NCBI GenBank assembly: GCA_033807695.1
Contig: CM066311.1
Coordinates: forward strand, 2,723,501 to 2,787,500
DNA length: 64,000 nt
From: Daedaleopsis sinensis
Taxonomy: Eukaryota > Basidiomycota > Agaricomycetes > Polyporales > Polyporaceae
Direction of reading: 5' to 3'
Under the pieces are notes generated by a model. It had not been told where the DNA came from. It made no database searches and worked only from the letters and a program-made list of their open reading frames with translations. A program made the position numbers and the translations under genes. Shown in pieces: positions 1-64,000 of this stretch (position 1 is its first letter; every line of letters begins with the position of its first letter).

Positions 1-614
1 TCCGTTCTACGAGACTAGCAGGAGGTACCCGGTTAGCGCTCAGGCGGACGGTTTAGCCACGGTCCTGCCCATCGGCGAGGGTACGACAGGGCGGGTTGGT
101 AGTTGTTTCAGGGTGTCTGCGAGAGCTGGGCAGAGGGTTGTGCGAGGTACACCGCGTGGAGGGCCAGGATTGGGTGAGGAGGACGAGTGGGCCAGGAGTA
201 CAGCGAGTGGCGACGGTAGTAGATAGGATGCCCGTGCGCGGGACTTGTAGCGGCAGATCCCCCATCCCCCACATCCATACAGGCGTGAGCCCAGTAGTCC
301 GACGCTCTCGACGACCTCGCTGTCGAGTCCGTCCTCGGTGTGATCTCCTTCGAGCCCCGCCCTTCCGCGTGCTCCGCCCGTCGTAGTTCCTCGCCCCCTT
401 CCTCGCTCCCCCGTCCCTTCGACGCGCTCCGCCCGTCGTAGTTCCTCTCCTCCTCTTCCGATCTCTCGCTCCCCGTCCTTCGACGTGCGCGTCTCGCCGT
501 AGTCGTCCGTTCCGGCTGCTCGGGAACCAGAGGTCCACCTCGCACCCTTCGGAGAGTCTGCCTGGTGTTTTATCTATTGGGTTTACCTAGTAGATCGCCA
601 GTGCCCTCCCATCA
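1..614 (+). repeat. 5' LTR of the Gypsy element (first ~39 bp missing)
   Basis: Position 1 corresponds to 12742 in the 3' LTR (constant offset 12741). Identity stops exactly after the terminal CA at 614, where the copies diverge into the primer binding site (here) and genomic flank (3' copy). It shows several short open frames on both strands; these are identical in both LTRs and are treated as non-coding. Confidence 0.95.
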
Positions 615-616
615 CT

Positions 617-634
617 TGGAGCCCACCGCGAGGG
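617..634 (+). other. putative primer binding site
   Basis: Two bases after the LTR's terminal CA comes TGGAGCCCACCGCGAGGG, which starts with the TGG expected to pair with a tRNA 3' CCA end. The matching tRNA was not identified. The position is typical for Ty3/Gypsy minus-strand priming. Confidence 0.6.
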
Positions 635-1154
635 GATATTCTCTGCTACCTCTGAGGTCAAGCTGCAACCTACGCTACGACCGGTCCCCGACCCCGCACT
701 CCCCCGAAGCACCACGTCCGGCTTCCGCCCTCCTCGACCGCCACCCGCGGAAGAACCCCAGCGCAGTGCCTCTCCCCTAACCGACCTCGACGAGTTTCCC
801 GAGACGGAGGACCGCCCCGCACCGGTACCTCCCGTTCCCTCTCGCGCCCGCCGTACATCCGCCTCCGTCCCACCGCGTGCCCCCGTTCCGCGTACTACAC
901 AGAACTCTAGAAGAGCCGCTGCGACCGCGGTTGTCCCCGGATTCGACGCTCCCACCGCCTCCGCCGTACGACGAGCCGGCAGGGAACCGACCCCACGAGC
1001 TCCCTTCCCTAGCATCGCACCCCCAGCCCCTCGAGTACCTCCTGCGTCTAGCGCTCCCCGCCTCACGCCTGCGCCCCTGCTACCACCCGCTCAGCAGTCT
1101 CCACAACCGACCGCCCCGAGTCCCCCGCTTCCTCCCACAGCGCCGGTACCCGCC

Positions 1155-3761
1155 ATGGCCTCCCCGCTCGACGCACTCCCCGCGCGCAATAGCCGTCAGG
1201 CGCCCGTCTGGAAGGAGGCCGACACCACCCGCGACGACGTGGAGCTCTTCTTTAAGGACCTCGATCGCCTCTACGCGCAGAACTCCGTAACCGACCTCGC
1301 CGATCAGAAAAAGGGCGCGGCCACCCTCTACGTTCCCCCGGATGTCGCTAAGGCATGGGCGCTTTTGGACACCTTCGACGACGCAAGCAGGACGTGGGGA
1401 GACTTCAAGGAGGAGGTCTTAGGGTTCTACGTCGGCTCCGACAAGGACCATGTCTACACTCGCCGCGAGTACCGCTCCCTTATAGACTCGACCCGGGCCT
1501 CCGGGATCCGCTCCCTCCCCGAGTACCTCGCCTTCTACCGGCAATTCTTCCCGCGGTACAAGTACCTCTCCACGAAGCAGCCCACGGCTGAGGTCTCCGG
1601 ACCAGAGGGAGTCGATGACCTCCTTCGCGTGGCCCCCGTATTCGTCCGCGACAAGGTCGACAACTACCTCAACCTGAAGCATCCGAACAAACACAAGGAC
1701 GACTCGTACCCGCTCGCGGACGTGCACGAAGCCATCACGTACAGTCTCGAAGGAATCCCGCGCGCGCTCGAGACTCGTGCGCCACCGACGTACCCCGTAG
1801 TAGCGCCAGCGGCGGGCATCGACCGCCGAGGAATACCGGTGAAGCCCGAGCCGACGATCGAGACCCTTCAGTCACAGATCCAGAACTATGAGCGCGACCT
1901 CCGCGATCTCCGCGATCTCACGCGGGGATGGACGAACCTCTTGGCGGCGCGCCCGACTCAAGCCCTGCCTCCCCTACCCGCGCCGGCAGTAGCTCCGCCC
2001 GCGGCCGCGAACCTGCCTCCGCCCATGCCGCCGCGTATGCCGCAGAACCAGTATGGTTACGGGCGCCCGCCCTGTTTCTACTGCGGCGAGGAGAACTGTC
2101 ATTCGCGACGCTGCCCGGCCTTCGCGGAGGACGCGGCGAACGGGTTGGTCATCCGCAACGAGCGCGGCTTCATGGTCCTTCCGAACGGCAACGAGGTACC
2201 TCGCAACTGGCCGGGCCTCCACATGCGCGACCGCGTACACAATTGGCATGAGCACAACCCAGGGCAGAAAGTCCAGGCGGCCGCCGCGCAGATGATGGTG
2301 ACGGTGGAGTCCAACATGCTAGAGGGGGCAGCGAACGTCACGGACATCCAGGACCGGATCGATAGTCTCCGCCACCAGGCGTCCATGTTGGAGCATCGAG
2401 TCGCTACGCGCAGCCAGGGCAAGCTGCAATTCGATGGTGTCGAACTTCCCGCGCGCAAGAAGACGGTCCGCATAGACGAGAGCCGGAACCAGGCCCACGC
2501 GCCAACGGGTACCGCGCTAGATCTTGCGCGCGAGGCGCGCGGGGACCGCGACCTTCCGCCTCACCTGGCGCCAGCCGCCCGAAGGGCCGAGGTACCGACC
2601 GTCCAGCCCGCGCGACCCGAACCTCTAGCAGTGGAGCACCCATATGCCGGCGCGCGAGAAGCGACGAACGCGGGCGACATCGCGCCCGTCGCAGCGAACA
2701 AGCCCGTACCGTCCCCGCCGGCAACCTTACCAGCGTCCCTTCCGTCCACGCAACGCGCAGGAACAGAGAGGCCAGGCCCGGTACTGGTGGACCCGACCGC
2801 GGGCCGTCGCGTGTTCGAGCGCGCCTTCGGGCAGGAGCAGCGCGTTATGGTGACGCCATCCGAGCTCGTCAGTATCTCCCCGGAAGTGCGCAAGTACGTT
2901 CACGAGGCGACCTCGCCGAGGCGCGTCTACGCTGCGCGCCAGGCCGCCGAAGGGGTACAACCACAGCCCGCGCAGCGCGAAGGCCCGGCGAGGACAGCGG
3001 AACCAGCGAGGACGGGGACCGAGCCCGGGCTCCAGGTCGCCCAATCAATGGTACAGCAAGCCTGGCCCTGGAACCCGGACGAAGAAGACGAGGGATGGTC
3101 GGAGGAGGACGAAGGGGAGGAGTTCTACGACGCGCTACCGGAGGAGGCGGAAGAAATGCACTGCTTTCGGACGACTGTAGAGGAAGTCGAAGATGAGGAC
3201 GAATACCGGCGCGCGCACGCACCGCTCCACTCGCGCGTCGAAACAATCCAGGGCGAAGACCTCATCGTTGCTGAATCGCTGGCCCCGCTCCGATCCCTCT
3301 ACGGCTTTCTGGGCGCCACGGACGTCACTACGGAGTGCGTCCTCGACTCCGGATCACAGTCCATCTCGATCAGCGTGGAGCACTGCCACCGCCTCAAAAT
3401 CGCGTACGACCCCACGGCACGCCTTAATATGGTCAGCGCAAACGGAACCTCGGACCCGACCCTGGGGCTAGCACGGCACGTCCCGCTCGAGGTCGCCGAC
3501 GGCTTCATCGTCTACCTGCAGATGCAGGTGGTGGAGCACGCTAGCTTCGACGTCCTGTTGGGGCGCCCCTTCGAGCTACTCACCGCGATGAAGGTCAACA
3601 ACGAGCTTGACGGTCGGCAGTCCATCACGATCACCTGTCCAAACACGCACCGTACGATCACCTTGCCCACGTACGCGCGCGGCGAGCCGCCGGCGCGAAC
3701 GCGCGACGAGAAGGTCAAGCCGAGGAAGTCCCCCCTGGGGTTTCTCCTGTCGAGGATCTGA
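1155..3761 (+). CDS. gag-pro: Gag-protease polyprotein of the Gypsy element (868 aa)
   Basis: Structural polyprotein of the retrotransposon. The N-terminal ~220 residues look like a retrotransposon capsid region (charged helices, then a coiled stretch). A zinc knuckle of C-X2-C-X5-H-X3-C type (CFYCGEENCHSRRC) lies near residue 305, followed by a long Pro/Ala/Arg linker and an acidic segment. The C-terminal part is a retropepsin-like aspartic protease: catalytic D-S-G near residue 729 (VLDSGSQS) and the second conserved strand LLGRPFE about 70 residues later. The ATG has a good context (cgccATGg). The frame ends at 3761 and pol continues in the -1 frame, so protease is fused to Gag rather than to Pol. 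The assignment as Gag-Pro is secure; exact mature boundaries are not visible. Confidence 0.93.
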   Translation: MASPLDALPARNSRQAPVWKEADTTRDDVELFFKDLDRLYAQNSVTDLADQKKGAATLYVPPDVAKAWALLDTFDDASRTWGDFKEEVLGFYVGSDKDHVYTRREYRSLIDSTRASGIRSLPEYLAFYRQFFPRYKYLSTKQPTAEVSGPEGVDDLLRVAPVFVRDKVDNYLNLKHPNKHKDDSYPLADVHEAITYSLEGIPRALETRAPPTYPVVAPAAGIDRRGIPVKPEPTIETLQSQIQNYERDLRDLRDLTRGWTNLLAARPTQALPPLPAPAVAPPAAANLPPPMPPRMPQNQYGYGRPPCFYCGEENCHSRRCPAFAEDAANGLVIRNERGFMVLPNGNEVPRNWPGLHMRDRVHNWHEHNPGQKVQAAAAQMMVTVESNMLEGAANVTDIQDRIDSLRHQASMLEHRVATRSQGKLQFDGVELPARKKTVRIDESRNQAHAPTGTALDLAREARGDRDLPPHLAPAARRAEVPTVQPARPEPLAVEHPYAGAREATNAGDIAPVAANKPVPSPPATLPASLPSTQRAGTERPGPVLVDPTAGRRVFERAFGQEQRVMVTPSELVSISPEVRKYVHEATSPRRVYAARQAAEGVQPQPAQREGPARTAEPARTGTEPGLQVAQSMVQQAWPWNPDEEDEGWSEEDEGEEFYDALPEEAEEMHCFRTTVEEVEDEDEYRRAHAPLHSRVETIQGEDLIVAESLAPLRSLYGFLGATDVTTECVLDSGSQSISISVEHCHRLKIAYDPTARLNMVSANGTSDPTLGLARHVPLEVADGFIVYLQMQVVEHASFDVLLGRPFELLTAMKVNNELDGRQSITITCPNTHRTITLPTYARGEPPARTRDEKVKPRKSPLGFLLSRI

Positions 3762-3790
3762 CGGGTAGTCAGGGAGATCTCGCCCTCGTC

Positions 3791-6700
3791 GTGGAGTACG
3801 ACCACGCGACCGGTAAGCTGAACATGACCTCGTACGCCGAACTACAAGATACTAGTCTCGAAACCATCCAACATGCCTATCTATTCGCGACCGACGACCC
3901 AGAAAAATCCACAAAAATCAATAACGCCTTCGCTTCGGCCTCTTTCGTTTCCTCCGTTCCGCTCGTCCCTCCCGAATCCTCATCGTCGTTCGATACCGCG
4001 TCGGCGAAGGCCCCTGGGCCGGGTCCAGAACTTCGACATCCAAAAGCGTCTCCGCAGGAGTCGCATCCCCACTACGCGCGTGCGCGCGCGTACCCTTCCC
4101 GTCCAACAAAATCACTGGGGCGACGCCCTACTTCCCCTCGCGCGCGAAGCGGATCGCTCACCGGGCAGGCGCGGGCGCGCGCCTGGCCCGAAGAAGCGAT
4201 AGAAGTCTACGCGAAGACCAAGAAGAAGTACAAGCCGGTCGCGAAGAAGGTGCGCCCGGTGGCGAGCCACCTTCCCGAGCACTTCAGAATCGTGCGGAAC
4301 CGCGTGGGCGACCCGCTCGAGAACATGCCCCGACTCGACGCGAATCCTCCCCCTTTCAAGCCGACCGGGAGGTACACCCAAGAACGGCACGACCTTATCG
4401 ACGAGATACACCGGGAGTGGCTGTCGCCGGAGGAGTTGCGCGTCCTACACGACCTCATGTGCAAGCAGGAGGCGGCGTTTGCCTGGGAAGAGTCAGAGCG
4501 CGGTCGATTCCGCCAAGATATGTTTCCTCCTGTACGCCTCGCAGTAATCGACCACGTCCCCTACAACGAAAGAAACGCTCCAGTGCCCCCAGGAATCTTC
4601 CGCGTGCTCCTCGAGATGATCAAGCAGAAGATCGACAACGGTGTATACGAGCCGTCCAACGCGTCGTACCGTACGCGGTGGTTCTGCGTGCTCAAGAAGG
4701 ACGGGAAGTTACGCATCGTCCACTCGCTCGAACCGCTGAACCGAATCACCATCCAGCACAGCGGGGTGCCCCCGGTGCCGGAGCATATCGCAGAACAGTT
4801 CGGTGGGCGCCCTTGCGGCTCGACGTTCGACCTCTACGTCGGCTACGACGAGCGGGAGATCCATCCCGACTCGCGCGACCTTACCACGTTCCAGACCCCG
4901 TTCGGTGCGATGCGCCTTACTACGCTCCCTATGGGGTGGACGAACTCAGTACCCATATTCCACGACGACATTACGTTCATCCTGCAGCCAGAAATGCCCG
5001 ACCACGCCGCCAATTACATCGACGACGTCTTCGTCATGGGCCCGAAGAGCGCATACCTGCTGGAGGACGGGACCCCGGAGTGTATCCCCGAGAACCCCGG
5101 TATCCGGCGGTTCGTCTGGGAGCAACTGCAGAACGACAACCGGATCATCCAACGCATCAAGCACGCAGGAGGCACCCTCTCGGGGAAGAAGTCGCGCTTC
5201 GCGCCCCCGCGTTTCGGCGCACTCGGCAGTCGATGTACCCCGGAGGGGCGGGTCGCGGATCCAGAATGCGTACAGGCCGTCGTGAACTGGACAGTGTGCA
5301 AGACGGTCTCCGACGTGCGCGCCTTCCTGGGGACGGTTGGGGTCGCACGCATCTTCATCAAGGACTTCGCGAAGATCGCGAACCCGCTCAACAAGCTGCT
5401 GCGGAAGGACGCGCTGTTCGAGTGGGGACCCGACCAAGTGCGCGCGATGGAGGACCTCAAGTCAGCGCTAGTGCATTCCCCGGCGCTCCGGGCCATCGAC
5501 TACGAAGGCGACGCGCCTGTCATTCTCGCCGTCGACACGTCCAAAATCGCGGTTGGCTACCTCCTGTGTCAGGAGGACCCGGAGGACCCCCGGCGACGCT
5601 TCTACAGTCGCTTCGGGTCGATCACCTTGAACGATCGCGAGGCGCGCTTCTCTCAGCCTAAACTGGAACTGTACGGGCTGTTCCGCGCGCTGCGCGCGAT
5701 GAAGCTCTGGCTAGTGGGCGTCCGTAACCTAGTAGTCGAGATCGACGCGACAGCGATCCGCGACATGCTAAAGAACCCGGATATCGCCCCAAGCGCAGTC
5801 ATGAATCGCTGGATCATCGCGATCCACATGTTCCATTTCGAGTTGCGCCACGTACCGGGGGTACTGCACGGTCCGGATGGACTAAGCCGGCGGATCCGTC
5901 AGCCAGACGACGAAGACGGTGACCTGGAGGACAACGAGGAGTTCGACGACTGGATCGATAACATGTACGGTTTTCTCCATCTCGTGAACATGCCGCCCCG
6001 ACTACCGGACGCGCCCATCCTGTACTCTACGCCAAGGACCGCGCGGGAAGTGGACGCCTTCTTCCAGCAGACCAGCGGGACCGCGGCGTCTCTTCCGGCG
6101 ATCAATACCCCAGACTACAGCGCCTGCCCGCGTACCTTAACGGCCCAAGAATTCGACGCGCGCGTCGACCTCGTGCGCCTCTGGCTGAAGGACGGCTCCC
6201 TACCGCCCCTGACGGACCGCGCGCGCGAACGATTCGAAAAGTACGCCCGGCAGTTCTTCCTACGTGATGGCCGGTTGTGGCGCGTGTCGCACGACGGGAA
6301 CCACCGTCGCGTGCTCGACTGCGAAGTACGCATGGAGATCCTAGCAGGCCTGCACGACCACCTTGGCCACCGCGGGATCGCAGCGACGATATCGTTCGTC
6401 GGGGAGCGCTTCTGGTGGCCCGAGATGAAGGCGGACATCGCGTGGTACGTGAAGTCCTGCCACCAGTGTCAGATCCGCCAGACCTCGCGCGTTCAAATCC
6501 CGCCCACGGTCGCGCTGCCCGCACCTCCCATGGTCCGCGTGCACATGGACACTATGGACATGCCGGGGCGGTACAAGCACTTCTTCCACGCGCGCTGCGC
6601 AACGACGAGCTACGCGGAAGGACGCGCCTCCACCGTGCAGACCGCGAAAGCGCTGGGGGATTGGATCTACCAGGACCTGTTATGCCGGTGGGGCGCCCTC

Positions 6701-7522
6701 TCCGAAATCGTTTCCGATAACGGGTCCGCGTTCGTGGCGGCCCTCGAGCACCTAGAAAGGCAGTACCACGTCAAACACATCCGAATCTCTGGCTACAACT
6801 CGCGCGCGAACGGCATCGTGGAGCGCGCGCACGTCGATATCCGGGAGGCGCTCTTCAAGTCCTGTTTTGACGACCCCCAGAGCGAATGGGTGTCGCGAGT
6901 CTACTCCGTCCTCTGGGCGGACCGCGTGACCACGCGGCGCCGGATGGGGTGCTCCCCCTACTTCGCGATAACCGGGACGCAACCTATCCTGCCGTTTGAC
7001 ATAGCGGAGGCAACCTACCTCATGCCCACGCCGACGGAGCTGATCTCCACCGCGGACCTCATCGCGCAGCGGGCAGTCGCCTTACAGAAGCGCCCAGAGC
7101 AACTCGAACAGCTGCGCTCGCGGGTCTACCGAGCGCGCGTACTCGCCGCGCAAGAGTTCGAGCGCGCACACATACGGACCGTGCGCGACTACAACTTCGC
7201 GCGCGGGAAGCTCGTCCTAATGCGAAACACCGCGATCGAGAAATCGCTCAACCGGAAGATGCGCCCGCGGTACCTGGGACCACTGGTCGTCGTCTCTCGG
7301 AACCGTGGAGGAGCTTACATAGTGGCGGAACTGGACGGTGCAGTACACGACCGTCCAATCGCTGCGTTCCGCCTCCTGCCCTACTTCGCGCGCGACGACC
7401 CCATCACATTCACCTGGAGCGACCTGGACGTCTCACGCGATCGCGTCGCCCAGATGGAACAAGACCCGGACGACTGCGACGACCGCGTCGACCGGGAGGA
7501 GGCCCAGGACGACGACGAGTAG
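3791..7522 (+). CDS. pol: Pol polyprotein: reverse transcriptase, RNase H, integrase
   Basis: Copies the element RNA and inserts the cDNA. Reverse transcriptase spans roughly residues 230-480 with the active-site motif YIDD near residue 408. RNase H follows, starting around AVDTSKIAVGYLL. Integrase has an H-H-C-C zinc domain (HDHLGHRG to CHQCQI) and a D, D(35)E core: D in VHMDTMD, D in IVSDNGS, E in IVERAH with exactly 35 residues between the last two. A GPY/F-like tail (RYLGPLVVV) is present; no chromodomain was seen. There is no good ATG at the front: the start given is a GTG, the first ATG is at 3824, and the frame is open upstream into the end of gag. It is the -1 frame relative to gag, so ribosomal frameshifting is the likely route; the C-run at 3730-3735 is a candidate slip site (inference). 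Confidence 0.93.
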   Translation: MEYDHATGKLNMTSYAELQDTSLETIQHAYLFATDDPEKSTKINNAFASASFVSSVPLVPPESSSSFDTASAKAPGPGPELRHPKASPQESHPHYARARAYPSRPTKSLGRRPTSPRARSGSLTGQARARAWPEEAIEVYAKTKKKYKPVAKKVRPVASHLPEHFRIVRNRVGDPLENMPRLDANPPPFKPTGRYTQERHDLIDEIHREWLSPEELRVLHDLMCKQEAAFAWEESERGRFRQDMFPPVRLAVIDHVPYNERNAPVPPGIFRVLLEMIKQKIDNGVYEPSNASYRTRWFCVLKKDGKLRIVHSLEPLNRITIQHSGVPPVPEHIAEQFGGRPCGSTFDLYVGYDEREIHPDSRDLTTFQTPFGAMRLTTLPMGWTNSVPIFHDDITFILQPEMPDHAANYIDDVFVMGPKSAYLLEDGTPECIPENPGIRRFVWEQLQNDNRIIQRIKHAGGTLSGKKSRFAPPRFGALGSRCTPEGRVADPECVQAVVNWTVCKTVSDVRAFLGTVGVARIFIKDFAKIANPLNKLLRKDALFEWGPDQVRAMEDLKSALVHSPALRAIDYEGDAPVILAVDTSKIAVGYLLCQEDPEDPRRRFYSRFGSITLNDREARFSQPKLELYGLFRALRAMKLWLVGVRNLVVEIDATAIRDMLKNPDIAPSAVMNRWIIAIHMFHFELRHVPGVLHGPDGLSRRIRQPDDEDGDLEDNEEFDDWIDNMYGFLHLVNMPPRLPDAPILYSTPRTAREVDAFFQQTSGTAASLPAINTPDYSACPRTLTAQEFDARVDLVRLWLKDGSLPPLTDRARERFEKYARQFFLRDGRLWRVSHDGNHRRVLDCEVRMEILAGLHDHLGHRGIAATISFVGERFWWPEMKADIAWYVKSCHQCQIRQTSRVQIPPTVALPAPPMVRVHMDTMDMPGRYKHFFHARCATTSYAEGRASTVQTAKALGDWIYQDLLCRWGALSEIVSDNGSAFVAALEHLERQYHVKHIRISGYNSRANGIVERAHVDIREALFKSCFDDPQSEWVSRVYSVLWADRVTTRRRMGCSPYFAITGTQPILPFDIAEATYLMPTPTELISTADLIAQRAVALQKRPEQLEQLRSRVYRARVLAAQEFERAHIRTVRDYNFARGKLVLMRNTAIEKSLNRKMRPRYLGPLVVVSRNRGGAYIVAELDGAVHDRPIAAFRLLPYFARDDPITFTWSDLDVSRDRVAQMEQDPDDCDDRVDREEAQDDDE

Positions 7523-8042
7523 CACGACGGCCCCCAGGAGGGAGCCCATATCAGTTGGGGGGAGAGCGGCCTGCTGCGGAACCCGCTACTGAGCGCGCAG
7601 GAGGAAGAACCCTCCAGCCCTGTCCACCCGTAGCATATCGACTCCCTCCTGTACCGCCCGAACAAAAGAATTAACAATTCATTTCCCCCACTCAATTCAT
7701 GCTACGCGCCACGACAGAGGAACCACCAGATCTTACATTGCAGAAGAATCCCCTGAGAGACAGCATCTACGCGGAGCACAACAGGAAGAAGCGACGGTAT
7801 ATACGGGAGCATAGGCCCCGGAGCGTACAGCAACGACGACGACAAGAGGCGATCGCGGGAGTTCAAGAAGCAAGGCACGGCGAAGGACAGATTAGGGGTG
7901 GATAGTAAGAGTAAGGAGAGGGAGACGAGACGAGACAGGCGCGCGCGCGCCGAGAGAGGTCCATGCGAGAAAAGGAAGAGGCAAGGGAACGAAACAGGAA
8001 GTCCGAGGCCCAGCAGGGCCGCCGCCACCACGCCGCCGACGA
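7523..8042. other. non-coding stretch between pol and the antisense module
   Basis: About 520 bp separate the pol stop from the stop of the convergent antisense gene. No convincing coding sequence is seen. It must hold the 3' ends of two facing transcription units. Confidence 0.6.
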
Positions 8043-10143
8043 TCAGGCGTCCTCCTTCAGGATGTCGCGAAGAACGGAGGCGTTGGGGTCCTCCGCGAAC
8101 TTATCAGCGAACGTAACGACCTCGGGCAAGTCCGCCGCAAAGGCGCTCCCGAACGGAACCCCAGACAGCCGTTGCTCCCGGCGACGAAGCCCAACGAGCT
8201 CCCGCGCGTCCGACCAGATCCGCTCGACGAGGGAATTGGCGCGCTCGCGCCCCTCGCGCACTTCGTCCAGGTCGAAGGCATCATACGCCGGAAGGAGCGA
8301 GGCGGACTTGCTGAGCGTGGAGGCCTTCTTCGGCGCAGAGGACGAAGCCACGGCCGCCCGTGAGGACACGTTGACGGCGGGCGAAGCGGGGACGGGGCGC
8401 CGCGAGACGGTCGTATGCGCGGTGTGCTTGACCGGCTTCTTGACGGCGACTTGCTTGGACGCCGGCTGGGCCACCTCGCTCCGCGCGCTGGTGCGCGGCT
8501 TCTTCGCGCGCGGCGGACTGCCGTCGTCGTCGGAGATCTCGACAACTTCAGCAGCCGCGCCAGCCATCGCGGCGGACGCGGCCTTCGACGTAGCGCACGC
8601 CTGCCCGAGCTGGCGGACGACGGCGTCCTCGGGATACTTCGTGGGCCCCCTCGCGCACCCGGTAAAGGTGAGGCGATCGCTACGGTTGTATAGGCGCTCC
8701 CGGAGCGCCGTCTCATCGAGAACTCGAACCTTCCGCCCGCTCTCCTCGAAATCGCGCGCGAGGTTGATAGCCTCCAACAGCTGGAGGGGGTCCTTGTGCG
8801 CCCGCAGCGCGAAGCCCTCCCCGTTGAAGACGCCGTGGACCGCGTTCTTGGCCGACTTGAACTCCCCGCTGAGAGAGAGCCCACCATACGTGCAGGCAGC
8901 CTTGTGCGTGGGGGGATTGGCACAGCGGTCACACCGGAAAGCCTCGGGGTCCGTCCGGACGCACTCACGCTTGTCCCGGGCGCACTTGTCGCAAGGCCCG
9001 GAGACGGTAATCGCGGCCTTGACCTCGCCGACGTTGGTCGAGGACGGCGCGGGTGTGGCGGCCGGTTTCTTCCCAGCAGCGGCCTTTGCCTTCGCCGGCG
9101 CGTCGGCGGTAGCGTGCTGCTTCGCGGCGGTCTGGCGGGTAGCGCGGACGGAGGCGGCAGGCGCAGGCGCGGGCGGAACGGGGGGCGAGACCTCCAAAAC
9201 GTCCTGGTCCTGAGTGCGCGCGCGCTTCGACCCAGCCTTGCGGGGCGGCGGCGAGGGCGTCGACTCGCCCTCTTCGCTCGGAGTCCGGGCCCTCTTGATT
9301 TTCTCCGTCTTGACGACCACGAGAGGCGAAGGCTCCCTGACGTCCTGCTCGGGAGGGGGGGGCGACGGCGAGGTGGAGGTGCGCGGCGGCGGCGGGCCCT
9401 CTACCGTATCCAACAGCATGGCGTTGACGCTAGGCGAATCTGCCCTACTGCTCTGGACAGGTGGGGTGGGCGAACGAACGGGCACCGGTTCGGGAGGGCC
9501 GGCCCAGGGCACCTCGACGGGCTCGCCTCGGGAGGCACGCGAAGCAAGGAAGAGGATGTCGACAGGGGGATCGACGGGAAGCTTGCGGAAGTCGTCAAGG
9601 CCGATGCACTCGTGCTGTTCCCAGTTGGCGAGGAAGTGCAGGCGACGCGCTTCCCGGAGGCGGCGGGGGTTCACCTCGGACGTGACACGCTCGGACAGGG
9701 AGCTCGCGACGCGCGAACGCGACCTCTGGGTATACTCGCAGAGCACCTCGTAGTGCTCCTCGCTAGGGAGGCGAGCCTCGGAAGCTTCGAGGACGGGATT
9801 GAAGAGCGTGTCGATCTCCTTCGCCTCGTCAACGTCCAGGGACAGCTACGCGAACTGGTCAGCAAGGGAACAGAGTACGCTGGGCAACAATACGTACCAC
9901 GAGATCCAAGGCCCGGTCGACGTATGCTCGGACTTCCTCCTCCGTCTTCGATGCGTAGTCCTCCGATGCGGCGGCGAGGAAGAAATCCTCGGCAACCTGG
10001 GGAGTGACGGAGTCGTCTCCGGAAGGGGACTTTGCGGCGCGTTGGGTAAGCGGCGGCGGGGGACCCGGGTCCGGCAACCCCGAGGATGGCGCAACGGAGC
10101 GCGTGGGGAGCGTCGACGACGAAGGGCGGACGGGAGCAGGCAT
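8043..10143 (-). CDS. Antisense Gypsy gene A: Zn2Cys6-like nuclear protein (682 aa, 2 exons)
   Basis: Spliced model: exon 1 10143-9898, intron 9897-9846 (52 bp, GTACGT...TAG), exon 2 9845-8043; 82 codons then 601 codons, phase 0. The protein is Pro/Ser/Ala-rich with basic clusters (nuclear-localisation-like, for example KIKRARTPS) and one cysteine cluster near residue 366: C-X2-C-X6-C-X9-C-X2-C-X9-C (CDKCARDKREC ... CDRCANPPTHKAAC). This is close to, but not exactly, the fungal GAL4-type Zn2Cys6 pattern. It also has a VKTE sequence fitting the SUMO acceptor consensus and an EVVEISDDD acidic stretch resembling a SUMO-interacting motif. It lies between pol and the 3' LTR on the opposite strand, first of three such genes. 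I do not recognise the family. A DNA-binding or chromatin role is inference from the cysteine cluster only. Confidence 0.8.
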
Positions 10144-10154
10144 GTCGAGGGCAG

Positions 10155-10235
10155 AAGGGAGCAAGAAAACGGCGGACAAGGCGGAAGCGAGAGCAAGAAA
10201 ACGGCGGACAAGGCGGACGCGAGAGCAAGAAGGGG
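10155..10235. repeat. short tandem repeat upstream of antisense gene A
   Basis: About 31-bp units starting GAGCAAGAAAACGGCGGACA are repeated twice plus a partial third copy. It lies between the ATG of gene A (10143) and its TATA-like sequence (10286-10280), so probably in its 5' leader. Confidence 0.7.
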
Positions 10236-10279
10236 GGCGCGGGACAAGGGAGGGGGCGGAAAACTTACCCCTCCAGCGG

Positions 10280-10286
10280 CCTTATA
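10280..10286 (-). promoter_or_regulatory. TATA-like box of antisense gene A
   Basis: The minus strand reads TATAAGG about 137 bp upstream of the ATG at 10143. Position and sequence fit a TATA box; this is inference. Confidence 0.4.
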
Positions 10287-10394
10287 GAGCAGGAATCGCG
10301 CGGTCGTCCCTGCGCGCGGCGCGGTCTGTTTACAAAACAACGACGGGGCGCGCGAGGCGCGGCCCTGGAGCTTCTATTTCAACCACGATCAACA

Positions 10395-11099
10395 CTAGAA
10401 GTCGTCGTCGATAACTATAGTATCGGGACCGCCGTCTACAACCTCCGCCGCCGGTCCGTCCGGTTCCCCAACGCCCCCCGCCGCGCGGGCCGCCTCCTCC
10501 TGCCTCGCGCGCTGAGCCGCGACGCGCAGCTGCAGCGCCTCGCGCCGCTCCACCTCCGCCAGAAGTAGGTCGGTCTCGACGCCCAGAGTGTGAAGCCGGG
10601 CGTTGGTAGCGATCTCGTGCGTTGGATCCGCCAACTGGGCCTGGACGGAATTCAAGACGAGCCGCTGGTAGTCGACATACGCGCGCGCGACGACGAGGTA
10701 CTGGTCGCGAATGGGGTCCACGACGTCCATGATGGCGTTGTCGAACTCGTTTTCCAGGTGCTCCCCGTTGGGCAGGCGAGCAAAGGCAGCGCCAATACGC
10801 TGGAGGTCGGGACGGAGGACGGTGGGCGCCCCGTCATGCAAGGCACACCAGGCTACCTGCGAAGGCAATTCGGTTACTTTCCTCGGACCGGATCACGGCA
10901 GTAGAGCGCTCACCAGCACTGGACCGATCTCCTGGAGGAGAACCGACAGTTCGGGCCCGTCGGTCTCACCGGCGGCGGTTTTCGTCTCGATGCGATCGAG
11001 GAGGCGGAGGAAGCGGCTCAACAGGGTGGTGGTGTAGGAGTGGTAGAAGTCCCGATGGGAGTTTGCAAGATCGAACAGCGGGCGCGGCCGGAGCGACAT
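10395..11099 (-). CDS. Antisense Gypsy gene B: unknown helical protein (215 aa, 2 exons)
   Basis: Spliced model: exon 1 11099-10914 (62 codons), intron 10913-10857 (57 bp, GTGAGC...CGCAG), exon 2 10856-10395 (154 codons with stop), phase 0. The protein is mostly predicted helix, with a charged coiled-coil-like region near the end (LLAEVERREALQLRVAAQRA) and a very acidic C-terminus, DTIVIDDDF, resembling a SUMO-interacting motif. It has the same architecture as genes A and C: a short first exon and one small phase-0 intron. No known domain is recognised. A TATA-like CATAAAG lies about 80 bp upstream. The clean splice sites and open frame across the join make a real gene likely; function is unknown. 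Confidence 0.72.
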
Positions 11100-11616
11100 G
11101 TTGGGCTACGTGTAAAGCGGCGCGGACGGGGGGGCGGAACAAGTCGCAAGCTACCTCCTGCCGCGCGGGACGTAGCTTTATGGCTCGCACGGATAGGGGA
11201 AGGGAGGAGCGAAAATCGACCGACCCCAGGTGGCGCATATTTCTGGCGACGCCACGTCCCGCACACGGTGGAACTGGGGCCCGAGAGCCCTCTCCTGTCT
11301 CTCCGCGACGGGTGCAGCGAACGATACGAGCGGAGCGCGAAGGACGGGCGTGCGGCGCGACCGGAAAGCGATACGGACAGCGCGCGATGGACTGGACTAG
11401 CGAGCGAGACGAGCGGCGCGCGAAAGACTGGCGAGCAAGGCGACTAGCGAGCGGAATGGACAACGCGCGACTGATTTAGGCGAAAGGACAACTAACGAAA
11501 CGATACAGGCGACACCCCATCGAAAACGGCAGCGGCGGCGGTACCGGACGGAGACCGGGGAGGCTCCCAACCGTACCTCCTCCCGACCCACAGCAGCTTC
11601 TCCACTCCATCCTGCG

Positions 11617-12238
11617 CTAGAAGTAGTTGTGGCCGCGCAGGGCGGACAACTCGGAGTTCAATGTTTCACGCTCGGCCTCGAGGTCGCGAATATGTTCGTC
11701 CAGGACTATAGCAAGGGTAATCCCTTCTCCCTCGGCACGGTCCGCGGTACGGCGGAGTGTACGGAGCCCTACGAGAGCCCGCTGAGCGATCGCGCGCTGC
11801 GTTACAACCTGGTCGATGCGTAGGAGGCGGCGGTCCGCGGCGACGCGGTTCTGGAAGGTCGCGAACGCGGCGCGCCCGAAGTCGCGCCAGCCGTCCAGAG
11901 TGGCTCGCTCGACCCGGGCAATATAGGCGGAGACAGCGGTTGCGGGAGAACCCACGAGGACGAGCGCGCCCTGGACGAGCACGGTCAGGAAGACAGGGAG
12001 ACGGGAAAAACGGAGGGCGTACCAGCATGTCGGCCAGAGCAAGGAGCTCGTGTTCCACGTTCTGTAGTTGGCCCTCGGAGCCGGCATCGGACAAGACCTC
12101 GTACTCCACGACAGCGCGCTCGAGCTGTCGAGCTGCCAACGTGTACGAACGGGCCAGCAGTTCGGGGTCCAACGGGACGCTCGGAAGGGACGGGGCCCGG
12201 AGGTTGGGGAGGTCGTCGCGCAGGGGAGTACCGTTCAT
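11617..12238 (-). CDS. Antisense Gypsy gene C: unknown coiled-coil protein (189 aa, 2 exons)
   Basis: Spliced model: exon 1 12238-12023 (72 codons), intron 11971-12022 (52 bp, GTACGC...TCCAG), exon 2 11970-11617 (118 codons with stop), phase 0. The protein is helical throughout; the C-terminal ~60 residues form a likely coiled coil (IVLDEHIRDLEAERETLNSE) ending in HNYF. It is the most upstream of the three minus-strand genes and lies just inside the 3' LTR. A TATAAAG sits about 41 bp upstream of the ATG. No family is recognised. It may be a distant relative of gene B (shared intron phase and placement, helical content), but the similarity by eye is weak. Confidence 0.72.
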
Positions 12239-12278
12239 GGTCAAGAAGCGTGCGGAAGGGCGCGAGCACTGTCCGTCC

Positions 12279-12285
12279 CTTTATA
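12279..12285 (-). promoter_or_regulatory. TATA-like box of antisense gene C
   Basis: The minus strand reads TATAAAG, 41 bp upstream of the ATG at 12238. It would let the module be transcribed independently of the LTR. Confidence 0.5.
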
Positions 12286-12685
12286 CCCGGCAGCAGGACC
12301 GGGGACGGTCCCGATTTCAGTTGGGGGGAGATGATGCGCCTCGAGGTGGCGCGAGCCCCGATTTTCGCGCCATCGTCGATACCGACGATGCCTACGACGC
12401 AGGACACGACCTACGGTCTCCGCCTCTCCCTCCTTCCTGGACACCACGGAGCAGAGGCGGGAGGGCGCGATACCCGCCAGCCTCCCATACCGCACACGCC
12501 GGTACGCCAGGCCCGTAGCCCACCGCGGCCTAGGTTCCTTCGACGTGCGGAGGCCGACGGAGGTCCGAAGAGGTGTTCACGTCGGTCCGCCGGGACGCCA
12601 GCCGGTAGCACCTACCGACGTCTGAGACCGGGCCGGGTCGAGGCCAGGGTGATACGCGAGGCGCGGGACCGATGATACACTGGAC

Positions 12686-12702
12686 GCAGGGGAGGGCGCG
12701 GC
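12686..12702 (+). other. polypurine tract
   Basis: A purine-rich run GCAGGGGAGGGCGCGG lies directly before the inferred 3' LTR start (TGTGGC at 12703), where plus-strand DNA synthesis would be primed. Confidence 0.6.
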
Positions 12703-13355
12703 TGTGGCAGTGCTGAGAGCCCACCGCTGTGGTGCTCCCGCTCCGTTCTACGAGACTAGCAGGAGGTACCCGGTTAGCGCTCAGGCGGACGGTTTAGCCA
12801 CGGTCCTGCCCATCGGCGAGGGTACGACAGGGCGGGTTGGTAGTTGTTTCAGGGTGTCTGCGAGAGCTGGGCAGAGGGTTGTGCGAGGTACACCGCGTGG
12901 AGGGCCAGGATTGGGTGAGGAGGACGAGTGGGCCAGGAGTACAGCGAGTGGCGACGGTAGTAGATAGGATGCCCGTGCGCGGGACTTGTAGCGGCAGATC
13001 CCCCATCCCCCACATCCATACAGGCGTGAGCCCAGTAGTCCGACGCTCTCGACGACCTCGCTGTCGAGTCCGTCCTCGGTGTGATCTCCTTCGAGCCCCG
13101 CCCTTCCGCGTGCTCCGCCCGTCGTAGTTCCTCGCCCCCTTCCTCGCTCCCCCGTCCCTTCGACGCGCTCCGCCCGTCGTAGTTCCTCTCCTCCTCTTCC
13201 GATCTCTCGCTCCCCGTCCTTCGACGTGCGCGTCTCGCCGTAGTCGTCCGTTCCGGCTGCTCGGGAACCAGAGGTCCACCTCGCACCCTTCGGAGAGTCT
13301 GCCTGGTGTTTTATCTATTGGGTTTACCTAGTAGATCGCCAGTGCCCTCCCATCA
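12703..13355 (+). repeat. 3' LTR of the Gypsy element (653 bp)
   Basis: It starts TGTGGCAG after the purine tract and ends CCATCA at 13355, giving TG...CA ends. From 12742 on it matches the 5' copy. The exact start is inferred from the purine tract and the TG, because the 5' copy is cut by the window. Confidence 0.88.
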
Positions 13356-13459
13356 ACGTTTACCGTACATAGATTCACGAATCCCGCGCGGTCGTTATTT
13401 GTCGGCGACCACAGCTACATCGTCACATAGCGCTGTTTTCCTCACTCGAGCCTATCCAC

Positions 13460-13792
13460 ATGAGCGGTGACGAGACGGACGGGCCGGAAAAGGAACTTCC
13501 TCAAGTCTGGCGCATCGTCATCGCTCAGTGGCAGAGCGTAGAACTTCGAAATTTCCTGCATACGCTGGACCAGTTGTATCGCGAAGATTGGAAGCACCCC
13601 GTTCACCGGCGTGCAATGAGCGGGAACGTGCCACGTACTCGCATCATCCGGCAAGGGGGTCCGGTCGAGGAAGGTGTTGCTCCTATTGGATTGTGGCGCA
13701 ACTGCTATAACGAGGATTGGCTTGAATCTCTCGCCCCTCATCAGCTACGCGAATTGGAGATTGTTGACCACGATTACGATTTCACAATCTAG
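13460..13792 (+). CDS. unknown 110-aa reading frame, probably a 3' gene fragment
   Basis: A 110-residue frame starts about 100 bp after the Gypsy element. Composition looks like real protein (W/R/E-rich, segments such as GLWRNCYNEDWLESLAP and an acidic end VDHDYDFTI). No domain is recognised. It may be the last exon of a gene whose front was cut off by the retrotransposon, or part of a repeat family; the left flank outside the window would decide. Confidence 0.4.
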   Translation: MSGDETDGPEKELPQVWRIVIAQWQSVELRNFLHTLDQLYREDWKHPVHRRAMSGNVPRTRIIRQGGPVEEGVAPIGLWRNCYNEDWLESLAPHQLRELEIVDHDYDFTI

Positions 13793-14084
13793 TACGGGTA
13801 CGTGGGTTGTGTATCACTGTGTATAATATCGTCCGTGTCTATATGTATGTGATTTGTGCCTTCACACCTCGGCTCTCCGCGTCACTCTGCTCTGCTCTTA
13901 ACTTCACCGACTCTCTGCCTCCTCCTCGCTCCGAAATCCCGACCTTCCAATTCGCAACAACGCTCACAAACGCTCCACTTTATGCTAGGTGTGGACTCTC
14001 TTCATCGCCGCACACAATTTCTCACAACATCGCCGCAGTACTCTGCGCTGGGCTAATTCGCCTTCGCACCGCTCACCGATCCTC

Positions 14085-15065
14085 CGTCACTCTGCACTAC
14101 GCCTCGTCACCGCGTTTCTCGACGTCAACCTTCACTACTCTGCACTACGCTGCGTCGCCGCGCTCTGGACGCGCTAAACTCCGTCACTCTGCACTGCGCC
14201 TCGTCACTGCATTTCTCGACGCAAGTACACTCCCGCCATTCCGAGGCGGGTCGCTTTCTGGAGCAGATCGGCCCTCGCCGCTCCGCCTCTCCTATCCTGC
14301 GGGCCACACCCGGTCACTCTGCACTACGCCGCGTCGCCGCGCATCTCGAAGCACTCCAACACACACCGCCGTCGTGTGTACTCCGCCTCGCCGCGCTTCA
14401 AAGCTTCACGACCCACCTTCCCGCGTCGCTTTTCACACCTCCGCACTGCACCTCGTCTCGGTGCGATGCAAAGCATCGCTCTGTGCTACACCTTCCTCTG
14501 TCGCTCTGCACCCCGATGCGCTACACCTCGTCTCGGTGCGATGCAAAGCATCGCTCCGTGCTACACCTTCCTCCGTCGCTCTGCACCCCGACGCGCTACA
14601 CCTCGTCTCGGTGCGATGCAAAGCATCGCTCCGCGTTGCACCTTCTTGCGTCGCGTTTCACCCCTCCGCACTACACCTCGTCTTGGTGCGATGCTTTGCG
14701 CTACACCTTCCCGCGTCGCTCTGCACCCCGACGCACTCCACCTCGTCTCCGTGCGTCGCTTTGCACCCCTCCGCACTCCACCTCATCTCCTTGCGTTGCT
14801 TTGCATCGCTCCGCGGTACACTTTCCCGCGTCGCTTTGCACTCCTCCGCACTACCTCGCCTCACGACTGCCGTGCACGACTCGGCGCATCGCTTTCCACC
14901 CCTCCGCGCTACACATTCTCTCCTCCGCTCGCAAGCTCTCCCCGACGCCCGTCGCATCACGCCAAGGCGCGACATGCCGCCTCGCCCCGCTTCCCGACAC
15001 TACACCACTCCGCCGCGCTACACCTTCCCTCCTCCGCTCGCAAGCTCTCCCCGACGCATCTTTTC
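14085..15065. repeat. pyrimidine-rich minisatellite with 75-bp core units
   Basis: A long, imperfect tandem array rich in ctccgcactacacctcgtc-type blocks. The anchor GTGCGATGCAAAGCATCGC recurs at 14461, 14536, 14611 and, altered, at 14686: a regular 75-bp period. Each anchor holds the inverted repeat GCGATGC-AAA-GCATCGC. Because 75 is a multiple of three, a 448-codon frame (13807-15153) runs through it with 25-residue repeats; I treat that as a by-product, not a gene. Confidence 0.85.
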
Positions 15066-15149
15066 GACATCTTTGAGCGGCTCGCGGTCTGTCGGTCGCG
15101 CTTCCCGACACTCGGCCATCATAAAGGGATTTCTTCAAATGAAAAGCAG

Positions 15150-18100
15150 TTGAATAGTTAACTTATTCTGTGCCCATTCGGGCTGTATTGTAGCTTAGAA
15201 AAGGTCATGAACAGGTTTTTAATTCTCCCTTCGAATAGTTAACCGTTGTAGCCAATAGAAAAGGGGGATAAAGCCCTCCCGACAGGTAACCTCCGCCCTT
15301 CCCGAAAAGGCACCCGAAGCGCCTCGTTGTTTGTAGAAGAAAAGCCACAAAAGAGTTAAACGTTTGCCCGCCACAAAATACACAGAGCGCGCAACCTCTT
15401 GTCCAATGATAAAATGACATGAATTGTCGCAGAATAGAATATATTTTCTTTACCAAAAAAGGCGTAGAATGGGTGCAAAACAGATGACTACGAGTCGCGG
15501 CTTTTTTGCGACTTTTCTCCCGCCAAAAATTGGGCATTGCCTGCCGTGTCGGAGGCTGGCAAAACCCTGTCAGCCCCAGTCTCTTTCAGAATCTCGCCCT
15601 ATAAGAAGGGGGCCGCGTCCGCTCGCCGACCGCACCCTCTCTTCTTCTCTTCCACGACGTCGACGACCCTCGGGCAAGCGCGCGCTTTCTCAAGACTCAA
15701 GACCACTGGAGAGGAGAGCCCTGGCGGCTGACGAGGTATCACGACGCGGCCACGGCGTGCTGTCCGCGTGAGGGAGTCATGACCCCGGTGACCGCGGCGC
15801 CCGTCGTGGGCGCAGAGTGTTTTCCAGCTCATCATATGCTGGTGTCGAGGTGTTGATCTTCCGGACCCTGGCTGTTTGTTTTTGCTTTGGACAGGGCAGG
15901 CCCTATCATCCGTGCGCGCGCGCTCAAGACGAACGACGACGACGACGATGGACGCGGAGTGCGGGGACACTTGGGTGCTGGACGCGTACTTAGGCTAGAT
16001 GCCGTAGTTAGAGTGCTCCGGCTTTCGTTCCGGCTTTCGTTTCGGCTTTCTTTTCCTTTCCTTCCTTTCCTTCGGTTTCGTGGTGTACCATAGCGTGCTG
16101 TGCACGCTGTTTCCCTGGTCTCTGTCTCGGTCTCGTCCGCCTCCCATGATACGCTGATCCCGCTAGCTTTACAGCTCCCACAGCTCAACCCCAACATTCA
16201 CCGGGCGCCGCAAGACCATCCTCGGAGCCGGCGAGTCGGGCTTGATCACCCTGCCCCGCCGGCCTGGGCGGAGGGAGTACGGACGTCGGGAGAGAGCCAC
16301 CTCTCGCACGCCCCGCTCCCTCTCGCTACCGTCGACCGCCCCGTCAGGGGGGTCGACAGCCTCCTCGGGGGCCCTCTGCGCTCACGCGTAGAGGCTAAAC
16401 TCCCCTCCCACGAGAGGGTCTATTTTTCTCCCCGTGACTTCGTCCACCTTCGAGTTCCGAGCGCGGGCGGCTTCACGGGCAGGAAAATAGTACCCTCTCG
16501 TTGGTTTTTTTTTGGCTCGTACAGCTCCCGACGCCTCAACGTTCAACATTCGACATCCAACAGGCCCCAGGCACATGTGCTGCCAGAAGCGTTCCGGGTC
16601 GGCGCTGCAGCCAGGGTGAACGAGACGCAAAGGTGCACGCTGCGAGCCTGAGGAAAAATACGCACGGCACTGGTCGCACTTGAAGCGATGTCACCCGCGA
16701 GATTGGGCAAGAGCAGCCGGGGCAGCGGGCGAAGACATGTCCCGGAGGAGCACGGCGATGTGCATCTGCCCGCTCCGGGTGGGCACGCACAGATGGACTC
16801 AGGCAGGACCGTAACTGTCGACATCGACGGCCGTTCGCGAATCGTCACCCTGCATCCTGGCATCGTCCGCACAGCTGCGGTTGACGAGCAGATGCTCTAC
16901 CCGCTCTGGGTGGGCACGCACAGATGGACTCAGACAGGACCGTAGCTGTCGACATCGTTCGCCAATCGCCAGCCTGCAGCCTGGCATCGTCCGCACAGCT
17001 GCGGTTGACGAGCGGATGCGCAAAGCGAGACGGCCGCGGTCTCGGAACGTATACGTACCAGCAGGGCCTTGCGACAATGGGTGGTTGGCGCAGTAGTACT
17101 AGACGACGCGACTGAGGCTTAGGCTATGATGCGACCACAGTGCGGCTGAACGCGTCCGCTGCTGGCAATCCGGGCATACCGGTACCACTGGCAGCAAGGC
17201 TGGGACGTTCTGAGTCGGACGTCGACATGAGAGCAAGCTAGCAAGTGATGTCGATGATGAGCTGTATACGTAGGCGACGGTGCGGATGCGGCCGAGACAA
17301 GCATCAGAGTCGACGTCAGATTCAGATCCAGGACTCACGCGCACGTCTATCGTCGACGCTCCGAGTCCCAGGATCGCCCGCCCTGCAAGCGCACTCATTG
17401 CGGTGGCGGTATGGACGTCTGCCACTAGTGCGGCCACATCCTGGCCATGGCCACATCTCCGAGCCATCTCATCTCATCGACATCGTCCGCCTAAGCCTAC
17501 AAACCGTTAAGTCAACGCCATCTCCGAGTCTCGAGACCGCTAAGCTTCCCTTGCAAGTCGCAATTCGCAGCCGCTCGCGAGTCAAAACCGGCCGCGGAGA
17601 TCCAGCGTGCACGCATCAGAATCTCGTGAACGATGTGCACGGTGACGGTGGCAGCGGCAGCGGCACATATGCGCAGAGGAGGAGCGCCCCGTCGAAGTTG
17701 AACGTTCTCCCCGCCCGAGCAGCCCGCCGTCCGCGGTTCTCGTCCTGCGCGTGCTATCGGCGCTGCGGCCGCGGTTCTGCCCTGCGCGCGAGCGCTCGGG
17801 CGCTCGGGCGCAGAAGAACGAACGTTCGCGACGGGTGAGATTTTGCGAGCGCGCGCGATCGCCCTCTCCGTGTGCGACTCGCCCGCGTCATCGATCGTCG
17901 TCGGGCCCGGGTCCGCGCGTCGCGCGTCGCACGCCACGCAGGATGAAGGCACTACTGACGATGCACGTCCAATGCATTCCACTCCCACCGCAAGTACACG
18001 TACAGCTCTGCGTTACTCTGCTTCTTCTCCGCTCCGCCCGCCCCGCGCGCGCACGATCGCGACCCGCACCTGCGAGCCATCTATCGCGCCGCGCTCAGAG

Positions 18101-18161
18101 CCGGTCTGCAGCCGCGGCCACCGTTAGCACAAGCACTCGCGCGGGAGAGAGCTGCGGCTAC
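15150..18161. other. intergenic region, no supported gene
   Basis: 3 kb without a convincing gene. It includes an AT-richer stretch at 15150-15560 with two GAATAGTTAAC copies, and GC-rich DNA beyond. A tandem duplication at about 16769-17030 has two copies of a ~131-bp unit (GGGCACGCAC at 16781 and 16912), the second with a 7-bp deletion. The part nearest 18161 must contain the 3' untranslated region of the aldolase gene. Confidence 0.55.
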
Positions 18162-19727
18162 TCAGCGCTCACCGGTGTTGCCAAGGTCCGCGCACGCCTC
18201 CTTGACGCGCTGCACGAGCGTCTTCTCGCCCTCGCGCACCCACACGCGCGGGTCGTAGTACTGCGCACGCGCGGGGGAGTCAGTCAGTGTCTGCCGCACG
18301 CGAGAGCGAACGCGCACGCGCGGACGACGCACCTTCTTGTTCGGCTTGTCGGCGCCCTCGGGGTTCCCGACCTGGGTCTGGAGGTACCCAGCCTTGTTCT
18401 GGACGAAGTCCTGTGGTGCAGCGGGCGCAGAGCGGGTCAGCGCGAGCGCGAGCGGGGACAGCGCGGGGCGCAGGTGCGCAGGTGCGCAGGGGGGTTGCTT
18501 ACGCGGATGCCGGTGAGATACGCCCACTGCGTGTCCGTGTCGACGTTCATCTTCACGACGCCGTTCTGGACGGCGGTCTTGATCTCGTCCTTGGTCGAGC
18601 CCGAGCCGCCGTGGAAGACGAGGAAGAGCGGCTTCTTCTTGCCGCCGCCGAGCTTCGCCTCCGCGTGCACCTGGTGCTTGTTCAGCAGCTCCGGGTGCAG
18701 GCGCACGTTCCCGGGCTTGTACACCCCGTGCACGTTCCCGAACGCGGCCGCGATGGAGAAGTTCGGGCCGACGGCGGACAGCCCGGTGTAGACGTCCCAG
18801 ATGTCCTCGGGCTGCGTGTAGAGCAGCGAGTTGTCGACGCCGGTGTTGTCTACCCCGTCTTCCTCGCCGCCGGTGATGCCGATCTCCATCTCGAGCCAGA
18901 GCCCGAGGGGGGCCATGCGCTTGAAGTAGGAGACGCAGGTGGCGATGTTCTCCTCCTTGGGCTCTTCTGATAGATCGAGCATGTGCGAGGAGAAGAGGGG
19001 TTCTTGATGTTGCGCAAAGTACTCCTCGTCGGCCTTGAGCATGCCGTCAAACCATGGGAGGAGCTTCTTGGCGCAGTGATCAGAATGGAGGACGACAGGG
19101 CTGTGAGAGAAGTGAGAAGGCGTGTTGGGGTGATGGATTGTGAGACATACACGCCGTAGGCCTTTGCTACGGTGCGGACGTGATGAGCGGCGGCGATGGC
19201 ACCAGCGATGGAGGCCTGCTGCTTGTCGTTCGCGAGGCCTTTTCCGGCAAAGAAGGCAGCACCACCCTGGGATACCTGGATGATGATGGGAGCCTTGATA
19301 TCGCTGGGAGAGGCGGGTTCAACGGATGCCGGTGAGTGAGAGAAACGGGGCGTACCGTGCAGCCTCAAGGACGGCGTTGGCAACGGAAGAAGAGGTAACG
19401 TTCTAGGACGGATTTGAGAGATGAGATGGATGGAGAGAGCGATGGAGACTTACGATGGCCTGCGGAAAAGGGATGGGAGGTAGGGAGAGTGAGAGAGGAG
19501 ACGAGGTCGGGCAGCACAACTACTTACGGGGATTGCGAACTGTGACAGATGATGAGCGCAGTGATTAGGGCGATGGGTGCACAGGGCGTACCTCGTTCTC
19601 CTTTGCGTACTCAAAGAGCTTGCGAACGTTGTCGCCGGTGAGAACACCAGCCTTGGATGGACGGGTTAGAATGAGTGAGATCTGGGTGAGATGGGGGACG
19701 CACAGGGACGATGTCGAGGACGCCCAT
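18162..19727 (-). CDS. FBA1: fructose-bisphosphate aldolase, class II (358 aa, 9 exons)
   Basis: Cleaves fructose 1,6-bisphosphate into dihydroxyacetone phosphate and glyceraldehyde 3-phosphate; zinc-dependent, cytosolic glycolysis and gluconeogenesis. Exons: 19727-19704, 19651-19592, 19539-19528, 19459-19454, 19402-19356, 19303-19151, 19100-18503, 18410-18333, 18260-18162; introns 50-92 bp. Total 1077 nt keeps frame, and 358 residues matches the family size (yeast Fba1 about 359). Diagnostic segments: start MGVLDIVP, TGDNVRKLFEYA, LHSDHCAKKLLPW with the catalytic Asp108 and metal-ligand His109, GNVHGVYKPGN, FHGGSGSTK and GVVKMNVDTDTQW. Two exons are tiny: 12 nt (FAIP) and 6 nt (Ala-Ile). It is divergent from white collar 1, with 628 bp between start codons. 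Identity is certain; the micro-exon boundaries rest on splice sites and family sequence. Confidence 0.95.
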
Positions 19728-20355
19728 AGTGAGTTGGATGGAGGATTGGAAGAGAGGGAGGAGGAGGAGGAGGAGGACCGGAGAGCGCAGATCTGCGACT
19801 TGTATCGATGCTGACGCCCGTATCGGGAGACGGATCTCCGCCGGAATGGGCCGCCCTCGCCTCCGTCTCTTTCCCGAAAGAGGCGCCCGTGGTGACGTCA
19901 CGCGTGAATGGCTAACTTGACGAGTATCTTCGTTTTGACTACCTAGTAAGCGGACGAATTGAGGCAAAGAACAGCTGCATACTACAGAATAAGTAGAGAA
20001 GTATATCCACGCTGCTTGGTGTGCTATCGTATTTCCAGCCGTCGCGGCGGGCAGAGAGCGGGGAGTTGCAGGGCGGGATGCGCGTGGATGGTGGGGAGAG
20101 ACGCTGAAAGTGCGAATGGGACGGACTCCGATCTCCACCCTGGACGCTGATTGGCTCGCGTCCCCCGATCTCTGCTGCCCCTGCCAAATAAGGCAACGTG
20201 GAATGACAGAAATGCGTTCGCGTCCGTTCTCTCTCTTCCTCCTCCTCCTCCTCCCCCGCCCTCCGCCTCCTCCTCGTCGTCGCCCGCCCCGCCCTCGTCG
20301 CCCGCCGTCCTCGCCCGCCGCGGCCGCCGTCGACCCCGCCGCCCCGCCGCCCCCG
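19728..20355. promoter_or_regulatory. shared divergent promoter region, aldolase / white collar 1
   Basis: 628 bp between the ATG of FBA1 (minus) and of the WC-1 gene (plus). It contains pyrimidine-rich tracts, typical of highly expressed fungal genes, and an inverted CCAAT (gattgg) near 20149. No defined light-response element was identified. Confidence 0.6.
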
Positions 20356-23267
20356 ATGCCGTTCTCCCGCTATCTGCAGTCCAACGAGCGCGACAATCCC
20401 GCGCACGACGACGACGGCATCGACCACCACACGTTCTCCACCAACGTCCACTTCCAGCTCCCGAATCTCATCTTCAATGCGCCCTCTGTCCCCCCCGGCG
20501 GTGGTGCAGAGGCCCTCCCCGCTGGCCTCTACCCGCCCTCGTCCTCCCTCTCCTGGTTCTCCCACTCGGACCCGTTCAACTCGCCCTTGCACTATCCTCC
20601 CTCCCGCCCCTCCGTCCCCGGAACTGCTCCTCCCAACTCCGCCTACCATCCTCCCTCCTCCTCCGCTTCTCCCCACTCTGCTGCCTCCTCCACATTTGCT
20701 CCTTCTCCCGTATCGCCCGTATACGCCAGCTCTCCCTCAATCGCCAACCAACCGCCCTTCCTCCCCCACCTCCCTCTCTCCATCCCTCCCACCATCGGCC
20801 TCCCCATCTACTCCTCCTCCGGCTTCGATCTCCTCGCCCTCCTCACCCGCGTCCACACACGCCCGTTCCCAAAGATATACCTCGGTCCTGTAGATCTCTC
20901 GTGCTCCTTCGTCGTCACAGACACTCGCCGCTTCGACAGTCCCATCGGTACGTCCTCTCCCTCTTCTACTCTCCCTGCCCTCACCCTTCTTCAGTCTATG
21001 CCTCTCCTGCCTTTTTGAAACTCACAGGCTACGACGAGCGTGAGGTCATCGGCCACAACTGCCGCTTCCTCCAATCTCCCGGCGGCATCCTCAAGCGAGG
21101 CGATGACCGCCTCCACACCTCCAGAGACGCCGTCGCCTACATGCGCAAGAACATTCTCGCCGACAAGGAGTGCCAGGTCAACCTCGTAAACTACAGAAAG
21201 GACGGCTCCGCTTTCATCAACATGGTCTCCGTTATTCCCCTCAAGGGCGGCGTCAACAACTCCCCCGATGAGGCAGAAGACGTCGTCTATCACATCGGCT
21301 TCCAGGTCGACCTCACGGAGCAGCCAAAGTCTATCCTCTCAAAGCTCAAAGACGGCTCCTACGTTGTCAATTACTCCGACAAGCCCTTTCCCGTCCCTCC
21401 TCCATCCACCCGCGACTGGCGTTCTTCTTCCCTCGCCATGCGCGGAACCTCCAAGGACCTGCGCTCTCTCCTCTCAGACCCCGTCTTCATCGCCTCCTTC
21501 CCTCTCTCGACCACCACCCACGCCTCCACCGCCATCGCTCTTTCCACGAATCCGCCGGAGCCGTTTACGCCAGACCCTTTCGACGGCAACAAACCGCTCC
21601 ACATGTTTCTCCTCGACAGCTCCCCCGATTTCCTGCTCGTCGTCTCCCTCAAGGGCGCCTTCCTCTACGTCGCCCCCGCCGTCCGCCGCGTGCTCGGCTA
21701 CGATCCGGACGACCTCGTCTCCAAGTCCCTCTCCGATTTCTGCCATCCCGCAGACTGCGTCCCGCTCATGCGCGAGCTCAAGGAAGCCTCCATCACCCCC
21801 GGCCCTTCCCTCCTGACCTCGCACACGCCGTCCGCATCCGCTGCGCCCATGTCCAGCGTGACTCACGGCGCCAACCTGGAAGCGTCTGCTGCCTCCATCC
21901 CCCGCTCCGTCGTCTCCTACTGCCGTATCCTCGACAGCTCCGGCACGTACGTGTGGATCGAGCTCCGTGGCAAGCTCCACGTCGAACCAGGCAAGGGCCG
22001 GAAAGCGATCATTCTTTCTTGTCGGCTGCGCAACATGCCTCACCTCGAGTGGGGGCCCATCTCGCGCGCAGGCGGCCTCGTCCCACCTCTTCCCCGCCCC
22101 CGTCTCCCATCGGGATCATCATCAGCCCACACGTCTGTGCACGATCTCGACCCAGAAGCAGATGAACGCCCGCTCGAACGGGAGTTCTGGGGCTTGCTCA
22201 GCACGCACGCCACCTTCCTTTACGTCGGCGCGGCCGTGCGCGACGTGCTCGCCTGGGGCGCCGGAGAGGTTATGGGCAAGCCCCTTGCCGACTTCATCAG
22301 CGGCGCCACCCCTCGCGAGGACGTCCAAGCCGCTATCCAAGCCGAGCTCGCCAAGGTCCTCGCGGGCGCCGAGAGCTCCGGGCTCGCATGCGACGTGCAG
22401 ACCAAGGACGGCGCCACCGTCTCCGTCCACATCGTCTTCTACCGCTCGCGCCCCCCGCCCTCGCCCCCGACGACCACCGGCGGCGGCGAACGGCCCCCGA
22501 ACCGACGGCACCCGGCCGCTGAGCCGCCGATAGCCTGTCAGATAAAGCTCGCCGATGCGCTCCCGGCCCCAGCGAGCACCGCTCTCACGCACGCGCTCGA
22601 GAAGAGCGTGTTCGAGGAGGCGGGCATCGACCGCAGCAGCAGCTGGCAGTACGAGCTCCAGCAGGTCAAGTTCAAGAACCAGCGCCTCGCAGAGGAGATC
22701 GCCGCCCTCGAGGCCGCGAACGCGAAGAAGCTCCGGCGCAAGCACGCCTCCTCCTCCTCCACCCCCTCCTCCACCACCTCTTCCGCCTCCGCTGCACCCG
22801 CCGGCTCGCGGCCGCGCATGCCCGTCGCGTACGCCCCCCCAGCGCAGCAGCGGTTCGCCGCCCCGCGCGCGCACCCGACGTACGCGTCCGTGTTCGCGTC
22901 GACCTCGCAGCTGCCCCGCCCCCCGCATCCGCATCCGCACGGCCCCCTGCCCCTCCCCCTCCTACCTCCACCACTGCCGCACGCCCAGCGCGACCCGCTC
23001 CCGCTCTCCCCGATGGCCGCGGGCTACGAGCAGCAGCAGCAGGGCCAGCTCGGGGGCGAGCCCGTGTTCGCGGCCGTCCGCGTGCGCCAGTCGACCGAGT
23101 CCTCGCTCCAGGGCTGGAGCGCGTACCTCGACGAGGGCGCGCCGGGCGCAAGCGCAGGTGCCGGTGCGGGGGCGGGGGCGGGGGCGTCGCAGGGCCGCGC
23201 GGGCAGCTATGGCTCGAAGCGGTCGTGGGACGGGCTGCTGCGCGACCCCGGGGGCGGGGGCGCGTAG
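20356..23267 (+). CDS. wc-1: White collar 1 blue-light photoreceptor (954 aa, 2 exons)
   Basis: Flavin-binding blue-light receptor and transcription co-factor, acting in the nucleus with WC-2. Exons 20356-20947 and 20995-23267; 47-bp intron; the join gives ...DSPIVYASPAF. The LOV domain follows (GHNCRFLQSP with the photoactive Cys at about residue 220, then LVNYRKDGSAF). Two further PAS domains are visible: FLLVVSLKGAFLYVAPAVRRVLGY (about residue 410-470) and THATFLYVGAAVRDVLAWG (about 590-640). The N-terminus is Ser/Pro-rich; the C-terminus is a short coiled coil then a low-complexity Pro/Gly/His tail. There is no GATA zinc finger, unlike Neurospora WC-1; this loss is known for basidiomycete WC-1 (Coprinopsis Dst1), so DNA binding would come from the WC-2 partner. 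The start follows a long upstream open stretch; this ATG begins the conserved-looking MPFSRYLQSNER. Confidence 0.93.
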
Positions 23268-24197
23268 GTGGTTAGAAATGTGTCGGACTTGGAATTGGAA
23301 CTGGAACCGGAATCGGAAGTGGAATCGGAACGAACAATGGTGTCTGTGAACCTGATCGCGTATACGTATACGTGTACGCTGCTGTGTCTTCTCTGTGTTT
23401 TCTGTTTTGTGTTCTGTTCTGTTCCGTTCTGTGTTAACGTTTGTCGCGCGCTCGCTGCTGCACATCCTCGCTGTCCTCGCAATCGCCCCCACCCGCAATC
23501 GCACTCGCACTCGTCTGTCTGTCGTGCTCTCATCGTGTATATCGATATCTGTCCTGCTCCATGCTCCCATCCGCATCCGCATCCGCACCCGCCGTCGCCA
23601 TCCGGATCCACTGTACTTAGTCAGCTATAGCCTACAGGTAGTGTAGCGCACGCGCCCACACCACTGGCATCGCCCGCAATCACATCCCGCCCCGCTCTCT
23701 CCGCGCCCGCGCCTGCGCGAGTCTCTAGATCTGCGCGCCGACGCAAGCGCAAGGTTCGCCTCCCACGCACGCGCACCTATGTACACGTATGTATGTATAT
23801 ACGTATATCCCACACGCAGGAACATGCCATGCCACTTACGCGCACGCACCGGCAGCGATCGGACGTCCGGGCCTCAGGGACCAGGACCAGGAGAAGGAGG
23901 AGAGGCCCAAGGGTCGTGAGTGTATTCGTACAGATGCTGAGACTCAGAGTACAAGTGGGTGGGTGGTGCGGAGCCTGATGGACTCGGTATACGGTGTGTA
24001 CAATACGGGTACGTTACGTTCGGGAATGTCTGGATCTGACGCGTGCGCCGCGCCCGCCGTGCGTTGCGGCCTCTCTGCCGCCGGCGCGCCTTGAAGCTTG
24101 AAGCTTGGGCTTCAGCTCTGCCGCGGGCCGCCGCACGCTACTGCCCCCGAGCATCGTGCGTCCCGGTCGCGCGCCGGGAAGAGAACGCGGTCGTCGA
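23268..24197. other. intergenic region between convergent genes
   Basis: 930 bp between the stop codons of WC-1 (plus) and PDK (minus). It holds simple-sequence runs (gaaccggaatcgg-type, gcatccgc-type and gtatatacgtat-type repeats) and no supported gene. Confidence 0.6.
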
Positions 24198-26084
24198 TCA
24201 CGGAAGCGGCTCGCGGTTGCTCGAGAGCTTGTTGAGGTGGATGTACACGTCCGTGCCGAAGCCGTCCATGGAGATCAGGCGCAGATCGCCCCCAAAGTAC
24301 CGCGCGTACTGTGTGTGCAGGCGCGTCAGCGATCGCCCGTGCGCGCGCCACGAGCCCTCAGCCCTCAGCACTCAGCACTCGGCACTCACCAGCCGCGAGA
24401 GGGGGAGGCCGTAGCCGAAGCCGGCCATGGGCGCCTTGAAGTCGGACGCGTCGAAGTCCTGGTCGATGCTCTGCGCCTCCATGGTGGTGTACATGTACGT
24501 CCAGATGAGCGGGATCGCGGAGCGCGCGATGCCGCCGCCCTCGTCCGAGATCTTCACGGTGATGTCCTCCTTGCCCTCGACGACGATGACCTTGATCGGC
24601 GGGAACGCGTCCTCGTGCTCGGGCCCGAAGCGCTCGACGACCGCGCGCAGCGAGTTCTTCAGCAGCTCGAAGCAGATGTGCGACAGGTGCCCGGGCACGT
24701 ACGCGAAGTGCACGTCCTTCGGGCAGATGAGCTGCACGGGCGGGCCCTTGAACATCGAGTAGTGCTCTTCGCACACGAAGCTGGACGGTCGCGAACACAG
24801 GGCGCGCGGAGGTCAGTGCGGCGCGCGGGGAAGCGGACATGTGACCCACCGTGCGTTCTCAATCGCCTCGTGCACGATGTCGTGGACGTTCTAGCGGCGC
24901 GCGTGAGCATACGATGGCGCGCGAGCAATGACGGATGGCGGGGCCGCTCACCGCGCTCGTGCAGATGATGCCGACGTAGTCTGGGTGGGGCTGGAGGGTG
25001 TTCAGGGCGATGTCTGCGCGGAAATAGAGCCCGAGTCAGCGCGCGTTCGGAATGCATTCCGATGCGCGTCCGCGGAAAGTGAGGGCACGCACGCTGGCCG
25101 ATGAGGAAGCGGATGCCGATACGCGACATGTAGAAGCGGTCGAGCCAGTGCTGGACGTCGAGGTTGATGTTGCGCGCGTTGTGGCTGCGTTTCCACTCGA
25201 GCACACCCTGGGCGACGGTGGTCACGGTCGGGTCGTGGCGCTTCTTGATGTCTTCGAGCGCCTTGGTAAAGGAGCGGTTGTACTCGCGGACCTCTGGGGG
25301 CCACTCCGTGACATGCGAAGTGTTGGCATAGTATCTGGGGGAGAGGTGTGAGAAGGCGACGGGGTGGGGGGCAGAGGGCGATCGAGGGTAAGCGGGAGGG
25401 AACGCCAAGCATACCTCCTCTCCATCGGGATGCGCATCTTCTGGCTGTTGCCGCTGCTGCGCCCGTTCCCGTTCTTGCCGTTCTTGGGGGTGGAGACGAT
25501 GCCGAGGGGGTTGTTGTTGGGACCTACGTAGTCGTCCGAGTAGTACTGGTACTGTAACGAGGGATTCGGATGCGACTCCGGGAGAGCGACAGGGTCGGTG
25601 GGAGGCGCCATGAGGGCGGCTCGGATGTCGGGAGGGAGACGTATTGGTGGGAAGGAGATGAGTTCCTAGAACGAGATGAGAGACGGGGGAGGATGGGAGG
25701 AAAGGGGGAGGACGGACCTGGAAGGACTGAGCGTACCAGTTCTTGACCTTGTTGATAGAAGGCATGTCGCTGAGGTTGTGTGGCAGCTGGTCGAGCTCCT
25801 TGACTCTGTGTGCGAGACGTACAGGAAGCTCCTCTGAAGGAGGTCGTCAGACCAGAACGGGCGAGGACGGGGCGGCGTTAAGCGTACCTAGGAGGAACTG
25901 ACTGCCTCTGAGGAGCGTGCCCTGGCTGGGATTCTGACCGAAGAGAACCATCTGTTGCAGCGAGACTGTACGCGCGATGAGCAGCATGTCAAACGATGTC
26001 TAAGAACGGTGGCGAACCTCCGGTCTGGGGAAAGGACGCGTAGTGGTGGATCCTTTCCCAGAGGCTCGAGGAGATGCGGAACAT
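24198..26084 (-). CDS. pyruvate dehydrogenase kinase, mitochondrial (452 aa, 9 exons)
   Basis: Phosphorylates and inactivates the E1 subunit of the mitochondrial pyruvate dehydrogenase complex. Exons: 26084-26018, 25965-25888, 25833-25718, 25665-25415, 25334-25093, 25013-24952, 24890-24850, 24780-24390, 24308-24198; introns 52-81 bp, 1359 nt in frame. The N-terminal part is the BCDHK/PDK helical domain (LPVRLAHRVKELDQLPHNLS, then FYMSRIGIRFLIGQH). The C-terminal part is a GHKL ATPase: N-box HICFELLKNSLRAVV, G1 box SDEGGGIARS, G2 box GFGYGLPLSRLYARYFGGD, and the final FGTDVYIHLN. The start ATG gives MFRISSSLWERIHHYASFPQTG, typical of fungal PDKs. A branched-chain ketoacid dehydrogenase kinase is the alternative; the length with a low-complexity insert around residues 110-170 favours PDK. 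Confidence 0.93.
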
Positions 26085-28350
26085 GGCTAGTAGAGCGAGG
26101 CGGGCGGGCGAGGCGGAGATGGTCGTCGCGGTCAGGGAGGCGCGAGCATGAAGGGAGAACCGCGTCCGCAACGATTCCGGCGAGGGCGAGAGTCAAGTCG
26201 AGAACGACCAGGAGGCGGTCTCTTTATGGGCGTCACCCCCCGCTTTCACGTGTCTCCCGCTCCACCCCGCATTCCGGCCCGCTTTCCGTCCTTCCAGCTT
26301 CAGTGCTTGAGCGTGATTGCTCTCCATCTCACCCCAGCCCTGCCCCAGGCTCTGCTTCCACGCTAGGGGGTCCAACGCATACGCGTACGTGACACTGTAG
26401 CGAGAGGAGGACTGCTGCTTGAACACGGCAATAGGACGCTATGTCCGACGTTGGAACTAGTGAGTTACGGTGTCATCCCTTGTTCAAGGTTTCACCTGTT
26501 CGTGACGGCGTGGATTGCTAGTAGTTGAGGGGTTGCACACGACATCACCTTGTATCACGCTCTCTAGTGGACTATTGCAAGACCTGGATGGAAGAGGCAT
26601 CTGCCCACGCTGCTATGATGATGTATGATCTGACAACCTAATACTACACAGACCTCAACTGTCGTCGGTTGATGGTTTCAAGCTAGGAGGGGCATTGTCG
26701 TACGCGGAGTGATCAGCGACAAATTATCCACCATACAAGAAGAAGGAGATAGCAACTCCGATGCAGGGCCCATGAACAAATTCGAACCTGGTAACGTCGC
26801 ACAACTCACGGAAGGCGTTAGCGTACTCGGACTCCTTCCGCACGAGTTCCGACGCCATGGCAAGTCGACTCTACAAACACTCTGGAGGAGATGGAATTCA
26901 CTATGCTCAAGGTCCGAGGTATGGCACGTCCTTCAGTGTGATGTCGGCTGACGCCTATTTGCCCACTGTGCCCAGCTCACGACGGAATCTGGGAAGCGCA
27001 GCGACACATCCTCGCACATCGTGCCCTGCATTTCCACTCACACGACTGCACCATCCTCGCACACTCCTCTTGCATGGGCCCACCGTGACCATCCGGCGAC
27101 CTCGTACCCGTTCCTACTGAGAGCGGTAACTCGTCCTCAGCCGACGTCGACGTCCCTCCGGCTAGAAGGGTCTGGCTACCTCGTTCCCCGCCTCATCGCA
27201 CATTGTGCACTCCCAGAGCCCACGCAGCAGGACCACTACCTCTCCGGCGCATCCGAGTCCTGCCTCCCAGGCCTGCTTGCTTGGCGGCCCGCATGCCATC
27301 CCGGCTTCATGTCGACGACGCTCCTCCGGCGCCGCCCGCCACGCTCCGTCGCATCCAGGCCGCCCTCGTTCCAGCCAGGCAGCACCAGGGGTCCATCCCG
27401 ACGCCGGGACTCCCTCCGGGGCGGCTGTGAAGGTTTGGGGCATAGCGCGGCCGTTACTGGCGCAGCCGTCGGGGGCATTGCGTAGAAGCCGGAAAGCTCG
27501 CTGCTGTGGAGATCTGGTCGACATGCCAGAAAGAGCACGAACGACCGTGTGGCCGCGCCAACCACGTGACCGCGACTGCTCCGAACTCAAACACTGACAG
27601 CGGAGTGAGCTCAGAGCAGTGACTGAGGACGTTGCATCGTGCAGGGCGTGCACGCAAGGAGAGCCTGAGTAGCCTCGCGCACGGACATAGGTACGCCTGC
27701 ACATGACATTCGTATCTGCCTGCCTGTTCATGCCGCCGCTCACTTCTGTCCTACTGTCCCAGCTCATCGACAAGAACCCCGGGCCGCAGTGCCAGTGTCC
27801 ACCAGGGACAACTCTTACGGCGAACCTTCCTCTCCAAGAGGTGACAGACGTTGCAGCCGAAAGCTATGCGCTACCTCCCGGGAGGCGTTCATTTACGACG
27901 AGGACGAGGAAGGCTCACAAGGTGCTAGCTTTTGGGGATGAAGAGCTGGATTACGGGGTATGTTGACTGGAAAGATGCGCAGTTCCACCCGTGCGTGGTG
28001 TCCACGTAGTATCTGTACCAGTCTCGAAAAGCCCTCGAATAAATGTATGAACGACTTGGTTCAACAAGAAGATCAATCAAATTATCAGTCGTTTTGGAGG
28101 ATGATGCCCACAGTAGAGGAGCACACAAGTACACCTATAGACTACACGGATACGGTACATTGTATGTGAGACGCATCGCAGAAAGCAACGGAGACGAATT
28201 AACCTACGGCTGTCCACCAGAGTCAGTACGCGGCCCGCTGCGGCCACCCCTCGCGCATCACGCATCATTCTACAACAACGGACGCGCACGGCCGCGGGCG
28301 CCGCGCGCGATATCTACAATACTTCGTCGGGGGCCGCGCGCGCGTGCGCC
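26085..28350. other. intergenic region, no supported gene
   Basis: 2.3 kb between the PDK start and the stop of the CCCH gene. The first ~350 bp should hold the PDK promoter. Short frames at about 26709-26951 and 27703-27966 (plus) look partly protein-like but match nothing I recognise and have no clear splice context. I see no repeats or RNA genes here. Confidence 0.5.
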
Positions 28351-32577
<4,227 letters not shown>

Positions 32578-32809
32578 CCCCGGGTGGGGAGGAAGAGAAA
32601 GTATGTATACCCAGCGGGCTAGGTGAAATAATCAAGTGTCTCATACGATGTATATTTGTCGCTATAAACTCACTCGAATGGTCATTGTATCTGTATCGGT
32701 CTAGCAGCTCCCTGACGCCATCTCATGGCAATCGCATCCGACGAGTATATAGTCTTGCGTGCCCCTTCTCTCTTCCATTCTGAACCCTCACAAGCTCGCA
32801 GACAACGGT

Positions 32810-34462
32810 TGCTCCGCTTGACAAGGTGCGCACTCTGACCTCGTCGTCAAGAGCCGGTAGTAACTTCTTCGTTGCCAGATCGGGGTTGTAGGCGCTCGGT
32901 CGATGGGCTCCCTCCTGCATGTCGATGCTCTTCGCAGAGAACGGCCTCCAAGTCTCGGTATACGACACAAACGGCAAGAACAAGGACCTCTCCCCATTCA
33001 TGCACAGTCCGGGCGGCAAAGATGCAGACAGGCTCTTAGTCTTCAGCATCCCCCACGGGGGCGCCGCCGAGTCCCGACACCGTGCTCGCGTAGATCCGAC
33101 TCTCGCTCTCCGCGGGCGACATCATCCTCGACGGCCGCAACGAGTGGTACGAGAACGCGCCGCGCCGGCAGGAGGAACTCGCCCCTCGGGATCGCCTACA
33201 TTACCAATCCGCGTGCCGGGGACCCTCGATCTCTCGGAGCGGCGATCGCGCCGCGCTGGCCCGCGTGATTCCGCTCCTCGAGAAGGTCGCCGCGAAGGAC
33301 CCGAAGACGGGTGGCGAACCCGAACCTCGGCCGGGCGGGATGCGGGCACTACGTCCAGATGGTGCACAACGGGATCGAGCAGGGCATCCTCGGGCTCGTG
33401 AAGATGTTGTACAGGTGTCTGCACGCCGACCTGGACAGGATCACGACGATATTCCGGCGGTGGGAGACGGAGGGGGAACTCGTGCGCCGCTGCTCCTCGC
33501 GCCCGGCCGCACGCACGCACTGACATGGACTCTAGAAACGGAATTTCCTCATCGGCATTGGGGCGGACATATGTGGTCAGCGCAGAGAGGACAACGTGCA
33601 GGACGCAGACAACAGCGAAGGTCCGGTTTGCCTCCTTCCGATCGCTCGCAGCTCTATACTCATCGAACGCCAGGTACGGGCATCTGGGCCGTGATGGACG
33701 CCGCCAAGCACTGGCACACGTCCCCGCGCCGACGAGTGCGAGTGCCCACTTCTTCTGCATCGCGTCCGCGGACCGCGCGCAGAGGATGCAGGTCGTCGAG
33801 GCGTTCAGCGAGTCCATCGGGGCGGCTCGGGAGCAGCGCCTCAACGAAGGATTCAAGACGCAGTTCATCGAGGACCTCCGGCTGGCAGTCTACTGCGGCT
33901 GTCTCGCGGCGTTCGCTCAAGGGCTGAATCTGATCGCACGCGCGAGTGCGGACGAGGGGTGGAACGTGAACTTGGCGGCGTGCATGCAAATCTGGCGGGA
34001 GGGGTGCACTATTCGCTCTGAGTACATCGCTGACCTGTTGCCGCCTTTGCCCGAGAAGGAGCCCCGCGTGACGAATGTCTTGACGCTGCAAGGACTGGCA
34101 GACGAACTCAAGCGGACTGTGCCTCACCTGCGCAATGTGGTACAGTCGGGGCTGGAATGAAACGCGCACATGTGAGCTCCTTGAGGTGGAACGCATGGCA
34201 GACCGCGGTACTGAGATTGCGTGGACGCAGACCATCGTTGACCGCCAGCTTGGAGTACCTCAAGTACTGTGGGGGCAAGCACGTGCCGAGTCACACCATG
34301 GAGGCCGAGCTAGACTACTTCGGCGCGCACTCGTACGACCTGAAGTCGGAGGGACACGGGCAGGTTAAGAAAGGTGAGTCGCCCCAGAACGGGGTGAGAA
34401 ATGGGAGCTCACGGTCAGCACTTGGAACAGGCAAACATCACTTTGAGTGGAACCCGGCGTGA
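32810..34462 (+). pseudogene. decayed 6-phosphogluconate dehydrogenase gene
   Basis: Fragments in order match 6PGDH, the NADP-dependent pentose phosphate enzyme: the dinucleotide-binding start GVVGARSMGS (32880s; one glycine of GxGxxG replaced), MSMLFAENGLQVSVYDTNG after a frameshift, LLVFSIPHG, GDIILDGRNEWYENA, GCGHYVQMVHNGIE with the substrate-binding MVHNG, then an almost intact block FIEDLRLAVYCGCLAAFAQG to CTIRSEYIADLL (33860-34160), then MEAELDYFGAHSYDLKSEGHG and, after a 60-bp intron, GKHHFEWNPA with the stop at 34462. Successive pieces lie in different frames not explained by introns, so at least four frameshifts or small indels are needed. No start codon is evident. A functional paralogue must exist elsewhere; this is a degenerate copy. 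Intron remnants show it is not a processed pseudogene. Confidence 0.88.
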
Positions 34463-36677
34463 GGATTATACGTGCATGCGGACAGGTCCGGACTCTCGAT
34501 CGCGCGCAATAGAGCAATGGAACTTCGGTGCGAAGACTGTTGTACAAGCTATGGTTACTTGCTGTAAGCGTAGAGACTCCGGTCGATATCTCATTGCGTC
34601 ACATGTAGCCCGGGTAGGGGACCCTCCTCCCATAACATGTGCTCGAACACTCACCCAACACAGTCTGTCGAGCATACTCCCGAACTCCGGTTGTCATACA
34701 CCAACCTAGGCAGAAAGCCAACTCGTCTTCAAGTACGTGACAGCAACACACAAGAAGAGGAGAATGGGGACAGAGTACGAGAAAGGCGACATCCCTGACG
34801 AAGGCTTTGTCTTCTCCACTCTCTGCCCAGTGTGAGTGCCAAGTCTTTCCATCTAGCCACCTCTAGACCTTGCGCTACTTGTCAAGCTGACCATTTCATC
34901 GGTGAAACGGGAAATCTCTGGAGCTCTGGGTGTTCTGGTTCGAAAACACCCAGAGGTCTCAGAGGTACCAGAGATGATAGAGTTCAGAGATCTCAGTGTC
35001 ACACGTCAAGTCTCCATGAGCCGTCGCTACCACACATTTAGAAATCAAAGTACTAGATAATACCCCCCGGGCGTGTAAGTGTGCGTACTAGGCTATGATC
35101 TCATGTGCATGATAGTCTGCATACCAATTAATGTAGAACTGCTGAAACGCGTCGAGACTGTCAGCAAAATCGAACCCACGCGGGATCTCCGTAGTTCCGT
35201 ATACTCCAATAAGGTGACAAGCCCGCATGATTGAGTCGACGTGGTGACAAGGCCAACCACGCCAAGAGGGCGTCAGAAATAAGCGCCCTGACCCGGGGTG
35301 GGGGGGGGGGTAGGCCCGGAGGTCCTTACTGAACTTCGTGCATGTCATATCATACGGTGGTCGATATGGCTCGGATGGATGCTCTATGGGCACAGATCGC
35401 CTCCCGAGCTGTTGTGAGCATGGAATTGAGTCATAAATCCTAGGTTTTGAGAGCAACAGTGCACTGACTTAGTAGCGGAAAACACTGGATGACTCGAAGA
35501 GCGGCCGCAAGGCAAAATAATCATGTAATGCACTTGTGTGAGTGCGACTCAATCTCCCGGGTGTATCTGTACAGAAGTGTGCTAGACTATATGACTATAA
35601 TGAAGTCGACCCATCTGCCGGGCCGGCTCAGAGGCGGCAGCGGCAAGAATAAGAATAATAGTGGCCACTGTTACTAGTAGGCTGATGTTTCTAATCAGTA
35701 TGCTGAGACCCTATATATATTCAGAGCGGTGTAGCAGGCTAGCAGCACAGAGGACCTGATAATAAATCTGTGGCAATAGAGTACTTGTATTCGATCGAGC
35801 CTCGAGGAGTACTAATTATGAGAGTTATACCTTCAGATTGGCCGTTCTCAGTCAATAAAAAACACAACGCCCGCCCCACAACCACAGATTACTTCCCTCA
35901 AATAGTACACTCTGATGCAGAAGATGATTCTTACTGCATATACACGGGTGGAGTGCTGAACATGGGTTGTCAAGAAAGAGTCCCCCGCCGAGTAGCGCTC
36001 GACAAGCTGCCATATGGGGCAAAAACATATGACAAATCACCGCATATGGTATGTCATTCCCACGGGGGGGGAGGGGGGTACCCCAGGACGGCTTACTGAG
36101 GTTCATGTACCTCCGGTCGCTAACAAAGTTTGTGCATACCTCTTGAACCACGCGCTCCCCATCCTGATCCAACTCCGGCTCCGATACAACCCACATCCCG
36201 GTCGCTGCGTCAGGTTCCTCCGTGTTCGTGCGTTCGAACCATTCAACGACAGCGCAGTCGTACTTGACCTCGTCGTAGGTGAATGAGATGCAGACGAGAG
36301 TGCGTGCGACTGTCATGCCGTCGATCCCAAGAGCGTCGGAATCGGTCTGCACCAGGACAGTGTCGTACCGAGGCTTCCCACCAAACCACCTAGGATTACA
36401 CCGGATGTACTCGCGATGCATACCGGTCGGCCCTGCAAGCTCGCTGGGTGCGTAGAAAGTTGCTGTGGCATGGCGATGGATAGAGAGGCGGGTGTGTGGT
36501 GAGAAAAGGGGGAGAATGTCGAGCGGTACGGCGTCGCCGGGGACAGGTGCGTTCGGGTGCAATTGGTCGTAGAGAAATCGTCGGATATATTCCGTGAGGC
36601 GGGGAATGTTCAGTGTTCGAGACAAGACACTGGCACGGTCAATTGTGTCTGTATGGGAACAGTGAGTTGCGCTGAGA

Positions 36678-36960
36678 TAGTCTCGTAACCAGACGTATAG
36701 GAACTGTCCGAAAGGGGCATCGGAGTGCGAAAAACGCAAGCACAGGACAGTTCCTATACGTCTGGTGAACTTCGTATAGAGGGGTGGGGGTATCCCCTCA
36801 GAGCGCTTGCGTCATAGTCCTCCTCGAGCGCTATATTTGGGATACCCCCACCCATCTATACGAAGTTCACCAGACATTATAGGACGGTTCTGTGTTTGGG
36901 TTTTTCGATCTCCGCCTCCCAAACAGAGAACCCTCCCTATACCGTCTGGTTACGAGACTA
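36678..36960. repeat. cluster of three adjacent hairpins inside an outer inverted repeat
   Basis: Hairpin A: 36691-36709 pairs perfectly with 36745-36763 (AGACGTATAGGAACTGTCC). Hairpin B: 36763-36872 with ~34-bp arms, one mismatch (TGGTGAACTTCGTATAGA...). Hairpin C: 36870-36949 with ~30-bp imperfect arms ending in CCAGAC/GTCTGG. An outer repeat TAGTCTCGTAACCAGAC (36678) pairs with its inverse ending at 36960. The left outer arm is Plavaka coding sequence (FGQFLYVWLRDYL on the minus strand); the other arms are inverted copies of it. Confidence 0.85.
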
Positions 36961-37119
36961 GCGCTGAGAATGAAAGCGACACATCAGCAAAAATGCATAT
37001 GTCACCTCCAGAATTGGCAGGATTGGCCAAATCTGTCCGGATGGCGCGTGCTCGCACTGCAGTTAATGCCGCCCATAAATTTGCCCGCACCATGAGGGCA
37101 CGCAAGTAAGGGTTAAAAT

Positions 37120-38305
37120 TGTGCTGGATTGTGCTGGTACCTGTTGCTGCGTGATTCGGACTAGCAGCTCCATGGAGAGAGTACGTGCGAGAGCAGAGCT
37201 GACCGCATAGTGACGGTTTAGTTGGCGTGCGTCTGCGAGCGAGCTCGATTTGGTAAGGAACTTGCTTAATTTGGTAACATAATTCAAACTCCGTCGGGGC
37301 TTCTGTGCACTCCACAAAACTCGCCCGCTCCCCCTGCTCTCCCCTCATCGTCTCTCTCCCATTCCTCCATCACCTCATCACAGTACGGTGAACGATGCAG
37401 GTAGCTGCCTCGCATATATAGGTAAGTTTATGCACTCAGGGCTTTGCTAGCTACTACTAACATCTCCATTTGTTATACTCGAACACTACCGGACTTCGAG
37501 CTCCGACTCGGAGTCGCTCTCGAGGCTTTCTCGAGCCGGCCAAGTTCAAGTACGTGGAGAGTCCCTTTGCGCCTGACCCCCTCTCAGCCCTATCTGTCTC
37601 TAGCTCTACCCCCTCTTATCCTTGTCCTCATCAGCGCGGACACCACTCTGTATGTCCACTTTTGTCACTCCCCATTTTCGTGTGTGCTCACCGTGTTTTT
37701 GGTACGTAGATCAGACACCCGATAGCTTCCCCATCGAATGCAAAACCCACCTCGGTATGTATGCCCCCGCCCCCGTGTGCTATGTCTGGCTGTGCTGACT
37801 GTTATTGTATAGGGTCTCGCCACCTGCCACGTTCTCGAGGTTTTTTCCGTAGTGCTAGTATACGTATTTACTATGTATGCATACGTCTAGCTATAGCTAA
37901 ATATATTTCTGTACTACTGCCATTCCTGCGCCCGACACCGTCTAGAATCGATGCAATTTAATAATCCAATAACCTGTTTATTATTGCTACACGATACAAG
38001 GCGATACCAGGAGGTATCACGTACCCTTCTGAGGACGACAATCCCACACAAGGCAGACAATGACTCCTGTAAACATTGGTTCTCGCGCGGGATTGGTTGA
38101 ATTGGGCTGCCACCCGGTGCAACTCGCCTTGATTGTGTGGCTGCGGGAAGGCCATCGGTGCTTCATGCTCGGAACCGGCGATTGGGCCTGATTGTGCTGA
38201 ATTTTAGGGATTGTGCTGCTGCATGCGTCCGCATGATTCCACCGGGATTTTGCTGATGCATATAACTGACATACATGCACGTGCATTCAATTGAGGACCA
38301 CATCG
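37120..38305. other. non-coding insertion-like stretch inside the Plavaka transposase
   Basis: About 1.2 kb of AT-richer DNA with no supported gene. It contains repeated ATTGTGCTG words (37123-37141 and 38193-38220). It separates two parts of the transposase that should be contiguous, so it is inserted or rearranged DNA. Confidence 0.6.
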
Positions 38306-40893
38306 GACTCGGCTTGGTTCTCCGGGTCGGCAGCATGGTCTTTGCGTTGACAGATAACGGCATCCTCGTCCTCTTCTCCATCAGAGTCGACTTCGAGGCC
38401 TGTCGCGTGCAGTGAATGAGTCAGAACGTCGCCACGGAGCATGTGTTGTCGCCTGAATTCGACGCGGGTAGCAGCGATTTTGCTACAGCCTACGTCGAGT
38501 TAATCGGCGGATAATCTGCCCAATGGGATTTCGTTGATTCGAGGCACGCCATGGCTTCTTCACAGCGTCGATGTGTTTCGATTCAGTGGTAGAAGAGCAG
38601 AGACCATTCAGCGAGCCAAAGAACTTGATACTACAGACGTAGTGGACTAGGGCGTGCTGCCGAGGCAGCGAGAACCCATCAGGGCGGACTCCCACCTCTT
38701 CGAAGATGGTGCGGAGGTCGTGGAAACGTCGTAGAAGCGTGTCCATGGCGGTGAGAGCATGTGTAGTGTGAGTCGAGCGACGTGCGAGGTAAGAGAAGTC
38801 AAATAGTGCGGCAAGGCATTGAACCATGTGTTCTGGAACGTAGCCGGCAATACATGAGGCAACATGAGCATGAGCCCTAGACGATCACGAGCTGTAGTGC
38901 TTACCATCATAAGGGCCTTGGAGTCATTCCCTGTCCATTGAGAAAAGTCACGGCCCTCAGGGAAGCGTCGCAGGCCCGGAAAAGGGGGAACAGCAGCCAG
39001 TCTATGCATTGACATATACGTGAGGTAGATTATGAGTTGGTGGTCACGCAGCAGTGGGCGTGTCGAGGTCTTACCGACGGTCAATGTCATTGAGATTGCG
39101 CTTGGCTTCTGGTTCGGATTCGGCCGTGATCCTAATATACTCTTCGACCCACGTCACGAGATGATCCTTAAAGGTACCTTTGATCAGTTGATGAAGGATG
39201 TCCGGTGTGAGGAGTTCGTGAATATCCGCGCGAGGGAAGTAGTGCGTGAAGGGCTAATACGGCATGGCCGTCAACTGGGAACCGCAAGTGCCATGAAGTG
39301 GACGGAATTATTTAACATACCTGCACGTCACTGACGATGCCGAAAACATCCCAGAGGACCTCCACATCAAAAGTGTCTTGCACGGTGTGTGTGTGTTCTC
39401 GAAACCTCGGAGGACCTTCAAACTCGAGCTCGTTTGGTGGTGCCCGACATCTAGCAGGGTTGAAAGATGAGTGCTAGCATTGTAGATCACGGCGAGCTCC
39501 GAATGAGATGTACTTAGGGCACCATCCTGAGACGACACTTGATAGGTATACTTGCTCAGGGTAGTCGGCAATGAAGGGCCCTAGTTCGAAGATAGCTCGA
39601 CGGTAGTGCCCATCTGGACAGCACATGACGTGTGGTGTGGTCATCCCGGGTCGCAGAGGTTCGAGTAATTTTACAAGAGAGGAGTGGTAGAGCTGCTTCT
39701 TGAATCCTCAGTAGCGGCATGCTCTCGTTCAGCTGCGAAGCATATCCAAGCCCTGAGTAGGTGATGAGAAAGACAGCAATGCTACTCACTTTTAGGTATT
39801 GCCAGAAAGGCTACTGGGACGACACTGTCTCTGTGAGCACGTCGCATGTCGTTATGAATGTTTCCGAGCGACATATATACGGGGTGGAACTCCTGATGTC
39901 CAGTAGCGACGGAAACAGTAGTCTTGTCAGCTCCTAACATGATTGGGACGATCATCGACCCATGGGTCTATAGCTATCTTGGTCTATTATGACGATGTTT
40001 CATGACGAGGAAGGTTCCAGACGGTAGAAGTCAAAAGCTCACCGCTTGTTTGTATGCCCAATGGCCAGACATGAGATTGGAGTATTGCCGACACTCGTGA
40101 CTGATGAATTCCGCAAACGGGCGAGTATCAAATCAATCTTTGAAGTCCTCGCTTGCCGCTAGCTGCTCAGCGACCTCGAGGGTGTTGCGGATGTATATAA
40201 TGTAGGTTTGTTGCTTCCATGAAGGCGAGTCAGGCCCAATAGGACCATTGAAACGTACCCTCCAAGCTCGCCAGGTCGCCTCGCCATACGGGCTCTCATC
40301 AATGGTCTCCTCAACGTGTGCTGAGCTTGTGAAGATAGCTGGATCCTCGGGATGTCCGTTCATCACATTCTTCGCAGCCAGAATTTGAAGCATGTGGTCT
40401 AAATCACCTTTCGACATTTGCATTTTCTTGAACACCAACTCGACGAATTCGAACTCGGCTCGGTCACCGAATGGGAAATAATCGATAGTGTTGTCCTGAG
40501 GTGGGGGATGGGCCCCAGGAGGCAGGAAGTTACCGTCACGATCGCAGGGACGGGCTGCATATGTGCATATGTAAGAGGTCTTACAGGACTGCTAGATTAT
40601 AGGACACGTACCGTCGAGATGGGGATGGTATTGCTTGACTGACGGTGGCGGCGGTGGCTTTGGGTGACGGTGGATGTTGCGCCGATGAGAGACATAGCCA
40701 CGGGTGGTAGGAAATGTGCGTGAGCATAGAGAGCAGAAGCGGGCCATGTTAAAGATGGATAGAGGTCCACACTATCATGAGGGAGGTCTATCTCAACATG
40801 ACTTGGCCAAAAAAATTGAGGACAGATGGGCGCCTAGCACGGGAACCACGCTGCCTGCCCGTGCGATGGTGTGTCTCCTTGTCCCTGTCCACC

Positions 40894-43518
40894 ATGTCAT
40901 CTCGCAAATCTCGCGGAGGACGTGGCAAAGCCCGTGAACGCCAGCCTCGCCCTGCAATGCGCAGTGTGCTCACTGAGGCTGAGCCCTCGACAAGTCAAGA
41001 AATCACCATGCCGGTCACCAACAACACTGCAGAGGATGGCGGACCTGTCAACCATGACTCGGAATCAGCATCCCCCGTACGTATAAGAAGCTATTGATAT
41101 AACTCACTCTGTCACTACTGATTCTAGTTCATCGAACAGGGACCACCGGCACAATTAGTACCTCCACGGTCTGAACTTGAAGATGGAACCCTAGTTGCGA
41201 ATGCGACTGAGGGGTACAGCCTTCGTGCTTGCAGCACTCAAAACCACCATCCTGCACATGCTGTTAGACTGTTCAAATGCTCACGCGATGAGATATCTGA
41301 GCGAACTGATGCGAAATGCGCCAAAAAGGAAGCTGAGGACAGCGCCAAGCAAGCTCACAAAGATCGAGAGGATCGGAGATGATCTGTGGGGCTGGATAGC
41401 ATCACTCAGGTGGAGGATAGGCGAGCGGCCGAGGATGCGGAGGACATCGAGTTCTCTGGTAAGTCATACCAGTTGTATTGTTGACGAAGTGCGAGCCATG
41501 AGGCTGGTGGCAATCGCGTACTGACAGCGCCATACGTAATTGGTAGGCTGGGACCCAACCGATGGAAGCTTCCCAGGACTCGCATAGTCTGGAATGAAGA
41601 GTGTTTCGAGTCAGACCACCCCGACTCAGACAACCCCACTCAGCCCAAGCCTACGCCTCAAGCTCGCAAGAAGGTATGTGATTTTGTACCTGTGCTATCG
41701 CTGCACTATGACACCGAGCCCTGCTACAAAATCTAGGCCATCACAGCTGCTGAGAAGCGGGAGCATCTTAGAACCAGTACACTCCAGGATATCCAGTCAC
41801 GCCGGACCATTTCCGACGTCCAACCCACCCGCCCCGAGCGATCAGACATCTCGAGGCTCGAGACGACGTGAGTGGATTGTGATTGTGCACATCGGACTAT
41901 ACTGACATTGACTACTTGTGAAGCAAACCTAGTGTCGTGCATGCATCAAGTTGAAGGCGCCAAAGAGCCGCCCTACCGCAGTGCCCAAGAATGATGCATT
42001 TTCGGCGTCATGGCGCAGCAAGCTTGCAGCCCAGACACGCACTTTATCTCAGGTACCCATCTCTTCGCCTGCAGCCGCCTCTCCCGCATCGCAAAAGTCA
42101 CATGCTGCAGTCACATGTACGTTGACACTTGACTCCCACTGCCATGTACATACAATTGACCTAGTACATCCAGATGCCACCTATGATCCCGTCAAATCAG
42201 ACACTCAAGATGAAATCGGGGGTTTCGTGGACAAAGACATCGCTGTAGATCGAGCTGCGATGCTCTCAAAGGCCCAGCTGCACAAGCATTCCAAGGAGGT
42301 GCGAATTACTTACTGTACTTTGTACGCTGATTGCGTACTCACCCGAGGCTCTCATTTACTCCCAGCAGTCGAACATGGTCGCTTTTGTCACCGGATCGGA
42401 CAGCGAATCCGGCGCAGAGCCCGAGCTAGTGAGCCTGATCAAGAAAGGCAAACAAAGTACTACCGGATCGATCGTGTTCGACGCCCTTCCGGCTTGGATC
42501 AAACCGTGTATGAAGCTCAAGATCATACCCTCTCTACTCGAGTACTATGGGACGCGAGACGAGCCTTGGGACCCTGACGCTACAGATTGTAACGAATTCC
42601 TCACCTTACTTCAAGACGTAATCCGCAAGGCGTACCCCAAGAGTACGTATCAGCTGAAAAAGGCAGACATTATCTACCGATATGTAAGCCTGAGTGCCCT
42701 TTCGATCTCAGCTTTGTACACTACCATGACCACAAAGGCCCTCGGACACAGTGCCGTCAACGAGTCTATGACTGGCACCACGACATCCAGAAGATAGCAA
42801 ACTTCACCATTCGTGATGCACATCACGCGCGCCAGAACGACGACGACCTGTCCAAGAAGCAACGTACTGACAGCGCAGTTGCGAGGTGGCTCAGAGACGA
42901 GTTTGCTGCAGGGGCTGCCTACTACGGTAAACCGATGACATCACAGGCATGTACTACACACCCTCGTCCACGTAGTGATCTAAGTGTCCCGTCACTGACA
43001 TACCTTTAGAACCGCGTACCCACTAAGCTCTTCCACTCCCCGTATATGTTGAAAACAATCGCATTCCACCTCACACGCATCATTGGGTCTGTAATGCCGG
43101 ATCCCAGGTATCCTGCGGGCGCACTTGCCCTATCTGGAGCAGCGGTATGCAGCACAATCCAAAGACTCATCTGTGACAGTTTTCTGACCACTCCTTGGGG
43201 TACGGTGTATGACAGGTTCAGCATGCCTTCGTATGGTACATCGACGAGCGTCCTCATGGCAAGAAGCAATCCGAATTCTCCGTCAAGGAAGCCGGCACGC
43301 TAACTGCTGAATGGCGCGACCACAACGTCGCCCGACTCCTCAGCAAGCCGCACAGGTTCAACCGGGTTCTGGAAGCTGCAACCGACATGATCCTGCAAGT
43401 TCCAGCTTTGAAGGATAGAGGGCTCGTCCGCTCGTCGATGAACCCAGGTCGTAGTGCTGCCCCTGTACTGCACGACCCAAGTAGGCCGATCGCTCCGCCT
43501 GATGATGATGATGATTAG
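40894..43518 (+). pseudogene. Plavaka partner gene of unknown function, with in-frame stops
   Basis: Multi-exon plus-strand gene starting MSSRKSRGGRGKARERQ at 40894, divergent from the transposase. Exon 1 40894-41076 joins exon 2 at 41128 in frame. Exon 2 is cut by a TGA at 41380-41382, after which the same frame stays coding-like (SVGLDSITQVEDRRAAEDAED). Further exon-like pieces: AITAAEKREHLRTSTLQD (41740s), FVTGSDSESGAEPELVSLIKK to YPKSTYQLKKADIIYR (42380-42680), a helical region WHHDIQKIANFTIRDAHHARQ (42775-42830), LFHSPYMLKTIAFHLTRIIG and GALALSGAAV (43020-43145), and a C-terminus ending in RPIAPPDDDDD with stop at 43516-43518. Proteins with a similar helical C-terminal part are common in Agaricomycete repeats (possibly DUF6532-like); I am not certain. 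It is either a pseudogene or has an unusual exon structure. Confidence 0.55.
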
Positions 43519-43916
43519 TTGCTATGTATCTGCATGCTACATATGTCGCTTCTACTACACTGTTCTGCTAAATTCACCGCTTGCACCGTTGTCTTCCGCA
43601 TACCTCTGAGACCTCTGAACCTCTGGATCAATTTTACGTGCCCGTCTCCAGGAGCTCTGGTCGAATCACTGGCGTACATAAATTCTGGAGCCTCTGGTAC
43701 CTCTGATAATGTCTGACAACTTCTGACAACCTCTGACACTACTGGCCCAGAGGTCCCCAGAAGTCTGCAGGTTTTACTGATGTTCTTGTCTATACCCCAG
43801 TGTCCGCCACTTTCAACTCGACACGACTGTAAACATGCCATCAGGATTGCTCTTGTCTGTCTCTACACTCTACCACCACTGTCGACTCTCACTCACCAAG
43901 ATCCGCCGCCTGGATG

Positions 43917-44105
43917 GTGAGCCTGCACAGTCCTTTCCCTTATTCGGAAGGAGGGCGCTTGCGCCGCATTGCCACAGCGCTTATCAACCTCCTTCCTTAC
44001 TCGTCGCTCATACTCACCGCTCTCGCCTCTCTCCCTCGCTAAGTACTCATCTACCACTCTCCTCCCGTCCCGCACGCCTCGCATGTTCATTACAAGCGAT
44101 AGGAA
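43917..44105 (+). repeat. MULE left terminal inverted repeat, 189 bp
   Basis: Inverse of 47473-47661. The inner end is GCGATAGGAA. A 72-codon minus-strand frame inside is a by-product of the repeat. Confidence 0.93.
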
Positions 44106-44283
44106 GTGCATTTGTATACACTATAATGGTAGCACAGGTTATACGAATGAATATTTCTGCTTCAGTGCATACAACATAGTATGTGACACAGTGAGCGTCA
44201 AAGTCGCCAGGGCGCGGAAAATCCCTGCACTAAACTCCTCCATATCACCACCACGGCTCGTCGACCTACCTGTCTGTTTCTTC

Positions 44284-47200
44284 ATGGCAAAACGAAAGGC
44301 CTCTGTCCTCACATTCGTCAACTATCCTGCTGCTGAGGCCGCTGGTGAGAAGGTAGCGTTGCGAGAGCGCCGAAAAACCACCAATGTCTACATCGAAAAA
44401 CTCTGCACCACGGACGAGCAGCACTCGGCTCTCAAGGCACTGTATGACACAGGTAAGACAGTATCCCTGCAATACGACCCGGCCTGCAATCAAGAGCAAG
44501 TAGAAGCCGCTGCAAAGCTTGCGGAGCTTCAGATCGAACTGGATGGGTGCGCGGGAATCGGAAATCGCTGGAGTATACGTTGGACACAGGGGCCGTCAAG
44601 GAGGAAGAGGGGGACAGAGACAAGGCGCAGGTTGTACCAATGGTGTGTGGCTATTCGAGCTCTTGGATATACTATCTGGAGGTCTAAGGGTGTTTTCAAT
44701 CACATCAGCGACTGTGGGTACAGTGAGCAGGCACGGAATAGTACCAAACGTCGCAGCCCTATGAAGTTTACAGGGTGTCTTGCACATGTGGAGGTCCTAT
44801 ACCAGACTCAAAGCGGCTGCATTCTCTTACTCCGAGGCTACTTCGAGCACAACGAGGCGTGTAGAAATGCTCTTCTCACTCGCATCCCCCCTATTCCCCT
44901 TCATCACAATGTCTATGCTGTCGCTCTGGACCAGCTTAGAGCGGGCGCACAGCTCTCAGATATTCAAGAGAAGAACCGGAGAATGCTACAAGCACACGGG
45001 TACCCAGACCAGCCTCCCGATCTTCGTCAATCTCCATACCGCCGGCTCCTTCGCACTAGCGACACCCGTGCTCTCTATCGGCAGTTCAACCGCCTTCGAG
45101 GAATCAATGTCACTACCCCCGCCCATGTAAATGTCGATGCATGGCTAGACCCGAAATCTCCGGTCTATAACAAGACCTTTGACGACGCCGTCTTCCACTA
45201 CTCCGCTCGAGCAGCTAAAGACCAGCGTTTTGAGGTCTGTATTGCCACGAACGAGATGAAAGAGGCAGCTTGGAAGTACGCACATTGCTCGCAGGTACTC
45301 CTTGATGGGACATTTGGTCTCTGTGACCGGAAGCTTCTCCTGTTCATCGCAATGGGTGTCGACGAGAAGAAGCGTGGGGTGCCGCTCGCATTCTTGTTGT
45401 TCTCCGCTCCATCGGGAAATCAGCATACAGCAGCCGGCTACAACACCGACATACTCACTCGCCTTCTCGAGAAATGGAAGACCGCCCTGGGAACTCGTGC
45501 CGACAACACCGTCTTCACTCCACGTGTAGCTGTCACTGACACGGACTTGAAGGAGCGCGGGGCACTGCTCAAGGTGTTCCCCGATATATGGCTACTCCTA
45601 TGCAAGTTCCATCTCCGTCAGTCATGGCGCAACCATCGAAGCCGAACCGTAAAGGGGTCCACAGCTTACCATGTCGACGTCCGGGCCCGCCTCTCTGCCC
45701 TCGAGTCTGCTCTTGTTCAGTCGACAGATCACCGCGAAGCTAAACAGCTTGTTGAGCAAGAACGGACCAAGCTTATGGGAATCGACTCACCGGAGAGCAA
45801 TGCTGCAGTCTCGGGTGGTCTAGCGCACTTGGAGTACCTCGAGTCGTACTGGATGCCAGAGCATCTCTGGCGCAGCTGGTCTGATTACGGGCGGCTGGCT
45901 GCTGCGAAGCTTTTAGGTTGCCAGATCGAAGGTGTCATTCCCACAATGAACCATTTGGAAGCCTTCAACGGTGTCCTAAAGAGGAAGCATCTGCGACGCT
46001 TTCAGAAGGGTGGACGTCGTGTGCGACTGGACGTTCTCCTACACATGTTCGTCTTCAGCATGCTCCCATCGATATTCGAAGCACGCACCCTCGAGCGAGA
46101 AGAACAGCAGCGTCTCGACGAGCAATTGAAAACACTTCCAGGTGGCGAGATACTCGTACAAGAACGGCAGCTCCCTTGTGCCCAGCTTCAAGACTCGGAA
46201 GGCCTGCTCAACCGCTCGCCGGAGTCGAAGCTGTATGCCTATCTCGTGCCTGACGAAGGTCGTGATCGTGCTGCTGCAGACCTGATCGGGAATCGTCAGA
46301 TCAGTGTCCCAGTCTTCCGTGAACACTCACGCACATTCGTCTTCGACTGCTTTTCTTCACGAGCCCTGGCGTCGGAGGCAGCCCCTGTATGCTACTCACT
46401 TGCGGTCGGGCTCGACGGATCCGCACACTGCTCCTGCATGGACTTTCAGGAGCGCGGTGGAGCATGCAAACATGTGCGCGCTGCGCTCTTGCAGCTGGAG
46501 AAACTCCGGGTGGACGCCGGGTTGCCTATCCCCTCTATCAGTATGCCGTCAGCACTCGAGGAGGCGCAGACTCGTTTCCGGTCACATACCCCTGATGCAC
46601 GGCCTTTACCACCTGTCCCCACCGCCATCAGTGCTCCCTCGAGTGCGAGTATGTTGGCCAAGGCAGCAAGGGTGATGGAGGAAAACCTCGAGGTGTCTGG
46701 AGATATGGTTGTGACGGACCCAGCAGAGGTCAATAGCGGGCTCGACGCTGAAGAGCACGACGAAGTATTCATACCCGATCTGCCAGCAGCAGGATTCTCC
46801 GAATCTGAAGCATCGTCGGGCGTTGAAGACTTCGAGCTTGAGCTGAGCACAGCTGCCGTGGGGCCGAGCACCGGCGAGGAGAACTTGGACAATGTCATAC
46901 CGGAGGGTAAGCCCACAGTGTTGCCTAATCGATATGTGGCCATAGACTTACGAGGGTGTTCGACTTGCAGACCTTCAAGGGAGTGCTTTGGCGGGCCTGA
47001 ACGAACAGCGTATGGCCCGAGTTCTGCATGAACTTGAGCATGAAGGCCCACACCTACGGCAATTAGGTGAATACCTTGCGGAAGCCTCTCTCTCCTCTTC
47101 GAATGAGGTAGCCCGTATACGGAGGGTGAAGAGTGATGTCGATGTGTTGGCAACTCAGCTAGAACGGCTATTGCGAGAAGATGGTGGTCAGGGTGAAGGG

Positions 47201-47461
47201 TCATCTAGCAGCGGGGGCGTGGGGGCTGGAGGGGCTGCCATGCCTGGTAATCCCACCGACGTGGCGAGCGCCATGTGTCATACGGACTCCACGGGGCGCC
47301 TGGTGGGCATGCCGGTGAGTTTCCCACTGTCTGTCCGGCGCACACCTTCTCCGCCGGGGGCTCCGAAACGTAAACGGCGCAAGAAGGATGAGGTTCTCGT
47401 GATTTTCCCACCCTCTCCAGAGAAGACCCAGAAGAGACAAGATTCTTACAGTATTCATTAA
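44284..47461 (+). CDS. MULE-family transposase with SWIM zinc finger (1037 aa, 2 exons)
   Basis: Cuts and pastes the surrounding element. Exon 1 44284-46906, intron 46907-46970 (64 bp, GTAAGC...TGCAG), exon 2 46971-47461; 3114 nt in frame. The start MAKRKASVLTFVNYPAAEAA is the first ATG after the repeat in this frame. The MULE DDE domain shows the first catalytic Asp in VLLDGTFGLCD (about residue 341), the second in AVTDTDLKERG (about 419-421), then the LLCKFHLRQSW C-X2-H pair typical of MULEs; the catalytic Glu should lie in the following helical region (not assigned). A SWIM finger follows at about residue 716: CSCMDFQERGGACKH. The C-terminus is acidic, then (exon 2) a coiled region and a basic KRKRRKKDE nuclear signal. 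The intron is supported by the second frame ending just before the right inverted repeat. Confidence 0.9.
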
Positions 47462-47472
47462 GATATCGATTG

Positions 47473-47661
47473 TTCCTATCGCTTGTAATGAACATGCGAG
47501 GCGTGCGGGACGGGAGGAGAGTGGTAGATGAGTACTTAGCGAGGGAGAGAGGCGAGAGCGGTGAGTATGAGCGACGAGTAAGGAAGGAGGTTGATAAGCG
47601 CTGTGGCAATGCGGCGCAAGCGCCCTCCTTCCGAATAAGGGAAAGGACTGTGCAGGCTCAC
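47473..47661 (-). repeat. MULE right terminal inverted repeat, 189 bp
   Basis: Inverse of 43917-44105; ends GGCTCAC at 47661. Confidence 0.93.
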
Positions 47662-47838
47662 TATTCCCGCCACCTGGGACGCCTTTAGGAGAGGTCCATT
47701 CCTATTCTTGACCGCCACTTTCGACCTCAACCGTGGGCACGCCGTCAGCAATGTTGTCAAGTGTGCCATGTCCCGTTGTAGTTACCGATCCGTTGTTTGT
47801 AACTATGCCTTTATGTACCTACGGCTAAAGCAATAATA

Positions 47839-48215
47839 GGGGAGGTCAGAGTGGCAATTTTGAGGCGATTCTGGACGGATTCTTGGGAGGCGATGTTTGC
47901 AAAAGCACTTTCGGATTTGTTCGGGAATCCGGCGCTTAAGGCGATTTTGCTCAAAATCACCCAGAATTGCGGATTCTTTAAGAACGAGTCCGGAGGAGCT
48001 TTTGCGACCAAAAAGCGCGATTCTGCTTTTTAAGAAGCTCGGAGGGTCTGAAGAGACCTCCCATCACAGCTCAAAAACAGATGTTGGCCCTAGGGAATCG
48101 ATTGGGGAGGTCAGAGCAAGCCCCGATTTTGAGGGCTGCTTTTGCTTTTGACAGACCAAAAGCTTCCTGGAATCCTACCCAAAATCTCGCCAAAATCGCC
48201 CACTCTGACCTCCCC
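47839..48215. mobile_element. MITE with TA target duplication
   Basis: 377-bp non-coding element with terminal inverted repeats GGGGAGGTCAGAGTGG, flanked by TA on both sides (47837-38 and 48216-17), as for Tc1/mariner-type elements. A further copy of the terminus, GGGGAGGTCAGAGCAAG, lies inside at 48104 in direct orientation, suggesting a nested or compound structure. Confidence 0.75.
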
Positions 48216-48583
48216 TAATGATTGATTTGAACGAAATTCTGGAGTGTGGCAAGCGCATGAATATGAATAATTGCTTCAAGATATGTACTACTAGAATGCT
48301 ACTGTACCGCTAATTCAATCTATCTTTACTACGTTAGAAAGGGGACCACTCTAAATAGTCTTACTCCGCTACTTGGTGATTATTATCACAATTAGCAACA
48401 TTGACTCCTAATGAGGAAGGGAAGGTTTTGCTGATGTGATTTTGCAGATCTGGATGCAGGTGAGTCAAATCCACATTACTCCGACCTTGAGCATGATGAC
48501 TGACCTTGGATTTGCAACCTCCTTTACATCAAACTGCTTGAGCAAGGCCTTCATCAGCATTCCGTCAACAGCTTTTAGGTCTA

Positions 48584-51500
48584 CTGTACTGATCACACCA
48601 AAGCGGCGCCGGGTGTGACCTGTGACTAGTCTTCAAGCCCAAAGCGGCGCGGCGAGGGTCAGTGTGACCAGTGACCCATAGCATATTACGGAGCGGTGCA
48701 GGCCGGCCCGAGTGACCGTAGTTGAACCGGAGAATAGTATATACAAAACATAGCAGTTGGTTCACCTATAGACCAACTCGGCGATGGACTATTTGAATGA
48801 TTATGAACCCACTCACGTCTTAGTTCATCTCTCAGAATGAAATCAAACTGGTAGTTCACCGCACGGCGAATCTGAATTAACTCTACACATTGTACATATC
48901 TACTTACCCCTAAGTTCTCTAAGTACGCTATGTCGACCAGTGCCTCTCTGCTTGACATCACAGACGACACGCTACCTGATCACAATGTCAGCCTCGAGAT
49001 ACCGCTCCACCTGCGACTCAACATCCTTCCTGCCCGGACTACCACAGTCACTTCCTTGATTAAATTTACCCTTCTACCTTCTGTCGCTACACGCCTTCCG
49101 GATGCGACCAAACACACTTCACGATGGATCTCGCACAACAAACCCGACTCACAATGGAATCCCACACACCTGCAGCACATTCCACTGCCTCCCCTTCCGG
49201 TAGTTGAACAGCTCGTCGAAGTCGTATCGAGAACTCCCGATCCTGGCAAGCATCCTCTATCCGTGACACCAGTGCACGTCTCAAACCCGTGTCGCCTTCC
49301 GCTTTGGGTCCTCTCATTCTGGATAGAAGCACATCAGGCGTTGCAGTGTCAGTTGAAGTGGAAGAGAGCGATCGACTGGATGGACTCACAGATCCAGGGT
49401 TCGAAGGAACGGCGGGAAGTGCGAAATGGAATCATGGATCTGCTGTCAATGGTGCCGTGGTCAGACACATTGCATGGCTCCGGAACAACTGGTGCGCCCT
49501 TGGAAACAGTATGCACGTATCTCTCTTGGGACTGGCTCTCAGGTCTCCATATCGCCGACCAGATCACCTTCCTACGCGATCAACTGCGCTCAGAGCATGC
49601 CGACGTTGATTTCCCTCACCTTCTGGTCGATCTGGAGTTCACGAACCACCTTGTCGCTGCCTATTCTGATCAAGACCGGTATGCAACCCACAATCGATAC
49701 ACGTACCTTCGAAAGGTTGCCGATGATTTGGTATACGGGTTTATTGACTCGGTAGGAGGGCTCATTCACATCAACAACACCCATTTTGTCGCCTTCGTGT
49801 TAGATGCTGAGAAGCGGACGATAAGGTTCGGTGATCCTATGGGGAAGAGGGCATCGGACAACATCCGCAACGCGCTCACCTGGTGGTTTTCGCTCGCTCT
49901 TCAACTAGGCTCTTCGACCGAATCCTCCGAATCTGCACCGGCAACACAGATCGTCTTCGATCTCCTTCCGATCTCCATCCAGAAGGATGATCATTCCTGC
50001 GGTGTGCTATCACTCAACGCGCTCGCACATCACTACAGCCACCGCACAACACACCTTGTACCCGTGCATGAGAAGGGCTCCACTCAACATGAACGTATGC
50101 GTCTGGCGCATCGAGCCCTGTCCATTCATTCACAGTATGTGAGTACTTATACAGCAGTGATTGACTCGATTCACACGACTGCACGCTTACGTTGATGCGG
50201 ATGTGCAGGCATCGCTCGGAGGCTTTGAGGCATTTGATGGGCTTGTCGATGACTTCGAATTCACATTCTCTGCATCAAAAGAGGAGCACGCCTTCATGCA
50301 CGAACAGCTCTCACCTTCACGTCATCCTCGACATCCCCTCCTTCGGTCACGCTCCTCTAGTCTGTCGCCAAAGGCGACGTTCGACACAGTCGACCCTTCT
50401 TTCGCCAATGTGACAGATCTACCCACCCTGGATGATCTCGCATCAATTCCAGGGCCTAGTGACGGCGAAGAGCCACCTTCCAGTGGCCCTGACGACCCTG
50501 TCGACTCAGTATGGGACTCAGACAGCGGTGAATCGGAGTTCTCACCTGACAGCATGGCAGACGATAACGAGGACGGCTTTCTGGACACGCGCGCGAGTCA
50601 GAAGGCCCGGTCTTCCCCTCCCCAGCAAGCTAGCGGTGTGATTCATCAGTCTCCAGCAGTACAGCAAAACGACAGTTCATCGAAGCGTCAAGGAACACTC
50701 ACGAGCTACTGGAAGAAGGAGACCAAAGCGGAACGCGATGCACGCAACCACCGGGACTCTGTTCGAGCCATGGCGGAGCGAGAGACTGAGCAGGAGAAGA
50801 CCAAGCGGCGTGAGCAAAAGGATAAGAAGGCCGCACGTGAAGCTGCCACTGAACGAAAACGAAAGTCCCGTGCACGTCAGAAGGAGTTGCGTGAGAGAGA
50901 GTTGAAAGAGAAGGGATTGAGCGTCCAGCGTCCAGCAAAGGTTTGATTAGCGCCTCATTTCTGATGTTGAGGCTGATCTGCAACTCACCATAGACACGTA
51001 AACTCGATGCCTATGACACGGCGGATAGCGGGTCAGCAACGTCCAACTTCAATCCAGCTGAGGCATCACGCCCGTACCGTCAGTTCAAGGAGAGAGAACG
51101 TTCGAAGAAGAAGCGCGCTGGGCCACAGCGCACGAAAGAGCCGAGTGAGGCCCGCTACGTGAACTGGATGGCCCCACATTTTTGGACGCATATCGATCAG
51201 GTCGCACACGCTGTCGGCTATCCATGGAGCCCACTTGAGATCGTTAAACGTCTCCAGCGGACAAGCACAGTCCTTTTCGGTCGTCTACGACCCCAGCGCA
51301 TTTCTCAATGGCGGGATCTTTCGATCACAGACCGCCTCGTTTGGAAGGACAATGTCCTGGCGCAAGTCGAGAAAGGCTACTCACAGGGTGGTCACAGCAC
51401 GAACAAGTCTATATTGGTACGTCACTCATAGTCGAACAACCTGCACGGCGATCTACTTACCGATGTGTACTTATTGTAGGACGAATACCCGGAGCTGGTG

Positions 51501-53309
51501 CAGAAGATCGTGCGCGAGCTCGAGCGGTTGAGGGACACAAGTGTTGCCTTGGACATCACCGTCATCCGTGGTCTGATGGTAGCTATGATAACACAAGACG
51601 CACCCGAGCTCTTCAGCGTCACCGACTCCCTTGGACGTCGTTTCTCCTGCCCGGAGCTCTTCGTACGTCGCTTCTTGAAGAGAGAACTCGACTGGTCCAT
51701 ACGTCGTTGTACGCGCGCAGGACACAAATTCCCCCCCGACGTAGATGAGGTCTGCCGAAGATTCTTCCTACGCAATGCAGTGACGATCCGTGATGAAGAC
51801 ATCCTTCCGTGCTTCATCGTCAACTCGGATCAGACTCAGATTCTCTACTCTGCAGGCAACAAACTCACCTACGCCAAGAGAGGCTCCAAGCAAGTCTCCG
51901 TTGTCGGCGCTGACGAGAAACGTGCCTTCACGCTGCTTGTAGGCGTGTCCATGAGTGGCGAGGTCCTTCCTTTCCAAGCGATCTATCAGGGAGTGGATGA
52001 GACACGATCGCTGCCTAGTCCGAAGGCGCCGGGCTACAAGGAAGCATCCCAGCTGGGATTCCGCTTTGAGGTCTCGAAAACAAAGACTTACTGGTCGACG
52101 TTCGCCACGATGAAGTCCTATGTCACTCAGATCCTGGTCCCATACTTCAACGCCCACAAAGCCCGCTATCCTGAACGCGTCCTTCAAAAATGTATCTGGC
52201 AAATCGATGTCTGGTCAGTTCATCGGTCTAAAGAGTTCCGGACCTGGATGAAGAAAACGTACACGTGGATCATTGTGATCTTCGTACCGGGCGGCTGTAC
52301 ACCCCTGCTCCAGGCTTGCGACGTCGGCATCCAGAAGGTCCTGAAGCTCGCGATCAAAAAAGCCTCCCATGCAGACGTCGTCGCAGAAATTGTTGCACAG
52401 ATGAAGGAGGGGAAGTCGCCGGAGACGATCCTACTGGATAAGCGTGTAGGTGTCGTTCGTGATCGGTCAGTCTCGTGGCTCGTGGAGGGGTACAAGGCGA
52501 TCAACCGAGTGGAGTTCGTGCAACAGGTATGTGTGCTGGCGTCCTACCATAATTCGAGCGTCAGTGACCATCAATCTCACGCAAATGCTGCTTCTTATTC
52601 CCAGGCATTCCGGTTATGCACGGCGGGAGAGTTCAACCTGTCGTATGCAAGCTTGACAAGCCTCGCAGCCAAGCAAGAGCTCGTCCAGCTGCGCGACATG
52701 GAGGCTGAGCTCTATCAAGAGCTAACCTCCGGTCAGACCCGGGACTCGGAGGTTGACGACTCAGAGGACAGCACCTTTGCCGAGGACCTCGAAGATCCCT
52801 CGAACGACCACTCGGTCGATGACGACTCTGCGACAGACATCCCGGCTCTTCGAGACATGTTCTCTAAGGCAGCATCGGCCGCGCAACTTCTCGCTAATGC
52901 GGAAGCGGACTATTCTGATTCGGACGACGAATCTGACGTACCTGGAATCACCACAGATAACACATGGTTTCCGGCATCGACGTCAGGTGGAACGGAACCG
53001 GACGGTGGCCAACTTGATGGACACGGCGACGACGTGGCGAGGCCAGAGAAGCGCCGCCGCCGCGCAAACACTAGGTACCGGTTGGAGGATTGGGTCTTGC
53101 ATTGAGCTCTATAGCTGTGCTATGTTGATCGAAACGTTACAGGGAGTAGTAGAGTGCGAACAGAGACGTTTCGGGCCCAATTCGAGTGTGTCTTAACCAC
53201 CGTAGGTCACAGGCGGCGTGAGCCTCTGTGACCAGTGACCTAAGCCACAATGCGGCGCGGACCAGGTCCTTGTGACCTGTGACGCGCCGCGTTGGTCTGA
53301 TCGGTACAG
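48584..53309 (+). mobile_element. 4.73-kb TA-target DNA transposon encoding a Ulp1-DDE fusion
   Basis: Left end CTGTACTGATCACACCAAAG at 48584; the right end is its imperfect inverse ending at 53309 (...TGATCGGTACAG). TA flanks both sides (48582-83, 53310-11). Subterminal regions share GTGACCTGTGAC and GTGACCAGTGACC words in inverted order. A single intact 5-exon gene fills it. TA target and a pogo/Tigger-like catalytic domain point to the Tc1/mariner-pogo superfamily. A 266-bp MITE with the same ends lies at 55100-55365. Confidence 0.88.
48930..53105 (+). CDS. Ulp1-like protease fused to pogo/Tigger-like DDE transposase (1303 aa, 5 exons)
   Basis: Exons 48930-50138, 50209-50940, 50994-51416, 51480-52526, 52605-53105 (403, 244, 141, 349 and 167 codons); introns 70, 53, 63 and 78 bp, all phase 0. 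The last intron has no in-frame stop, so retention is possible. Residues ~180-400 form a Ulp1/C48-like cysteine protease domain: His285 (NNTHFVAFVLD), Asp302 (RFGDPMG), Gln351 and Cys357 (SIQKDDHSCGVL). A disordered acidic then basic helical linker follows (AERETEQEKTKRREQKDKK). Next is a probable helix-turn-helix region (about 700-850). The DDE_1-type catalytic core has Asp905 (FIVNSDQTQIL), Asp1031 (IWQIDVWSVH) and Asp1069 (LLQACDVGI), the last pair 37 residues apart. The tail is acidic and ends in a basic KRRRRANTRYR. Protease and transposase could be two genes, but every join between them keeps frame and there is no stop, promoter gap or new start between them. Confidence 0.82.
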
Positions 53310-53513
53310 TACTTATCTATAAGTAGACATACTTTTCCGCAAGTTCATATACTTGAGAATAAGTAGACATACTTGGTCAAGTCAGGGTACTTTAAATACT
53401 TGATGTGCAACTTACACAGTACTGTGGAGACTGGTAGGACTGAACAGGATGGTATCCATCAGTAAATGTGCTTGTAATCTAAAACCTCTAAAATCTCTAA
53501 GGTTACTTAGAGA

Positions 53514-53945
53514 TGTACAGCAGTGTTAAAGCAGAGAGATATTATAATGTGGGGAGGAGGGAGGGTAAAATGTCGGAGAGTCACTACCGGTGGGTGCTTT
53601 CAGTGTCATTGTTGATGCAATTAGCAATAAGCCCAACATAAGGGTTGATTTCTATATGTTAATCAGTAGCAGAAGACACATGAACAAAGGTAGCCTTATG
53701 AGTATGTTAGTGAGTCTCCGGGAGGTAAGGTTGCAGAGAATCTCTGAAGTCAAGCAAAGTACACTATATATTCGCTTTACAACCCTCCTGGATATAAGCC
53801 TTCCTGGTGTAGTGGTTAGATTGCCAGTGAGTTTGTTGTGGATATGATCTCTGGGTTCAATCCCCCATAGTGCTTTTTCTTTTTCACATTTTGCCCTCCC
53901 TCCTCCCCACATTATAATATCTCTCTGCTTTAACACTACTGTACA
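53514..53945. mobile_element. MITE carrying a tRNA-like Pol III unit
   Basis: 432-bp element with ~58-bp inverted ends (TGTACAGCAGTGTTAAAGCA... and inverse), nearly identical. The interior includes a tRNA-like block on the plus strand followed by a T-run. No protein is encoded. Confidence 0.8.
53800..53870 (+). other. tRNA-like sequence with A and B boxes
   Basis: GCCTTCCTGGTGTAGTGGTT resembles a tRNA 5' end with an A box (TGGTGTAGTGG, about 53805). GGGTTCAATCC at 53853-53863 is a near-consensus B box. CTTTTTCTTTTT follows at 53873, a possible Pol III terminator. The middle does not fold into a convincing anticodon arm, so it is a tRNA-derived (SINE-like) promoter or a tRNA relic rather than a working tRNA gene. 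Confidence 0.55.
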
Positions 53946-54199
53946 CATTGCTGTAAGCATGCAACTGAAGCAGGGGAGATGACTTTTCGGTCAATTTAAG
54001 CTACTATTATATATACTTATGAAGTCACTTATCCTACTTGATCAAGTGTCGGTGCTTGAATCAAGCAACCCCACGCGGCTTTACTCAAGTAGCCATACTT
54101 ATTCAAGTCGGTGTACTTCTTGCTACTTTTCGCACTTATAACCCTTGGTCAAGGAGCCCAAGTAGTGTTGACGGAATGCTGATGTTTACCACCAAGTTA

Positions 54200-54247
54200 G
54201 AGCCTGTTCGGTAGCCGCTACAGCAGCGCTGTAGCGGATCTCGGTAG
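54200..54247 (+). repeat. Harbinger left terminal inverted repeat (48 bp)
   Basis: Pairs with 62990-63037, one difference seen. It carries an internal 10-bp-stem hairpin with a 3-nt loop. Confidence 0.9.
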
Positions 54248-54447
54248 CGAGTGCCAGGGCTTAAGTCACAGCTCAGATCGGCGCTGTCCGATGTAACACA
54301 TCCGGCGCTTCTAAATTTAAAAAAAAAAACGCAGAAAAAATGACTGCCCGCCGCTGCTTTCCTGTTGCTCTTGCCCGTCACTATGCCTCCTCCTCCTGGC
54401 TCCCAGCCCGCCCAGCTGTTGGTACGGGCTGCTGCATACGCTGTCAT

Positions 54448-54730
54448 GACGGGCAATGGGGAATGTTCCGCACCGGAAAAGGCATAGAAAAGGGCAGGAG
54501 GATGGTCTCCTTTTGCCAGCCTAGTTCTGGACCGGAAAACGCAAAGGATTTCCGCTTATGTAATGTTAATGCACACTACAAGGACTTCAAAGTGTTATTT
54601 ACTTCAGACTAATAGTTACATAAGCGGAATTGTTTGCATTTTCTGGTGCAGAACTACGCTGGCGAAAGGAGACCTTCCTGCCGCCCTTTTCTACGCCTTT
54701 TCTGGTGCGGAACATTTGCCATTGCCCGTC
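54448..54730. mobile_element. palindromic MITE inside the Harbinger transposase gene
   Basis: 283 bp, almost entirely a fold-back: ~115-bp arms starting GACGGGCAATGG and about 85-90% identical, with a short centre near 54565-54615. Sequence on either side (ctgctgcatacgctgtcat / gtgtgtcaacattctcatgg) appears to belong to the host element. Confidence 0.75.
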
Positions 54731-54739
54731 GTGTGTCAA

Positions 54740-56296
54740 CATTCTCATGGTAGCAGTGGCCCTATCCATGACCGCTATAACCGATCGTATTCCCTATCAC
54801 AACTCGGCACTTTCAGGTCATGGACAAGAGCTGCTCAACGGTCATCCCAATCGTATCAAGACTGAGTTGGGTATGAGAAAGCATGTGTTCTTTGCACTCG
54901 TAGCTGCGCTGCGAGCGTGCGGAATACAAAATTCTCGTCACATCAGCTTGGAGGAGAAACTGGCCATATTCCTCTACATGTCAGTTACCGGGCTGCGCAT
55001 TCGACATGTCGGAGAGCACTTTCAGCATGCAAACGAAACAATCTCTCGGTGAGTAAAATTACCCTTGTAATATTTCTTCTGCTATATGGGCTGCAGATAC
55101 TGTACTGATCAGACCAAAGCGGCACGTCACATGTCACACGGACCTCATCCTTGCCGCATTGAGGCATGGGTCACTGGTCACAGTGGCTTGCGCCGCCTGT
55201 GACCGACGTTTGCGGGTGTTTAGAGTGCCAAATCAGGCAATTTTCCGGGCGCCTTCGGCGCCCCAGGCCCTCGGTCACACCGTTTCGGGGTCTCCGCCGC
55301 GCCACTTTGGTGACTCCAAGTGGTCACAGGTCACACCCGGCGCCGCTTTGGTCTGATCAGTACAGTATTACCGGGAAATCCTGGGGGCTCTGTCCAGTTT
55401 CCCTTTCTATAACACCTACATCCATCTTCCGGGTCGAGATGCGCCGGTTCCTGAGCATATACAGGACAATCCAAAGTTCTACCCATACTTTGAGAATGTT
55501 CTAGGTGCCATAGATGGTACGCACATTTAGTGTACCCCATCTGCAGTAGAGCGTCATCTTGCCAGGGATCGCAAGGACCAGGTCACCCAAAACACTCTTG
55601 CAGTGTGCGGATTTGACATGGTTTTCTACTACATCGTTAGTGGATGGGATGGGTCTGCTTCAGACGCATACATGTACAATGATGCCCACTTGAATGACTT
55701 TGCGATCCCCGAAGGAAGATGCTATCTTGCAGATGCAGGGTTTGCCCAATGTGATGCACTCCTTGTTCCTTATCGAGGAGTGTGGTATCATCCGGCTGAG
55801 TGGGGTCGTGCACATGTGCGGTGAGTCTTACAGGCTGTAGTCACTATTCACTTCTCACTCGACTTCAGCGCAGACCTCAAAATGCGAAGGAGCTCTACAA
55901 CCTCCGGCATGCATCAGGGCGGAATGTGGTCGAGCGCATTTTTGGCGTGCTCAAGTGGCGATTTGGGTACGCTGTCTGGTTGTCTTACCTTCAGTAGTTC
56001 AGCTAATGGGTGATCACTACTTTAGCATTCTAGAGCGGCCACCCAAGTTCGACATGGACATACAAGCCCGGATTCCTCCATCCCTGGTCGCTGTGCACAA
56101 CTTTATTTGTGCTCATGATCCCAACGAGCTCGTAGATTTCAAGGACATCCTGGATGATCTACCCTCTTTGGACGACTTCGGAGAGCTAGCGGAAGGGCCA
56201 CCTAGTCGGCGGGAGCAGCTGCATGCAGAGGGGACTCGAGATGAGACTGCTGAAGCTATGTGGCGGGATTACCAGGCATACATGCAGAATATGTAA
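54740..56296 (+). pseudogene. PIF/Harbinger transposase, interrupted
   Basis: Recognisable DDE_Tnp_4 (Harbinger) transposase: NSALSGHGQELLNGHPNRIKTELGM, LEEKLAIFLYMSVTGLRIRHVGEHF and NETIS, a GTGAGT intron, then (after the MITE) YYREILGALSSFPF, first catalytic Asp in VLGAIDGTHI, second in GWDGSASDAYMYND, and the Glu in NVVERIFGVLKWRFG, ending with stop at 56294-56296. Three defects: the palindromic MITE near the 5' end; the 266-bp MITE 3 nt into the second exon, which with its 2-bp duplication shifts frame; and a TAG at 55528-55530 right after GTHI. Two further small introns are visible (after RAHVR and after WRFG). The copy cannot make transposase. Confidence 0.88.
55100..55365. mobile_element. 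MITE of the Ulp1-DDE element family
   Basis: 266 bp with ends CTGTACTGATCAGACCAAAG and the inverse, TA on each side (55098-99, 55366-67). Ends and the GTGAC-rich subterminal words match the autonomous element at 48584-53309. Removing it and one TA restores the Harbinger reading ...ETISR-YYREILGAL across the intron. Confidence 0.88.
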
Positions 56297-56305
56297 CAGG
56301 GTACT

Positions 56306-59300
56306 CTACTTGGCCTGTGCATCATTAATCTCGTTCAAGCGCCGCTTAACCCAGACCTTGCAGAGGCCATCCCCCTTCAAGCTCAAGTAGGTGTCAGCCA
56401 TCTTGACATTCTCAGTGAAGAGGTCAGTCAAGTCTGCCTGCTCCTCATCTGTCAAGCCCTGCTCCAACGACTCCATGCGTTCGATGGCCTTGTTCTTGCG
56501 TGTCGGGGTGGCCTCGACACCAACTGGGCGTCCAGACCCCACAGCTGCGAAGACATTGGTGAAGCGGCTGAACTCGTCACGAATATCGCCTAGAGCACTC
56601 GAAGCACTCACACAGACACACTTCTCAGCTTGGTAGGGAGTAGCGGCAGCTTTATGCTTCGAGCTGCCCACTGCACTCGCCATTCCCATAGCTGGAGTAG
56701 CAGGACGAGGAGGGGTAGAAGGCTGGGAAATCACCACAATAAGCAGTTACTCACCATATATAACCAGCACATACGCACCTGAGAGGGTGGGATAGACCAA
56801 TCTTGAGAAAGGTCAATAGGCTCCTCGACCGACATCGACTGTGTCTCCGCCACAGACTCCATGTTGGAAGCAGAGGATGGGGTCTCTTGAGTGACCTGGC
56901 TCTCCGACAAAGGGAATGGTGCTGAGGGTATGTTCCGCTTTTTACCATGACCTCCACCCGGGCAAACAACATGTTCTCCCCAAGGGATATCGGGCAGAAG
57001 CTCACGGAGAGTGTCATAGTGCATGAACCCTTTGGACTTGAACACAGAGGCACCGGGATGTGCCTGAGTGGTAGGGAGGAATGGGCATAGGGTGAAGATA
57101 GAAGAAATGGTGTACACACCTTGCTAGGCAATGTCATGGGTATCCGCAACCTGTGCGGGTGGCTGCGGGTTTGTGGTGCGGGTGCGGGTGTGGGTCATGA
57201 CTCTGTCTACCCGCGCCTAACCCGCTACCCGTGCTTCGGACACAGCCACCCGTAGCTTATCTGCGGCTGTGATCTATTGAGCGCTGAGGCAAGCCACAGC
57301 GCCCAGTCGCAAACAGCAGAACTGCATAGTTATAAGTCTACATACAAACTCCTTTAGAGCACAATATTCCTAACTTAGTCATTACAATCTAAGCTCCGAA
57401 GTCCGGCTTGAAGTCCGCCGCACATGCTGCATATCCCAGACCCGAGACTCAGGCTCTGTCATCTAATTTGCTTGCCTCCTATAAGCCGTGCCGCTAACTA
57501 CCGTGATCTACGACTCTCGAAAATCCCCCCGCCCTGTCTACTCATCTGTCCGAATGGCTTCCCGGAAATCCTCTCGCAAGCGGGCAGCTAGCTCTTCACC
57601 CGCACGTGCACCGTCGACCAACACGAAGAAGGCGAAGAGTGCCGTAAAGAAGGTTAAAGCGTCGGGTAGCAGCTCTTCGAAGGCTGCGGGAAAGAAGCCG
57701 TCCGTGCCGCCGAAGTCTGCAGCCGTGTCTCGCTCCCGTCGCACCACCGTCCAGACTGAGGAGGAAGAGATTGCCGAGCTTGACAGAAATGGTTTGATGC
57801 TCGTCGAGGAGGACGGAACTCTGGCGCGGGCTTTGGATGACGAGAGCGGAGGCTCAGGCTCTGTCGGTGATGGATCTGAAGAAGAACAGGAGCAGGAGGT
57901 AGACCCGGAGGAGGAATTAGGTGAGCACTAGTACACGACAGTTGAGTCAGTCGTGCTCACCTGTCTGAGCCAGAGGCGATGATGAAGAAGTGGGACTCAC
58001 CTATTTACGCATTCTACCATCCCCGGCCAACAATTGAATACATCGAGGGCCGGCGTTGCCACACCTTCAAGTGCGCTGCGCGCGGGTGCAAGAAGGAGCT
58101 GCGTCGTTATCTTGACAGCTCGGACAAGTCTTCGACCGGTAACCTTCGTCGGCATGCGCGCTCTTGCTGGGGGGACGAGGCTGTTGACGCCGCACGTGAG
58201 GCTGCAAACTTGAAGGAAGCCCGGGATGTCGTCGTCGGAGGGATACTGCGTAGCGGATCAATCACCGCCGCCTTCGAGCGCAAGAAGGGCACCGTGACCT
58301 TCAGTCACCGTCCGCACACTCGGATCGAAACACGTACCGAAATTGCTCGTTGGTGTGCGGAGAACCTTCGTCCCTTCAAAATCGTCAGCGACCAGGGGTT
58401 CCAGAGTCTGATGAAGACCGGAAGGCCTGGGTACTATCTGCCTTCGCCGGTGACAGTGTCGCGTGACGTCAAGGCGGTCTTTGCGCGAACTCGAACGCGC
58501 ATTGCGAAGCTGCTGCAGGTAAGTACATCGTGCTGGCATTAGTATATACACGATACTTATATGCGGATTTGTTACTGACCATGTTTAGGAATACGATGGA
58601 CAGCTGCATTTTGCGACTGACACATGGTCGTCTCCCAATCACCACGTGTTTGTCGCGCTGACGGTGCATTTTGTCCATAACGGGGAGACAATTGCACTCC
58701 CACTCGATGTTGTCGAGGTGGCTGAGTCGCATTCGGGTGTCAACCTCGCCAAAGCGTTCGCGGACGTGTTGAGGGCTTTTGACATATCGGACAAGGTAAG
58801 TTGAGCCGCTATTGGAAGAGAGAGACACTCACGTGAGGTATAGATCCTGAGTGTCACCTGCGATAACGCATCGAACAATGACGCTATGATCAAGCGACTC
58901 GTTGAGCTGCTCCCCGACTTTGATGGTCAGCGAAGCCGAGTGCGCTGCTTTGCCCATGTCCTGAACCTCGTGGCGAAGAGCTTGATCCGACAGTTCGATG
59001 CGGATCTCGACAAAGAGGCCGTCGAGAACGGGGCAGACGAGCGTGAGCTTGCGGAGCTGGCTGAGGGCTTGGCTGACGAGGAACGCATGGCCCAGGAAGG
59101 AGATCGTGCGGACTTGGATGACATTGACGATCCGGACGACGAGGTCGATGCGACGGCTCACATGACGCGTGAGCAGCGTGCTCAGTTTCAAAAGGATGTC
59201 CGGCCTGTCAAGTTTGTAATGGCGACTATCACTACTACAGGACATCAGGACTCACCGGGTGGACCTATCCATCTCCTCTAGCTCCGGAAACTGGCCTTTG

Positions 59301-62300
59301 AAATTGTCCATTCCACTACTCTCCTTCTCCTGGCGTGGAAGAAAACGGTTGCCGAGGTGGGACTGCCTGACAAGCTCCTTCCACGCGACGTTCGAACGCG
59401 ATGGAATTCAACTTATGAGATGCTTGACGTCGGCTTGAAGTACCGCGAGGTGATCGACAAGATGTGTGGTGATAAGCAGAATGCGTTGAGGCTGTATGAG
59501 TTGTCAAAGGATGAATGGGAGTTGGCAGGGCAGCTGCGTGAATTGTTGAAGGTACGTGCCGTTCAACGTTCAACCACCACGCGGGCGCTCGTGCAAACAC
59601 TGCACAAACTGGCACCCACAAAGTGCTGCAGCGTCGTCATGCTGCAGCCCCGCACCTTGCTCTCTCTCTCTCCCTCTCTCTATCCCTCTCTCTACTCTCC
59701 CAATCTCTCATCCCTCCTTGCCTGCTAGGTTTTCAAGGACACCACTCTTTTCTTCTCCCGGGGCACACCCAACTTGGCGACAGTCATCCCTGCCATAGAT
59801 CATATCGATCAGCTGCTGACAACCTCAAACCGCGCGCACCACAAATACGAGTCAGCTCTTCGCGTTGCCTGTGGGCTCGCCTCCCAGGTTCTATACCGCT
59901 ATTACTCTCTCACGGACTTCTCTGTCCTGTACCGTATCGCAATGGGTACGTACCTTACATCGGATCAGAATAGCTGCCTCCGGTTCTAACTTTCTCCCCG
60001 CCACAGTTCTTTATCCTCGCCATAAACTGTCATACTTCAAGAGACTACGGTGGCCCGACGCGTGGCAGCGCACGGCTCGCAAGCTTGTTACCGACATATA
60101 TGCAGCTTTGTATGCGGGCAGAGCGGATAGCGATGGGATTGTCAATCGGGAGGACAAAAGTGGCAGAGAGAGCACTCCCGCAGAGGAGGAGGCCCCCAAG
60201 GTAAGTGGAATCGTCTTGCTGCGGTCGAAGCCTGCACACGCCGCGGTCAACTGCGGCGTTGTGTTCGGCTCACATCCACTCGCACAGGACATCGACTCCG
60301 GCAACATATTCGACGCTCTGGACACGCTCGCACCTCCAAAGGCAGCAGAGCTGGGGGACGAGCTCGAGCGATATCTCGCCACAGACCCTGAGCACGCTAC
60401 CGACGCCATCCAATGGTGGCAGGACCGCTGTGGTATGTACCCTAACCTGTCCCGCATGGCCCTCGACTATCTCTCCATCCCTGGCAAGTATCTCTCCCCG
60501 GGCTTCGGCCCTCTACTCGCTCATCCCTGTACTCACAGTGTCCTCTTACAGCTACATCCGTCGATGTAGAGCGCCTTTTCAGCCGAGGCCGGCTCATTCT
60601 CACTCATGTCCGAAGCTGAATGAACATCCAGACGACCCGAGCCCTGCTCTGCCTTGGTGCATGGAGCAAGATGGGCTTCGTCAAGGCCCAGGACGTGAAG
60701 AAGGTTGCTCGGCTTGAAGACCTCGACGACGCAGGATCCGACTACGAGATGGAAGAAGGGTGGGACAAGATTGACATCTCATCCCTCGACGCGCAGTAGA
60801 TTACTACGTCCATCACCCCTCCTGCCCATAATTGTGCCTCGTCTGTGCATGGACATACTAGTATATCACTTGTCTTGCTTTCTGAGCCGCAGCCCCCGCA
60901 TGTATTACACCTTCGACAGCGATGTGACCATATCTCTCGATCTGGTGTATGTTTGTCTGCTGAAATCTATGCTCATCACGCCTGCCATTATACTACATTT
61001 GAAACAAATCGCGTGTGTAAGTCTTTGAATAGAGATTTATTATCCAGACCGAATTTGGGAGGCTACTACATCGACTAGATCCCAAAATTTCGGGCACTGT
61101 GCCCTCAGTTCTTCCCACTATGTCCTCATTGCCGACGACTCCCTCTCCCGAACCGCTTTGGGATACCTTCAGTGTCTCCCCTTCTCTCTCCTCTCCTCCA
61201 TCTTCAGTCTTCTCGGACACCGAGCTCTCGGACTCGTCAGATGTCCCTTCACTCGTCACCGTTGACCCAGACAGTCCGTCCGTCCTACCACTGTCGGGAC
61301 CTCCACCTGACTGGGAGTTCTACCACACCGCCGCTGCCGCTACCCTTCCTGCATGGTTCGTGCCGGATTCCTGGAGCTCGCTGCACTCCTCGGCAAATGG
61401 CGGTCGAAAGACGTACGTGCGCTTCGAGAGAACGTTGATCACGGACCCAGTGGGGCGATCTGTGGTCTACTTGGAGGTGGGATGCGAGGTGTTCGGGTTC
61501 AAACATGCGGTAAGCATTGTCCTATGTCTGTGCTAGCATAGTTATTAAGCATACACATCTGTCTTTACTCTCAGATTCTCCTTCCTCAGTCGATCGAAGA
61601 TGTTCGAGCCCTGCCGCCTTGCACCTGGCGATCTTTCTGGCAGGAGATCGAAGAAGGACCAATCTTCTACCTCCTTGACGAATCACAAGTCAGCGGCATG
61701 AAAGACATCCTCTGCATGCTCCAGTACTACACGGACGAACGTGCGGATGCTCAGAAGACCTGGGAAGACTTTGTGAACCGCATTGCACATGCTGCTGAGA
61801 TGTGTTCGGCTACTATCCACACTGCCAGTGTTAGTGACGAAGTTTGGAAGGATCTGAAGGATTGGGGGCTCCATAATATCCCAGTAAGTTTGGGTACCCC
61901 TCTGATCAACCGAGCTATCCCTGACTGACTTCGAATGTCGTTCAGGATGCCTTCCGCGACTCCTTGGACCACTAAGAGTGTATCCGAGGAGGGTGCATTC
62001 GAATGTATGCAAGAGTCGGGCTGTAGCCTAATACTGATTAGTACTAATCTGTTAGCTAGTCATTAATACATATACTGTGCTCTGTTTGCTCGCACTAAAT
62101 GAACTATTATGTACATCAATTGTATATACATCTAGTCGACTCTACTCACATCTCTGCGGGTACGACATAACCCATGGGTTCAGTGAGAACCGGCTACCCG
62201 TAGGCACCCCAGATACCCGGCGCTTGTGCCCGTACCCGTACCCGCACCCGCCGCATGGGTGTGGGTGGTACACGGGTATAGGTGCGGGTCATGGGCGGCA

Positions 62301-62818
62301 CACCCAGGGGTCCACCCGTGATACTGCCTACACCTTGCAAAATGCTCTCCATGCGGGCTCATCTGCCGCTGTGATGTTCCCTCCTCTCTCCACCGTCCAG
62401 GAAAAGCTTGATGCGAGAAGCAACAGCTCCACAATCTCCAGAGTCTTGCGGAGCTGTATTTGTGTCAGGGCATCCTGGACACAGCAGCAGACAGAACAAT
62501 ATATGCACTTACAGCATGCCATTTGCTCTTACAGGAGGATGCAGTCTTCGGACCTCCAGAAGACCTCTTGCTCTCCACCGGAGCGGCTATGAGCACCCAC
62601 ACCGTGTCCGAAAAGTTCATACCATCCCCCCCTTTGGCCTTGAAATTCTTGACACTGTCCAGAAGTGCCGTAATGTCAGCATCTGTCCAGTGAGCCTTCG
62701 TGCCGGCAGTGGCCAGAGCTTCATTGACAGCCTGTGAAGCCAGAGTCTCTAGAGGTGCCAAGGGTGCTGGATTGCCGGGGGAGGGAGCAGGAGCAGAAGA
62801 AGCAGGTATTTCAGACAT
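56306..62818 (-). CDS. Harbinger Myb/SANT-like partner protein (382 aa, 4 exons) split by a hAT element
   Basis: DNA-binding partner that Harbinger transposases need (family knowledge). Exons 62818-62513, 62474-62334, 57063-56779, 56722-56306; 1149 nt in frame. The Myb/SANT-like trihelix is in the first two exons: AHWTDADITALLDSVKNFKA, FSDTVWVLIAAPVE, GPKTASSCKSKWHA, then DEPAWRAFCK joined to AHPGASVFKSKGFMHYD. The C-terminal part has a helical ESLEQGLTDEEQADLTDLF region. The first intron is only 38 bp. The second was about 55 bp and is now 5270 bp, because a hAT element inserted across its 5' splice site; the duplicated target keeps a GT (GCAAG then GTGTAG instead of GTGTGT). All coding sequence is intact, so splicing of the giant intron could still yield protein; otherwise the gene is dead. 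Confidence 0.82.
57554..60799 (+). pseudogene. hAT transposase with one in-frame stop (9 exons)
   Basis: Exons 57554-57920, 57974-58518, 58589-58795, 58844-59215, 59282-59551, 59729-59945, 60007-60200, 60288-60483, 60552-60799; all joins keep frame and one intron (60484-60551) is GC-AG. The order is a basic/Ser N-terminus, an acidic stretch, a BED-like zinc finger (CAARGCKKEL ... NLRRHARSCW), then the hAT RNase-H core with D in FATDTWSS, D in SVTCDNASNN, FAHVLNLVAKSL, TRWNSTYEML, and the C-terminal dimerisation segment SVDVERLFSRGRLILTHVRS. Immediately after comes TGA at 60617-60619, while the same frame continues as NIQTTRALLCLGAWSKMGFVK to 60799. The family has Arg or similar there, so CGA to TGA is likely. 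The product is 811 aa to the stop, or 871 aa if restored or read through. The stop removes the conserved end, so activity is doubtful. Confidence 0.88.
61120..61975 (+). CDS. unknown protein carried inside the hAT element (242 aa, 3 exons)
   Basis: Exons 61120-61509, 61575-61883, 61946-61975; introns 65 and 62 bp (GTAAGC...CTCAG, GTAAGT...TTCAG), 729 nt in frame, no stops. The N-terminal ~55 residues are Ser/Pro-rich; the rest has a folded composition (WEFYHTAAAATLPAWFVPDSW, GRSVVYLEVGCEVFGF, CTWRSFWQEIEEGPIFYLLD, SDEVWKDLKDWGLHNIP). No family is recognised. It lies downstream of and in the same direction as the transposase, inside the element's ends, so it is either a second transposon gene or a captured host gene. 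Confidence 0.68.
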
Positions 62819-62989
62819 GCTGGTAGTGGTTATGCAGTCACAGAGGCAGGGGCAGCAGCGGGGGAGGGAGAGAGAGACTCAATGTACGCACAGAGACGCG
62901 TCATGTCGTGTTGAGTCACACTGAGTCACGAGGCAGTCACTGATGTCACAGCGCTAAAAACGGAGTAGCTTCGGATCTATTGTATTTCA

Positions 62990-63037
62990 CTACCGAGACC
63001 CGCTACAGCGCTGCTGTAGCGGCTACCGAACAGGCTC
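62990..63037 (-). repeat. Harbinger right terminal inverted repeat (48 bp)
   Basis: Inverse of 54200-54247; ends CAGGCTC at 63037. Confidence 0.9.
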
Positions 63038-63055
63038 TGAAGAATATATAACAAG

Positions 63056-63112
63056 CACCACCCTCGTCCATATGACCCTTGGAACATGGGTAGAAGTGTT
63101 CCCAGATGGGTG
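63056..63112 (+). other. 5S rRNA-like fragment (weak)
   Basis: CATATGACC at 63069 resembles the start of 5S rRNA (CATACGACC), and CAGATGGGTGACCATCATG resembles its box C region (TGGGTGACC). The middle is shortened, so at best this is a 5S-derived SINE head or relic. Confidence 0.25.
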
Positions 63113-63253
63113 ACCATCATGTCGTTGTTTGACACATTGTCACAAGTAAAACCAAGGATCTAGAACTCGCACAGGTATGTTAGCTTCTGGATCTCTATTG
63201 CGCTGGATTGCTCACCCTCTGGGAGCACACCTATAGCGGGCTATGCGTACGAC

Positions 63254-63460
63254 TGTTGGCTTTGGCTAGTAAGCAGGCCAACTAGATATGCAGCCCGTGT
63301 GTGGGGAGTCTACCGCCTTCGGACTCCTCATAACGAGGGACCGGGGTTCCTCTTCGGAGGAGTCCCGGGTTGGTCCCCCAAGTGGGGGGCTAACCCGGGG
63401 TTCCGTCGAAGAGGTGAACCCTGGAGGGGGGAGACCCCCCCGCCGGTCTTAGGACCGGTG
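63254..63460. repeat. row of perfect short hairpins
   Basis: Successive stem-loops: GTTGGC...GCCAAC; GGAGTC...GGACTCC; TCCTC-TTCG-GAGGA; CCCCC-AAGT-GGGGG; GGGTTC...GAACCC; GGGGG-GAGA-CCCCC; CCGGTC-TTAG-GACCGG. Two loops match the stable RNA tetraloop classes UUCG and GNRA. The region is GC-rich and has no open frame of note. Confidence 0.7.
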
Positions 63461-64000
63461 GGCGAGGGGTGGGTGTGAGAATGGGGGGCGGGGTTTTGAG
63501 AAATGTAAGAGTGCGAACTTCAGGGCAGGTTTGAGGTGTACTTGTAGGGAAGAATTATAGCTTTCAAATGAGCTCACTTACAGGCCATAAGCTCGCACGG
63601 TTATGGAGATATAACGCTTGCAGTAGGCCGCATTAGACACATTAGTTAGCGAGATTTTTGTAGTAGTAGCACCCAAGAATTTATCGATTGTGACCATGTT
63701 ATACGCGTTCTAGGGTGTGTATAGAGTGGTTGAATGGTCGCTGAAAGTCGTCAACGGCCGGTCATATAAGCCGGTAAGCGGCGGTTGTATCGAGTAAGTA
63801 ACGGTTGTATGGAGCCGGTAACGGTGAGTACCGGGCCAGTAAGTACAGGTGTAAGCGCGATAAGTACCTCATTGAAATCCCTTCTGTAACGCACTTGTAG
63901 CGTCAGCTTTAGGGCAGGTTCACCAGCACTTGTACAGTCGCAGTATAGGAGACCATAGTAGTACTAGCTATTGGGGTAAACGGGTTGTTACCGGTGTTTT
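63461..64000. other. unassigned sequence to the window end
   Basis: No gene is supported. From 63750 there are repeated ccggtaa/gtaagta-type words (for example gccggtaagcggcggttgtat, then gccggtaacggtgagtaccggg), suggesting degenerate short repeats. Confidence 0.5.

Follow-up and report, generated by a model that had tools for sequence, protein, structure and literature searches.

Three conserved, intron-containing antisense genes between pol and the 3' LTR of a Ty3/Gypsy retrotransposon in Daedaleopsis sinensis

The window analysed was a 64,000-nt stretch of Daedaleopsis sinensis DNA (assembly GCA_033807695.1, contig CM066311.1, positions 2,723,501-2,787,500 of the forward strand), and every copy and family compared with it came from this one genome. 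An LTR retrotransposon was observed at its start, with a 5' LTR beginning 410 bp ahead of the window (C12:2723091) and an LTR pair identical at 1024/1024 bp. The TG...CA LTRs, the target duplication and the RT-RNase H-INT order identify it as a Ty3/Gypsy element. Within pol, the RNase H and H2C2 integrase matches exceeded the Pfam curated cut-offs; the RT match (E 2.4e-5) fell below its curated cut-off, as did a weak integrase core match. No chromodomain was found in pol by Pfam scan at E <= 1, and the element was not placed in the chromovirus branch of Gypsy, which has this domain at the integrase C-terminus. Profile scans of the element proteins returned no envelope-like domain. The 4.8-kb interval between pol and the 3' LTR holds three reverse-strand genes, g1, g2 and g3 (682, 215 and 189 aa), and the features of the element, in window positions, are as follows.

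1-614, + strand: 5' LTR, truncated by the window, identical to 12742-13355
1155-3761, + strand: gag with aspartic protease, 868 aa (ORF; weak Pfam aspartyl protease match)
3791-7522, + strand: pol with RT, RNase H and H2C2 integrase, 1243 aa (Pfam)
7529-7546, + strand: possible AGGA-loop hairpin preceding the internal polypurine tract (PPT), three perfect pairs by the loop
7553-7565, + strand: internal (second) PPT AGTTGGGGGGAGA at the pol-module junction, identical over 13 nt to the element's own 3' PPT
8043-10143, - strand: g1, 682 aa, exons 10143-9898 and 9845-8043
8892-8993, - strand: Zn2Cys6-like motif of g1, residues 367-400, C-x2-C-x6-C-x9-C-x2-C-x9-C (motif scan)
9846-9897, - strand: g1 intron, 52 bp, phase 0, GT-AG, at a homologous position in families B and C
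10395-11099, - strand: g2, 215 aa, one intron (10913-10857)
10857-10913, - strand: g2 intron, 57 bp, phase 0, GT-AG, at a homologous position in B and C
11617-12238, - strand: g3, 189 aa, one intron (12022-11971)
11971-12022, - strand: g3 intron, 52 bp, phase 0, GT-AG, seen as an intron-sized gap between exon matches in 34/34 family C copies
12280-12285, - strand: g3 TATAAA box, 47 bp ahead of the ATG (-47 in A and B, -43 in C)
12296-12311, + strand: hairpin GGACCG-GGGA-CGGTCC, also a CCG-N4-CGG palindrome, upstream of the 3' PPT
12319-12331, + strand: 3' PPT AGTTGGGGGGAGA (sequence comparison)
12332-13355, + strand: 3' LTR, 1024 bp, TGATGC...CCATCA (LTR comparison)
13356-13359, + strand: target-site duplication ACGT, 3' copy; the 5' copy lies directly before C12:2723091

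An initial annotation had proposed three antisense genes of these lengths, each with one phase-0 GT-AG intron of 52-57 bp, and our gene models confirmed them. The same genes, in the same order, were also observed in two related families, B (pol 92% identical to that of family A, represented by the window element) and C (about 63-65%), with all three introns at homologous positions. Identity to A for g1, g2 and g3 was 51, 76 and 80% in B and 27, 21 and 30% in C, and gag of A was 87-88% identical at the amino-acid level to B copies, in one comparison with three of them and another with one. Across 15 copies (the window element and 14 others), intact frames were observed for g2 and g3 in 15/15 and for g1 in 13/15. 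Of the 45 genes in these copies 44 were modelled, and every one of the 44 contained its intron; they include a decayed g1 with GT..AA and exclude the split g1 in copy C11. From 121 PF17921 matches we selected 43 A/B/C integrase sites by score class and frame (C3:4809396, with 71.4 bits and a frame of another length, was left out), and 40 of the 43 had g3 downstream on the opposite strand. The three sites without g3 were C4:2636, which is near a contig end, C10:244760, which has g1, and C6:4155766. Five of 45 g3 sites were without a nearby integrase from the 121-match list. The element thus belongs with LTR elements that carry an antisense ORF in the pol-3' LTR interval, kept in most copies of the family.

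Selection was estimated as dN/dS (NG86, 95% bootstrap) between families A and B only, A vs C being near synonymous saturation. Values were 0.42 (0.339-0.509) for g1, 0.15 (0.100-0.224) for g2 and 0.13 (0.078-0.205) for g3, compared with 0.06 for pol and 0.11 for gag. Sense-strand frames built on these aligned exon codons gave higher values throughout (0.28-3.4), and stops were present in all except one (a g2 frame in family B). Differences between A and B at antisense codon positions 1/2/3 numbered 241/198/337 in g1, 36/28/97 in g2 and 30/17/80 in g3. At the level of sequence, these results show that g1, g2 and g3 have remained largely intact, with purifying selection acting on them, in three element families; the check that the initial annotation had proposed, frames conserved among copies with dN/dS below 1, came out in its favour. 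Since related families keep all three under selection, the genes look like working parts and not chance frames.

The probability that they are chance ORFs, or host genes recently captured as passengers, appears negligible. GC-rich DNA readily yields long antisense ORFs by chance, and a few genomic g1-g3 matches lie away from the listed integrases, but the genes persist in three families with pol identity as low as 63%, their frames are intact in nearly all modelled copies and dN/dS is well below 1 in each; these data refute chance ORFs. Against capture, the own-genome matches listed for g1-g3 comprised only A/B/C copies and isolated or decayed similar pieces. The same data bear on whether selection targets the antisense transcript, which would restrict sense RNA or supply RNAi, with the proteins secondary. 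Antisense transcription is discussed as a possible retroelement regulator in the available text of PMC7264820, but an RNA-only role does not predict selection at the amino-acid level; dN/dS of 0.13-0.42 and A-B differences mostly at antisense position 3 indicate that selection acts on amino acids, making this explanation very unlikely.

The initial annotation had also reasoned that passage through sense-strand RNA, where antisense introns are not spliced, shields the introns, and their retention in the 44 modelled genes and in all family C g3 genes fits such passage. Its report of a TATA-like sequence before each gene held in part: the TATA box of g3 alone was kept in all three families, while the sites of g1 and g2 were not kept across all three. 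Upstream of g2 we observed CATAAA at -83 in A and -78 in B and TATAAA at -48 in C, and upstream of g1 a TATA-like site was observed in A alone, at -143, with none in B or C.

The six cysteines of the g1 motif were invariant across families A, B and C, with a spacing of C-x2-C-x6-C-x9-C-x2-C-x8/9-C. Zn2Cys6 proteins usually show C-x2-C-x6-C-x5-16-C-x2-C-x6-8-C, and the last spacing in A and B is one residue above this pattern. The Pfam Zn_clus match to g1 was sub-significant (E 1.4) and confined to one of the three members (A, B, C). Three matches at E <= 10 were returned by a PDB sequence search with g1, the second and third being GAL4 (E 1.9 and 4.3, not significant), both at the Zn2Cys6-like motif, and the top one, IF-1, unrelated. 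KR-rich clusters were also observed in g1 by motif scan, and a single-sequence AF2 model of its zinc region was uninformative (pLDDT 38). No recognisable relatives of g2 or g3 were found by Pfam, NCBIfam and PDB sequence searches, or by Foldseek for g3, a protein predicted to be helical (352 matches to g3 exon 2 at E <= 10, 0 at E <= 0.001), and viral_contigs scans gave no confirmed relatives. A paralogous relationship between g2 and g3 was ruled out (hhalign probability 0.54%).

In families A, B and C an internal PPT stands ahead of the module and has the same 13 nt as its own family's 3' PPT, and the two vary between families in step; positions 7529-7570 are 93% identical to family B. The outer pairs of the possible hairpin at the internal PPT lie past a C-A mismatch, and minimum-energy folding yielded this hairpin at the B and C sites but not at the A site. 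Away from the PPTs, RGGA hairpins with stems of at least 5 (G-T allowed) were observed once in A and once in C. The scanned stretches contained 18 CCG-N4-CGG motifs in A and 9 in C, one of those in A being flanked by the 3' PPT on one side and the g3 TATA box on the other. Zn2Cys6 proteins typically recognise CGG triplets, and the motif near the g3 TATA box is a candidate g1 binding site, although as a sequence match it is only suggestive.

Every element whose 5' flank could be read (34/34) had CG centred in the 4-bp duplication, compared with a CpG frequency of 0.081; on the 3' side, two elements were without a CG centre. Among LTR ends other than the 5' LTR of an exact pair, 14 of 54 were without NCG. 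One LTR end, at C10:2799739, is followed by TCGC. The CpG-centred target site could be explained by g1 tethering the pre-integration complex to CpG/CCG-rich DNA, as both the 34/34 count and the CGG preference of Zn2Cys6 proteins would suggest, but a strict dinucleotide within the duplication is more simply an integrase property, and the preference was measured on module-bearing elements. We consider such targeting quite improbable.

LTR pairs were 99.4-100% identical in the 12 elements measured, a set without the B copy at C5:3460100-3474500, and families A, B and C were therefore recently active. The CpG observed/expected ratio was 1.25 in the internal region of the element, 1.11 at 13356-34000 and 0.89 at 34001-64000, so the internal region is not CpG-depleted. 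These two observations, together with a divergence of g1, g2 and g3 between families that is far faster than that of pol, are consistent with a rapidly evolving counter-defence in which the module proteins would oppose silencing of the element by the host through DNA methylation, heterochromatin or RNAi. However, fast divergence equally fits loosely constrained regulators and absent CpG loss equally fits young age, dN/dS was below 1 in all three genes, and a known suppressor domain was not found in g1-g3. A role in anti-silencing is therefore rather unlikely.

HBZ of HTLV-1, a bZIP-type protein, is encoded by an animal retrovirus, and we claim no homology between it and the module. It resembles the genes modelled here in its antisense orientation, its splicing and its regulatory type, and in lying at the 3' end of an LTR element with a promoter at the 3' LTR side, where ours is predicted (PMC10186651, available text). 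Closer in element type, the plant Retand lineage of Ty3/Gypsy, with the related Grande (gene23) and RIRE2, carries antisense TRP28 ORFs, and the available text of PMC11963269 and PMC7264820 describes, as here, a non-chromovirus Gypsy element with conserved antisense coding that is possibly nuclear and DNA-binding, in a pol-3' LTR region of 2.9-6.6 kb (4.8 kb here). The Grande antisense gene is transcribed from its own upstream promoter (PMC7264820, same text). In contrast to the plant elements and their TRP28 domain, the fungal element has three proteins without recognised domains, one of which carries the Zn2Cys6-like motif. Membership in Retand was rejected, as Pfam scans covering g1 of families A, B and C, exon 2 of g2, and g3 listed no TRP28 (PF04195) match. 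The word 'intron' is absent from the two Retand papers, whereas each gene model here is spliced.

Among fungi, Boty-like elements of Botrytis and Sclerotinia carry an antisense gene, brtn (Zhao 2011, as cited in the available text of PMC7264820, PMC8365987 and PMC4227169). This gene of a fungal LTR element also lies in the pol-3' LTR interval (PMC7264820), and with this precedent the novelty for fungal Gypsy elements is not supported in the form first suggested. Compared by description, Boty has one named antisense gene whereas three spliced gene models are observed here, and PMC4227169 describes a CHROMO domain in a Boty-like copy and, in the same passage, a 5-bp duplication, in contrast to our element, with no chromodomain in the Pfam scan and a 4-bp CpG-centred duplication. 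Extra PPTs are known in the plant elements Sireviruses and Athila4/Calypso, and Sireviruses have an inverted repeat at the PPT; according to the available text of PMC2829016, most extra PPTs of Sireviruses cluster near the 3' LTR without an inverted repeat, whereas here the single extra PPT adjoins pol and is accompanied by its own possible hairpin. Antisense ORFs at this place, as in plant Retand/Grande and fungal Boty, are thus of a kind already known. Three co-conserved spliced antisense genes together with a second PPT and CpG-centred integration are a new variant, a combination for which our literature search found no description.

We favour, with modest confidence, a young Ty3/Gypsy element with a conserved antisense accessory module that would be expressed from the minus strand, with g1 as a regulator and the internal PPT as a primer. 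The module is most likely a nuclear accessory or regulatory unit, its expression and function being predicted. Transcription would proceed on the minus strand, for g3 from the TATA promoter in the g3-3' LTR interval, and would probably draw on LTR sequences. The module introns would be invisible to the spliceosome in sense genomic RNA and would therefore pass reverse transcription unharmed. As a predicted nuclear Zn2Cys6-type DNA-binding protein, g1 may act with the small proteins g2 and g3 to regulate how the element itself is transcribed or silenced, in a manner that would resemble retroviral antisense regulators, and in reverse transcription the internal PPT may start plus-strand synthesis upstream of the 4.8-kb module. 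A bolder version, which we entertain only tentatively, is a three-protein antisense operating system between two PPT units, in which a Zn2Cys6-type binder and two small partners would control their own antisense promoter via CCG-N4-CGG, counter silencing and/or steer integration to CpG, with introns kept by orientation alone.

These observations describe introns stably held in a retrotransposon, apparently via antisense orientation, over deep family divergence. The antisense accessory genes of LTR elements are joined by a trio, one member of which has a DNA-binding-like motif together with a candidate site. Two further features, the second PPT and a CpG target site with very few exceptions, lend themselves to direct biochemical testing.

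The window is the terminal part of a 2.79-Mb contig from a genome of 51.6 Mb and 24 contigs, which by its genes and elements we take to be that of a fungus, probably a basidiomycete. It carries a Ty3/Gypsy LTR retrotransposon whose pol domains were found in Gypsy order (RT, RNase H, H2C2 integrase) in a Pfam scan.

Features of the window element
1-13355, forward strand: Ty3/Gypsy element, of which a further 410 bp precede position 1
1155-3761, forward strand: gag, open frame
3791-7522, forward strand: pol, open frame
7529-7565 and 12296-12331: polypurine tract (PPT) regions, each with a drawable RGGA-loop stem, duplicated in element families A, B and C

The insertion is young, since its 1024-bp LTRs (termini TGATGC...CCATCA) are identical at 1024/1024 positions, and it is flanked by the 4-bp duplication ACGT (3' copy at 13356-13359). 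Three reverse-strand genes had been placed between pol and the 3' LTR by the initial annotation (g1, g2 and g3; 682, 215 and 189 residues), and these models hold as given. The CpG observed/expected ratio was 1.25 in the internal region (615-12331) and 1.07 in the LTR; two flanking stretches gave 1.11 and 0.89. The internal region thus shows no indication that methylation or RIP has depleted it of CpG. CT-rich tandem repeats (14082-14875; units of about 49, 75, 65 and 40 bp) were observed directly downstream.

The window copy belongs to family A, together with C5:1961058 (read without its 5' end) and C11:301838-319009. All genome copy counts are lower bounds: family B has at least seven copies, with pol 91-92% identical to A and gag 87-88% in the copies compared, and family C has pol 63-64% identical to A and at least 34 g3 genes. 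The gene order g3, g2, g1, all antisense, is common to the three families. Among 121 PF17921 matches, 43 integrase sites were assigned by us to A, B or C, and 40 of these had g3 on the opposite strand 4.8-8.9 kb downstream. Identity to the window proteins was 51% in B and 27% in C for g1, 76% and 21% for g2, and 80% and 30% for g3; such fast divergence of the module proteins would be compatible with an anti-silencing role. No such module was seen by eye in the ORF list of one other Gypsy element of this genome (L041), chromovirus-like in appearance. Two decayed g2 relatives with stops (C12:16554-16898 and C3:4683699-4684046; 67-68% identity), at distances of roughly 17 and 187 kb from the ends of their contigs, are perhaps relics of an older family. 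A g3 gene at C8:557024-558631 (exon 2 82% identical), with no listed A/B/C integrase in its vicinity, sits close to an A/B-type LTR end followed by CCGC.

The expectation that the frames would be kept in other copies with dN/dS below 1 was borne out. We modelled 15 copies, the window copy and 14 others (two A, seven B, five C), and 13-15 of 15 were intact per gene (g2 and g3 15/15, g1 13/15). In the A-B comparison (NG86; 95% intervals from 500 bootstraps), dN/dS ranged from 0.13 to 0.42 in the module: 0.42 (0.339-0.509) for g1, 0.15 (0.100-0.224) for g2 and 0.13 (0.078-0.205) for g3, with gag at 0.11 and pol at 0.06; A versus C, near synonymous saturation, was left out of use. Within g1, constraint was strongest over the final 73 aligned codons (0.19) and in the zinc-motif block (0.31). 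One g1 had a frameshift and a GT..AA intron, and every other intron modelled was GT..AG, the interrupted g1 being left out. That g1, of family A, is split by a 3.4-kb insert (C11:305817-309220). The two ends of the insert make up a large inverted repeat, with 1.36-kb arms that are 90% alike and have the ends CACCTGTGGTCACC, and the insert appears to be a non-autonomous DNA transposon.

Phase-0 introns lie at homologous sites in A, B and C in g2, in g3 and as the first intron of g1, and the exon matches of family C g3 were 52-58 bp apart in 34 of 34 copies. In genomic RNA these antisense introns would read CT..AC and would therefore not be spliceable, in keeping with their observed retention. 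Family C g1 (C9:424949-427210) carries two introns beyond those of A and B, either gained in C or lost in the A/B line, within a retroelement gene. Antisense ORFs at the pol-3' LTR position are known in plants (PMC11963269, PMC7264820) and in the fungal element Boty (PMC7264820, PMC8365987, PMC4227169); HBZ of HTLV-1 is spliced and antisense (PMC10186651), and rotifer LTR elements carry extra ORFs (PMC5408684). The arrangement had been considered unusual for a fungal Gypsy element. Boty provides a precedent for the antisense position, but in the parts of the open-licence literature covered we found no fungal LTR element described as carrying three spliced antisense genes.

A second PPT lies shortly 3' of pol (AGTTGGGGGGAGA in A and B, AGTGGGGGGGAGG in C; 7553-7565 in the window) and is identical in sequence to the 3' PPT of the same family in all three. 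In each of the three families both PPTs allow the RGGA-loop stem to be drawn, with differing stem sequences and the loop starting 17-18 nt before the PPT. It was present in the minimum-energy fold at five of six PPT sites, being absent at the A internal site. At the internal sites of A and B the stem has just three perfect pairs beside the loop, followed by a mismatch. Extra PPTs are reported for Sireviruses, Athila4/Calypso, Ty1 and HIV-1 (PMC2829016).

Target sites were centred on CpG. All eight A/B elements readable on both flanks had a perfect 4-bp duplication VCGN, and the LTR-paired family C elements had VCGN on the 5' side in 26/26 and NCG on the 3' side in 24/26 (first letter matching the 5' side in 24/24; two without NCG). 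The 5'-side site thus had a central CG in 34 elements genome-wide (8 A/B and 26 C). LTR pairs were chosen by requiring the final 18 bases of the LTR to match exactly, which leaves diverged copies uncounted; CpG frequency in window positions 14001-64000 was 0.081. CpG targeting may be a property of the integrase alone, and no description of CpG-centred integration by a fungal LTR element was found in the open-licence literature, as far as its covered parts extend.

The g1 protein has KR-rich clusters and a motif C-x2-C-x6-C-x9-C-x2-C-x8/9-C, its six cysteines invariant across A, B and C. Profile matches of the Zn2Cys6 type were sub-significant, to Zn_clus in one of three family members (E 1.4) and to GAL4 at the correct position (E 1.9 and 4.3), and a single-sequence AF2 model of the zinc region was uninformative (pLDDT 38). 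Exon 2 of g3 is predicted to form three long helices (pLDDT 68), with no significant structural match in Foldseek; g2 had no significant match in Pfam/NCBIfam scans or a PDB sequence search.

A TATA-like sequence had been claimed upstream of each gene. This stands for g3, with TATAAA 47 (A), 47 (B) and 43 bp (C) upstream of the ATG, between g3 and the 3' PPT; ahead of g2 and g1 any such sequence is less clear or missing. ACCG-N4-CGGT occurs in all three families between this TATA box and the 3' PPT. It is a plausible Zn2Cys6 site and also belongs to the PPT hairpin stem, and can thus be assigned to neither; these elements contain CCG-N4-CGG fairly often, with 18 occurrences in A and 9 in C. 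We infer that the module genes are expressed. The DNA-binding-like g1 motif, the position of the promoter towards the 3' LTR and the parallels with HBZ and the plant element Grande make element-encoded nuclear regulation our best guess for what the module does.
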